A stretch of 64,000 nucleotides of DNA from Polytrichum commune (Eukaryota > Streptophyta > Polytrichopsida > Polytrichales > Polytrichaceae). Made by a program: the position numbers and the translations under genes. The notes below the pieces were generated by a model. That model saw only the letters and a program-made list of their open reading frames with translations, was not told the DNA's origin and did no database searches. Position 1 is the stretch's first letter. Each line of letters starts with the position of its first letter. Shown one piece after another: positions 1 through 64,000 of the stretch. The stretch spans positions 24,120,001 through 24,184,000 of the forward strand of contig OX485804.1 of assembly GCA_950295325.1 (NCBI GenBank), given 5' to 3'.

Positions 1-582
1 CCCCACAAAATTTTCCGGGGGGGATATTATGTCAGGGGCAGCTGCCCGTCAATTTTTCTGCACCCGACCAAAAATTGCTGCTCGTCCGTCCGACTTCGAA
101 AAAAAATTTGTACTTGCATTTTTGAAGGCTACTTGTCCACAAATCCCATATTGAGTGCACTTCATTTTCAAGGTCTCAAATCCAATATATATGTTCACTT
201 CCATTGAGTAAATATGTAATTGACTAGATTTCATTTTCAAAGTGAAACCGCCAATAAAGCATGTAATTAACTTGGAAGTAAAAAATATTACAAAATCCTC
301 ATTAGCACTTATTATGATAGGTGGGTCAAGTTAGCCTTTGCATAAGCCAATATGGGATTTAGGACCACGGGTTCTATGCACAAACCCTCTTTTAAATGCT
401 AAAATCCTCTCAAAGTTCTTGAGGTGGAAAGAGGAGGTCCCACAAGTTTCAATCAACTTTCAAAACATGCTCCAATACACAACAAGCTTAAGAGCTCTTA
501 ATATCAATTTTTGTCAAAGAAGGATCAATTTAACGCACGGATTTGCCCCTCTTTGAGAAAATTTACAGATAACTCTAATGGA
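1..582. other. Intergenic with R4 repeat copy A
   Basis: No gene is supported. Positions about 145-290 match 6,751-6,905 in the same orientation, with shared blocks such as TGTTCACTTCCA, TAGTAAATA and ACTTGGAAGT; I call this repeat family R4. The remainder shows no recognised coding or structural signal. Confidence 0.5.
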
Positions 583-583
583 C

Positions 584-758
584 AGAAGAATCTTCACTTT
601 GATAATGAGTAAGATATTCACATGAACTCCAAAATATGAGAACCTATGGTCACAAATTTGGAATTGCTAATCATCTTGCACTAATTGCATGTTTCATATA
701 CTACAAGAAGTGGTTGCACAAATAAAAGTGTCCATTTAAGACCCAATTATGTTAGTTC
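584..758 (+). repeat. R2 dispersed repeat, 3' part only
   Basis: This stretch matches the second half of the R2 family (full examples at 9,735, 33,325 and 59,922). Shared landmarks in order are a block on TTTGATAATGA, a block on GAGCTCCAAAA (here GAACTCCAAAA), TTGCACTAATTGCATG, and GTGTCCATTTAAGACCCA. The 5' half is absent, so it is a truncated copy. Confidence 0.65.
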
Positions 759-2737
759 CACCACATCAATAAGAGTCATATAATTTTTGCTCAATGTCAG
801 AAGTTGTCTTTGATCTTTAGGCAATCCTAACATTTTCTAAATAAACAACAAGGATTTTTTAAAGAATTTTACCGCTCGGAATTTGTGAAAAAAATCTTTA
901 AGCATTTTTTAAAGATTTTTATCCAAACCTAATTATAGAAAGGCAAGTTTTCAAGAATTTTACTGCTCAGATAATTAATAGTATTGAACGTAGGGGTTGA
1001 GCTCCCCTTTCTAAAAGGGGAACACTCTCCCTAGGCTGATGTGTGTCCCAATTAAAGGGTGACTTGACTTTTATGGAGGAAGGTATTTATTGGCCCAATT
1101 GGCTAGTGGCGGTTATGACTTGGCGAGCTAGTTGCAAGGTCCATGCAATAGGTAGGCTGGCTAGGCTAACTAAAAATAAATCAACATGAGATTACTTTTG
1201 AACGCATATGTTCAATTATGATTTTGAACTCCCACATGTTTGTTTACTTTGCACTCACCATTGCAAAGTGAATAGTACTCATTTTAAGTACTCTTCATTT
1301 TGCAAGGATGGCTCATAATAAATAACGAATCATTCCTCTAAACTTTCCAAAATGTTTGGCACTATGGATGCACACCTCAATTTTGAATATTATTATGGAC
1401 TTTTTCCCCAAGGATCTTGTTTAGATTTTTTCAATTTTTATTTTGAGAAGGACAAGGCTTTCATATTATGTTTGTGTTGGAGTTTAGACAGGAAGTCTAC
1501 TTTTAATCCCCATTCTGTGGAGCATGCGAAAGTTTCATGTTCAATTTGCACCTATGGGTATGGGTTTGGTCAAGTTCCACATTAAGGATCAGACACAACC
1601 TGTAACTTAGTAGACCTTCAATGATTTGCCATTTTAGGTTCTTCTGTAAGCAATTTCCATGCTCTCTCTCTCTCTCTCTCTCTCTCCAGCTGGTAACTAA
1701 CTTTGAAGGTGAGTTTTGAACCTCTCAGAGTGCTCAGGTTATATTTTGAGTTGAAAAAAAGGACTTGGTTGACAATGTTCACAGTGACGCTCACCGATAT
1801 TTTGAATCCATACCACAAGTTTGCAACGGCTGCAGAATTAATACAGTATAATACAACCTGAACCCACAGATACACAGAAGCTCCTGGATTCCTGAGGCAC
1901 GTTGTCCATTAGGCACAGACAAAATAAGGCTCTGACTTGAATATCAAGATGAAGGTGGTTTGAAATACGGGCCTTGGTTTCTCCCCCAAGTTCCAGATTA
2001 GATAAATTGTTTCTTGGTGAGCAGGCAAGGGAGTGTGGCACAACACGAGGGTTACGAAAGTCACCACGATGACATCTTATTTTAAAATGATTGAGCAAAA
2101 TGTAGTCATCTGTGGAAGGAGTTCGAGTAACATATGCTGATTGATTGAGACAGGGAATCTGTGTGCTATAAAATTTTGGACTATTCCAGTAGACGCAACC
2201 TATATATCCCTACCATTAAGATGATGGTGCTTTTAGTCCCCTCTTGGCACGTACACTACGTGAGTTGCTCCGAATGTCTCTACATCTCTCCCCAAATGTG
2301 GATATACCTAGGTTATGAAAGGCACAATATCTGAAAGACCACTTGTTAATTATATTTTTAAGGAAGACAAGGGCAGAATTGCATATCATCAGAAGGTAAA
2401 TCACTCTGCCTAATGTTGTTCTTTCAAGGCAGGAAAAGCACTTTGCTGAAACATCGCATATGTACGTAGCTAGCCACCATCTGGCCTGATGCTTTGGGCC
2501 TCTCTATATTTAATAGGAGGATGAACGAAAGTCAGTCTATCAGAGTCAGAATGAAAAGGAGTCATAATTGAACTAATAGATTAGCATTATGGTGAAGATG
2601 GTACTTGTCGCAATTAAGATATATAAGGTAACTTACTGTGGATGTTATTTCGTTAGTTTTTCTTGTTCTCCATCTTTCGTTAGTCATATTTACATCTTCA
2701 AATATGTGTTGCATCTACGATGAAACATGAACAAAAA
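759..2737. other. Gene-free stretch
   Basis: I see no convincing gene here. The only structured sequence is a short TC dinucleotide microsatellite at about 1,663-1,688. Open frames are short and show no recognisable family. Confidence 0.5.
1663..1688. repeat. (TC)n microsatellite
   Basis: About 13 uninterrupted TC dinucleotides are read directly from the sequence. Confidence 0.9.
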
Positions 2738-2960
2738 CCATGCTGAAAATCGGAGCTATTTAGATTTAGTTATGGTTTTCGGAAGTGCATGTTTGTTCAT
2801 TTCTTAATTGAATACATAGGTAGACTTTCCGATTGTGTTCACTAATGAATGTGGAGTAGTTTATACGATTGAAGACATAGTTTAATCTCTTTTAAACATG
2901 ATGTGTGTTCTTCGATCCTCACTTAACCACACACCAATCCAATCCAGGATCTGTTTGATT
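2738..2960 (-). repeat. R2-like repeat, reverse orientation
   Basis: This closely resembles 11,850-12,050 (GGAAGTGCATGT, GAATACATAGGT, TGTGGAGTAGT, then GATCCTCA and ACACCAATC in the same order). It reads as the reverse complement of the 5' half of R2-like copies such as 60,490-60,690. These three form a sub-group distinct from the main R2 copies. Confidence 0.6.
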
Positions 2961-5364
2961 AAAAAAAGTAACCAAATAACACCTGCATACTTAATATCAG
3001 GAGAATTCCAAAGCCATTATGCGCCTGATAAGTGTGGGGAACGTCTTAACTTACTAGATCAAGCCTTTCAAGCAATCGATGCAGTTGTGCCAAAGCCAAA
3101 CACTGATGCAATATAATCCACATGACTAGAATGACAACAAAATTTCAGAGTATGCATGTAAGACATTGATGTGCAATGGCGCAACTACAGATGTCCACAA
3201 GTCTTCCTTTCCTAAAAAGCTGTTCTCTCATATATATCAAGCCTACTTATAAACGAATCAGATATCCTGGCCGAGCTTGACAGCCTTTCCTGGTGCATTC
3301 TGACAGGCTTTAACTGAAGTACAAAAATCCACAAGAAAGGATGCACCTGGCTTGAAAGTGCCTTGGGCTCTCCATATCAAAGGGGGTCAATCACAGGCAT
3401 CTATTCACTAGTAGGGTCGTGGGGCTTTGTTAACATCCCCATTGAGCCAAACATGAGCCACCATCACTGTTTCCACAAGGCTCAAAGGTGGTGGACATCA
3501 TGTATGATCTAACACTCACATGTGTGAATGAGGTCAAGTGTTATAGACCACTGGTAAAGGAGTCATATGACATGTTTACATTTTATTTGAGTTTTGTTTT
3601 CGGACAAGTGTCAGAGATGACACCATGACAAACGTAAGTTAAGTCAAGGCATCCATAGTCGACTAGGTTCATTTAATTGTTCACTAGGATCATGTGATGC
3701 CGACACCGATGAGTTCTATATCATTTAGGTGGACATAGTTCAAATTTGTGTGGTGACGGCTTGTGATTCATCACCGTCATAAGAGTTTTGGAAATTGTCG
3801 CAGCCAAGCATCAAAATTTAGATGAGTGGTTATAAGCTCACCTATAGATAGAATAATTGTTACCCTAACTTTACTACCTCAAAAATTGTAATAATTTTCA
3901 TAATCATGAAAAAAGTATAATATTTCTTGCATTCTCCTTAGAATGTGTTTTTCTTTGGAACCCACTATTACTCCTCCTAAATGGATGCAAAACTTTCTTA
4001 TTGTATCGGTTCCAGATGCCTCAACCTTAGATTGTGTGCAGACTTGCTGGAACGTGATTTTCAAAAAAGAAGATTGCAATTAATTTTTAATGCTTTTTTT
4101 CTTTTCTTTTTTAATTTTTTTTTTACAAGTAGAGAAAAACTACATTTCACTTTCCACATTTCAAGGGACCTATCATATTTCTAAAACACCTACATAGTAA
4201 AAGCCTAAGGTGATAGACTAGTAAGAATGGTAGCAAAGGGGATTTGGAAGGTGGATCCCCAAAGCAAGTCCTTAGCCATCAACTCTGGTGAACCAAAGTT
4301 TCTCATGAGTGGCAGATTTTTGCTGCTTTGGGGTGGTTGGTGGCCGTCTGAACTTTGCCACAAAGCCTGGATTCGAATTCAGTGGAGAATTTGGTAGTGG
4401 GATAATTGCCTGCACAGGGCTTTCTAGGGGAAGGTTCCACTGTTTTATGAGAGTGCTCAGAAATAAAAGAGTTTCAGACACATGCTTTTATTTGGGGACT
4501 ACATGTAAATGTTAACTTTAGTAGCCAGAGCGAGTCCAGGCTCTCAGAGGTGTAAATGCAAATTCATGCAAGTTTGAACAGGACTAGTACAGTATGAATG
4601 AAGACCCCAGCCATAGATTTTCTGTGTAACTGATTGCACAGAGTGTCAAACGGTCTGCTCTTGAATGCTTGTGCAATGCTCGTCAGGTCTCAAGCTTCAG
4701 CACTGGTTCGTGACGCTTAGGATTAACTTAACTTATCAGTCGGCTCATAACCTCAGACTTAGCTGATTAAGGACTTTATGCCTGAAGTGCTCCCCAAGTG
4801 CTTGCTGCTCAAGGACCTTAAACTTCTTTCTAACCTTCTAGTATTAGAAAAGTGTGAGGTAAGTGGGCTCATTAGGTCTCTTAATTGGGTGCCAATAATT
4901 GAGTACTGTGTGGTTAGATCATGTGAATGTAAGAACAGTGGAAACCAACAAGATATATGTTAAAAGAGATTGGATTATGAGCTCAATATTAGTGAACTGT
5001 GTCAATGTAATTGAGGAGACCTAGCATATGATCAATCGATAAGAAAGAGAATCTCAACTCTGAGGATAAATCCAACATTCATATTTCAGGCTTTGAGAAT
5101 TGTGAAGAAAATGGTTACAAGCACAATTTGAATTTACAATTTGTTTTGTGTTAAACTTGTGTTTCACATCCTACACAAAGTGGATGCAAAATTAAAAAAT
5201 TTCGTCTAAGGTAAATGTGTCTCAAATATTGGTTAGTTTTTGATGTTTTCCATGATCCTCAACTTGGCTTTTAGAGTTTTTTTCTTCTAAAAATATGGTA
5301 TGAGTTATGATCTCCCCATGCTCTTGCTATTTTCATAGTCAAAGGTTTCAAAACCATAAAACGA
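2961..5364. other. Gene-free stretch
   Basis: No gene, RNA or complete mobile element is supported in these 2.4 kb. A T-rich run lies at about 4,088-4,130. Short overlapping open frames on both strands near 4,272-4,515 have no recognisable motif and are best treated as chance. Confidence 0.45.
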
Positions 5365-6062
5365 CTAGGTAGGACTGCCCCACCCTCCACTTATGTTGAC
5401 TATTGAACTTAGAATGGTTAACCCTTAACTTCCTTAGAGGCCTGTTTTGGGTTGATTTATGACTCATGAAGCAAATTTATCCAAAAGGAAGGTGCTAGGA
5501 AGGTTACAATGTGTATCATTGTGAAATGTTTCTTGTCAAAGGCAATGATCCCATTCCAAGATATGAAGAATTGGTTGTTCACAAGTCTAGAATTTTAAAG
5601 TCAAGAACGAACTAACTTTTCCCTTTGTTGATACATCACTATATATAGTAACTTCATATTATTTTGATTGAAAGTTGTAAATTTATATTGACTCTTTTTC
5701 TCACCTTAAAGTGTATATCTATTCTTGACATAATCTTGAAAGTTGGAATTATAATTTTATTGCATACACTTATGATAATTTCTTGAATTTTAATGATTTT
5801 AAGTTGATTAATAAAAAATAACGAAAATCACTAAATACTGCTACCATGTTGATGTGATCTTAAAATCACTAGCAACAACTTTTCTTTTAGGTACAACAAA
5901 AATTGAGCTTTAGAAAGCTTACATTTTAGATGACTTAATAAAACCCCAATACACTCCAGAAAGTTAAGGGTTAACAAATTTCATTCCAATCTCTTTTGAT
6001 CATATGATTTTGTGGTGTCCATTCTTAGATCTACACTTAACCATACTCCATTCAAATACAAA
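5365..6062 (-). repeat. R2 repeat, reverse, split by an insertion
   Basis: 5,365-5,421 and 5,971-6,062 together align to the reverse complement of R2 (for example the 9,735 copy): first the block containing TTATGTTGACTATTGAAC, then, after the insertion, the block with CCAATCTCTTTT and GGTGTCCATTCTTAGATC. The two halves rejoin at the TTAA flanking the inserted element. Confidence 0.65.
5422..5970. mobile_element. TTAA-flanked non-autonomous element (549 bp)
   Basis: The ends are inverted copies starting CCCTTAACTT; the left arm continues CCTTAGAG and the right arm, read in reverse, TCTGGAGTG, so the terminal repeat extends about 35 bases with mismatches. Each end abuts TTAA (5,418-5,421 and 5,971-5,974). 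The element splits an R2 repeat, and intact R2 copies give the empty site, which supports these boundaries. TTAA plus CCC ends is the signature of piggyBac-like elements, but a 3-bp TAA/TTA duplication of PIF/Harbinger type cannot be excluded because the junction is palindromic. No coding capacity is seen. Confidence 0.6.
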
Positions 6063-6750
6063 TGTACAAATAAAGTAAGTGACCACCTTAGGCACTTTTA
6101 CATTAAGACCCACCTTAATTATCTTATCAAAGTCTACAATGTACATGTGAGAGAGTCACCCTTCAAAAATTCAAACAAATATTCATCTTGACTACCAAAA
6201 TAGCAAGCCTCATGTTCTTTAAACCCTTGCATATCTTAAAAGCATTCAACATAAGTTATTTCACTCGTGTAAATGGTTGTGTCATAGTCTTTGACACAAA
6301 GAAGACACAAGATGCTAAAGCATCCCCCTTGAGCTGTTATGGGGAGGGGTCTTCTCATAGGATAAGAGACGAGGCCCATGACTCCGCAACCCTCAAGTAG
6401 CATGAGAATTGTTTTTTGAACCCAATTAAAAAATTTTGCCCGCCCTACCCAACTTTAAAGAAGAGTTGCCCTTCCATTCTTGAGGGCCACATTAGCAAAA
6501 CTGCCACGTCAACAGGTGATGTCAACACCACGGCAGCACTGCCAACTCACCCAAATTTGAAATGCTCCCCTCCACGAAACAACCAAGTTGGACAAGCGTC
6601 ACGCAAGCAATTCTTTTGACAGTCTTGAGGTATACTTGAGGAATGAAAGGAAATTTAAATTTTAGATTACCCCCCCTTCATGGGATAAAACTCAAAAATA
6701 AATCTTGAGCGCTTAACAAACGCGCGACGAGGTACAACCTTGCTATAAAA
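6063..6750. other. Gene-free stretch
   Basis: No recognisable gene or repeat. Two short open frames on the plus strand (6,188-6,400 and 6,416-6,619) have no recognisable motif. Confidence 0.4.
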
Positions 6751-6905
6751 CCCTTATTGGGTGCACCTCAAACGTCCAGGCCCAAAATCCAATAAATCTG
6801 TTCACTTCCACTTAGTAAATAAGAAATTGATTGGGACTTCTTTCCTGAAGTGAAACTATCAATAAATTATGTAAATCACTTGGAAGTTAAAGATACGATT
6901 AATCC
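6751..6905 (+). repeat. R4 repeat copy B
   Basis: Same orientation as 145-290. Shared blocks are TGTTCACTTCCA, TAGTAAATA, GAAGTGAAAC or near variants, and ACTTGGAAGT. Only two copies are seen in the window. Confidence 0.55.
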
Positions 6906-8430
6906 TCTTTAACAATGTGGTGATAATTTTGTGACTTGGCCTTTGTCTATTTAAATTTGAACTAAAAATGATGTGCCAATTTTAGGTGAATCATTTTTTG
7001 GTTTTAAAATCAAAGCCATCTCCTTTCACAAGTAAAATTCTACTAGTAATCATACACATTCAAACTAATTAAGCGTCATTGAATGTAACTAAATCTAACT
7101 AAGTCTAATTAATCTATTACATGCAAGTGATGAAAACCCGGTATGCAATATATTAGCCTATTTAAGCCCAATGCATTGAGTGAGTAATCCATGAATGAAT
7201 TGGGCAGATAGCTTTAATGGAATATAGTGTATCTTGTGATTACTCAGTTGAGGCTTATGATCATTTATTAAGCTGCCGTTGTGTTTACTATTTATGGTAT
7301 ATATGAAAAGCCACACTATATACAAGGAGACCAACATCAAAAATATTGGGGATAATATTGTGGGTGCACACTATATTTGAACCCAATATATTATAATATC
7401 ATAGGCCTACATGAGATTTGCATTGTAGGTCACAATATTTTAATTGGATGGAAATAGTGTACATTTGAGAGACTTTCAATAAAGTGAGATCCAATTCATA
7501 CTCGTCTTACGGTAATAATTTTAAATCTAAAATTAGAGTAACTAATTGATTTTTAATATTAGATTTCAATCAATTTGAAAATAATATTCGTTAGTTAAGT
7601 GTAATATTCTAAAAATGAATTTTAGGGTTGTGGAGAGATAGATGTAGAAACAATTCCCTCAAAGTATAATGTTCCACATTATTTTAATGCAAGAAGATGT
7701 ATGTTGTGGGCCACACTATAGTGCATCGAAGTGTGAGTCACACTATAAATATGCCACATTATTTACCTTAACAAAATGTAGTTTATCAGGGTGTTCTATG
7801 AGAAACAAATGTTGAACAAATACAAGGCAATGCTCTTGTTCGATAGAGCTCTCAATATTATAAGAGCAGTCATTTAGATTCCAATCGTATGAAAATGGAT
7901 CAACCCTTAAATGCTTGGGCGGCCACAAGTTAGCCAATTTGTGGTCAAAGGGCCAGTTCATCGATTTCCAAACCTTTGTTGGCGATACTCCTTCCGCAAG
8001 ATGTTTAAGTTAGGTTCCACTACAATTGTTGACCGTTGGGATTGAGTAAAAGACTTAATTGATAGATTCTACACCATTGACATATTTGGCATTTGAATGC
8101 GCATGATAAAAATCAAATTCTAGGGATGCTTCAATCATGTGCCTCTTGAAACTTTTTTCCTTTGCAACCTTTTACCTAGTAGTGAATACATACTATCTTT
8201 ACCACAAATAAGAAATTGGATGAAATCGTATGCTTATAATATTTTTAGTTTTAGTTTTTTACATGAAAAATATAATAACCAATCCAAATATGACCCAATC
8301 ATGTTGAAATTTGTGGTCATAGCTTGCAATATGTATTTTCCTAATTAATGTAAGATTTTACATGAAAATTCGCGCTCGTTCCAGTAAACAAAAATGACTC
8401 ATATGCATTGCTTTGACTTTTTTGGAAATA
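6906..8430. other. AT-rich gene-free stretch
   Basis: Mostly AT-rich sequence without recognisable coding or repeat structure. Confidence 0.4.
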
Positions 8431-8559
8431 GGCCGCGGCATTTACGAAGTAAATGATCTTGAGGACCTAAAAGCTGAAGCAACTACTGGGGAGCTACCTC
8501 CGTACTTTAGTGGCTCCATTCTTGTCTCACAAGGCAGATATTGTCAACTTTCAACATAA
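8431..8559 (+). other. Exon-like open segment, unidentified
   Basis: Directly after a possible AG acceptor, a frame runs from about 8,434 to a TAA near 8,559. It encodes a well-balanced peptide that includes EVNDLEDLKAEATTGELPPY followed by a glycine-rich hydrophobic stretch. It looks like a conserved exon because of its amino-acid composition and because it is surrounded by AT-rich non-coding DNA. I could not assign it to a family. No neighbouring exon was found, so it may be a gene fragment carried by repeats. Confidence 0.3.
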
Positions 8560-8730
8560 TTTATTACTTCATGTGTAGAAGAGCAAGAGCTTGAAACAAT
8601 TCATCTCTATTTCTCTTCCATCGACTCGTGTTGCTTGATGCATTGACCTGTGTTTCTTCCTGCATTGGAAGGTTTCTGGATCTTACTGCTTGCACATCCC
8701 ACACACATCATCAACTAGTGTTACAAGCAT

Positions 8731-8840
8731 ATGAGTCCTAGGCAATTGACCTACGTCACTCGAAACTTGTCCTATGTAATTGGAAACTTGACCCATGAAA
8801 TTGTAAACTTGTCCTGTGTAATTGTCCTATGTAATAGCAT
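8731..8840 (+). repeat. 21-bp tandem repeat, about 4 units
   Basis: Diverged copies of a 21-bp unit built around AAACTTGTCCTATGTAATTG follow each other. The period is a multiple of three, so the overlapping frame 8,731-8,928 reads as 7-residue repeats, but there is no other evidence that it is coding. Confidence 0.6.
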
Positions 8841-8872
8841 AGTGGTACATAGGACTCGTATGCTAGGAGTGG

Positions 8873-9067
8873 GGGAGTTTTTGGGCGAAATTAGTCAAGA
8901 TCCAAGTGTTTCCAAATCCAACCTGTGACAATGTTGATATTTTCTAGTTTTCTTCATTAGTTTAAGGTATATTCTATAGGTTCTATTTAAATGATTGGCA
9001 ATTTGCCTAAAGTCTGGAACTTGAATCAGTTATTCTTCAACTTCAATGAGCTCATCTGTTACTAGTG
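8873..9067 (+). repeat. R1 dispersed repeat, copy a
   Basis: R1 is about 200 bp. Landmarks in order are GTGTTTCCAAATCCAA, a block ending TTTTCTTCATTAGTTT, AGGTATATTCTATAG, TAAAGTCTGGAACTTGAAT and CTCATCTGTTACTAG. Other copies are at 11,041 (reverse), 44,738 (reverse), 55,470 and 63,885. No coding capacity is evident. Confidence 0.7.
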
Positions 9068-9141
9068 ATGGGATCTCCACATTTGTAGTTGCAAACATTG
9101 TTGAACTGAGATAGTCCAAGAACTAGATTATATAATCACTA

Positions 9142-9329
9142 CACTGATTATCCCAATCAATGTGTGTTACTATTCGGAGTTATGCAGCGTAGTTATGACT
9201 TACTCAGGAGTTCAATTTTTACTAACAAAAGTTTAAATGTTTGTTCGGACATTATAGAACATAAATAACTATGTAATGTGGCACTGTGTAACTCCAAATT
9301 GTAACATACACTAATTGGGATAATCAGTG
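9142..9329. mobile_element. TA-flanked MITE (188 bp, Tc1/mariner-like)
   Basis: Terminal inverted repeats start CACTGATTATCCCAAT and remain alignable for about 45-50 bases into the element. TA dinucleotides at 9,140-9,141 and 9,330-9,331 flank it, the duplication expected for Tc1/mariner (Stowaway-type) elements. Diverged relatives of one end plus interior occur at about 54,140-54,275 and 37,236-37,345. It has no open frame of note. Confidence 0.65.
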
Positions 9330-9332
9330 TAG

Positions 9333-9734
9333 CATAAATTGTCAATTTAAGTCAAAGGAGTCATAATCTCAACCCTCGGATTCGCAACAGCTTTCACTAA
9401 TTTCTCTAATCAGTCAGTACAAACTACTCGAAGGATCAATCTGGAAATTGAGCACACAACAGAATCAAATTGCTTGGGGCTTTACAGAGTTTTCATAGCT
9501 GCACTGCATGCAACAAGTCAGTGTTTGGTTCCCATTCGGCATCTGTTACTTGCCATTTGTCACAGTCAAGCTCATATATACTATAAGTTGAGCTGCTTCA
9601 GATGATTTCATCGAATCAAAATTAATCAATATGGTCTGTCACGCATCAGCGAGAACCATAATTGTGACATGCCACCCCATACTTGAGATTGGAGCTACAA
9701 GTACAGTAGACAGTCCCTATTCAATCACTTTTCT
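9333..9734. other. Gene-free stretch
   Basis: No recognisable gene or repeat. Confidence 0.4.
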
Positions 9735-10100
9735 CAATCGGACACCTAGATTTGAGTGGTAGGTGGCTCTAGGTGTGGCTCCAAGAACAGACACCAAAAA
9801 CACATGTTTAAATGAGATTGGACTACATGTTCAAAATGTGGTAACCATTTTGGGTTCAATAGTCAACATTATTGGAGGGTCATGTATGACCATTTAATGA
9901 GCATGAGAATCTTCACTTTGAGAACGAATAAGATCTTTACATGAGCTCCAAAATTTAAAAGGAAAGTTACTACAGCCTTGATTTGGATGTGCTAACATCT
10001 TGTACTATTATCATATTTAGTATCCCATGAGAGGTGGGCTAGGCAGAAAATGTAATCATTTAAGACCCATCTATCAATACAAGTTGACACAATCACAATA
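9735..10100 (+). repeat. R2 dispersed repeat, near full length
   Basis: One of the most complete R2 copies (about 350 bp). In order it carries ATTTGAGTGGTAGGTGG, CACCAAAAACACATGTTTAAA, GATTGGACTACATG, GGTTCAATAGTCAACAT, a block on GAACGAATAAGAT, GAGCTCCAAAATTTA and CATTTAAGACCCA. The frame is not open. The family identity (LTR fragment, SINE or other) is not resolved. Confidence 0.7.
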
Positions 10101-11040
10101 GCACTTCATGTGGTGCTATATCATCATAGCCGTGTGGAATGCCTCAGACAGTGGTTGTTGACGCAGCTGAGTTGCTTCGGTGCTTTGAACGTGAACAAAT
10201 TTTGTGTCAATTTTACAGTTTGGTTTCAGGAGCTTTTGGTTTGCTCAAATTAGGTCCACTACAACAACATGTTGTCCTCCTGACCAAAGGATGTTACAAC
10301 CCCATCACAAAGGCATTAGCTAAACAGACACTCATCTTATAGCAATTAATATGTGCTGCGCATACTCCCCATTTTCTTTGCCATTTGCCAACAGTTTACG
10401 AAGGTCTTTGCTATCGAATTTGGGTGAAACACTGTCACATGAATTGAACAATATTTTCTCATCGACCTTGTACTGTCCTTGGAATACATTTCAATTGAAT
10501 ATGCATTACTTAACACCTGTATTTGAGTTACACACAATTTCATACGATTGCGGACAACAATTTATTGGGCTTGACTGTCGAGACAACTTCAAACAAGCTG
10601 TCTCTCATCCAATGAATACAGGAAAACCCTATCCACAAAACAGGCTTGCTCCTTAAAAGTTAAATTTATCGTGAGAGATGTCCCTTGCATATAGTTGATG
10701 CTGTGAGAGCAAACGATGTGATGGTGGTCCTGGACAGTCATTTGAGCAAGCCGCATAATTCAAGACAGGAATGACTTCTTTGCAGTAATTCTTCTTCAAC
10801 ACAAGGAAATATAGGAGTTCATTGTTACATGTGATTTGCTGCCACCAATGCCTATAATTAAATCGACTCCAGCAGTGTGCTTGTGTGAGAGACAAGGCTA
10901 GGGTAGAGATAAATATAATCCTCTGCTTTTATTGACAGATGGCAAGCCAACTATTGTTTTTTTCAGAGGTTGGGGTTAACCAGGTGCAGCAGAAAAATGC
11001 CTATAGCCGACTCCTGGACCTACGAATGCGAGATCCAACT
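10101..11040. other. Unassigned stretch with small open frames
   Basis: Several 65-101 codon frames overlap on both strands (for example 10,351-10,656 plus, 10,653-10,895 minus). The minus-strand frame at 10,653-10,895 has a cysteine-containing stretch CSNDCPGPP, but I recognise no family and see no splice structure. I treat the stretch as unassigned rather than as a gene. Confidence 0.3.
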
Positions 11041-11255
11041 GCTAGTTACAGATGGGCCAGTTGAGTTTGGCAAATGACCATTTCAAGTTCAAGACTTTAG
11101 GCAAATTGTCGATCATTCTAAAGGATTCTAAAGAATATATCTCGAACCAATGAAGGAAAACCGAAAGCTATCAAAATGTAACCAATTGGATTTGGAAACA
11201 CTTAGCTCTTGACAGATTTTGCCCCAAAATCTCACCAGACACCGTCCTGGACTCA
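11041..11255 (-). repeat. R1 dispersed repeat, copy b
   Basis: Reverse complement of the R1 landmarks seen at 8,873: AGTTACAGATGGGCCAG, CAAGTTCAAGACTTTAGG, then AACCAATTGGATTTGGAAAC. It aligns throughout with 44,738-44,935. Confidence 0.7.
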
Positions 11256-11849
11256 TGTTACATTGGGAGATTTTCAGAAAAGGTGATGAGGGCTGGGCAT
11301 AGTGAGTGATGGAGGGGAACTCCTTTGTGCACCAAGAAGTGGTTAACCTTAACGAAATGGTTCGCCTCTTGACAGGCTCTTGGAAATCCATCCACAATCC
11401 ATCCTGCCTATCTAATTTGTAATACATAGTTGAGAACAAAACACAAGGTAACCTCTGGAACCTGAAGATAACCTACTTTAACTCAATCACATTGCATTAA
11501 AGTACAGTGTGACTTAAAGAAAGTAGCAAATTAAATGATTTTTCCCAGATGTGTTATTTATCAGTGTCGCGAGTGCTTGCTGGTGATCAATCAGACCAAG
11601 CCTATCTTTGATTAGTTATGGCATTTAAAGTTGTGGGTGTCCAGGTGCATTCATCGAATGTGACCATGCAGGTCCTTGAGAGGGAGCTGAAGTATATAGC
11701 AGCTATGGCATCAGGTATGTGGGTGTTAGTCGGTTCGTTATTCATGTTCTCAACCTTCTACCAATTAGATTTAAATACGAAAGATTAGAAAGTCTAGGAT
11801 GGAGCATTTGCAAAAATTGAATTGAAAGTCGAACCTCACCTGATTTAGT
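11256..11849. other. Gene-free stretch
   Basis: No recognisable gene or repeat. Confidence 0.4.
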
Positions 11850-12050
11850 TACAGTTATTGGAAGTGCATGTGTGTTGATTCCCTAACTGAATACATAGGT
11901 CCTCTTGATTGCGTTCACTATTGACTGTGGAGTAGTCAATTAATAAAATTTGAAGACAGAGTCCAGTCTCTTTTTGACATGTAGCTTCATGGTGTTTCTT
12001 CTTTGATCCTCATGAACCAAGCACCAATCAAATATAGGTGTCCAAAAACC
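11850..12050 (-). repeat. R2-like repeat, reverse orientation
   Basis: Sister of 2,738-2,960, with the same order of blocks (GGAAGTGCATGTGTGTT, GAATACATAGGT, TGTGGAGTAGTC, GATCCTCATGAACC). Confidence 0.6.
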
Positions 12051-13074
12051 TGCATACCTTATCAATGCAACCACAGTTGATTTGTAATTGTTGAAATGTC
12101 AATGACGGTGTTGAGCACCCATATATGGTTTAAAGAAAGAAGAAAATAGCCTACTGATTTGTGTGGATGAAGCCTGTAGATTCACACTTGATCTAGCATA
12201 GGGTGGAATGGGTTAAGCTACATCATAACCCTTTTGTATAGTTTTGGACTTCAATGCATAGTTTTGGGACTTAGATTTGTATTTGGAGAGGTTCCTTTGA
12301 GAGGGAAGGGCTGCGCCGGTCATGGATGAAATTATTTTACAAGGCAAAAGTCGCGAGCCTGAGCATGACATTGTTGAATAGCCTCGCATCATAGGAGAAG
12401 TTATTAGATTAATATGAGGCTTGATGAGCCTCACATATGACATCAAGCTAATAAGAATAATTCGACACTTCGATCTCTTTCAAAAGGCTAAAAAAGGAAA
12501 AGCTTATGAATTCAACCCTTGCCTTATTGTAAGCACCTCCTTGTCTTCTCTTGCTTATGAATGCATATGGGACACCCATCAGATTGAACACTGTGACCCT
12601 TCTTCATCAGCGTTTTTTCTCTAGTGGCCAGTGGGATATGGACAGAAATTTGAATGCATTTCTAGGACGGGGGCCAATTCCTGTATAATAAGCAAGGGCA
12701 TTAGCATAATAAACGACATGATGATCTTACTACTAATTAGAAGCACCACTTATATTCTTAATTCGTAAGACTCTGAAAGGTATTAATGCATGATTCTTAA
12801 TTTGAATTTCTTTATTTTCCTCTTAATTATCCATTGCCCATAGAAAATACGGAGATGAATTATGTGAAATAAGATACCATTAGATTCATCTTCTTGAGCT
12901 CTTTGTAGCAAGACATAATTTATTATGTCTATAAGATATGTGGAAGAAAATTAAGCATGATGACCAAAAAATAAAATTTCTTATTATAAAACTCAAGTTG
13001 TCAAATCTGTATTCTACTAGGGTTAGAGGGTAGATTACTAAGGCAACATTCCTATTGTGATTGCTCCTTGTAAT
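12051..13074. other. Gene-free stretch
   Basis: No recognisable gene or repeat. Short frames on both strands have no family signature. Confidence 0.4.
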
Positions 13075-13508
13075 GCCACTTGAAGTTACGTCACATGCGT
13101 CCCGCACATAGCTAGCCGCTCACCTCACCTACACAATCCACTTGCAAGGTGAATAAGCTTTCTCCCAACCTGGGACCATCTAGATCGCAACACTCGTGGG
13201 GTCTCATTTAGTCAACCCACGGGCCACCTTGTCGCAAGCCGCTAGTGCCAAGGTTATGGGCTTTCTCACATGCCTCGCGTGTATTCCGAGTCCCTTGCAG
13301 TCCTCACCGTTTGAGCTTCGACGCTCAAGCCCTTCGTACCCTCACAACACAGGCCATCGAATTGCATAATTAATCCGCTTGTCTAATTACAACTTCCAAC
13401 CGGATTATGCTCTTCACACTTTAATAGGAGCAGCTCACTTAATTCGCCGCGCACCCAATTTCCTAGGTTGTCATCCAATACTAGTAAATAAAGAGGCCTT
13501 ACACCCTC
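13075..13508 (+). repeat. Left copy of a ~430-bp direct repeat (LTR-like)
   Basis: It aligns with 15,723-16,154 from GCCACTTGA to AGGCCTTA. Clear shared blocks are TTGCAAGGTGA, GACCATCTAGATCGCAACA, CGTGGGGTCT, GAGCTTCG..GCTCAAGCCCTTCG and CCAATACTAGT. Inside both copies the GAGCTTCG region forms a small inverted repeat. The pair flanks 2.2 kb, as expected for LTRs of a small or internally deleted retroelement, but I see no clear primer-binding site or TG..CA ends. Confidence 0.5.
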
Positions 13509-15722
13509 AAACACTTAAAGCTCTTGATATCCTCATTAAGCCCTACTATGGCTCCTTTCATTTCCCGATGAAGTGAAGTCGTAACGCCTTCGGTTTGGAC
13601 TAACTTCCAATTCGCATTGATCCCTTAAAACAAAGGTTAATGCACATCCCTTCTCTTGCTTTGTGCTAGTCATTTCGTGAACTCTTCGAATTCATCGATT
13701 TCATGAAAATCACTCAAATTAAGCTTCCTTTGGATTTCATCTGGTTGTAGTATATGGTGGATATTTGTTGCTAGTTGATAACATAATGCATTCAAGGTTA
13801 GTTAAATCTTTCTCTTGTTTACCCATTAGGGTATGAGTGGTTTTTCATGCACTTTTGCTATGAGATGTGTCTTGTGGAAGATCATCCTCATGTTCGACAC
13901 CCACATCTTGATATCACTATAACCAAACTCATCTACTTTGCTTCGATAAGTTCCTTTGGCGGCGCCCATTTTTCAAGTTTGACTGAATATTTCATTCGTT
14001 TACTTATGCTTTTATTTATTTTTATTCTATTTTTTGTTTAGTTTGCATCTCACCACTTATTCAACTTGCTATTTATGAAGCTCATACTTCCACACTTAGA
14101 GATATTGGTGTCCGCACCAACTTTCAATGCCTCATGTGAATGGTTCTTATCATCCCCGCTTGTTCTTAGTTGATTTTGAATACCTTTGCGTATCTAATGG
14201 GTTATTTGGTTAATTTCACCGTCGTGTTACTTGGTTTTTTTTAACTTTGATGTGATTGTACTCTATAAGTGGTAGTGATTTCTTACTTGTAGTGGTTTAT
14301 TTTTGTGCCGGTTTATTTGCCTTGGCGTATACCGTGGCTTGAGCCTCGACTATATTTTGTACCTCAAAAACCTTGATAAAAATTCGGACATGGAATATGT
14401 TCATTCTATTGATCCACCTATACTTGTGAGACAAATATATGTGCATTAAACACTTGTATTGCTTGCTATCCCATTAATTTGTCACGAGTCTAGAATTGCC
14501 AAAATCTTACCCACCATGTCATCACATATTTCATATTCCGGTGGTGGCCGTGAACTTTTTTGCTTTAAGGGCAAGTCCCTCTTCTTGCGATAATTTCTTT
14601 TAAATAATGAGATATTATTAAATGCCGGTTGCCAACTCTTACCAATCTTCTTGTCCAAATCTAGCATCTTCGTGTTGCAGATCATCATTTATCTCTATGT
14701 GATTCATTGAGCCGCGTTTAGTAAATAATATTCCAAGAATTTTTATTGATTACATGTAAACTCACTTTCACTAACGAATAAAATGTTAGCCAATACAAAA
14801 ATATGAGATAGGTTCATTCTATTGATCCACCTATTTCAGCTTAGATTTTGATTGGCGTAATCGTGGTAAAGTTCAGCTCTATTTTTCTGCCACCATTTAC
14901 ATCTTTGCGGCAATCATCGTCATATGGTCAGATTTGTCATAATTCCAACAAAACCCTTTCTTTGTTATATCTTTAGTATTGATTAATTTCGCCTATTTGA
15001 TTTGTTTTTAGGATGTCATAGGCTTTGTGTCCATTCTACACTCTATTTTTGTTTTCTTTTTGTTTTCTTTTTTCTTTTTTCTTTAATAATTTATATTTTT
15101 CGCATTTGAATTTTCTTTCATAAGGTCGTTTTGTATTTGGCATTTCAGGACGGCCTAACTCCCGCGTATCTTGCAAGCAAATAACGAGGTCATTTTATTC
15201 TATTATTATTTTGAGGAGGTTTTTCGTCGCCCACACTTTGCGTCTAATCGATTTGTCAATGCTAGCAAAAAAAAATCCATTGTGTCTTAATCAATTATTC
15301 TGACAATCATAGTGAAGGTACTTCGATTTGTATTCTTTGAAATACCTCGATGGATTTTTCTTTGATATTCATTTTCATTATGATCGACCACGTTGGGTTT
15401 GGGGTTTACTCCGTCATAGATTGCCCCCAAATCCAACTCCTTGTGAAATTGATTTGTCCTCTTCCCCGGTCCTAAGGCTAATTTTTTGCGTGACACATAA
15501 GGCTTCGTACTCATGTCATCGTCCTTGACTTGGGTTGTCTCTATTTTGACACCCAACCCACTAATTTTTTGTGAGTCTCAATCACTTCTTATCGTGGCTT
15601 CGATTCATTTTTTTTTTGGTGCTTTGTAGTTGTCATTTTCACGTCTTCCAAGGTCATTTGGCATCCCATTTCGTTTGTAAGGTTACTATGATACTGAGCT
15701 ATGGATCGTTTTAATATCACAC
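13509..15722. other. Interior between the ~430-bp direct repeats
   Basis: 2.2 kb of T-rich plus-strand sequence. The longest frames (15,287-15,556 minus, 89 codons, lysine-rich; 13,847-14,041 plus, hydrophobic end) match no retroelement gag or pol motif that I can recognise. If the flanks are LTRs, the element is non-autonomous or heavily decayed. Confidence 0.35.
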
Positions 15723-16154
15723 GCCACTTGACATCACATCCCATGTGCACATACATAGCTTGTTGCTCACCTCAATTATGCAATCCATTTGCAAGGTGAG
15801 TAAATTTTTTCCAACTTTGGACCATCTAGATCGCAACATTCGTGGGGTCTTACTTAGTCAACCTATGGGCCACCTTGTTGCTCATTGCTAGCACCAAGGT
15901 TATAGGTATTCTCACACGCCCCGCATATATTCCGAGTTCCTCGCGGTCCTCACCTTTTGAGCTTCGGAGCTCAAGCCCTTCGTGCCCTCGTGACATAGGC
16001 CATCCAACCGTATAGTTAGTCCGCCCGCCTAATTACGATTTCCAACCGGTTTCTGCCCTTCACACTCTAAGGGGTGCAATTCATTTAGTTTGTTTCACAC
16101 ACAATCCCCTTAGATGCTTGTCCAATACTAGTTTTTTAGAAGGCCTTATACCCC
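15723..16154 (+). repeat. Right copy of the ~430-bp direct repeat (LTR-like)
   Basis: Partner of 13,075-13,508. It carries the hairpin TTGAGCTTCGGAGCTCAA, a 7-bp stem around a TCGG loop; the left copy has TTGAGCTTCGACGCTCAA. Confidence 0.5.
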
Positions 16155-16925
16155 TAGCAAACAAGTTTTGTGAAATTGTATTAAATTTTCAAGAATCATC
16201 TATAGAAATAACTAATAACTAAATATATTCTAAGAAGAGAGGGAATTATCATTTACGAGCACATTTCTCATTCATCAAACATAAAAGCCCTAAAATAATA
16301 TGCAATCCGGAGGTTGTTTTTTTTAAAGTTGATTTGACACTAGCAATAGCTTTTAAGACCCCAAATTTATGTAGCTGAGGTTGTTTGAATTTAATTGGCA
16401 ACAAACTTACAAGGGGGCAAATTTTGTTATTAGATGGATGAGAGGTATGCTCAAATATTATAATTCCCTCTCTCCCTGTTCTAATTGGAAATAAAAAGGG
16501 TGGGGTGTACACATGTACATGGCACATATATCAAAACTAGTTTTGTAGGATCAAAAATATTTTAGGTTGAAGAAACACAATCGGGATTGTTTTACAATAT
16601 AATTTTATTGATTGATTATTAAATTGAGGACCTCATCCATGCAAAATATAGAGTTGAACAACTTATTGTTGATCAAGACCCCATCTGAATTATATAGGGT
16701 GCCATAATTTAGATCATGCTATTGATTTTGGTAATTCTTTTTGTGGGTGATTAGTAAATATTTCCACATTCATAGTTTCTAAGGGTAGGTTTCCATGTAG
16801 ACCGCTTGCCGACCAAATTTTAATGGAAATGTAGATGCCACAAGGTGGAATCTGCATTTTTACTAGAGTCTAGTGTCACCAGAAGGAATCGTGTCCAAAT
16901 CATCCCTACTCTGCGGTGATGGCAT
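16155..16925. other. Gene-free stretch
   Basis: No recognisable gene or repeat. A 92-codon minus-strand frame at 16,249-16,527 shows no family. Confidence 0.4.
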
Positions 16926-17303
16926 ATCGCAACTCTTGCTAGCTCCCTTAACAATCTTGCCAATTTTTGTTTCTAACAAAGGTTATGAGTGCTAACCCTT
17001 CGCATACCGCCATGTTAATCGTTAGCTCCTCTCACCCCGGACCTTATAGTTCATAGGAAGGAAATCAACCCTCCTACTTTGCTTTCGGGACTCACCCCCT
17101 TAATCGGTAACCAATCCTTAGATGTGGACTTTCATTCATGGAAGTCCAATCTTATGTTGATCATCGCATTGCCGGAGCAACACTACAACAACCCGAAGCA
17201 TACTAGGCAACTATGGCCTCACATTGGGCCAATGCCCATGGAGGCCGTGCCGTTCAGCCTCGGGTGGGTGAGGCCACACCACCTCACCCATATAAGCCTA
17301 GTG
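16926..17303 (+). repeat. LTR-like repeat L, copy A (truncated)
   Basis: Aligns in the same orientation with 21,024-21,344 plus 21,892-21,955. Shared blocks include GTGCTAACCC, ATACCGCCATG, TAGGAAGG, GGGACTCACCCC, TTGCCGGAGCAACA, CTCACATTGGGCCAATGC and CATATAAGCCT. The copy stops just after CATATAAGCC, which looks like a TATA-type promoter box; the right-hand copy continues past this point. That pattern fits an LTR fragment ending near the transcription start. Confidence 0.55.
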
Positions 17304-17321
17304 GAATAGTGGAATGAGAAC

Positions 17322-19631
17322 TATAGATAGTATTATGGCACTTAAAGACCATTCTATTTTCAAGTTTATCCATGGCAGTCGGTTCCCAAGATAATCAAAA
17401 GACAAAGTATTTGTTTTCAAGATGTCCGTAGATCTTCCATGCAGTGGTGTGGAGCTTGTAAAAAAAATGCAAGTTGGGGGGACATGGAGAACTCTTGGTT
17501 TATATTTGACCATGTTAAACGTGTGAAAGATTGGATAACAATAGTTTGTCATGTGTACGATAGCCGATATTGTAAAGTGTTGACCATTGTGTGTTGTGAC
17601 ATGCAATTTGAGGATGGCGCAACATAAATTCTCTTTTGGGAAAATTTGAATGTTGTAATGGTAGAGAATGGTGTTTCAAAGGTAAACTTCAAAGGGTTCA
17701 TGGCAGACAATGCTCAAGCTAAGTGGAATGCGGTGAGGATAATTTACGGTGATGGTGATCCAATTTTGCCCATGGTTGCACGTGAGCGTACATGTCTTTT
17801 TCACTGGTTTGCAAGTTTGGATAAGGTGATACAGAAGTATATCAAATCATCCTTGCAGTTTCAATACAAGCAAATATGCAAGGATTACAAAGACGTGAAA
17901 ATAATGGACGACGCCGAGACTAAGTATTATGTCATTCGTTTTTGGTGGTTGTCATCCGGAGTTGCCACAGAGGAAGGCATTCTGGGCCTTTCAGAGTGGT
18001 TGGGATTTTGGCATTTCCGTTATAGACAATGAGGTGGTCACGTGTTATTTATAAATGCATAGTAATCTATATTTTTCAATGTCATTGAGCTTTTGTTGAT
18101 TTATTTTAATTCTAATATATGGCCTTATCAACTAAAATGAGCCAATTGGTCCACTTAATTTAATGTAGGGAACGTGATGGGAACCTAATGATTGCTAGTT
18201 GGTACAAGAGAATACATGTTAAGGGTTCTTAAAATACAACTCAACCATTCCAATACACCCACACATGTTTATAAAATCATGCAAATAATCAATTATAATA
18301 TGAAAGATCTCATCAATTGTGACGGTACGGATTGTCTCATAATGGCCCAATTGGCTCATTTTAGTTGATAAGGCCATATATATCTATAACTCATTTTTCC
18401 CAACCCTATATTTGTATGTGCTTCATAGAATATGAAAATAAAAAAATGTGCAAAAATGCCAACATACAACCTTGCAAAAATTGTATACAACAAATGGCTC
18501 CAACAGTCCGGCAACAAGATAACTTATTTATATGAAGTTATAATAAGTGACATGATTTGTACTTTCATGCAAATTACAAATTATCGGGCATGGTTGAAAG
18601 GGAGATTAGATGGTAAAGGCTCGGATTCTGCGTCCTTGAAACTCAAAGCAACTGCTAGGTGTGGGGATCCAAAAATGTTGGCTAATGCTATGAAGTCTTG
18701 CCTAGGGGCAGAAGGCGCCAACACCAGAGATTGTGCATTGGAAGGGTCCGAGCTATTTGGATTCACCAAACGAAAATTCAACCTTCCACCCGGTGCCAAT
18801 TGCTTTCATCGACCCACTAGAGTGAATTATTCCAATCCTCGTCCTAACACCCGGACTACTCGCCAACGCATAGAGGAATCGTTGACTTTTGCAGATCATG
18901 TTATGGTTCATACTACATCTATGTTAAAGACTCAATGTCTCGTTTCCAATTGGCACATTGCAAGATTACCACCCTAGTGACATCAAGCGTTGTGTAAGTG
19001 GCACTAAGAAGAAATATGTGTTGGATTGGCCTATAGTGCCCAACACTTGGCGAGTGAAGATGGGTACCAATCTATCAAGAGAAGAAGTGTGGCACTGGAG
19101 GATGCCGGATTTCAACTACAACAAAGAAAAGCATTGTCCCCTCATTATAGGCTTTCAACAATACCAACCCTTCATATCCCTCGCTCGCATTTTTGTATGC
19201 CACTGAACCCCGATGCCCACCCTACATTCAGGTTTGGAAAGTCAGTGCATCGTAATCCAATAGCACCGACGGCAGATCACAAAAACAAATGGTAGAGCGC
19301 TGGACTCATGGACGGTTATTATGTGGTTGGTGTCACTGCCATTTCATATCCACGCTATGGAGTGATAATCAACATTGTCTCCAAAGAGGATATCACATAC
19401 AGCATCACAATTGGCGACATCCCGCATTGCACGTGTCCAGACTTCACAAAAATATCCTCTCAAGCATTGGGAAAGAAAGGGAAATGGGTGTATTGCAAAC
19501 ATCTTTATTATGTCTTTAGATTTTTGTGCAAGGTGGATTATGAGAGTGATAAGTTCATTCATGCACCTACATATATGTACAATGAGGTTATGCGCCTACT
19601 TGAACTTGTTGGTGTTGTAGAATGTGAGTAG
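17322..19631 (+). pseudogene. SWIM zinc-finger protein, MULE-like, decayed
   Basis: Conceptual fragments in order: a cysteine-containing N-terminal segment (17,322-17,626) with CHVYDSRYCKVLTIVCCDMQ; a segment 17,646-18,032 with FKGFMADNAQAKWNAV and RTCLFHW; a segment 18,432-18,977; and a C-terminal segment 19,308-19,631 containing a SWIM zinc finger of form C-x-C-x19-C-x-H (CTCPDF ... YCKH). SWIM domains lie at the C-terminus of Mutator-like transposases and relatives, so a DNA-binding, transposon-derived role is likely. Disabling changes: TAA at 17,625, TGA at 18,030, a 259-bp MITE at 18,119, frameshifts near 18,975 and 19,090, TAG at about 19,293, and a probable frameshift near 17,393. Its flanks are LTR-like repeat L on both sides, but these may be independent insertions. 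The class assignment is inference; the decay is seen directly. Confidence 0.7.
18119..18377. mobile_element. MITE family M1, copy 1 (259 bp)
   Basis: Terminal inverted repeats of about 30 bases start ATGGCCTTATCAACTAAAAT and end in its reverse complement. The flanks are ATAT on both sides (18,115-18,118 and 18,378-18,381). It lies inside the SWIM pseudogene and is one cause of its disruption. A second copy at 62,649-62,906 differs at about 17 positions counted by eye. Confidence 0.85.
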
Positions 19632-21023
19632 TTGTGCAAGTGTTGGTTGTAACTACATGTATAAGGATGTCAATAAATGACATGTATTGGTTTGGATTAT
19701 TATAATAAAAATCAGCAATGGATTGAAAGTATTTTAAATGATCCATGGCAATAGGGCCCTTTCACTTGTGCTTCATTTAAATACTGGCAATTTACAATTG
19801 AAAATATGCAATTAATTTGTCAAAATTTTGGTTGTGTACCCTAAACCCGTGTATCTTTACTAAATTTGGATTCATTGCTCATGTGTTACTGCTCACCGCT
19901 TACCGCTCACTGCTCATCGCTCATAAGATAGCTTCCTTCGTGCTTCCATCCAACTGACGTTGTCATCCCAAGAACACGAGTGATCAATTGCCCAAGTCTC
20001 AACTTAAGCGACTTGGTTCACTAACATTGGTGTCACCTACATGTGGTCCTATACACTTTGAACAGAGAAGTCGATGGTCATACGTTTTAGTGCACAAGTT
20101 TGGGTGCCAATTCCATGTTTAATTTTGAGGGTTTTTGCAATTAAAGGTGGTGGCTAGCAATTGGCATCAATTTTGAAATTGCAGTAAACATGTTTCCATA
20201 AAGGTTGTTATACACCAAAGTTTCAAATGGGATGGACCAAGAACATGCACATGCATTTTCTTTTATGCTCTCCCTTTTGTTTGTCCATATGCATTGGTTG
20301 CTTGTAAATATTGTTAAGTATGCAATCATGAAGACTATCCACTTCAGCCATACCTATGTATTGTACTAATAAGTCCACATGTGCTCAATTGACTAAGTTG
20401 CGACTAATGCAAGTAGAATTATTTTTAACGCAAAAATATACCATTGGATAATTTGTACAATAATATCCAATCATCATTGGGTTATTGGCAAAAAAATTTG
20501 AACATGAACATATGCCTCACATCCTGCAAATACTTGTGATGTGTTGTCTGTCCACACGGTTGCCCATGTGGGTGACAATTACCAAACATGGTGAATGTGG
20601 CACCCACCTCAGCCATGTACTCAGCTAGGGTATTGTATGTACCCATGCATGTAAGTTATATGCGTATAATCCTTCCCTCGCATGGAGAAGTCCTTCACGC
20701 CTGCCTGCTTGAGATTGTTTGGGCGTGCCAAATTATTGCGCATGTTGGCGTTGGAGTTGTCCAAACGAGTGGAGAGGTCGAGCCTCTTGGTGCAGGCTCC
20801 TTGCAACCAATATTCTAGTGCATTGAAGGGAGAAGGCAATGCAAATTGAGGCATGCAGATGAGAGAAGATGAGAGGTGGGAGGGAGCAATTGCGACTAGG
20901 GGAGAGAGGATCGGGAGGCCAATTTCAACGACCAGGGGAGAGGGGATTGGGAGGCCAATTTCAACGACCAAGGGCAAGAGGAGGTGGAAAAGTAGGAAGC
21001 CATGCATAGGCAAGTGTTTGTGT
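19632..21023. other. Gene-free stretch with short tandem repeats
   Basis: Holds a 7-base tandem motif (CGCTCAC variants) at about 19,888-19,925 and a roughly 40-bp unit repeated twice at about 20,897-20,975 (GGGAGGCCAATTTCAACGAC). The 130-codon minus-strand frame at 20,621-21,013 is created mainly by this repeat and is not supported as a gene. Confidence 0.45.
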
Positions 21024-22200
21024 GTCGCAACCTTTGCTTGCTCCCCTTAACCATCTTAATCATTTTCATTTCTAGTAAGGATCACAAGTGCTAACCCCTT
21101 GCATTCCGCCATGCTAATGATTAGCTCCCTATACCGCATACCATATAGTTTATAGGAAGGGAATCAACCCTCTTACTTTGCTTTTGGGACTCACCCCTTA
21201 ATCAATAACCAATTCTTAGATGTGAAATTCCATGTATGAAAGTCCAATCTTACGTTAATCATTGCGTTGCCGGAGCAACAATATAACAACCCAAACCATA
21301 CTAAACAACTATGCCCTCACATTGGGCCAATGCTTATGAATGCTCACGGGTAGATCACTTAGTGCATTTTAAAAACGACGTGCAGTATGATATAGAGAGG
21401 ATTAAAATCATTTGAAATAAAAATTATAAAGGAATTCCAAATAATGAAGGGGCCATTAAATGTAGACAATCCCATTATAAGTAAGTTAGATGGATATAAA
21501 ACGTGGGCCATTATTTTTTTATAAAATTAATATAGGGGCTGAAGATAAGGATCCTAGAAGGTATGTTTAGTTTGGTATGTAAATGGGTTTAGGACTCACG
21601 GGGATGGTTGATAATTGGGATTTCCATTTATCCAAAAATGGATGAAAATGGAACGTGTCGTCGTTGGGGTCATCTTCCCCATGCCTGTTTAAAAGGAATA
21701 TAGAGTAAAAAAAATTGCAGTGACTTGGACAATATAAGTAATGGAAGGGTGCAAACAAATGGGCCATTTTTGAAATTTAAGTAATTATAGGGAGGCTTTA
21801 ATTCAACCCTTGAAGGTAAATAGCCCCAAAACAAAAAACCCCCAGCCGCACGTGGTGCACAAAAATGCCTTAATAGAGTGATCTACCCGTGTGAATGTTA
21901 TGCTATTCGGGCTTGAGTGGGTTTGGCAGCCACACCGCCTCACTCATATAAGCCTCTAGGACTTTTGGCAAGGCCCCTACCCCACTGTCAAGAAACCTTT
22001 TGTCTTTCTACCAAGAGTTGGGGCCAAGTAGACATTTTCCCTTAGCCGCTGGGACTAGAAGCCCCCAGCAGCTTTTGAAGAGTATAACTTCTTTGTATTA
22101 TCTTTAATGCTAACAAGAGACCACTCTATTGGCATCTACGTTTCAAGTAGATGCCAATGGAGTCCTCACTTGCTTCATTTGGACAAGTATTGAGTAAGTT
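21024..22200 (+). repeat. LTR-like repeat L, copy B (with MITE inside)
   Basis: 21,024-21,344 and 21,892-21,955 align with copy A at 16,926. Past CATATAAGCC the sequence continues about 250 bases: GACTTTTGGCAAGG, a block containing GACTAGAAGCCCCC, and a T-rich block TGTATTATCTTTAATGC that could be the polyadenylation region of an LTR. It also holds a hairpin at 22,128-22,158. The end at about 22,200 is a guess. Confidence 0.5.
21345..21891. mobile_element. hAT-like MITE (547 bp) inside repeat L
   Basis: Perfect 15-bp terminal inverted repeats CACGGGTAGATCACT. The flanks are TGAATGCT (21,337-21,344) and TGAATGTT (21,892-21,899), an 8-bp duplication with one mismatch, typical of hAT. Copy A of repeat L at 16,926-17,303 supplies the uninterrupted target. 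No transposase frame is present. Confidence 0.75.
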
Positions 22201-22860
22201 ATGCCTGTTCAAACCTTGGCAGTCTTGGGAGCCACTCCCAGGCCATTGCTGTGCCAGGGCGCTTTCCCGGGACAACGCCCCACTTAAATTGCCATATCTC
22301 TTAGCTTACACCTCCGATTGAGGTGTTCTTGAGCATTCTAGAATTGGCACGCCATAAGCTACTCATAGCTGATGGCCTTACCTTTGTGACTCCTAGTTTC
22401 CGTGGGTGGGAGGCGTTCCCAACGCCCGGGGCCCTCGCCCACACTAGGATCACCTGGGCCCTCTCACCAACGGTACCACAAGTCATGGGTGTCACTCCGG
22501 AGTCCCCCTTATGCCTAGGGTGTTTCAAGCACTCCTCATGAAGAGGTGCATGACATTGTGGAAGGAAAGGAGGACATAGAGTGCATGAGGGACTGTGGAG
22601 ATAGTGCACAAGAGGAAGGGAGTGTGGAAGAGGGAGGGGGCACTAAGGAGGAAGACTTTGCTGTGCAATAGCCAGGGACCTACGAGACCAAGCGCAACAA
22701 ACGCGTGGCAGAGGTCCAGCAACGACTTTAACTATTATTAAGTGCAAAATCTAGCATGTGGGTTGGATCAATTTCTAAGTTTTTGTTATTATTGGGTTGT
22801 GGGTGTTTTATCTTTTCATTCGAACTGGAACCATGGCATGTGGTCAATGGGAGCCTGCAC
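22201..22860. other. Unassigned GC-richer stretch
   Basis: Noticeably richer in G and C than its surroundings. A plus-strand acidic frame running to a TAG near 22,670 (glutamate- and glycine-rich) could be a decayed retroelement segment downstream of repeat L, but I find no diagnostic motif. Confidence 0.3.
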
Positions 22861-23200
22861 ATGGAAGAAAGGGGGCCTTAGCCTCCGCCTGGCGCAAGCC
22901 AGATGGCCCCCTGCGGTTGGCCGGCGGGGGGGGGGGGGGGGTCAGGCCCACATCAGGCGGCTGACGCGCCAGGCTGGGCGGTCCTGCCCACGCCCACCGC
23001 CGCCTAGCCCTCCGCCACCTACCCCCCCCCCCCCCGCGCCAGGAAACTTCCTAGGCTGCAGGATTAAATTTTTTTTTATAGATATTTATTCAAAAATAAT
23101 ACAGCTAAGGGCGGTTACCTTTTGGTCCGCCCAAAGCTTAAATGGATGAGGGAGGCCCAACTCCTCATTCATATTTCATTGCTTTCAAATACGAATCAAT

Positions 23201-24433
23201 ATGGCCACGAGGGAGGATGATATCATTTTAGTTTTTTTTGCCTTCATGATGGTATTTTTGACATTTCCAATTCGTAGAGCGCGTGTGCGACCAACATTAG
23301 AATTGTTGGATGGAAGTGTAGGGGCTAGGTATTTTCCTTTAGTTGTTGTTTATTCATGGATGCGACGTTTTCCGCAAAGATTGTGGTGGGTAGAACCGAA
23401 ACAAAATATTCACTATGATGTTGTTAAGGGAGATGTGTGGCATACTACCCCGGATATGTTAGATCGGAAATACCGGCAGACTTATAGGATGAGTTTTCTA
23501 GCATTTGAGCAATTGGTTGCCGAACTAACACCATTTTTGCGTCCTACTGCGCAGATGTTTGTCAAGCCTCCTATATCAATTAGGAAGCAAGTGTGTTTAG
23601 TTATGTACCGATTAGCCCATGATTTTTTTTGCAAAGCCATGAATATGTTATATGGTTGTAGGGAATTTACCATTAGAAAATATATCCTAATTGTTTGTAG
23701 AGTATTGTCTTCTAGAAATGGATTATTTGGTGCGTATATTCATGCACCTAGAGGGCATAGACTAATGGTTACTATCCATAAGTTTAGGGATCTTACTGGC
23801 TTGCCCAATGTGGTGGGTGCTATAGATGGCACCCACATTCCTTTGTCTACTAGGCCTCAAAGGGGTTTAACTCCTATGCCTTATGATTTTTTCAATAGAA
23901 TTTTTTTTTATAGTGTGTTATTACAAGCAGTGTGCGATGCAGAGGGATTTTTTTGGAATGTGTATGCAGGGCAGCCCGGTGAAGTGCATGATGTTGCTCA
24001 GTTTGTTTGGTCCAAAATCTATATGCAACTGAGGACACAAGATATTTTATCAGAGCTAATTTTGGAAATTGGTGGATTAGAAATTCGAGCGTATTTGCTT
24101 GGAGATGCCGCCTATCCTAGCCGTCCCTATCTGCTGAAATTTTTTAAGCCCAGTGTCAATGATCCTAGGTTTCAAGATAAAAGAAAGTTTGATGAGTCCT
24201 TGAATTCTGGCAGAATTTGAATATGAGAATAGACAAAGCTGCTACAATCACTTTTGCGTGTTGTGTTCTGCATAATTACTGCCAGACAATTTCGATCAAC
24301 GTGTTGATCATTTTGTTGGAGTACGTAGGGGACCTCTAAGAGTGTCTGGGGATGGTCGGGCTGGTAAAGTAGCGGAAGAACATATGAAGGTAGCTCTGTT
24401 TGAAGCTTGGGTTGCAAGAAACCCATCTTTATG
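23201..24433 (+). pseudogene. PIF/Harbinger DDE transposase, disabled
   Basis: The open part (339 codons, 23,201-24,220) matches the DDE_Tnp_4 type: an N-terminal hydrophobic segment, an Fx(F/E)-rich helical region around residues 85-130, the first catalytic aspartate in VVGAIDGTHIPL, and the second in GQPGEVHDVAQF. A GDAAYPSRPYLL block precedes the C-terminus. The frame stops at TGA 24,218-24,220 directly after the GR where the family has the segment with its third acidic residue (glutamate). Downstream, KAATITFACCVLHNYC and, in a further frame, GVRRGPLRV and ALFEAWVARNP show that the C-terminus survives after a small deletion and a frameshift. The catalytic triad is therefore incomplete, and the element cannot be self-mobile from this copy. 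Start chosen at the ATG at 23,201; no earlier in-frame Met was evident. Confidence 0.85.
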
Positions 24434-26581
24434 ATGTATAGGATTAGTCTATGTTGTATTATTCTATTTTATATTATATAAATGATTGGTATAAACATTA
24501 TGAAATGTGCCTTTAGTAATTTTCTTCACTGAGTGATGAAAATATAATATGTAAATGTTGATGTTTGGAAAATATCATGATTATAATGATATTGTTCTTC
24601 CTCTTTGCTAAGACACCTTTGGGAAATGCAACAAATGTCGTATTGTCGAGGTGTCTTCTTCTCCTTAATATGACAAATGACCTAAATTTTGTATACTATC
24701 AAGGGAACTCAAAAACACAAGAAATATGACCTTCAAAACATATGCAACGAGTTTAAACAATATATATTATATGAAATAATAACTTACACCTCCTAACAAA
24801 TACAAATATTATCGAGAATTCTTGAAATAAGAGTTCAAATCTTTTGAGTATTGTCCACCTAAGTTAGGAATTGTCATCTTATCCAAATTCATTACTAGCT
24901 TTTTAAAACCAATGATTTCATCAACACCAAAATGCAAGGAGTTATCCACCAAGAAATTAGATAATAATAATGCATGACGTTTAACATCACTAAGCAAATT
25001 GCCGTTGCAAAACAAAAAAATTGTAATTGTCTTAAAATTGTAAATTAGGGTAGTCAAAAGAACCACAATGAGGGCCACATTTGCGGTCATTTTTGGTATA
25101 GTTTTCTACTACACTAAGTACGATTTCATACACTTCATACGAACACATACACTAAATAACAATAACCATGTGAAAGTAGGTTACATGAAATGTAAATTCA
25201 AACACTAAATATGAACTATGGTAATATGTGGAAGTTACATGTTTTAATGTAGTTCTATTAGGGACATGAAAATAATGAACTACGATAAAAGAAGAATCCC
25301 AACATTTCTTATAGCAAATGTTCCAACATTAATTACTAACGAATTGAGAATTAGTGTTAAGCAAGATACGGAGGTAGCAACATGAAATGTAAACAAACAT
25401 TAAATATCCTATTTAATGTAGTGCCAACACATGGTACATGTCACATGTACCTTACATCGAACATGCACAAATTAAATTGCCCTTAATTTTTGTAAGAATT
25501 GTTGTGAAAAGATTTGCGAGGCACATCTTCGACACATTAACAAGAAGTGAGGACAAGTGAAGCCCAAGAGAAAACAAAACATAGGTCAAACTTGAATTTT
25601 TCTCAAAATGGCTCTCTTTTGGGATGTATTAAAAAAATCAATACGTTCAATTTTTGGTGCATGGTCATTCTTCTTGGTCCAGATTTGATTTACACATAGT
25701 GAGGGGCCCAAGGCTTTCATTTTATTTTTTAGGAAGTCGGACCATGAAAGTTCGACCATGAACTTACCTTGTCCATTGTACATTGGTTACCCTAATTAGC
25801 ATGAAGTTTCCAATGACAAGTGAAGCTCTGAAGTAGTTTCCAAGTGAAAATGGATGTAATGTAGATGTACATACCATGAATGAAAGGAATTGTAGCATTT
25901 ATTTCCTTTTTAATATGACAAAATGTAAGCTCTACATGTCGTATTATCGAGTGGCGCAGACGTATGAAAGTGGGAGTTTTGAACCAAGAAGTCGCTGCCG
26001 GAAAAATGTATCGTAATATCGAGGGTGTCGTAGAAATGATTGTCGTACTAACGAGGTTAGATTGTATGGGAGCTAACAGATTTTAATAATTACAATGTGT
26101 ATATTGTAACAAATACATAAAATGTTATTGAACGTATGCTTGAGAATGTGACATTGATACTGTGAAGACAATTATATGGAATTATACAATTGTAAGAAAA
26201 AACCTTAATGTAGTAGGTGCATTGAATCAAGTGTATAGGTAATTACAAACACATATTTTTGTAGTGACACATAATGTCATTGTATTAGCATATAATATTC
26301 ATGACGTGGGTGTAATTTGCTAAGAAAGCGAATACACTTGATTATGTATATTGTAGATGTATGTCGTGGATTAACATTCACTGTATAATAGAAGCATGTA
26401 CATTTTTAGTGAAGGTGGTAATTTTTATTAAACATTTACATATTATATGAACTCAAGGAAATAAAATAAGAAATACATATTAACTATGATATGTAAATGT
26501 ATTGCAAAGAGATATTGTTATATTGCATCAAAATATCAAGTACAATGAAATTGGAAACTTCCAATGACAACATTGCCACAT

Positions 26582-27427
26582 CTACTTCTTTAGATTTTGC
26601 AGCACACTTGCAAAAAGACTTGCCATCCTCTCATGTGATGCTTGAGTCAGTTTAAACATCTCCAACTCCAACTGCCTATTCTCTTTCTACATTTCAACAG
26701 CCGCCTCTAACTTCAACTCTTCAATTCTATGGGTAGACTCACAAAACCGATCCAGAGAAGCTGCCATATCATTTGACAATCTTCTCTTCTTCACAGGTTG
26801 TCCCCGGACTCCAGGCAAGTTTGCAGCTCTAGTTCGAGGAGAATCCGGTTCCTCCTCTCGACCCTCTTGTGTTGCCTCTTTATCTTGAGTTGGAACTTGT
26901 TCTTCTACACCCACATGCTCGCCATTGTCCATCCCACTGGGCACACCATCCGCCTTAGCGGTACCAGAGAGTACCCCATCGATGGTGTTAAACCAAATCC
27001 ACCGAGATCATGCATTGTCACCCGTGACATTGTGGAGTTTCTTTTCCTTGTGATAGTGCCGCTTGAGCTTGTCCCATTTGTCCCTAATTTGACTCCAAGT
27101 CCTCCTTGCCTCATTAGGATGCTCCCTCAAAATTTTCTCCCTAATCCTCTCCCAATTTTGTTGTTTAAACACAGTTGTGCCAAAGCTCTCAATCCTCTCC
27201 TTCACTAATTCTATGAGAAATTTGGTGGCACCATGGGTCCACTCCCTAGCCGGAAGAGATGAAGAACCTAAACCCGAAATTTCGTCATTGGTAGGGAGAG
27301 ATGGAGTCCCCAAAATTGGAGGGGATGCAAATACTATTTTCCCCAAATAACCCATGCCTTCTTCCATGATTAAAAAAAGAAAAATAGAGGCCCAACTTGG
27401 GGGTGACGTGGAAGAAAGAGAGCCCAA
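26582..27427 (-). pseudogene. Harbinger MYB/SANT-like protein, two stops
   Basis: A single frame of 281 codons, interrupted by TGA at 27,008-27,010 and TAG at 26,687-26,689. Residues about 60-130 form a trihelix/MYB-like DNA-binding domain: REWTHGATKFLIELV, then the second helix around WERIREKI, and WSQIRDKWDKLKRHY. This matches the partner protein that PIF/Harbinger needs to bring transposase to its ends. The C-terminal part is acidic with a basic patch (VKKRR) and a leucine/glutamate-rich helix after the second stop. The gene is convergent with the transposase gene. A downstream Met (MEEGMGYLG, about residue 21) is the more usual-looking start. No frameshift is present, so decay is recent or mild. 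Confidence 0.8.
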
Positions 27428-27839
27428 ATGTGGGTGTGAATATGAGAGAAGAGAAGTGGGTGTGAATATTAGTGAATAGGAAGTGAATAATGTGAGTGTT
27501 TAGTCTTCAAACTTTTGCTTAAATGTGTTTTGGGGAGGAGTGGAGAGGGGTGCTAATGTTTCTTGTCTTGCTGGGCTCAGAAGGTACTGACAAGTGGGGT
27601 AGGATTTTTGTTGGGGCCTAGTGGCGGAGGGAGGTGAAGCCTGCAACCCCGGGGCTGGGGCGGAGGTCCGCTTCGCCGCCCTCGCCGGCGGAGGGCGGAT
27701 GGGCTCTGTTGCGTCCGGATGAATCTCATCCGTCCCGCCAGGCGGAGCGGCGCACAAACACTCATGTGCGCGGCACCAATGGTTGCCCTCATAGTCATAC
27801 ATGCCCGTTGTCCTCCAAACCCTTAATCTAAATACCTAA

Positions 27840-28350
27840 TGCCCCCTCCCCACTTGACATTAGCTAAGCCTAAAAGTGGGTTCTTAAAAATGAGCGTTCA
27901 CACCATCGACATTATCTAGTGCCAAGCCTAGTTGGCAAATGATGTGGCATGGCTTAAAAGTGGAGGTTTTAAGCTAAAACTACCGACCCTCCCATCGGTA
28001 CCTAGACATGAGGCAAGAATGTAGGACCTCTAAAAGTGTTGCCTCCCGCTCTTGTGATTGGTTGCTTTTAGTCTTAGCTATGAGGGCACGAAGAGCTCCA
28101 TTAACAAAAACCGATGGTAAGTATTATGTTATTTGGGGATGGGACAAAAACTTTCCAACATTCATTGGTTGGTAGATAAAACAATGAACATGTGTAAAAG
28201 CTACTTAACTAAAACCTACTTGGAAATCTCCGGAGCAAGTTCTTGTAGGTGCATTGGGATAGCCGGAGGTGTCCCCTATAACCGAGGGAGCTTTACCTGG
28301 GTTTTAGGGAAGTCTTTGGTTATTTGCTAATGTCAAGTGGGGAGGGGGCA
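27840..28350. mobile_element. Tourist-like MITE (511 bp)
   Basis: Perfect terminal inverted repeats of 25 bases beginning TGCCCCCTCCCCACTTGACA. TAA at 27,837-27,839 and 28,351-28,353 flanks the element, the 3-bp duplication of PIF/Harbinger. It encodes nothing convincing and sits just outside the right-hand GC-rich zone of the Harbinger element. Confidence 0.85.
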
Positions 28351-28353
28351 TAA

Positions 28354-29376
28354 TCCTCCCTTGTGCAACCTATATTGACGCCATGTTTTGGAGGACCAGC
28401 AGGTTGGGAGCCCCCATTCCACTATTTTGTGTGAGGTGCAGCTGATGCTTGCATTGCTGATTGTATGTCAAATTAGAATCTGCTTGTAGGAGGAAATTGT
28501 GGGTTTTTGGAGTACAAGTTCAGGCAACCTCCTCAAACCCTTGTTTGTTGTCCACCTTTCGTGATGTCTAACTCCGAGGGTGACAAACTTGAGCGTGAGA
28601 TTGTGGCTGTGGGCCGTCAGCTTGCATTTGTGAACCAGAAATTGCAGAGCCAGTTGGAAACCATGTGGTGAGGGGAATGATGGACTGCTTGGTTTCCCAT
28701 CTTCATCGGGTCCCCTGGGATGGACCACACGGTTTGGCATGGCGTTGTGGATGCATGTTGTGTTGCAATATAGCTTTGGAAGAAGGGTGTAAATTCAATC
28801 TCGAATTTCCAGCCATTGTTGAACTCCAGACTCCTCTGACCGTGACTTTGTAGAGCATCCGGACATTCGAGTTGCTTAGCAGCCAATCACATTTGGAGGT
28901 TCTTCTCTTCCCTGTGACCTCGTCTCCAAAGACGAGGTTCTGTAGTACTAATTATAAGTTTCAGTCTTCAACATTATCAACGCCCTAAACTTGAGGACAC
29001 TACGTGCAAACTCCACTGAGAATGATAGACCTGTAAAAGATTATGCGCTGGATGAAGTGTGCATATTGTCTGTGTGCATCTACGTACCTGTGATTACTGA
29101 ACTGGCATCTGGTACTGCATCTCGGGTCAAGAGGATGTGTACAAGTCAAGTCTGAGAAGCTTTGTAACTTTGTATATAAAGAAAGTTCCATGGTGTCTGG
29201 AGCATAGAAATATAGACCCTTATTTTGTTGCTTGGTGTTTGGAGCTCACATCCAGGTATCAACACACAACCAAAGTCAATTTTGATCAAAATTGAGAGTC
29301 ACAGAATCATGTTCTATGATAGTTGGTCGTATGTGTAAATGCTTATGCTCTTTGGACTGAAAAATCTTTCCATTGA
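28354..29376. other. Unassigned stretch upstream of listerin-like exons
   Basis: A plus-strand frame starting ATG at 28,565 gives a 35-residue charged, coiled-coil-like peptide (KLEREIVAVGRQLAFVNQKL) and then stops. I cannot identify it. Nothing recognisable as a listerin first exon or a promoter was found. Confidence 0.3.
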
Positions 29377-30747
29377 AATCATGGATCCGGTTTGGCAGTA
29401 TCGTATTTGCAGACGCCTGGGGCAGATTCGGAGGTTATATTGGAAGCTCACTTCTGGAAAGTACCCTCCCAGCAAGAAGAAGGTTCCTTGGGTGCGTATA
29501 TCAAACATCCATCTCGTTTTCATATAGTTGATATTTTGTGATGCTCCTTCATGCAAGTATTCCTAAGGCATTGACAAGGTCTTTGTAGAAACCCCACGTT
29601 GGCAGTGGGTAACTTGATATGGGATGTTTTTCATAATTTGTCCGCATTTTATTGTTCTCAATTTAGTGTCCTATTGTTACGTCTGTAGTAATCTAAGTTG
29701 CATGGTATTAGGAGGATGTTGATGGAGAAGCAACATTATATTTAAAGAGGTTGTCTAAACGAGACTCAACCACAAAGGTAAACTGGATTTTTGCAGCTCC
29801 TGAATGGATTTTACACTGCATGTATCTTCAACATGAAGACATATTGGCTTTGCCTCAGAAAGAACTGGGATAAAATTGTGCATTCTGTTTTGACCTTTGC
29901 AACTAACGGCTCTTGCAGCTTGAAGGGGAATTTTTGAGGAGCATTCAGTTCAGGATCTCGCACCCATATTGATGAAATGGGTATACTTTCACCACCACAA
30001 TCATAAAACTTGTGTTAGTTTTTTTTGCTTAGGTACCTGCTGGGATAGACTCTGATCTTTCTCCCAATAAAGAACTATGTTCTATGTTTTGTGCTATGCA
30101 ATTTTGGTTTTTATCCAACATTGTGTCTTCACATCAGTATATTTGTGTTGGTAATGACTGTAGTAGTTTATCTTCCTCAGAGTCAAATTGGTCTGTTACA
30201 ATGACATGTTTTTGAGTACAAGAGGCTTGTTCAAGAGAATAATCGACAGGTGCGGGGAAGTGCCCATAATGCAAAGGCTAACCTAACTACCAATGTTGGG
30301 TGTGTTTTCCTCTCTGATTTTTCCAACTCCAGATTTGATGGATGCAGTGATTGATTTCTGCCTTGTGCTTTGAGCCGAGCATGTGCCATGTTTACTGCTT
30401 TTTTTGTTGAAATTTGTGTGCCCCTGTTGGGCAATGGTGAAAGCAGTTGAGTGATGGTGACTATAAATCTCAAGCATAATAAATTTGAGGGTTGAGAGCT
30501 TTGGCAATGAGAAGGTTAACATCCATAGGGTGCCTGTTGGGATAGACTAGGTTAACCTGACCTCACCTTATGCGCATCACGTAGTTTAGCATATTATGAA
30601 TCTGTTGGACTGCCTTTCAAATGAATATGATTTTAAATGAATATGTGTCCTCATTTGATTGCTTTCGAATAGCTCATTAAATCAATACAGATAATCTTTT
30701 AGAGGTTTATTGGGCTAAAGGATATCTTCCCTTTTTAATAATTGCAG

Positions 30748-30849
30748 AAGAAGTTTGGCTCCTCACCTCCGATCTTTGATGGGGCTCGGTGGGTTGCTCA
30801 ATTTGATCCATCTCGAGAAGTTGCAGAGGCTGCGCAAAATTCTTTTCAG
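30748..30849 (+). other. Listerin-like exon (intact, 34 codons)
   Basis: Acceptor TTGCAG, donor GTGCTT, open in phase 0. The encoded stretch has ARWVAQFDPSREVAEAAQ, matching the listerin block around WWFSQFD..SEVSQAAK. Confidence 0.65.
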
Positions 30850-31073
30850 GTGCTTGGTCTTTTCATACCGACGGCGTAAATCCTGATGCATGTCCTGGCA
30901 GTTCAAAGAAATTTGCAAAATGCACAGCATATGCGATGAAAAGTCATACCCCTGCCATTATCAACCATGTATTCTTCCTTGCTATTTGTACTGATGCACA
31001 TGCAAATTCAATGGAGATTGATTTTCAAGACTTGATGAAATCTTATAGTAGGACTATTTTTCATGGCATGCAG

Positions 31074-31226
31074 GCAACATTCCAAGAGCAGAAGAAGAGG
31101 GTGGATGCATTGGTTTATTGCTTGAAAGACATTGTCAATTATGTGGATGAGAATCTGAAATTGACACAGCAGATACGCATAGAGTTGGGCACTCCATCAG
31201 AAGAAGTTGCAGAGAAGATGGACAGG
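31074..31226 (+). other. Listerin-like exon (intact, 51 codons)
   Basis: Acceptor ATGCAG, donor GTTAGT, phase 0 at both ends. Encodes ATFQEQKKRVDALVYCL and a DENLKLTQQ block, directly following the 30,748 exon in the listerin order. Confidence 0.7.
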
Positions 31227-32036
31227 GTTAGTGCATTGCACTCTAAAACTTTCCAAGATCCATATCTCATGAATTTTTTATGTTATCCTTATCTCTCTAA
31301 AACCCATGTTTTGTTAGGGAGTTTCACCCCTCGTTTGACAATGTATAGTGTGGTATAACATTCAAGTGGTGTCAGAACCCCAATTGAAGGGGAGCTGTTT
31401 GACTTTAGCGAAGTGATGGTTTATATAAAAATGGATTTTATGGAAAACTTTTGAAGGCACTTAAAATGGTGCTCTTGAAAGTTTGACAAGGAGTTCTTTA
31501 TTATATAGCCATCTTCATTAAATTCCAGAAGTGGGGCAAGTCTCCTTGCCAAGACACGAAGTTTTGAGAGACTTTAAGGATAACACTATTAGGTGGGTGG
31601 AATTTTATTTCACTTTTATGGACATTGCAAGTCGTCTTCTTGGTGTATGGCTTCCCATGAATTGGGTTGTCTAGTTTACTTCTGAAGCATATGTTTTGTG
31701 TGTAGATTTTATCATCTTCTCTGCTTGCTCTGGCTGCACTCCTTGATGTGTTAGTGGGTTCAACATCCTCAATTTGGAAAGAGGGACCTGCAGAAGGAAT
31801 TCCACTGACCAGTTCTGCTGTGAGGGCAGGAGAAGCCGTGAAAGAGGCAGCGACCTCACTCTTCCACAAGCACAAGTCTCTTCAAAGCTCTGTAAAGACT
31901 AGAAGTTCTTAGGTGCGGTCTGTGGGGTATCAAGCTTTCAGGACATATATTTAGCACATCCCACATGTATTTTTCTCTTATTACATTGCCACAGATAGTC
32001 ATGATGTCCAGGTAGCAGCCATTGCACAATTATTAG

Positions 32037-32197
32037 GAGCGCAATTTAGTGAAATTTAGTGAAAAATGGGTAGAGGCAGATATGCTTGGAAAACCAAGAA
32101 CCATTGAAGCCTGGAGATCTCTAGAGCTTGATGCCGTGGGTTTGGCTTTGGCATCCAGCAATAGCCTTTCTCACCCATCATGCCTTCACCTTCTGAG
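32037..32197 (+). other. Possible additional exon, unassigned
   Basis: An open frame between a TTAG acceptor and a GTAGGT donor encodes KWVEADMLGKPRTIEAWRSL and more. It lies where listerin sequence is missing, but I could not align it to listerin. Confidence 0.3.
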
Positions 32198-32510
32198 GTA
32201 GGTCATTCAATGCATCATCCATTTGCCAATATTTGCTGACAGTGGAGTTAATCCTCTCTTCAATTTAGCTGATAAATCTCTCATGTGAATCAATTTCAAC
32301 ATCCCTGTGGTGTACTTGGTGTTGTGTAGGTTATGCTTTTGTGCAGTAACTAGACCCTCAGTTTCTGATTGCAAACATGGTTGTAATAACTATTCTTGCT
32401 TTTCTGGATCACTGATACGGGAATCTACTGGGAGCAAAGTATCCAGAAATGAAATGTCCTGATTACTTACTCCTGATGCTGCTGTTCATATTCTTATACA
32501 ACTTCTGCAG

Positions 32511-32834
32511 CGTTTGCTGGATGTACTGTCTTTGCACGAATCACCATGGTTTCAAACTGCTCAATCCTACATATTGTTGGGTGAGGCGAATGAGGGATCA
32601 AGCAATGTCCCAATTGATGATAGTGAGAGAGCAAGACGTTTTGATCTGGCAAGGGCTACATTAGAAGTGGTGAGAGTTTTATCGGGTTCCTTTGTTTATG
32701 TAGAATATGAACATATTGGATGGCAGCTGCTGTCGGCTATTTCCTGCGTGTATTGGGCTTTGGTGAAACCTGTACCTCAAAAAAATCATGATGAAGATGA
32801 CGATGAATCTGAATCACTTGTGGTGTATGCTGAG
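32511..32834 (+). other. Listerin-like exon (intact, 108 codons)
   Basis: Acceptor CTGCAG, donor GTAGTG, phase 0. Encodes RLLDVLSLHESPWFQTAQ near its start, ATLEVVRVLSGSF in the middle and an acidic end (HDEDDDESES). The ATLEVV..GSF region corresponds to the middle of listerin, several hundred residues past the preceding recognisable exon. Confidence 0.6.
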
Positions 32835-32871
32835 GTAGTGTTTAAATTTGAATGAAGAGTGGCCTATTACA

Positions 32872-32939
32872 GTTCACTGAGGGCCAAACTCGCTTGAGCA
32901 CCTCTTGGCATGACAAGACGAGTTTGACCCTTAATGAAC
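32872..32939 (+). other. 68-nt stem-loop in intron
   Basis: Arms of 21 bases, GTTCACTGAGGGCCAAACTC(G) and its near complement, pair at 18 of 21 positions around a 26-base loop. It lies 37 bases after the end of the 32,511 exon. Confidence 0.5.
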
Positions 32940-33324
32940 CGATATAGAATGTTTCTTGTTCAAACCTCCACGCTACCTCTGAGCATGTATGAAAAACTTA
33001 CTAAACATGGAAGGTGTTATATGGAAAACAACCAACTCCTGATCAAAAGTCCCATTGGGGTAAGGGACAACTCTATTGTTCTCATAATTTATTTGGGTTC
33101 TGAAGGGGCATTTAAATGATTATGTTGTATCGGTTACTCATCAGTTGTAACATGTTGGTTTGTTGATCTGAACAGATTAAAGAAGGTAGAAAGTCGCCAT
33201 TCCTGAAAAAGGTCAAGACCATCATTCATGCGGGTGAGGTGAGCCTTTGAACCTATGCTGAAGCTTTGTATTTGATTTGAGTTTTTGAGGCCAGTGGGTC
33301 AAAGCCAGTTACTTTTGTTGAACA

Positions 33325-33920
33325 GATATCTATATTTGAGCAGTGTGTGGATAGGTGTGGATCTAGAAATGGACACCAAAAAGACATGTGTTTAAAAGGG
33401 ATTGGACTATGTGCTAAGAGTTGGTTGATATTCTAGGTTCAACAGTCAACATAATTGGGGAGGGGGTTATATGATTGTTTGATTAGAAAGAGAAATGCCT
33501 ACTTTGATAATGAATAAGATATTCTTATGAGCTCCAAAATTAGTAGGACATTTGCAATGCCTGTAATTTGAATTTTGCAAATAATCTTGCACTAATTGCA
33601 TGTTTTGTATCCTAGGTGAAGTGGGTGCAGGACTAATTGTGTCCATTTAGGCACCCTTACCTTATACCTACTTCATAATTTATAGAAGAGCCAAGTCATG
33701 TAAATATTCTGAAGCCTGTAAATGAAAATCATCGGATGCTTTTTTTTTGATTATGTTTGCAGGTGAATAGGAACACATTACTTTCTCAAAACAGCTGCAG
33801 CCACGATGTGGAATTGGCAATCATTTCAAACTGAGTCTGATTGCTATGTGTTCTATATTCTACGAGCTTAAAGTGGGTGCAAAGCTAAAATTGTCCATTT
33901 AAGGCATGCTCACCCAAACA
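33325..33920 (+). repeat. R2 dispersed repeat, one full and one partial copy
   Basis: 33,325-33,665 is a near-complete R2 (ATATTTGAGCAGTG, GGACACCAAAAAGACATG, GGATTGGACTATGTG, GTTCAACAGTCAACATAAT, ATGAATAAGATATTC, TTGCACTAATTGCATG). 33,820-33,905 repeats its 3' end (GTGGGTGCAAAGCTAAAATT, GTCCATTTAAGGCATGC). These lie downstream of the last recognisable listerin-like exon. Confidence 0.65.
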
Positions 33921-34552
33921 CCACAGCTGGAATAAGTCCTTGTCAGTTCTTCTATGTGAACATGTTCTGATTTGGAATACAGACACAACAAAATCAGAGT
34001 CCTGCATCAGGAGAGCCACTCAGGTTCAAGAAAGAGGGTGTGTATGCAGTGGCATGCCTGTGAACCTTAATCCCCTGCCTTCTTCCTGTACAAATCAAGA
34101 TACTTTGATTGTTGGATCTATCAGTGGATAAAATTGGCAGTTTTCAATGAATTTGTTAATATGACGAGGATTTTAACCCAATTGCATTATATGGAGTCCT
34201 TTCTGAAATTTTGAGTCTGCCCATGTGATTGGTCTTCAATCTTATCTGGAGTGTTGAGTCCGATCTGATCAGAATCTGGTCATGTGGGCAGGTTGTAAAT
34301 GTATTTGCACTTAATTATAATCGAGGGAACATGCACATACAAGTTCAACTCAATGTCTGAAATTGCTGGAAGGTCGTGGCTACGAGTAAATAAGATATGG
34401 ATAGAGAATCAGTGAGACTTGATTGGATGTTCTCTGAACTGCAGAAGCTGAAGTCTTATTGGGTTTTATACAAAAAGATGGATTTGTCATCTTATATGAG
34501 ACACCTATATTTGAGTGGGATGTGGCATGGTTTGTAGCTAAGAATTCACAAC

Positions 34553-34887
34553 AAACCCTAACCCATCCATTGAGAACGTCCACCCATCACTAACCCATCC
34601 ACCGATGACGCCCACCCAACTCCCATACAACACTAAGCCATCCACTAATAAGGCCCACACGACACTAAGCCATCCACCGAGGACGCCCACCCAACACCCA
34701 CCCGACACTAACCCATCCACCAAGGACGTCCACCCAACACCCACCCGGCACTAACCCATCCACCGAGGGCGCCCGCCCAACACTAACCCATCCACCGAGG
34801 GCGCCCGCCCAACACTAACCCATCCACCGAGAACGCCTACCCATCACTAATCCATCCACCAAGTGAGCCCACCCAACACTAACCCTT
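34553..34887. repeat. Minisatellite, ~36/47-bp unit
   Basis: Nine or so diverged copies of a unit built on CACTAACCCATCCACCGAGG followed by ACGCCCACCC; some copies carry an extra 11 bases (AACACCCACCC). Two neighbouring copies near 34,790-34,830 are identical. The minus strand reads as a glycine/valine/tryptophan-rich frame only because of the repeat. Confidence 0.8.
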
Positions 34888-36599
34888 GAACACCCTAGCC
34901 CAACTCAATACCGACCCACCCCCACCCATTGAATGTCACCCACCCATGGATAACGAATGGCACCTCTTTGGTCACTTGTCAACTAACGTGGCATGCGTGG
35001 ATACGATAATTGCAAGCGAAACCAGCAGTGGTGACCATGTGGGTGAATATGTACCCAAATGCCACCTCCATATGTACCCTATACCCGACCTGACACCCAA
35101 CCCGGCTTACGATAATGCACCATGCTGCTCAATCTGTCCACCCTCGTTCGGTTGGTTCGGTGACCAATATGCACCACCCGTGGATGGGTAAGTTGTCATA
35201 CCCTCCATGCACTCCGATGTGGGTTGTGTCAACACATAATAGATGAATGTCGTATGTGCACCCACAACGGTGGCAATCTTAATATGTCCACTGATGCGGA
35301 TAAGTGGTGCGCAACACAAAGTACCCCAATCCCGACACACGTTACCAAGAGGGCACCGAATGAATATCACCCAAAACCCAATCCACCTAGCCCATTCTCG
35401 TAGAATGGGCAAAGGGTATGCTTCACCCCCAAGATGGGGATCATCACCCACAGAAACCCAAGGGGTTGAAAACAACATTATTGAATGCATCACCCTGCTT
35501 TTAACTAGGCCATCAAGAATGCACCGACGGACTGCTACCACCGCATACTGGTGACCGTTTCCACTGAAATTCCTACAACCTTGCAGGGTTGATTTGGACA
35601 GGATTCCTTCTAGTGTGTGCGAGCAACCTACATGGAAACTAACCATGGTTGGTAGTGGGCAACTCTACCCTACATGACAAATTGGGTTACAATTGGGTGT
35701 TTCACTAGCTAACCATGAAGGAAGTACTATTACAAAACCCTTGATACCTCCATGTAAGGTAGATGAGGCTAATGTAGACACCTCCAACTTTATGGAATCA
35801 TCCAACTAATGGGATTCAAGCATTAGAAGCTTGAGCAAGTTAGCAATTGCGAATCAAGACCAAAGAATTTGAAATCGTTGAAATCAAAGTTGAGGAAGGC
35901 TCCTTTGCTTCCCGATCTAATGGTATAGGGGGATCTTTTTTCTATCACTCAATGTTGTGTAAGTGGATGGAATCATTAGCATATTCTACATTAGTCATTT
36001 GCCAATAAAAACCAAGTTTAATGCCAACATTGGATGTGTCATGTCTCTAAAGTGGTTACATGTAAGATAAAATGTTGTCGAATTGGCTTTTCATTCTGTA
36101 ATATCCACAATCCAAGTTGGTCGGCACCTCACAATCACATTCAACTTCATAACTTGCCCAAGTTGTCCTCCTAATTTTATCCATCTTGCCCACAAAAAAC
36201 AAGATTGTCATAGCTCAATGAATAGCACTCTTAATTATCGAGGATGGTGAGTGTAGTTTTGTTTTTTTGGAAATGATTAACCCAAATATCATCAAGGTGG
36301 TGGTCAAATGACCATGTGTTACTCACCCATCAAATTAGAGTGACTGTACAGCCGATTAGGAGCCAAAAATAAGTATCCAATCAAGGAAGCTAACCAAACT
36401 AGCCTCATCTATCTTGGGAGAGATACACCTCTCAAACATCATGCCATGTCTAGTGCATGTCATACATTTGCACTTGGTACTTCTATAGTTAATCAGCCTC
36501 ATGCCCAATCTACATCCACCTGGATACATTTGACCTTGCATGTTTAGTTAGACGTTTTAAAAGGCTTCAGGGTTATTTTTATTTTTCAACGAGGTAACA
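34888..36599. other. Gene-free stretch
   Basis: No recognisable gene. A 179-codon minus-strand frame (35,107-35,646) overlaps a 103-codon plus-strand frame; neither shows a domain, and the right-hand part looks like unique non-coding DNA. Confidence 0.35.
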
Positions 36600-36639
36600 A
36601 GTTTTTTCCATTTTTTTTTGTTTTACACCACAATAAATA

Positions 36640-37020
36640 TCGTATTTCGTGTCATATCGTGTTATATATCACTATGATAACTTTGTTTTATGACAGTTTG
36701 TATGAAAAAGTTTACAAGATTGTCATCCCAACATGTAAGTCTGTAATGAGATACTTACAAAGTTTGGTAAATTCTGCATCTTAAAATTTATGTTTAATGA
36801 AATCTTGTCATGGATGACTGACTTTTCCATGGAGAATCTTTTAGTGAGCGATAGTAGTTGTAACATTGTAAATCTATGATATCCAAAAAAACTTATAAGG
36901 AATGACAAATAATGTTAGGTTTACACTTAGTGTTGGTGACACTTTACATTGTATTGAGCAGACATCAGAATAGGTGACACTAAAATTTACAATATTAGTG
37001 TATTGACCAACCTCTATGTC
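36640..37020 (+). repeat. R3 dispersed repeat, copy a
   Basis: Aligns with 54,345-54,720 and, for the last part, 59,113-59,245. Landmarks: TTGTCATCCCAACATGTAAG, GTCATGGATGACTGA, TTGTAACATTGTAAAT, AATAATGTTAGGTTTACA, GGTGACACT. Not coding. Confidence 0.65.
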
Positions 37021-37235
37021 ATGTTAATGCTGGCCACCTCAACCAATAAAAAGGGTATTCCAACACCCAGGGAGACTGCAGCATGTGATTGAGTGGGTAA
37101 CTCTTTATCTGGTGAAGTTTGAAAATAAGTGGAGTTTTTGGCCAGATGTGTACAGTAATTTCAAGCAGATGTAGAGGAAACCACATGGGCGGTAAATTCT
37201 AAGCTGATATGTTTCTTAACTACACTAAATATGAT

Positions 37236-37345
37236 ATTCAGTGTGAATTACTATTTGGAATTATGCAATGCTATATTTATTTATTGGTCATCTCATATTT
37301 TGCCAACAAATGTTAAATTGGTAGTTTGGACATTATAGCATATGA
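37236..37345 (+). repeat. Diverged relative of the 9,142 MITE
   Basis: Shares ATTCAGTGTGAATTACTATT, TTGGAATTATGCAATGC and a GGACATTATAG block with 9,142-9,329, but only one end is preserved. Confidence 0.4.
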
Positions 37346-39403
37346 TGAGAACATGTATTTAGCGTCGTCTTTGATGTTCCTTTGCCTTACAACATCTTCT
37401 CCATTATAATGGATAATGTCTTCCCATACATAATCATGTCACCAACCCCCCCTCCCCCCAAAAAAAAAAAAAAACCATTTCAAAGCAAATTTGGAGAAAC
37501 AAACATTGGCTGGCCTTCCACATGCATTCATTGCCTCCAACCACATCCATTGCTACAAACACAATACCGCCCAAGACAATTTTATGTATGTATGTCCAAC
37601 GTATGTCCTCCACATGCCCATGAGTTGGGGGTGCCAAAGGCAACGATTAAGGGAAGAACATTGTTCAAATGATTTTCCCACAGGCACAAAATGAAATAAC
37701 ATATTGATGAACGTTAATGATGTTGGCCAAAAAGTGAGTTATGGACCCATTTCTTTGTCTAAGTTGAGTGTCATCAAGAACCAACAATTTGCAAAGTACA
37801 TTATGAAGAGGCTTGGCAACACGTTTGTATTTGCAAATCTTGTGAAAAATACAAAGGCCTTTGAGATGCCCATCCGATTGGCATGGAATCGCACAATAGA
37901 CATCAAAGAAAATACATCAAGCATGTCAATAACTAAGAGTTTCACCATCAAGACTACTACAAGAATCCATTTTCATAATGTGGCCAAACGAGGATCTGAC
38001 AAACATTCTTGACAAGATGGACCATGCTAAGATTGTATACCCTTGTTATGTTTTCAAAACCAAGACCATGGATGGAATTTTTAAGCTCCCAATAGTAGTC
38101 ATAAGTTCGTAAATATTTGCAATGCCCTAGCAATTTGTTTGAGGTAAAAATGCACAACCTTTGGGGTTACGGATGTGCATTGGTAAGTTGGTCATTTCCA
38201 TATGCTTGGTAGAGAATTTGAATTTGTTGGCATGTTCAATTTAGAAAAGACTTACACATTGTCTTCATTTGACATTGTCGTTGTTGTTGTTAATATATTT
38301 TTCCCCCAATTATGATCACACATGGCCATGTGGACATGAAATATGCGCATTATGGTTTGGACATCTACCCTGGTGATGCCAACCATATAGTGGGATTGTA
38401 GATAGTTTTTTGGATTGGGTTCCAATTAAGAAAACCACACAGGGAAGACCAAATGAGTGTCAAGTGTTACATCTAGGGATCACCATTAAGTTGATTGATA
38501 GATCACAAGGGAATTAAGATGAATTTAAGACAACAAACCTAGGGAAAATGACTTCTAGGATGAATTTTAGGACATGTCTAATTAAGGTTAAAGGTCACTC
38601 ACAGCAGTACATGCAATTGCTCAGTCACTCCCTTACAACCCCCTCTCGTCAGTAACATCACTCTTATGGTGATTTGGCAATGCAGAGAGTCATAACTCAA
38701 CAATAGTCATTTGAGTACACCATAGTCTCATAACTCCAAGGCCAAGACACCTTGATTTGGACCATAATCTCTTCGTTTAAGTATAGGGACCATAGGCCAT
38801 ACCACACGTTAGTATTCATCTTTCATATATTGCCCTCATACTCTTCAAACTGTTAGATTAATTGGGTTAAATTTATATGGTGACAATCAATCACTTTTTA
38901 ACCCTTTGGACTTAATACAATCATATTAGACTTAAAGCATTAAAATTTAATTATTATAACTTGCAAAAGTCTAGTTACGAGTAACGCAAACCTAGTGAAC
39001 GAGCTCAGCAAACCAGAACTGAGCGAAGAGTCTAAATCACTACTTAAGGCCATAGTCTAAGTAACCAACCATAGTCTCAAGAGCCAGCCACCAGTAATCA
39101 ATTCCAAGTAATGAGTCTCACAAAGAGGGCCATAGTCTTAGTAAAAGTAACCAACAACTAGTAACCAATAAGCATCAAGTTCTTGAAGGCTTACTTGGAC
39201 ACTACTCATTTAATCTTGACTTAAGGCAGCTTCCCCAATCGATATGGGATAAGTCACGCGCGTCTCTTCCTTCCAACGACTCACCTTCCCCGTCCTGCCA
39301 CTCCATCTTTGCTGCCTCTTGGAATTCTCAAGAGACTATGGCCGCGGCAATGGACTTCGGCAAACCTCTTAATCACAAAGGGACTACTCCCAAGAGCATC
39401 TTA
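37346..39403. other. Gene-free stretch
   Basis: Contains a short A-tract at about 37,459-37,473 after a C-rich run. A 102-codon plus frame at 37,704-38,012 has no recognisable family. The part from 38,600 to 39,230 shows recurring CATAGTCT phrases but no regular period. Confidence 0.35.
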
Positions 39404-39771
39404 GAGCATCACCACCCATCCTACAAAATGCAGGGTGGATCATCCTCACAATAAGTTCAAGTCACTCGGTTTGCAAGCTGGGTGACCCACCCATGACTTG
39501 TATATAAGGTGATAAAACAAGGAAGAAACAAAAGCAAGATGAATCTCATTGGCACCTTGGAAATCGGAGAGGAATATGGAGTTTGTCCTTTGTTGTTTAG
39601 GGGGCGGAGCTCCGACTTGCAAAATGACCCCAATTTGCAAGCCAACCTCAACTTCCAAGCCGGCCCTACCAACAAATCATCCGTTTTGCAGGATGGGTGG
39701 GGCACTTTTGCAAGCCGCCTCTCACAATATAAGTTCAAGTCATCCGTTTTTGAAGATGGGTGGTGATGCTC
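39404..39771. mobile_element. Tourist-like MITE (368 bp)
   Basis: Terminal inverted repeats start GAGCATCACCACCCATC and remain alignable for about 60 bases. TTA at 39,401-39,403 and 39,772-39,774 gives the PIF/Harbinger duplication. Overlapping frames on both strands inside it are a by-product of its symmetry. Confidence 0.8.
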
Positions 39772-39774
39772 TTA

Positions 39775-41500
39775 ACAATCCAGAATTACTCTTATCCTGA
39801 CATGATATTGGATTTGATTCACTCCACATTGCTTCCCCTCCATTGGAAAGTTCCCACTCTAGAATTACCTGATGTATAATTTCGTCTTAAATATCAGATA
39901 TCATGCTACGGCGACAATCTTGACATCAAGGTGAAAGTAATTCAGTCCCAGTTGTATTTCTCTCGACAATTGGTTCATCTCTATTGAAACATGAGTGCTA
40001 ACACACCACAAAGAATTATAATGAGTGAATTGGTAAAGATCCTGTTCTCACGCAAACTAGTCAAAAACAGAGATTCGAATCACTCTCAGCTTTTATCCCG
40101 TGGAAATCCCTGGAGCCACAGGGACTCATATCCTCTGAACACCAATGAGGAATATAGGGAAGAAAGTAACACTTGACCCTTGCGAACATATGACCTTCAT
40201 CAAACTCTTTTGTGATCACACCGAGGGATGCAGCTCAGGCCCTTACAGGTGAAATTACATCAAATTCACGGAGGGTCACATCAGATTCATTAAAGTAATG
40301 GAGAGAATAGATATCACCCCTTTGGACTAAGAGGAATTCTCGATTTACAATTACGGGCTTCACACCCACATTGTGTACGAGATTATGGTCCGAGCAATTT
40401 TGACATTAGCAGAGAATCCAACCTCCTTTCACAGGAATAACACATTAATCTTACACTTACTCCACACAGTGCCCCTTGGGCATAGAAAGGTAATATTCAC
40501 TCCTTTCTCAGGAGGAAGCTGATTTTTTATTATTATAACATTCAACTATTCTTTACTTGCAACATAGGTTTCGCATGGCATGGGTGGAATCTCTCCTTAC
40601 TTCCCTTTGACTCAAAGATTCTGGTCACAAATTTGTCATTACCCATATACATTCTGACTACATTCCTCAAGGTACATCACTCACAATTTCAAACACTTCA
40701 TAACAACGAGTAGTGTCCCTTTACCCTTTCACAATGATCTAGGCTCAGAGCACAAACTCGTATTCAGCTTCAATTCGACTATGACTTTTCACACCTGAAG
40801 TCTTCCAGAACTATTCCTTGAAACCACGTCACTGCAATCACCACGAAAACATCTCTTCCTTCTCGAAAGAGATTTCCCACTCTCTCAAGCACACATACAC
40901 TCTCTCTATGATATTAAGTAAGACATTCACATCAACAACCTCACGAGTAATGCAATCCAACCAACAGTGAAACGTGAGAGTAAGAATCTGTAATACATTT
41001 CTTATAAAAAAGAATATTATACATATTAAAGGGCTTCACACCCGAATCAACCAACCACTCTAAGGGTGTTCACAAAACTATGGGAGTGAGAGAGGCTCTC
41101 TTCTCGAGAGGAACTGAAATGTCTTCCCTCTCTTCTTGCCTATATCCCAAGAACTATTTCTTCCACTACCACATCTCTCCGTAGCTAGATCTCATGAGTC
41201 TCTTCAAAATAAACACATGACTATAGTCCTGCCCAAACGATTCTTCCGTTCCTGAGACTTGACTTAGGTGAGTAAAATGAGTCTCCTTTTGTTCATACCT
41301 ATTAACTGATTACTAATCACTTATTTCAGTGTTCACTTTGCATTCTAATTTACACTTTGAGTTCATATTTTACCAAAATTCAAAAATGTCTACTCCTGGA
41401 CCAAAAATCTGTACCACATGGATCTTTTGCAAAATTTGTACAAGATCTTGAAAAACCAACAATGTCTTCATCTCGTGCTCTATTTAAGGGTTTTCAACAA
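39775..41500. other. Gene-free stretch
   Basis: No supported gene or repeat. Plus-strand sequence is C-rich with many short CTC/CAC phrases. Confidence 0.35.
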
Positions 41501-41509
41501 CACCTTTTT

Positions 41510-42349
41510 ACAAGGTAGTACTTGATGAGGAGGAGATGTGTTTGACTTCATTGGTGGAACCCCTCAACAAGTTCATGTTCAAGATTGGTAAAGTAATGTC
41601 ACCAACTCTCCATGTACAACTTGATAATTGTACAAATGACAAAAAATGTCGATATGTGTTATGTTTTTGGTCATTGCTCATAGCCAAAGGGATTTTCAAG
41701 GAAGTGTTTGTTTGTTTCTTGAAGGTCGGTCATACACATGACATTGGAGTATGAAGTTGCACAAAGAAGATTCTCCAACAATTCCATTTTTTCATGAAAT
41801 TGTACATGAATTTAGATAATATGTTGGTCATTCTGCATTTGATTCAAGAAGTACATAAGTTTTAGGCGTTCATCAAACCATTAATTCTTAAAGGAGGTGA
41901 GTGCTTAGTCGGCCATCCAATTCAAGGTTTTGTGCACTTCACCAATTTGGGGCCCAAAGGATTGGATATTCATTTGGCGCTAAGACAAGGATGGCGAATG
42001 TATGTTACCAAATGGGGAGCCAAAGCCTTGCACACCAACCCCATGAGGAATGGGTTGGAAGTCATTAAGGGCATATTGAGATTTATTGTATATTGGAAAG
42101 AGTCGTGTGAGGAAGATATCACAAGAGTTGTTCATGTCTTGCGAGGATAGTGGACTTGGCATACGAACCAATTTGGACAAACATGGATACCATAATTTTT
42201 TCTTGGAAGCCGCAAAAGGTTCCAAATTAGAAGCAATGACCATCCCCCCAAAACATATAGACTTTGCCAAAGATAACTTGGCTTATACTATTACTACAAA
42301 AAATGATGTTGAGAGTGGAAATAAACCTAGAGATGATGATGGTGAATGA
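41510..42349 (+). pseudogene. DUF7869-like gene fragment, frameshifted
   Basis: The frame 41,536-41,754 contains LHVQLDNC, then a FWSLLIAKGIFKEVFV block and VGHTH, the pattern I associate with DUF7869-type proteins (a conserved DNC and a GHTH motif, of unknown function and often in repeated, transposon-associated genes). The frame breaks just after GHTHD. Further segments at 41,932-42,150 (GWRMYVTKWGAKAL, RFIVYWKES) and 42,086-42,349 (KHIDFAKDNL) look like its continuation in other frames. No introns or promoter are assigned. Family name is from memory and needs an HMM search; the broken frame is seen directly. Confidence 0.5.
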
Positions 42350-44737
42350 TAACATAGGAGCTTGGGGTCAGTGTTTGAAATATGTATTTATTTTTTTAGG
42401 AATTCTATGACATTTGGGTTGAAGACTGAATAAGGTGCATTTTTTTAGAGGTTCTTTTAAGATATACGATTTAATATATCACATGATTGTACATATTAGT
42501 TTGCGGATGTGGAAACCAACTTTCCATCTGCTATCAAATGTTCTTTTTTTATATGTTACACTATAGATGTGCAACTACAAACATATATACCAAATTTGGA
42601 AATTTACACTTGTATGACATCAAATTATTTGAATTGTGCATTGTTTGGGATGTGCCATCCAATTCAATAAAGTCCTTATGTTTTGGTTGAGCACCTATGA
42701 ATCTATAATTATCAAACCCGATGATTGTTTTTGGACTTAATAATTTATTTTAGTACAAATTCAACAATCTAATTTTGTGTCATTGAGAAGCCCCTTTGGT
42801 GCATGTTTTGAGTATGATTTAGAAAATTATTGTATCTAGAAATATGTTTATTTCTAATGCAAAGAATATGCAAAACATTTTGTTCATATTGTTTCCGATG
42901 TTCTAAATGTTCCCCACGTTCACAATATTGGCATCCCAAACTATGGGTTATATTTAATTTGAGGCTTTCCAAAGTCTTTGACTAAGGCATATAGTGTTGG
43001 TACAAATGTGGGATTCTTAAGCGTGGCTTCATAAAATGGAACGTGCCCTATGTGATTTTGAATGCCAAACGTCATGTCAATGTTTTTTGGTTCACTTTGG
43101 GTTGATACGGTTTAAACACCACTCAAAAGCCGCATTCCATTTAATGGTTGTGCCCTTAATAATTCGCATTCTGTACCCGGGTTGGCAACTCAAACAAATA
43201 ATTATAGGGGGCTCATCCAAAAATTTCATAAAGACATAGATTATGTACACATAATTGTACATATAATTTAAATTATGTTTCAAATAATCTACAACTTTCA
43301 AATATTGAAGAGGGGGTGAAGAGTTTCAGAAGAGAAGCGGGAGAGAAGCCAGCAAGAGAAGTCGGGAAGAGAGTTAGGATTAGGGCTTACAAGCCAAAAT
43401 AATCTATATTATCTTCAAATTTTTGTAGATTATATAAATTATAATGAGGTATGATGGAGACTAGATTATGAACTAGCCCCCTTGTCTAAGAGAAAATACA
43501 CATTATTTTCAAATTATTCATGTATTATAACACATAAACATGTTCAAATCAAAAAAATAATACGTATTATGGACGGTCTCGATGTGCACTATATCACTCC
43601 ATTCTAAGTTCTGTAAAATAGTTCCTTGGTATGAATGTACAAGGATAATATGGATGGATTATCTGTTACAAATTATTTTACACTAAGTTGCCACCCCAGG
43701 ATTCTGTACTAACATGTTAAAGAGTTTCCAGGTGCAGAGCTAATCACTTGGGTTCACAGATGTTAAACTCATTCAGAGACTTGTTTGAAATCACAGGAAA
43801 ATTGTCACTACCACCATACAAGTCCCTTGCAACACATCCTTTGTCACTGACAATTTTGAAAATCCGCCCCAGAAAATTTCTATGACAAAGGAGGTGTTGT
43901 GTGGGATCCTTATGGCAGTAGTGCATCCTTCCAATAGTTTGTTTCAGCAATCAATCAAAATTAAAGCCATCACTGCAAACTGGATAATTCGCTGATCCTT
44001 CCCCTATGGAATTTCATTTGCAAGGCAGACTCTAGAATCTACATTGGAAGTCACGAGAAAACTCATGAATAAAGCTTCTGATTGACAGTTACTCAATCAG
44101 GAACAACAATTGTATCTCGAGTGAACTCATAATTAAAAACTTCTAAATAACAGTTCCATAATCCAGGAACAACAATTGTATGTCGAGGTTTGTGACATGT
44201 CCTCATGGTAATCTGAGGAAGAACTTGAGCCCGGAATGTATGGCATGACAAGAGAAATTGATGCACATTCCATAGCCGGAGATGTCTAGTATCTAGTAAG
44301 ACTATGATGGAGTCAATATTACGTGAGAATTTTTCTTGTCATACAATTTATCAACTTGCCATGTGTAATCTGAAAGAACTAGTAGTTCTGACTTGTGTCA
44401 TCGTGTGGAGGATATGTGTCAGTCTTAAGATAGGAGCATATTTGTATTCATTGACAAAATCAGTTGCTGAAATTTCAGACTGCTTTTGGCTTGTGAATGC
44501 AGGGTGACATACAGCAACATCCTGCAAGGGTATCAATTTTGGAGTTGTGAGCTTCTGACAATAATCTATGCATGGTGGAAATAATAATTGGGAAGGTGTA
44601 GATATCTACTGGATTGCTCTTATGCGAAATTTAAACATGAATTGTTAGATTAGAAATCGAAGCAAGATTCAGTTTCATTATGGACAAGGCAGGAGAATGG
44701 CATGTGCATAAATGAACAGGGAATACCAACCAATAGT
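42350..44737. other. AT-rich stretch without supported genes
   Basis: A weak foldback lies at about 43,255-43,450 (AATCTACAA and TTGTAGATT blocks in opposite orientation). At about 44,045-44,190 a roughly 80-bp segment containing GGAACAACAATTGTAT is tandemly duplicated. A minus-strand frame at 43,744-43,950 has reasonable composition but no family. Confidence 0.4.
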
Positions 44738-44935
44738 TACAGCTGAGCCGGTTAAGTTCGTGAAACAACCGATTGCAGTTCAAGACTTCAGGAAAAAACC
44801 GGCCATTTTAGAGAATCTCTAGAATTTAACTCAAATCTATAAAGAAAAACCCGAAGATCAAAATAAGTAACCAGTTGGACTTGGAAACACTAGGATTTTG
44901 ACCAATCATGCCCAGAAATCTCCCTGGACACTGAT
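44738..44935 (-). repeat. R1 dispersed repeat, copy c
   Basis: Aligns with 11,041-11,255: AGTTACAGCTGAGCCGGTT, AGTTCAAGACTTCAGG, TAACCAGTTGGACTTGGAAA. Confidence 0.7.
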
Positions 44936-45457
44936 GTGCATGAAAAATATGATTCAGTTAGACATTCTTGCCATTGGCCAACACAGACAGACCTTAATTT
45001 CCAGTTGATATCTTTTTATAAATTCAATATGTCATGGCACGGACCTTCAGATTTGAATATAAAGCTGAAAACCTCCAAAGAGTCATGGATTTCTTTGGAT
45101 TCAGACAAAACACTCTTCCAGGTGAAATCAACTTCCTCATGGCTCGGAAGAATCTTCCATCCATAAATTGAAAACCCATTCAGGTTCCAGCTTGATCCAA
45201 CCACAACCATTTAAAGAACACATAACTTATATAATCTACACAAATGGGACAACTAATATCAAAATCACTCTACATTCATTATTATAGTCAGCAGCTGCTC
45301 AAAACAGTGCTCAATGCTGATGTTGCCGAGTTGCTGCATCATTGGATTGATAGTGTCTATTAATTAATCAATATATTTATCAGTGCTCCAGTACAAGTCT
45401 ACCTGCATGCACTCATGCATGAACAACAATAAATTAACAATAAAACATAAATCGTTA

Positions 45458-46955
45458 TCAGCTGATCCACAGCATGGGTAGACACTGTAATTGCCATGAC
45501 CTCGAGACCATCATCAATTCATTAGCACGGACCATCCTTACTACAGCAGGAACCAAATCTACTCTAAATATCTTAGTGAGGTGACAAAAGGTCAGGGCAT
45601 GGAGTAGGTACCAGAGATTTTGAAGATCACAATAGAGTAGAAAACAGTGCACTGTTATGATAGTTGCAAATCACACATGTCTGGGTGGATGTAAGCTAAT
45701 TCAGTATCAGATGATGGATTATTCAGCCAAGTATCAGCTGATCCACAGCATGGGTAGACACTGTAATTACAATGACTTCGAGATCATCATCAACCAAAAG
45801 AATATGAGTACAAATTAATGAAATTAGCACAGACCATCCTTTCTACAGCAGGAACCAAATCTACTCCACATATCTTAGTGAGGTGACAAAAGGTAAGGGC
45901 ATGTAAGGTGGGTACCAGAGATTTTGAAGATCACAATAGAGTAGAAAACAACACAAAGTTATGATAGTTGCAAATCACACATGTCTGGATGGATGTAAGC
46001 TTATTAAGTATCTGATGATAGATTATTCAACCAAGTTGCCCCTGATCATCTCTAGTATACTGGTTCCTGGTTATAGTGCTAATTAATGAAATTAGAACAG
46101 ACCATCCTTACTACAGCAAGAACCAAGTCTACTCCACATATCTTAGTGAATTGACAAAAGGTAAGGGCAGCATGCATGGAGTAGGTACCAGGGACTCTGA
46201 ACATTGCAATAGAGTAGAAAACAACGCACTGTTATGATAAATGCAAATCACACATGTCTGGATGGATGTAAGCTTATTTTGTATCAGATGATAGATTATT
46301 CAACCAAGTATCAGCTGATCCACAGCATGGGTAGACACTGTAATTACCATGACTTTGAGATGATCATCAACCAAAAGAATACGAGTACAAATTAATGAAG
46401 TTAGCACGGACCATCCTCAATACAGCAGGAACCAAATCTACTCCACATATCTTAGTGAGGTGACAAAAGGTAAGGGCATGTAAGGTGGGTACCAGAGATT
46501 TTGATGATCACAATAGAGTAGAAAACAGTGCACTGTTATGATAGTTGCAAATCACACATGTCTGGGTGGATGTAAGCTAATTCAGTATCAGATGATGGAT
46601 TATTCAGCCAAGTATCAACTGATCCACAGGATGGGTAGACACTGTAATTACAATGACTTCGAGATCATCATCAACCAAAAGAATATGAGTACAAATTAAT
46701 GAAATTAGCACAGACCATCCTTCCTACAGCAGGAACCAAATCTACTCCACATATCTTAGTGAGGTGACAAAAGGTAATTAAGGGCATGTAAGGTGCATGT
46801 GGTTACCAGAGATTTTGAAGATCACAATAGAGTAGAAAACAACACAAAGTTATGATAGTTGCAAATCACACATGTCTGGATGGATGTAAGCTTATTAAGT
46901 ATCCGATGATAGATCATTCAACCAAGTTGCCCCTGATCATCTCTAGTACGCTGGT
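45458..46955. repeat. Tandem repeat with higher-order structure, 5 units
   Basis: Units begin at about 45,458, 45,734, 46,078 (truncated at its start), 46,311 and 46,615; lengths vary from about 230 to 340. Common blocks are CTGATCCACAGCATGGGTAG, GACCATCCTTACTACAGCAG, CATATCTTAGTGAGGTGACA and GCAAATCACACATGTCTGG. Units 2 and 5 share a tail (TTGCCCCTGATCATCTC), and units 1 and 4 share GATTATTCAGCCAAGTATC. Units 4-5 thus repeat units 1-2 with a period of about 853. Confidence 0.85.
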
Positions 46956-47862
46956 TACTATCCCAGCAAACACACACACCTACCGCGAGGAGCTTGATGA
47001 CATGGTGCCCATAGCTGGCTAGAGGCAAGCAGGGAAGTATGGGTTTAATTTGTCACAAGCTCCCTCTTTAAGTCTCATCAGGGGCTGAGAAAATCCATCA
47101 AGCACGGAGCCAGTTTGGTGTAACTGTGTTTTCTGCCAGGTTAAAGGGAGAGGATTTTCCGGGCTTCTCCATGACTAGTCAACAATTGAAGGGGATTCAA
47201 TGTGATCAACTAAAATTCAATTGAACATATATTATGTGTGCTCGAATAAAGTTTCCATAACATTATTGAGCAGTGTGCGTTTGTTCAATCGGGGCCTTGA
47301 GAATATAACGATGGGATGTCCCAACCTTGTGTAAGGAGACTTAGATTGAACATGAATCTGCACTAAGTTGGAACACCCCATGATTATGTTCTTAGGGCCC
47401 ACATGAACGAATGCACTTAATAATGTGATGTCTAACAAATTGGAAATCAACCAAGGTAAGAGATGGGACTCTTTTTTCTGATCTCCCAGGCACCATAAGC
47501 ATTATAATATTATACAAGTAGCTTCAACACCACATGGTACTACAACATAGCACCAACAAATGTTACCAGATGCATGTTCAACAGTATTGTCACACATTCT
47601 AGGGCTTCCTCACAAGCCCATGACCCCACCTTACACCTCTGTAATTTCCATTTAGCTCTGGTACTCATGTGAACAATTACGGTGCCTGGTAGATGAAGTT
47701 TAAGCGTAGCCTCTTTGCTACACCCTTTGCCTACCTACTCTGTACTTTGCATTAGCATTGGCACTAATGTACACAATTTTGATACCCATACTTTACCAAC
47801 ATTGGCTATGTATACACATGTTAGTTATATATAAACTTACATTATATTTAATTATTCAGTGT
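46956..47862. other. Gene-free stretch
   Basis: No recognisable gene or repeat. Confidence 0.35.
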
Positions 47863-47870
47863 GCCCATTT

Positions 47871-48930
47871 CCCGGGTACGCAATTCCCGTATTATATGGT
47901 CATGATTATAATCACTTATAATGCGTTTTAGTCCAATATTGAGTGATACAATTTGTTTTAATGTAGGAAACCCTTGTAGCCCTTCTAACAAGGAATCCAA
48001 AAATGTAATTATATATAGGAAATTAATATATTTTGAAGCATATAATTGCATTAAAAACCTAATTATATGATTTTTTAATACATGTATCATAGGTCAAACT
48101 ACCCAACTTTTTGGACTTTTTAATAAAATTTTAACATTGTGAATGACTTATAATTTCAATGGGAGGCAACTATTCGTGGCTTATAATTCTAATTGGAGGC
48201 AAATATTCGTGTGGATTTTTTAAAATTATGTATAGGCAACTTACTGGTCTAACTGTTGGGATAGAAAACTAATGATTTGTGTTAGGATACATTTGAGGTA
48301 TGTATTTTTAAGACTATATACATCATATGGTGCCCTGACTACTCAAGGGTATCATGGGGTATTTCAAAATATCATGGGTTCCCGGTTTAGGGTTAGGGCT
48401 TAGGTTTGCGGCTTCTACATATTCGCTTTGAAGCTTTTGTGTTCGGTTTTGGAGCCTTTGTGTCGTCGCTTTGGAGTGTGCTTGTGCTCATTTGGGAGGG
48501 TCACCCTTGGCTTAAACAAACACATGGATTGTGAGATGAAGCGCAGAGGCTCATGTAGTGGAGGTAGAGATAGGGAGAAGGAATATGTTACACCTGTAAT
48601 TGCCACAACTCCTTCCAAAAGAGGGAGACCTCGAAAGGACCCTCTATCATTTGTGAATACTAATCCGACATCTACATTGAATACCCCTCTTAGACGCTCT
48701 ACAAAGTTAAAAAACTAGGTGTTTCAATTGTTTATATACGTTGGAGTTTTTTTTGGTAATAAATATGCAACCCAACTTTTTTTTCATCTCATTTTATTTA
48801 ATTTGGTCTTCACCCAACTTTTTGATCATTTTAATTTGATATAATTTGATATAATTTTTACAAAAGCCGTCCTCTAAGCCGTTTTTAATACGATGCCCCC
48901 TGCGTATAATATGGGAGTTGCGTACCCGGG
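47871..48930. mobile_element. 1,060-bp TIR element with 8-bp TSD carrying an AT-hook ORF
   Basis: The inverted ends are 27 bases with two internal mismatches, both starting CCCGGGTACGCAA. GCCCATTT occurs directly outside each end (47,863-47,870 and 48,931-48,938), a perfect 8-bp duplication as made by hAT-type transposases. The TIR sequence itself does not start with the usual CA of hAT. The interior is AT-rich except for about 48,370-48,720, which holds the ORF described separately. No transposase domain is present, so it would move only in trans. Confidence 0.8.
48428..48718 (+). CDS. Small AT-hook protein ORF (96 codons)
   Basis: The only sizeable frame inside the 1,060-bp TIR element. 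Near residue 65 it encodes TPSKRGRPRKDP, whose GRP core flanked by basic residues is the AT-hook motif that binds the minor groove of AT-rich DNA. The upstream part is cysteine- and arginine-rich, followed by RDREKEYVTPV; the end is short and basic (RRSTKLKN). A nuclear, DNA-binding role is inferred from the AT-hook only; no other domain is visible. An in-frame internal Met (residue 38, MKRRGSCSG) could also be the start. It may be a captured host-gene fragment or an accessory gene of the element. Confidence 0.5.
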   Translation: MKLLCSVLEPLCRRFGVCLCSFGRVTLGLNKHMDCEMKRRGSCSGGRDREKEYVTPVIATTPSKRGRPRKDPLSFVNTNPTSTLNTPLRRSTKLKN

Positions 48931-49231
48931 GCCCATTTCTACATAATCATCACCACACTCACCGGTGGGTTGCACATACTTTGATGTAATAGCATTTGTG
49001 TTCAATTGAGGGAGTTCTATTCTTTGAAACCGTGTATCTTAGGCTGCTCTATACCGGACCAAGAGTCACAACCATGAAAATCTACGGGCCCTTCAATATC
49101 ATTGCAAGGCCATATTGTGGGAAATAGAACAAAAATTAAGCAACTGATGGACCCCCAAGCTTAAGTGAAGTGAGGTGGATCATTTTGAGGGACTGTAAAC
49201 ATGTTTTGTGGATTATCCAAAATAGTAGGTA

Positions 49232-50164
49232 CAGTAATTTACTAGGTTCGGCAACTTGTTGCCTAATATTTAATTAAAGTTCAAAAAGTAGGTTCAGCAC
49301 CTAAAAATAGTATATTCATATTTTCGGCAATTTTCTCTTTTAATTTTTAAAATTTCGGCTTAAATTCATTTTTATTTTCTATTTAAGCTTATATCTTTTA
49401 CATCTCTCTTGCATTGAATGACAAGTAAGATGTGAGTGAAGAGTTGAGAATGCTCTGTTGCAAGTAGAGTGGAGTTGTGTTCAACAATGCATATGGGATA
49501 TGTAAACTTTGAGGTGAAGCACCTAGTTAGACTTCATTTTTATAACACGCATAACTTTTGCATAAAGTCTTCAAATGACATAAAATTTGTTGGAGGTGAA
49601 AGATTACTTGATTTCTAAACTTTTCTTAAACCAACAAAATTTCAAAAAAGTTGATCTTCTATGCACAAATGAGCTCCGAAAAACTGTTATGAACGCATTT
49701 TAATTTTTTGATCTTTACACGGCTGTAATGTTTTGTCCATATCTTTTGCATAAAGACTTATTTTGACACAAAACTTGTTGGAGGTGGAAGAAGGATTGAT
49801 TTCTCAACTTTTGTTAGTTGGACAAAATTCTATAAAACTTCATCTTCTATGCTCAATTGGACTCCAAAAATTTGTGTACAACACATTTGAAAAGCCTCAC
49901 CAAGAGTCTTGCTACTTCTTAACCCATATTCTTTGTGGACTAATATACGTGAGCTTGATTACAAAAGGAGCACCTTCTCTCCTTCAAAATATACAAATGC
50001 TTCCACTGTAAGTAAACCTCTAGTGAGAAGTAAAAATTTCTTACTTTTTGACAATTTTGAAAAATAATTAATTTTATATTCGGCAAAAAATGCCAATAAT
50101 ATTCCAAATTTTTAGTTATCTATTTTTAGAATTATTTTGTGCCGAACCTGCTATTAAAATACGG
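49232..50164. mobile_element. TA-flanked element (933 bp) with internal duplication
   Basis: Left end CAGTAATTTACTAG then GTTCGGCA; right end, in reverse, CCGTATTTTAATAG then CAGGTTCGGCA. TA lies at 49,230-49,231 and 50,165-50,166, so a Tc1/mariner-like duplication is possible. Inside, about 49,540-49,700 and 49,720-49,880 are diverged direct copies (CTTTTGCATAAAG, TTGTTGGAGGTG, CATCTTCTATGC or near variants). No transposase frame. The terminal match has a 3-base gap, so the ends are less certain than for other elements here. Confidence 0.5.
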
Positions 50165-50166
50165 TA

Positions 50167-51018
50167 GTCTAGGACCTCATTATGGGAATATAATCTTGGA
50201 GGGGTCACTCTCGTACTTTAGAAAACTTCATGAGAACATTTTAAAGTTGCAACCTACAAATTATAACACATGTACTTGTAACAAAGTTGAAATTATATAT
50301 TAAACTCCATGGTATAAATAAATTAAGGTGTTTATAGATTGATCATCTTAGGAAAGTTTTAAAACTAACATACTATAGGGTTCAGTAGGGTGGAGGATAA
50401 AAATAATATACATTATGGCCTCACACTATGGATGAACACCATTGGATGACATCTCATGAATGTCTTTTGATAATTGGGTGTAATGTGTTGAGTTAGATGT
50501 GGGAAGGGCTCCCAATAGGTTTGCATATTTTATTTAGCTTTGTGAGTTCCAGAAAGGTTTGCAAGAGCTCTTGGAAGTTTTTAATGATTATGCGAACTCC
50601 AAGCATCTTGCAAACTTGGCAAATGTTGATGGTTGATTGTTGAAGGTTGGACAATAGGTGCATGTGCATAGTTGCGCTCCTCAAGTTTGTCCATCCCAAG
50701 CTTCATCTTTCATGCTTTCAATTCTTTGCTTGCTTGGTATATTGGTAGGGTTTTGAATTCTTGTTGTGATTTCTCATAGTTTTTTTGGAGCACTGTCTAC
50801 ATAGAGGAAGGGGGCGACGTCAACATGAAGCGTTTGTACAAGTGATAGCAACTATGACTCGAGGCACTTGGTTCTAGTGAGGTTCTTGGTCACAAACTAG
50901 GTTTGTAATGTCTTTGAAGTTGAAAGTGTTGTCCCTTCATGATGCCTATGCTAGTCCAAAACTTATTGGATATTGCGAATGTGCTAAAGAGCGACACATA
51001 TGCACAACGCAAACCACT
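50167..51018. other. Gene-free stretch
   Basis: No recognisable gene or repeat. Confidence 0.35.
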
Positions 51019-52026
51019 ACTTGAAGTAATCATATTGTAGTTAAGCATTTTCAATTCTTTGATATTGAGAGTAAATGCAAGAATAATTGCAAGCTTGAGG
51101 GGCTCCAAAGACTTTCTTCATATGCATGTGATCTACCATTAGTTGATCCGAACCTTGAATTCACAAAATGCATGCGTATGGTTGACCTAGATTTTGTTTC
51201 CAACTCCCAACAAACTCTAGATTGCATTGGAGAGAAGGCCGAAATCCAAAATCTTACCCCTCTTGATGACTTTGACCAAGCATTGCCTCCACCTATTGGT
51301 TCTAGAGTTAGTGGTAAGAGCATGACCATGTGGCATCTGACCTAAAGTCCACATTGGTGAGTGCTGAGGTTATGGTTGGATACTTGTTGGCCAAAGAGAA
51401 AATTAAGTTATGAAACTAATAACCCTGGAGGGTCACCAATGGCACTTGAGATCTTTGGACCACAATTCTATGGGTGTAGTGAGGGTGTATTGTGTGGAGT
51501 GTTGTAAAGAGTTTGGATCCATCACCAAGACCATTTCAAGAACACAATCCACAACCTCTTGGCCAATTTCAAACAATATCACCTCATGTCTAACATACAT
51601 ATTCAAAGTTGGTGTGAAGAAAAGGAGTTGAGTTTAGTGATCATCCCCAATCAAAAGCCTCTAAAGGGTAGTCTATTGTCTTGACAACAATTGACCATTA
51701 AGCACTCATGGTTGAAGGCATATAGATACTAAGTGCAGTGAATGAAACTATTGCCAATGAGGAAAAAACCATTTGATCTGGTTGGGGATCTTGTATTGAA
51801 GGAAGTCCAGTCATGTTGGGGACCAAGAAAACAATCAAGGGGCATTGTGGGTGACATCAAGTGCGTAATATGTGAACAACCAATATCTGCAAAAGGTGAC
51901 TTAGTTAAAGAAGAGAACACGATATTCAATATTTTGAGAGAGTGGGATCCTCTCAAAATAATATTGGCCATTTGGACACCTAAAAGTCATGTTAGGTTGA
52001 TAAATACTAGATTAAACTTCAGACGT
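51019..52026 (+). other. Possible decayed coding region, unidentified
   Basis: The plus frame is open for about 105 codons to TAA at about 51,342, encoding LVDPNLEFTKCMRMVDLDFV and ALPPPIGSRVSGKS. Nearby frames at about 51,410-51,500 (GSPMALEIFGPQFYG) and 51,742-52,056 (a CVICEQ motif) also look protein-like but are broken by stops. This resembles an old transposon or processed-gene remnant. I recognise no family. The last frame runs into the foldback structure at 52,027. Confidence 0.3.
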
Positions 52027-52349
52027 GTAGTTTCCATTAAAATGAGAGTATGTTAAGCTGGGAAATCGACTCATTTAGGTTGAGTCGACTTAAATGAGGA
52101 CAATATTTTGTCAGTTTAGGTTGAGTCGACCTAAATGAGGACATTATGTTCTCAATTTAAGTTGAGTCGACCTAAATGAGGACAATTATGTTAGTCAATT
52201 TAAGTTGAGTCGACCTAAATGAGGACAATATGTTTGTCAATTTAGGTTGAGTCGGCCTAAATGAGGACAATATGTTGTCAATTTAGGTTGAGTCGACCTA
52301 AATGAGTCGATTTCCCAGCTTAACATACTCTCATTTTAATGGAAACTAC
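52027..52349. repeat. Foldback element with six palindromic units
   Basis: The ends are inverted copies of about 55 bases (GTAGTTTCCATTAAAATGAG then a block ending GGGAAATCGACTCATTTAGG), nearly perfect. Between them are six units of 41-45 bases, each built on the near-palindrome TTTAGGTTGAGTCGACCTAAA followed by TGAGGACAATATG. Most units contain GTCGAC. No flanking duplication is identified. Confidence 0.85.
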
Positions 52350-53217
52350 GGCGGAATTTACGGCGGAAAATCAAATGTTATTTTTTTTATTTGTACTCTA
52401 CAACTTTCCAGTGGTTTTCATTTCATTCTTGGATTAATAGTTTGCTTTATGTACTCTCAATTCACTGGAAAACTCTCATTTTAATGAATATTGTGTTAGA
52501 GTTGTCATTTATCAAAGCGACTTAATTTTGCAACTATTATTTGAGCCATAAGTTGAGTTGCGTGTCATTGAGTTGAAGGTTCTTTGGGATGCCCGATGTG
52601 ATTCTTAGTATGATGTGGAGGTGAGCTACAAAATTGGTTGTTTGAGGAAATGCAAGAGTACAAACCTCCAATTGCTTGTTGAATTGTTTTGAGTAGGATT
52701 CTAGGTAGGGTTGTGGCAAAGTTTTTGGTAGATTGTATAGTTTAGAGCATTGGGGTTAGAATTAGGCTTTGGACATTTTATTTTAAGCACACGAAGCTAG
52801 ATGTTGTGTATTAAGTGATTTTAACCACTTGAACTTGAAACAAGGAGGAAAATTGCTCCATATTTCAATGTATAAACCCTAAACAAACTTTGTGATTGAT
52901 GTTGGTTGGTTGTGTTCTAATGCTACATGTATGTATGCAGTTGTGTTTCAAACCCAAATTATTTTATCACCATTTTCATGTGTGTATGGTTTGAATGAAC
53001 ATAGTGCATATTAAAAAGCTAAAATGTGTGCATGTTTTGTTGATGTGCTTGTATGTGTAAGTGTTCAATTTACACAATATCAATAGAAACTATAATTTAT
53101 AACTACTATATGCCCATGTAAAAGAAGAATGAATGCCAAGTGAACCTATCCATAGGGTCCTTAGAAATAATGAATCTTAGAAAATTAGATAATAGTAAAG
53201 TCCACAAGATCTACTTA
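52350..53217. other. Gene-free stretch
   Basis: A CTCTCATTTTAATG phrase from the foldback ends recurs at about 52,468; otherwise nothing recognised. Confidence 0.35.
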
Positions 53218-53368
53218 ACATTATTCAAATCCATAACAATGTTTTGTGGGACTAACAATATTCTATGGAATATTCATGGATATTCCCCACATTCAATCTG
53301 AATGGGGGGAATATTTTGTGGAATATTGTTAGTCCCACAAAACATTGTTATGGATCTAAATAATGTTA
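53218..53368. mobile_element. Short hairpin MITE (~150 bp)
   Basis: Arms of about 48 bases are inverted and almost identical, starting ACATTATT and including ATAACAATGTTTTGTGGGAC and TAACAATATT. TA flanks both ends, compatible with a Stowaway-like duplication. About two thirds of the element is stem. Confidence 0.65.
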
Positions 53369-53430
53369 CATACCTTCCCCAATAACACCTTGTCTCCCCA
53401 CGTGTTGCCATTAAACACAGGGGAGTGACA

Positions 53431-53450
53431 CCCTCCCCCCCCCCCCCCCC
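53431..53450. repeat. Poly-C tract
   Basis: An uninterrupted run of about 18 C read directly; such runs are also sites of assembly length error. Confidence 0.85.
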
Positions 53451-54139
53451 GGAGGATATAATATTTCTAGGAGGCAATGGCAATTTTGTTGCTTGACATG
53501 GCCCCTAGTTTTGTGTTAAACCTGCCTCATTTTGATGGGGCTAATGCAATATCTAATAAATCATGAAACACAATTCATATGGTGCCATGTAGGATGCCAT
53601 TTAGATTTTTCATCCATTTCAGACCCTCATGGTCTAGTGTAAAATGAATTTGCATTGTCTGTGGCTTCTCAATCAATCACAAAATTTGTATACCATGCAT
53701 CAAGAGCCCTTTTGTGGCCTTGGGAGGGCCTTCATTTCCCATGCAAAATTCTTCCTAAAAGTTGGTTGAAAGGTTGTTTGGTCTATAGGGTCCAAGGATT
53801 GCAAACCTTTGATTGGCCATCGTGGGCCCAAATGAGGCTTCCAATATACTGCCTAAAAACTCTTACAAATTTGTTCCAAAAACTATGAACACATGCTTCC
53901 TAATTCAATGAAATGAATGCACACAAAGCCCTGGAAGTTTGTCACCTTCGTTTTTAGAGAAGGGCGTGAGAATGGACAGTAATGGAAGGAGAAGAACAAT
54001 CAAGAACAAGGGTGAGACAATCCTCCCCAGGAGTTAATGTCTACTGGTAACCATTTATGGATATGCTAGAAATTTGTAATAAAGAACTATATTTACTATT
54101 GTTGCATATGTAGTTTGAGGTATTTATATTTGAATGGTT
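53451..54139. other. Gene-free stretch
   Basis: No recognisable gene or repeat. Confidence 0.35.
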
Positions 54140-54720
54140 TAAGATACACCAATTATTCCAATTATTGCATGTTACTATTTGGAGTTACACAATGCAGTAA
54201 CGTTTTACTTAGGATTTCATTTTTTACTAATGAAAGTTCAAGTTGTGGCTCAAACAGTATAAAACACAAATGACTTTGCCTAGAAAAACTAATTAAGTGG
54301 TTAAATAGTTCATATACTATTTTATGTCGTTGTGGTAACTTCTTTAATGACACTCCTTACGAATAAGTATACAAGTATTGTCATCCCATGTTACAAGTAT
54401 GTACTGAAATACCTACCAAATTCGGTATAATCTACAAATCATAATAATTATGTAATGAAATGTATGTCATGGATGATTGAAATCTGGATGAAAAATCTCT
54501 TAGTAGGTGATATTTCTTTGCAACATTGTAAATGTATAATGCCTTAATGTTTTTACGAGGATGACTAATAATGTTAGGTTAACATTTGGTGTAAGTGACA
54601 CTACAAGGACGGTTTACAATTAGTATAGAGCAAGACGTTGGAAATCTCCCAAAATTTCGAATATGGTGTTACAAATAGAATTGGTGACACCATATACAAT
54701 GTTTAGTGTGTGCTTCAAGT
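54140..54720 (+). repeat. MITE-like end plus R3 repeat, copy b
   Basis: 54,140-54,275 resembles one end and interior of the 9,142 element (CAATTATTGCATGTTACTAT, TTTGGAGTTACACAATGC). 54,345-54,720 is R3 (TTGTCATCCCATGTTACAAG, GTCATGGATGATTGA, AATAATGTTAGGTTAACA, GTGACACTACAAGGACGG). The same two modules occur at 36,640-37,345 in the opposite order. Confidence 0.6.
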
Positions 54721-54843
54721 GTTGTTATTTGTACTTGCCATGTACCGTATATGGAGGTGATGTTATATTAAATGATCATTGACTACTATTTGATTGCTAT
54801 TGTTTGACTTTCAATAATAGTGGATTGCAAAAAAAATTAAGAT

Positions 54844-54864
54844 AGATAGATAGATAGATACGGG
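54844..54864. repeat. (GATA)n microsatellite
   Basis: Five GATA-type tetramers in a row. Confidence 0.85.
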
Positions 54865-55469
54865 TTTCTTTGCTTTACCCCAATTGACTTTAATTGGCTG
54901 CTATATTAGATTGCTCATAGCAATCAATTTCTTTTGTATTGTTTTATCAAAGGTTCACAGAGGGCCCCACTACTTGTCCCGGTTGCACACAAGACAAAGG
55001 TGGGAGGGTAGGTCACAAGAAGGAGGTACTAATTAGGTAGAGGGTGCTAAAGCCAACACCCCACCCCAAAGCAACATCCATTAATGCCTCCCAATTACAA
55101 AACTCTCTATAACATGGAACCATTCCCCATAGCGAAGGAGTACCCGGGCTCATGAAGTGATGGGTTTATGTGTCATAAGTGGCACTATTGCATACCGGCC
55201 TCCAATACCTTCATATTAGTACCCGAACACATTACCAATGTTTAGAGTGTGTCATATACACTTTTCCTCCTCACTTTAACACTCAAAACTAGAACATGTG
55301 TCATGACACTATTTAACTGGCATGATCAAAATTCAGTCTAGCATGATCAAAATTCAATCCCAACCTGATTCAAATTCCAGTACCCTATAGATTGCCAATG
55401 GGATCCTGATCAATGATAGGTGCCTTTACTGTAATGTTATGTGCTCAATGTCCAAGAAGATGTTTGGGC
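54865..55469. other. Gene-free stretch
   Basis: A 20-base phrase (CATGATCAAAATTCA) is duplicated in tandem at about 55,321-55,356. No gene. Confidence 0.4.
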
Positions 55470-55652
55470 ATCATTGATCAAAATCCTAGTGTTTTCAAAT
55501 CCAATTCATTACATGTTGACATGTTTTGGTTTTTCTTCAGTAATTTGAGGTTTATTCCATAGATTCCTCTTAAATAATCGGTGATTTTCCTGAAGTCTAG
55601 AACTTCAATTGGTTATTCCTCAAACTCAACTGGTTCATCTGTAAGTAGTCAG
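55470..55652 (+). repeat. R1 dispersed repeat, copy d
   Basis: Landmarks GTGTTTTCAAATCCAA, TTTTTCTTCAGTAATTTGAG, TGAAGTCTAGAACTTCAATT, CTGGTTCATCTGTAAGTAG. Confidence 0.7.
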
Positions 55653-58600
55653 TTCTTCTCATTCATTGTATGTGCTTACCACCATGTCAACCCTGAAAGA
55701 AATTAGATAGAAAAATAAAAAATAAAAAGAAACCCTAATTAACTGGTAAAATTGTGAATTTTTGTAGTGTCTTGGGGAAGGAGGCATTATGTGCGACCCA
55801 AAAGTTGAGTTCAAGCAACAAAGTCCGAATTTAGTCACCAAATATGGTCAATGGGCCCCTGTAGACTGCTATACCCTACTCTGACCATATGTCGCCTACG
55901 TTTTCTAAACACTTTCAAAAAGACAAACACATTGCAAAATTTATGAAATTAAATCCCTAAAAGTTGAGGTGGTTGTTTTTGTCTTGACAATCATCACCAT
56001 TGTTTGATAATATCAACATACACGTTTACGTTTAAGTATGTTATGATTTTGAGCACAAAGATGGTTGAAAATTTTCATGAAAATTTTTAACTTGACAAAA
56101 ATGTCATCTGTAGAGTCAAATCCATCATAAGAGGTGCCAATTTCCTTCAATAAACTGCTGAATTGGATTTAATTGCTTTAGGTGACTTTGGGAAGATTTT
56201 CCTCTGACCGGAAGTGGTTAATTGTACACCTTTGGAGTGCTTTACCCCCGGTGCATGTAGGCTGGCTTTAGGTTTTAAAGCTTTAGTCACATCAACCGAC
56301 CTTGAAATGAAGTGTGAGATGTGAGGTCTTGTCCTTGACTCACTTATTGGAGTATGGACTAATTTTATGGCCATTATTTGAGCACCAACAATAAGTTACA
56401 TGTCATGGTCATTGGCCCAGTCTGCCAATGCATGAACTTGGGAAATATCTGCACTAGAATCTCATAACCGACAAAGAATAGTGTGGCCATGGAAATTCCC
56501 AGTGAATAGCATTTTTAGAATTGCAATTGCTGCAAATTTAGTGGTGAAAACTTGAAAGGGGCGAAAAGCTTTTCATGGCCTTGGGCCTTGGCCTTTCGAG
56601 TAGGTTCCTTACCAAATCGAGAACTCTATAATGCCAATCCATGGTAAACTTAGTTGCTATTCCACAGGCTACATAATCCTTTAGGTTGATACCGGTGACA
56701 GAATAATTGTGAACGCTCCTTTCTTGTACAAAATATGTTAAAGGTAAACGGACCTAATTTGGTTAAATTTCATAATACACATCTAACATCTGATATGGAT
56801 TGCAATTTAGTGGATGCCAAGGACCAAATAGTCAATTTTAGCCACATACCCATGGCTAAAGACCGTAATGCCATGGACAACAAACACAATGTAATGTCCA
56901 AGACTTATGTGACCAACTACAAAAAATGAGTAAGACATATCTATGTTTTACTCATTTCAAAACATCTTTCAATCATGACACATCTTTCAATCTTTCAAAA
57001 CTGAGTTTATTTCATGATTATGGAATATGTCAATCATATTTTGTCACAACGCATTTATTATATTGTCACAATGACATGCACTTGAATCACTAACCATTTT
57101 AGACCCATCTATCTCATGAGAGCAACCTCTATTGATGTGTGCCACCTAGCATGAATTGGGAGGGTGTAATTATGAGGTGCCATGATTGAATAGAAAAGAG
57201 CACCAACTCTCATTAAAGTATCACTAGCAATAAGAAAATAAGGCTTTTGTTAGTCATCTAATTGATACTAGTATGCATGTACTCAACATAATCAGTTGTG
57301 TTTTATCTTCAAGTTGTAGATTTAGGTGAGTTTGACCCTGAAGAAGGTTTTGATTTATCTATAAATAACAATTCCCGTGCTCTACATAGTGTTCAAAGTT
57401 TTCACCTTCGAACTTGTTGGTAGATGTTGTGAATGTTTGCTCAATCTAAGCCAATCTAGAATAGATACTAGGTGCTCTATGAGCTAGGTTGCGGTGGAAA
57501 GTCTTGAATATCTTAGTCTATTCAAAAGATTACATTGATATATGCAATTAGGTTGCCCCACAGTAATATATCGTCATTCCACACTATTTCTAATACTTTT
57601 TACCTTGGTAACAAAATACATGAATATTGTATTATTAGGGTTTCCATACGGATTGATAAACAAAGTTATAAGTTTTTGTGATCTAATTTTGACCCAACAT
57701 ATCTACATGGGTAAAGAGGTAACCTATCACAAACGCAACCTAATTGCACATATTGGTGTATGAAGCTTCTAGAAAGTTCAAGATACTTTAGTTATGCCAT
57801 AAGACTAGAAATGTATGCATGTCTCCAATTCTCCCTTATCATATTTGGACTCTTGAAACAATTTAAGCGGACCATCTCATACTTTTGGTAAAGATGACCT
57901 TTGGTCACATCAAAATGGTACAAAGCGTTTTGGACGGTGGGGGGTTGTTGGATGTCCAACTCATCCAACCAAACAAAGGTAAGCAAGTTTGCTTTTCAAG
58001 TGTGCATGATGATAAAGTTTTTGGCACTCTAAACACACCTATACAACAACACACTTCGTTAGGAACACTATTATGGTAAAGTAAGTTTTCACTTGAAATG
58101 ACCACTTACTTTCAATTCGGTTCAGGATCTACTTCCCACTAACTTACTACTTCCTATAACATTGATGATGCACAAACTTTGTAGTGACTTTGGCTCAAAG
58201 GCATTGGAGGGTTCCACAGTTTGATAATCCTATTTTGATCCTTGTCTAATCTATGATAACTTATCACAACACAAAGGCATACCATTTTTATGTTTGTTTT
58301 TCCATGCTTTGGCCCACCCAAAATCATCATGAAACTAAAAAGAAGAAGTAATATTTTGATATGGTGGTCTTGGGCCTTAGTAGGACAAAAAAATCACAAT
58401 CAAGTGCGAAGAATTATCAAGGGTGTTGATGAATTTTTTTTTATTGCAACTAAACCTATTTGATCAGACACATTTCAATAAAGAGTGCATTTTACAACCT
58501 AGCTTATCAACATCACAAAATTGGAACAAATTTTGTGACCCTTTAACATCACCTTTGTTGTTAAAGAGGTATTACCATATAAACACAGTTAATTACATCA

Positions 58601-59112
58601 TACAATGTAACATGCATACACAATGTCTACTATTTTAGGCCCCCAAACCATATATCATGTACTGAATGTATAATATATCAACAGTCTCTGGTTTCTTGAT
58701 CAATCACATGACTTATTTCTCACTCAAGCTCTTATGTAAAGTGGCCCTAAGGAAAGCTCTAAACCATGAATGCATAAAAATTGATTGAATTTTTGTAAGA
58801 ATGGGTGAAGACTGGTAGGCATTGTGTACATAGGTCAGATGTTGAGCCCCTTAGAACTGGAGCCATGAAGTTAGCAGACGCAGCTCAGAGCTGGGACTGG
58901 GACCGGGACCGGCGTTTGTTGGAAGAAATGAAAGGGCAAACACGGCCCCTTGCCACAGCCGTGAGCCCGTGAGCTGGTCGGCTGCCATGAGAATGACTAA
59001 ACGCAAGGCCCTTATGGAGGGCCAGGCCGAATAATAACAATTGATGGGACTCTTGCTTAGCCGGTGGTGAGAGAGAAGGCTGTCAGTCTGGGGTGGTTGG
59101 ACATGTAGTGCT
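55653..59112. other. Gene-free stretch
   Basis: 3.5 kb with no supported gene. 58,880-59,000 is locally GC-rich, and the 115-codon minus frame at 58,851-59,198 lies partly over it without a recognisable domain. Confidence 0.35.
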
Positions 59113-59245
59113 CTCAAAGAGCAACAAATAATGTTAGGTTTACGTGTAGTGTTGGTGACATTACGCAGGTGGTTTACAATTAGTATTGAGCAAGACAACT
59201 AGAATCGGTGACACTATTTAGCACAATATTTGGTGCACTATTGAC
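59113..59245 (+). repeat. R3 dispersed repeat, copy c (3' part)
   Basis: Shares AATAATGTTAGGTTTAC, TGTTGGTGACA, GGTTTACAATTAGTAT, GAGCAAGAC and GGTGACACTATT with the 54,345 copy. Confidence 0.65.
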
Positions 59246-59921
59246 CCGGTTTTCTACCGAGAGGTGGTGAAGATGAAGTATGTGGGCCTTGTGTGGTCAC
59301 TCTTCTTAATTCAATGCCTTTACTTGAGTGGTACATGCCAAGGCTTTTTGTCCAAGAATGGGCATCACAAAAGTTGTGTGTTACGATAAGATTGGAGTTG
59401 GCTTATGTGATCACTTAAACCAAATATTGAGGTGATCTTTAGTTTGAACTATTATAAGGTTTGCATCTAAACTTTGGTTTCAAAACATTAAATGGTACTT
59501 TGTGTGATTCACAATTGTCAAATTGGGATTTATAATATTTTCTAATTCGATCTAATGATCAAAATTGTTGGACCATGGAGTTGGAAGTGCCCATGGTAGA
59601 GTCACTTAAGTTCAATACTCTAAAATTGTTCGATCCTGTGATTTTTGTGGGCACTTCCAAATCCATGAACATTTATGGCCACTAGATCAGCCTTGGGATT
59701 GTTCATCCATGGAGAAGTTGTGAATCACAAAGAGTTTCATTTCATGTTTTAGATTCGAGATAGAGGGGCTAAAGTTAGAAACCCGATAGTGAGGCCCTCA
59801 AATGATCACATAGGCCCTCCCAATTATGTTCACTATTGAACCTAGCATATTGTCTTGATAGAGATAAGCAACCATGGTTCCATTACCTAAGGTTTAGAGC
59901 ATAATACACCTGTAAGTAAGT
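59246..59921. other. Gene-free stretch
   Basis: No recognisable gene or repeat. Confidence 0.35.
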
Positions 59922-60265
59922 GGCATGTGGTTGGGTGTGGATCTAATTCTTGACACTAGAGAGACATGTATTCATAATAAATAAGACTATATGCTCAACA
60001 TTCGTTAATCATTCCGGGTTCAATAGTCAACATAATGGGGGGGGGGGGGGGAGGTGGAGACCTATATGATCATATACTTAGAAAATAAATCTTTAGTTTG
60101 ATAATGAATGGAGTATTGATATGAGCTCCAAAAATTATAAGGTGCTAGCTACGAACATAATTTGGATTTGCTAATCATCTTGGCACTAATTGCATATCCT
60201 ACAAGATTTAGTGGGTACATACTTAAAAGTGTTCATTTAAGACTTGCTTACCATACACAACCCAA
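59922..60265 (+). repeat. R2 dispersed repeat, near full length
   Basis: GGTTCAATAGTCAACATAAT, then a run of about 16 G, GATAATGAATGGAG, GAGCTCCAAAAATTATAAGG, CACTAATTGCATA and GTTCATTTAAGACTTGC in the R2 order. The G-run replaces the short G-rich stretch seen at the same place in other copies. Confidence 0.7.
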
Positions 60266-60489
60266 CCTTACCATAACACATGTTATTTTCATGTTTATTC
60301 CTAAGTACAAGCCTTGCCATGTACCACATCACAAATTGAGGCATATGGTTAAGAAATAGACTGACCACATAAGGCACACATGGGTTAGGCTTTTGATTTT
60401 CTTCTAAATCTCAAAACCATGTGCTCATGGTTGTGGATACATTAAGATACGTGGGTTTTATTACGTTATTTTTATTAATAAGGTGTTTT

Positions 60490-60690
60490 AAGACACCTAT
60501 TTTGATTGGTGTGTGGTTCAGTGAAGATCAAAGAACAAGCACCATAAAGACACACATTTAAAAGAGATCGGACTACGTTTGCAAACTTTATTAAGTACTA
60601 CACACTCAATAATGAACACAATGGGATGGGACGGACCTGTGTATTCAATTAGGAAAGCAACAAACATGACATACTTTGAGCAATAACTGG
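60490..60690 (+). repeat. R2-like repeat (sub-group copy)
   Basis: AGACACACATTTAAAAGAGA, TCGGACTACG, ACTCAATAATGAACACAAT, TGTGTATTCAATTAGGAAAG; the reverse complement aligns with 2,738 and 11,850. Confidence 0.55.
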
Positions 60691-62648
60691 AAGTAAACAA
60701 AGGGAGAACCGATTTTCAATGTGATTGTGGTTGATGCTTCATCATAAATTTGCAAATAAAACACAAGTTTCACAGTCTAGATTCAAGGTTTGGTAGATGT
60801 TGGAGGACAATAAACCGAGCGAATAACACCTATGTACGGGCCTATCCCTCTCGCGGTGTTTCTCGTGACTCGGTCATTCACCGTCACTTGTTGTCGTCAC
60901 TCATACTACTGCTGCTTCTACCTGATTTAATTGGAGCACCGACCAAAGGTGTCAAGATCGCTGGCCCATCTTGGGAAAGATTATTGTTAACAATCAACCA
61001 AAATGTCATCTTCATTGGCAGGTACATTGAAGCCTTATGGAAGCAGCATCCTAAAAAAAAGTCTAACAAAAGAGTGGGAAAAGCGATGTAGTAAGGTGGG
61101 GCTTGGCAAGGGTTAACTTCCCCCATATACACAGTGTAAGACATGTAATATATACAGGCTAGACTCCAAATACTGACCAAGTTTGGACAGTGCTCCTGTA
61201 AAAAATCCACACTAGTAAGGTATGCGAAGCTCGAAAAGCTGCACTTAGAGACTTAATTTTAGATTGAACTTCAGGCATCTTATTGTTGTATTATGAGGGT
61301 CCATGTCATTGAGTAGTGTTATGCTGAAATTAAGATTTTTGATTTTTAAAATTTTAACAAATGAATTTCCCTCCCTTATATGAAAGAAGATATGCTACAC
61401 ATGATAATATATTATCATACCATGCTCTTACATCAAAATTTGAAACCCGTGCAGGATTGTAGCCCAACCAATGTGATAATGACATGATAACAATGCCTCT
61501 AAATAACATGGAATAGTACTAAATATGTTTTAGGGTCCAAGTCATAAAAAAATTGTTGAAGGGAAAATTTTCTCAGTTCATCTATTCTGCATAAGGCTTG
61601 AATCAAGTGTAGTTTTAAAAACAACCATGAAGTAACAATGATTTGTCTACGTGCATATGCCATTGACGAAGTTGATATTCTTGCCATGAGCATAATACTG
61701 CTAGGCTAAGCTCCCTTTCTAAAGGGGGAGGGCAAGCCGAAGCACTGTAGAGTCTCATTTTTTATTGTGGTCTTCATTCCCACCTAGTGAAGTTGGCGTC
61801 ACCAATGACATGCTCAAGCCCTTCACCTAGAAGACCTTTCACCTAAGCCATGAACTCACAACCTAAACTCTTAACCCTTAAACATTTGAGAGGTCGAGAT
61901 TGGTCCACTTCAAGCACAAAAACATGTATGTGGGCTACATATTTTGATTTTTAGCACATTGTGTCAAAAGTGACACGTTTGAACATAAAAAAGCAGTGCA
62001 CCAAATAGCATACACGCTACAATAAAATAAACACATGAGATCCTACACATTCATAACGCACGTAACCATTACTCTAGACCCCAAGACATCATAGTCCAAC
62101 AGTGGCTACTCCAATGCACATCCCCCATTCTCCCATATGAATGTACATGCTTAGCCACACTTAGACCAGACATATTATGCGTACTAGGCACCCATATAGA
62201 TAGGCCCCCCTCCCCCCAATGCTAACCCCACCAAATGTCATACAATTCATAGGATTCACCTATTGCCACAAAAATATTCCGACCACTGCCCAAACTGAAA
62301 AGGCCGCTAAATACAATCCACTCATACAAGCACTTAGAACAAGATGATGGCAAGTGAACCCCCTCATCACTTTCATAGCCGGCATTAGAGAAGCCATCCA
62401 TGAACAACCAATTAGAGAATTAGAGTGACTTAAAATACCTAGGATGGACGTTAGAACACTCATGAAACAATTATACCATATTCACATTAAATACCTCACA
62501 TACCTAATATTAAATAAAAGGAAACTAGACAACAAACAACCCCCCATAGACCCCCTTAGATGTAAGCCCCGCACATTATAAACTAAAGATGTTGACCAAA
62601 ACAATCTTACAAAAGAGAATTGTTTTCTTTTTTGCAATATTGGCAACG
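60691..62648. other. Gene-free stretch
   Basis: A 113-codon plus frame (60,750-61,091) includes a leucine-rich hydrophobic stretch but no recognisable family and is not supported as a gene. No repeats were identified. Confidence 0.35.
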
Positions 62649-62906
62649 ATGGCCTTATCAACTAAAATGAGCCAATTGGTCCGCTCAATTTAATGTAGGG
62701 AACGTGATGAAAACGTAATGATTGCTAGTTGGTACGAGAGAATACCTGTTGAGGGTTCTTAAAATATAACTCAACCATTCCAATACACCCACACATGTTT
62801 ATAAAACCATGCAAATAATCAACTGTAATATGGAAGATCTCATCAATTGTGACAAAAGGATTGTCTCATAATGGTCCAATTGGCTCATTTTAGTTGATAA
62901 GGCCAT
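62649..62906. mobile_element. MITE family M1, copy 2 (258 bp)
   Basis: Same ends as 18,119-18,377 (ATGGCCTTATCAACTAAAAT). AACG flanks both sides (62,645-62,648 and 62,907-62,910). Together with the ATAT flanks of copy 1 this gives a 4-bp target duplication with no fixed sequence. Confidence 0.85.
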
Positions 62907-63074
62907 AACGTAGTTCTTTGCAATATTGTAAAGAACTAGTTGCAATATTTGCAAAGACATGTAATTGGCAAAGAAGTATTACAACTACGTTTTCTTCTTT
63001 CTAATATTGCCAAAGAGATATCGCCAAATTAATCTTGCCAAAGAGAATATGCTTTCTTCTTTACATACTCTTAA
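62907..63074. other. Short repetitive stretch
   Basis: Phrases such as GCAATATTG and TTGCCAAAGAG recur in both orientations around the M1 element; no defined unit. Confidence 0.35.
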
Positions 63075-63265
63075 TAACTTGAGCACATAGTCCAATCTCA
63101 TCTTAACATGTATATTTTTGTTGTCCATTCTAAGTAACCATACACAACACCTTGTCATCTACCACTCAAATATATAGGCGTCCAATTTAGAGATTGGACT
63201 ATGAGTTCCAAATCCAAGATTCACCATTCTAGTTTAATAGTCAATAGAAATTGAAGGGACCTATG
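63075..63265 (-). repeat. R2 dispersed repeat, reverse, partial
   Basis: Reverse complement of the 5' half of R2: GAGCACATAGTCCAATCTC, TTGTTGTCCATTCTAAGTA, then a repeat of the family's start (CTACCACTCAAATAT) and TTTAATAGTCAATAG. The order suggests two fused partial copies. Confidence 0.55.
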
Positions 63266-63884
63266 TCACCTGCTTTCACTCATTGATAGTAAACTTTGCT
63301 AACATTTCATTTGAATCCAATTTCTTTTGGGATTATATGTATATCAATATGTTTTTCAGATGTCTATGACTTTTTTATCTTCATAAAATTCAAAGTTAAT
63401 GTATAGTTTTGAATCACTGTCACTTAACACTAGGAAAAAATAGGAGGTGTCCACTTTGATGTGCTTGCACCGTGATAATGTGGATGAAAAATGAAAGAGG
63501 CCCACACGGATTCTTATTAAGAAAATTAGTGTGAGTTCTAGAGAAACAATGTGGCCGCTTGTACGAATAAGACACTACTATTGAGTGTGGCTCCCTTCAT
63601 GCAAGTAAATTAGTTTTCTAGACTACCCTATAATATGTCTAGTGCTACTACTGAAGAAATAAAAGCCAGGTTTCACAAGTCGGACAAGTATAAATTTATG
63701 TGTCACTGATCACAAAACGTACTAAGGGCCAGGGTAAGGCGAATGTGACCCGTTCAGAGACTTGTTCCATCTCTGACAACTTTGCCACGTAGAGTGTGAT
63801 AGGATTGCATGGTAAGACAAGGTTAAAAGCGGATGGCCTGCCCGTGCATGGTGCTCCGGTTCCCCTCCTGTTAATTCGCTATAG
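63266..63884. other. Gene-free stretch
   Basis: No recognisable gene or repeat. Confidence 0.35.
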
Positions 63885-64000
63885 TGTCCCGGGAGGATTT
63901 TTGGCATAATTGCTGAAAATCCCAGTGTTTCCAAGTCCCATCGGTTACATGTTGTGATCTTTTGGGTTTTCTTTATCAAGTTGAGGTATACTCCATAGAC
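63885..64000 (+). repeat. R1 dispersed repeat, copy e (cut by window end)
   Basis: GTGTCCCGGGAGGATTTTTG, CCAGTGTTTCCAAGTCCC, GAGGTATACTCCATAGA; the window ends inside the copy. Confidence 0.65.

Follow-up and report, generated by a model that had tools for sequence, protein, structure and literature searches.

The 1,060-bp element at positions 47871-48930 of the window (the whole 64,000-nucleotide stretch of Polytrichum commune DNA analysed here, contig OX485804.1, positions 24,120,001 to 24,184,000 of the forward strand) is very probably a non-autonomous derivative of a larger cut-and-paste transposon, produced by internal deletion from a parent of the type found at C1:72491641-72502740. This reading is supported by the ends that the two elements share, the presence of both sides of the deletion junction in a single 11.1-kb element, a coding tail that stays in frame, 8-bp target duplications and the youth of the copies. 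The small AT-hook frame inside the element is, to judge from its larger relatives, the C terminus of the transposase that the family itself encodes. The puzzle posed by this frame is largely solved by a deletion derivative carrying a relic of its parent's enzyme.

A preliminary description had placed an inverted-repeat element with an 8-bp duplication at 47863-48938, and these coordinates proved correct: GCCCATTT occupies 47863-47870 and, letter for letter, 48931-48938. Between the two copies of the duplication lie the left inverted end (47871-47896, plus strand), whose motif occurs 629 times in the genome, and the right inverted end (48905-48930, minus strand), which pairs with the left one. 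The ends are inverted as described; their length is 26 nt rather than 27, with 24 of the 26 positions complementary. Similarly, the 96-codon AT-hook frame is present, but it requires a TTG start (48428-48718), and initiation at ATG leaves 64 codons and a stop (48524-48718, plus strand). No Pfam match was obtained within the 64-codon frame. Its core, KRGRPRKDP (48617-48643, plus strand), we take to be an AT-hook. At 48428-48490 of the window there is a short repeat unit around GCTTTGGAGCCTTTGTGT. The number of units is not constant from one copy to another, and they add to the length of the TTG frame, which reaches 110 codons in copy L009.

The genome searched comprises 408 Mb, with seven large contigs among 64. 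A LEAFY homologue at L102:880-1827 reads YLFDLYEQC, in which the aspartate presumably represents the moss type, the Arabidopsis protein having H at that position; a moss with seven chromosomes is therefore the probable host. An exact 18-base end motif of the element was found 315 times in forward and 314 times in reverse orientation (629 in total), while the control, the same pattern read backwards, was found in neither; such a frequency greatly exceeds chance. A DNA search with the element gave at least 51 matching stretches (from the best 40 of 794 candidates scored); by hand count, at least 32 of the matches cover nearly the whole element, namely the window's own copy and 31 others at 86-97% identity. 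Further copies with these ends and 8-bp duplications thus exist in number. Among 28 full-length copies in which both flanks were compared, the duplication is perfect in 25; of the exceptions, L042 agrees at 6 of 8 positions, L052 matches only after a one-base shift of the register, and the right end of L050 was not found. One duplication, TGTTTTCC, is common to L002 (C3:32366567-32367625) and L003 (C3:32172759-32173817), so the 25 perfect cases represent 24 separate insertions. L002 and L003 lie on opposite strands 0.2 Mb apart, and an inverted segmental duplication of one original insertion is the likely explanation. L074 (C3:54479681-54480307) and L075 (C3:54483196-54483822), also on opposite strands and separated by 4 kb, both have GTG in place of ATG and are probably an inverted duplication as well.

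Divergence from the consensus ranges from 0.5 to 2.7% per copy (29 copies), which indicates that the short-element family moved recently. On C1, at least 31 end pairs were matched by eye among the matches listed: 26 span 464-632 bp, one spans 718 bp and four span 1101-1152 bp. One 9.1-kb end pair, C1:60621587-60630711, was considered as an autonomous element and rejected, since it resolved into two separate elements, of which the first type is short and the other carries the AT-hook. In the short copies L105, L106 and L107, element positions 1-330 are joined to 887-1060, which leaves no frame, and the perfect 8-bp duplications around them show that the AT-hook frame is not required for movement.

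A protein search with the 64 residues returned 114 matching stretches in the genome. By hand count, 82 of these span 62-64 residues at 87% identity or more and 73 of the 82 contain no stop; the near-complete set includes the parent-type locus L021, L020, the 1.88-kb L104 and a 718-bp element. Ten divergent matches (54-76% identical) were fetched, and in all ten the segment sits in the right end of the family, with the DNA shared with the window element starting at element position 638-642 in nine. Transposase-like sequence lies upstream of the AT-hook segment in eight of the ten divergent loci, as well as in L020 and L021; it is missing from L014, an 854-bp element, and none was seen in L018. 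In L010, L011 and L012 the frame continues upstream into further coding sequence, and the upstream piece, used as a query, led to better copies and to one long open frame. The AT-hook core RGRP is present in L010, L014, L018, L020 and L021 and absent from the C7 protein described below. Continuity of the frame with transposase sequence in the larger relatives, together with the constant right-end location, identifies it as the tail of the transposase.

The left-half pattern of the element has 84 matches in the genome, one of which, at C1:72502149, lies a short distance upstream of L021, a transposase copy in decay. The parent-type element at this place (C1:72491641-72502740) measures 11.1 kb, carries both family ends and is flanked by GGTCAAGT and GATCAAGT, which agree at 7 of 8 positions. 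Its left end corresponds to the left part of the window element (47871-48511, plus strand), with 93.5% identity over element positions 1-611 and 98.4% over 578-641. Its right end matches element positions 638-1060 at 85%, a segment that includes the 3' noncoding part and right end at 48719-48930 (plus strand). The deletion junction, TTGGC|TTAAAC, falls between 48511 and 48512 (plus strand) with a single base of microhomology, and approximately 9.95 kb present in the 11.1-kb element is absent here. Frame comparison assigns the codons at 48512-48523 (plus strand; LNKH) to the last in-frame transposase codons before the ATG. Where L020 reads ALNKHMDCEMKRRG, the window element keeps LNKHMDCEMKRRG, and its frame is unbroken across the junction. 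The right end of L020 is nearer to that of the window element (96%, versus 85% for the 11.1-kb element); its left end was not found within 14 kb. L104, at 1.88 kb and with a duplication matching at 8 of 8 positions (TATAAAAC), we read as a second deletion derivative formed by the same process.

The parent-type gene consists of an N-terminal exon with a ZF-HD-type zinc finger, a C2H2-like finger recognised by eye, a presumed catalytic core and the AT-hook tail, and it is decayed by several stops and frame breaks. Its first coding exon (L021:5553-6539, minus strand, in C1:72491400-72500800) matches the ZF-HD_dimer model PF04770 with an E value of 9.5e-10. Zinc-finger homeodomain proteins of plants also contain the ZF-HD_dimer domain, and either these proteins or the window-clade transposase may have lent it to the other. 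Among the candidates listed, neither the exact parent nor an intact transposase with CCCGGGTACGC ends was found, and two window-clade transposase pieces used as genome queries disclosed no intact copy.

More complete members of the transposase family were encountered elsewhere in the genome. At C7:23871793-23875359 lies a frame of 1,189 codons whose tail, SGRRATRLVNC, is related to that of the window frame, LRRSTRLKN, and aligns with it. A complete element of 6.0 kb surrounds the C7 frame; its ends read CCCGGGGTGGCAAC and its duplication CTCAGCTC. On C1 there is a copy at 99.1% DNA identity, with a single stop in the matched frame and the duplication GTAACGAG. The N-terminal exon of the C7 element aligns with the parent-type exon (E 2e-23); outside the parent type, PF04770 reached only an E value of 0.23 in the L025 exon, which belongs to the C7 element, and had no match in L013. 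With the 1,189-residue protein as query, at least 42 stretches at no fewer than 37 loci were obtained (from scoring of the best 39 among 242 candidates; the loci were tallied by hand). The matched stretch is free of stops at 18 of the 37 loci, the query's own included, and open frames extend up to 1,549 codons. The longest, on C3, lies in a complete element of 5.8 kb (L024:1807-7608) that has CTCGGGGGGGTCACTCC as its ends and AATCTAGA as its duplication. L108 and L109 are two copies of one large element, 99.5% identical, with a common border CCTCGGGGGGGG and unrelated flanks. For this pair a single border was found, and for L023 and L110 no ends were found; the larger elements with both ends found have CYCGGG-type ends and 8-bp duplications. 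The large elements L024, L108/L109 and L023/L110 look recently active, and the copy pairs that are 99.1-99.5% alike, some with long open frames, suggest recent activity of the transposase family. Within the window itself, about 2 kb downstream of the short element, positions 50917-51819 (plus strand) contain an N-terminal stretch, now decayed, from a larger second branch of this transposase family, resembling L023 and L024.

An alignment of 14 family members revealed invariant blocks at 416-420 (AEDET), 534-544, 579-591 and 766-773. Invariant in all 14 are the candidate catalytic residues D418, D538 (or D540) and E771, the last within a D-x-x-E-x-F block, and we infer that the parent would be a DDE-type cut-and-paste transposon. 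At E values up to 10, none of the 14 members matched a transposase model in Pfam, including those for KDZ (Zisupton/Dileera/Kyakuja), Mutator and PIF/Harbinger, in a search whose HMMER filters drop most weak matches; the sole hits were Thioredoxin_4 (E 0.038) and Cas_Cas1 (E 0.14), in one member each. The 14-member profile found no relevant structure in the PDB, its one hit being a designed coiled coil (E 0.93), and a scan of viral contigs and prokaryote genomes with the transposase alignment disclosed no relative. Among the openly licensed papers listed in literature searches, no title or opening of an abstract describes a plant transposon family of this kind, and the available portion of an account of Physcomitrium transposons mentions Mariner-like DNA transposons and no family like this one (PMC7466625).

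In order to evaluate the AT-hook frame, we scored 69 copies, comprising 68 of the 82 near-complete protein matches and L059, whose match is split; L085 among them lies in the 1.88-kb element. Of the 69 frames, 55 are strictly intact and 14 are broken through a lost start, a gained stop, a lost stop or a frameshift, so the expectation of a frame kept open across copies holds for most copies and fails in the remainder. Divergence from the consensus is 1.33% in the frame, compared with 1.49% in the left noncoding part, 1.06% just upstream and 1.93% on the right (29 full-length copies). With six length variants set aside, the remaining 63 copies, all of exact length, show 127 changes of amino acid, 36 silent changes and 3 stops. 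A neutral simulation, whose rates were set for each cytosine context from the noncoding part, predicts 121, 38 and 7.4, respectively; three or fewer stops occurred in 6% of simulation runs. Changes common to several copies comprise 28 amino-acid and 5 silent ones. Among private changes, by contrast, 26 of 62 are silent (36 amino-acid), a share of 0.42 where 0.26 is expected (p 0.006), and all distinct changes taken together give 31 silent and 64 amino-acid (p 0.10). Purifying selection on the frame finds no echo in the changes of all copies, which are neutral-like, and some in the private ones, which lean silent. The private lean depends on the choice of copies (p 0.06 for 29 DNA-ranked copies, p 0.38 for 40 protein-ranked copies). 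Ranking by protein similarity was rejected as its cause, the lean sitting in the DNA-ranked copies and not in the protein-ranked ones, and this weak lean is unexplained. When larger, decaying relatives are compared with the consensus frame, the amino-acid to silent ratios (0.47-1.24) are too noisy for use. The open frames mainly reflect the youth of the copies. Strict neutrality is not proven, weak constraint on the frame is possible, and these substitution tests would hardly reveal selection confined to a few source copies.

Two roles had been suggested for the frame, a captured host fragment and an accessory protein, and neither is favored here. That the frame was taken from a host AT-hook gene would accord with the frequent occurrence of AT-hook motifs in host proteins, and only part of the 114 stretches were placed in elements by reading their DNA. 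Against this stand the right-end location at all ten divergent loci and the continuation of the frame into transposase, which rule out host-gene capture for the copies read and render it extremely improbable overall. An accessory role draws no support from changes that, over all copies, fit the neutral expectation, nor from the 14 broken frames. A more specific version, in which the 64-residue peptide would act as a repressor and, as is said of the KP protein of internally deleted P elements, curb transposition by binding to subterminal DNA in related elements, is unlikely, yet deserves consideration: most frames are intact, the parent's left part, the expected site of a promoter, is retained, private changes lean silent, stops are few (3 against 7.4), and internally deleted P elements can encode repressors (PMC7776569, PMC12393704). 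The same neutral fit and the same broken frames argue against it, as does the predominance of amino-acid changes among the shared ones; moreover, P repressors retain the N-terminal DNA-binding domain (PMC12393704), whereas the window element has the C-terminal tail only.

The affiliation of the parent raises a separate set of alternatives. The 8-bp duplications are typical of hAT elements and would suit an ordinary hAT-derived MITE; however, the 14 aligned frames lack a hAT or other Pfam transposase match at E values up to 10, no hAT dimerisation domain or other hAT model was found in the scanned transposases, and the ends differ from those of ordinary hAT elements, in agreement with the preliminary description. 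A hAT derivation is accordingly very unlikely. A deep branch of the P superfamily, as opposed to a separate superfamily, is a more serious candidate, falling only a little short of an even chance. In PMC7776569, P transposase is described with D230, D303 and E531 in a split RNase H fold with a GTP-binding insertion, and with 8-bp duplications. The 8-bp duplications, the invariant D418, D538 and E771 with a second gap of 233 residues (228 between D303 and E531 of P) and the D-x-x-E-x-F block at the last residue would all fit such a branch. In contrast, the first gap is 120 residues compared with 73 in P, no THAP domain or P-element Pfam model was detected in the proteins scanned, the 14-member profile finds no P transposase among solved structures, and the ends are unlike P ends. 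A genome search with the P-element model PF21787 gave no match, and its control was likewise without a match. The spacing of the candidate catalytic residues recalls P transposase as a resemblance and a lead only, with membership unproven. That the family may be undescribed had been suspected beforehand, and the failure of every Pfam model to recognise its transposase agrees with this. We tentatively propose, with distinctly less than even confidence, an undescribed plant superfamily with transposases of about 1,180-1,550 codons, AEDET, GH-SDGD-RRR, QD--H--KKL-NP and D-CE-F blocks, N-terminal zinc fingers in the window clade (one of them ZF-HD), CYCGGG-type ends and 8-bp duplications, of which an element with an AT-hook tail occupies roughly 80 places and possibly serves as a KP-like brake on its own family.

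For the deletion derivative that we prefer, the following course of events may be envisaged. A cut-and-paste DNA transposon similar to C1:72491641-72502740 would have undergone one internal deletion, which removed nearly the whole transposase gene (approximately 9.95 kb) and fused the first 641 bases of the parent to its last coding part. The resulting copy would have retained the stop codon and the 3' region, together with an open frame encoding the AT-hook tail. Copy number and duplications suggest that the copies were then moved in trans by a transposase of the same family acting on their ends. In the full enzyme the AT-hook presumably helps to hold the subterminal DNA, which is AT-rich. 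The frame of the short element would be mainly a passive relic, drifting after insertion.

As this case illustrates, short transposons can contain coding frames left over from the enzyme of their parent, and longer copies that share the right end settle the origin of such a frame. The larger yield is the enzyme family itself, with complete elements, exact duplications and long open frames that no Pfam model finds; annotation based on such models would consequently miss the family together with the many short elements derived from it. Should the fold be P-like, P-type transposition would extend into a land plant in a new form, and if it is not, the family would represent a further superfamily.

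Among known systems, the P superfamily (P, THAP9) has in common with the parent the 8-bp duplications, a candidate D/D/E set with a long second gap and, in the window clade, a zinc-finger N terminus. The parent differs in having ZF-HD-like and C2H2-like fingers instead of THAP, in its length of 1,180-1,550 codons and in the lack of a sequence match to P models or structures. Plant MITEs of the hAT, Mutator and PIF/Harbinger families are also short, with inverted ends, a target duplication, many copies and no complete transposase; unlike them, the window element retains a transposase-derived frame, and its parent's transposase has no Pfam match to these families. The frameless relatives of 464-632 bp are nearer to the usual MITE than the window element is. 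For the origin of the latter, KP and other internally deleted P elements of Drosophila are the best parallel, sharing approximately its size class, one internal deletion, both ends, 8-bp duplications and a high copy number. The truncated transposase frame is left open in both, the KP protein having 207 residues (PMC7776569), and deleted P copies can out-compete full-length ones (PMC12393704). The two differ in that the ends and transposase described here are not recognisably P by sequence, and in the portion of the enzyme that survived, which in KP is the N-terminal DNA-binding part and in the window element the C-terminal AT-hook tail.
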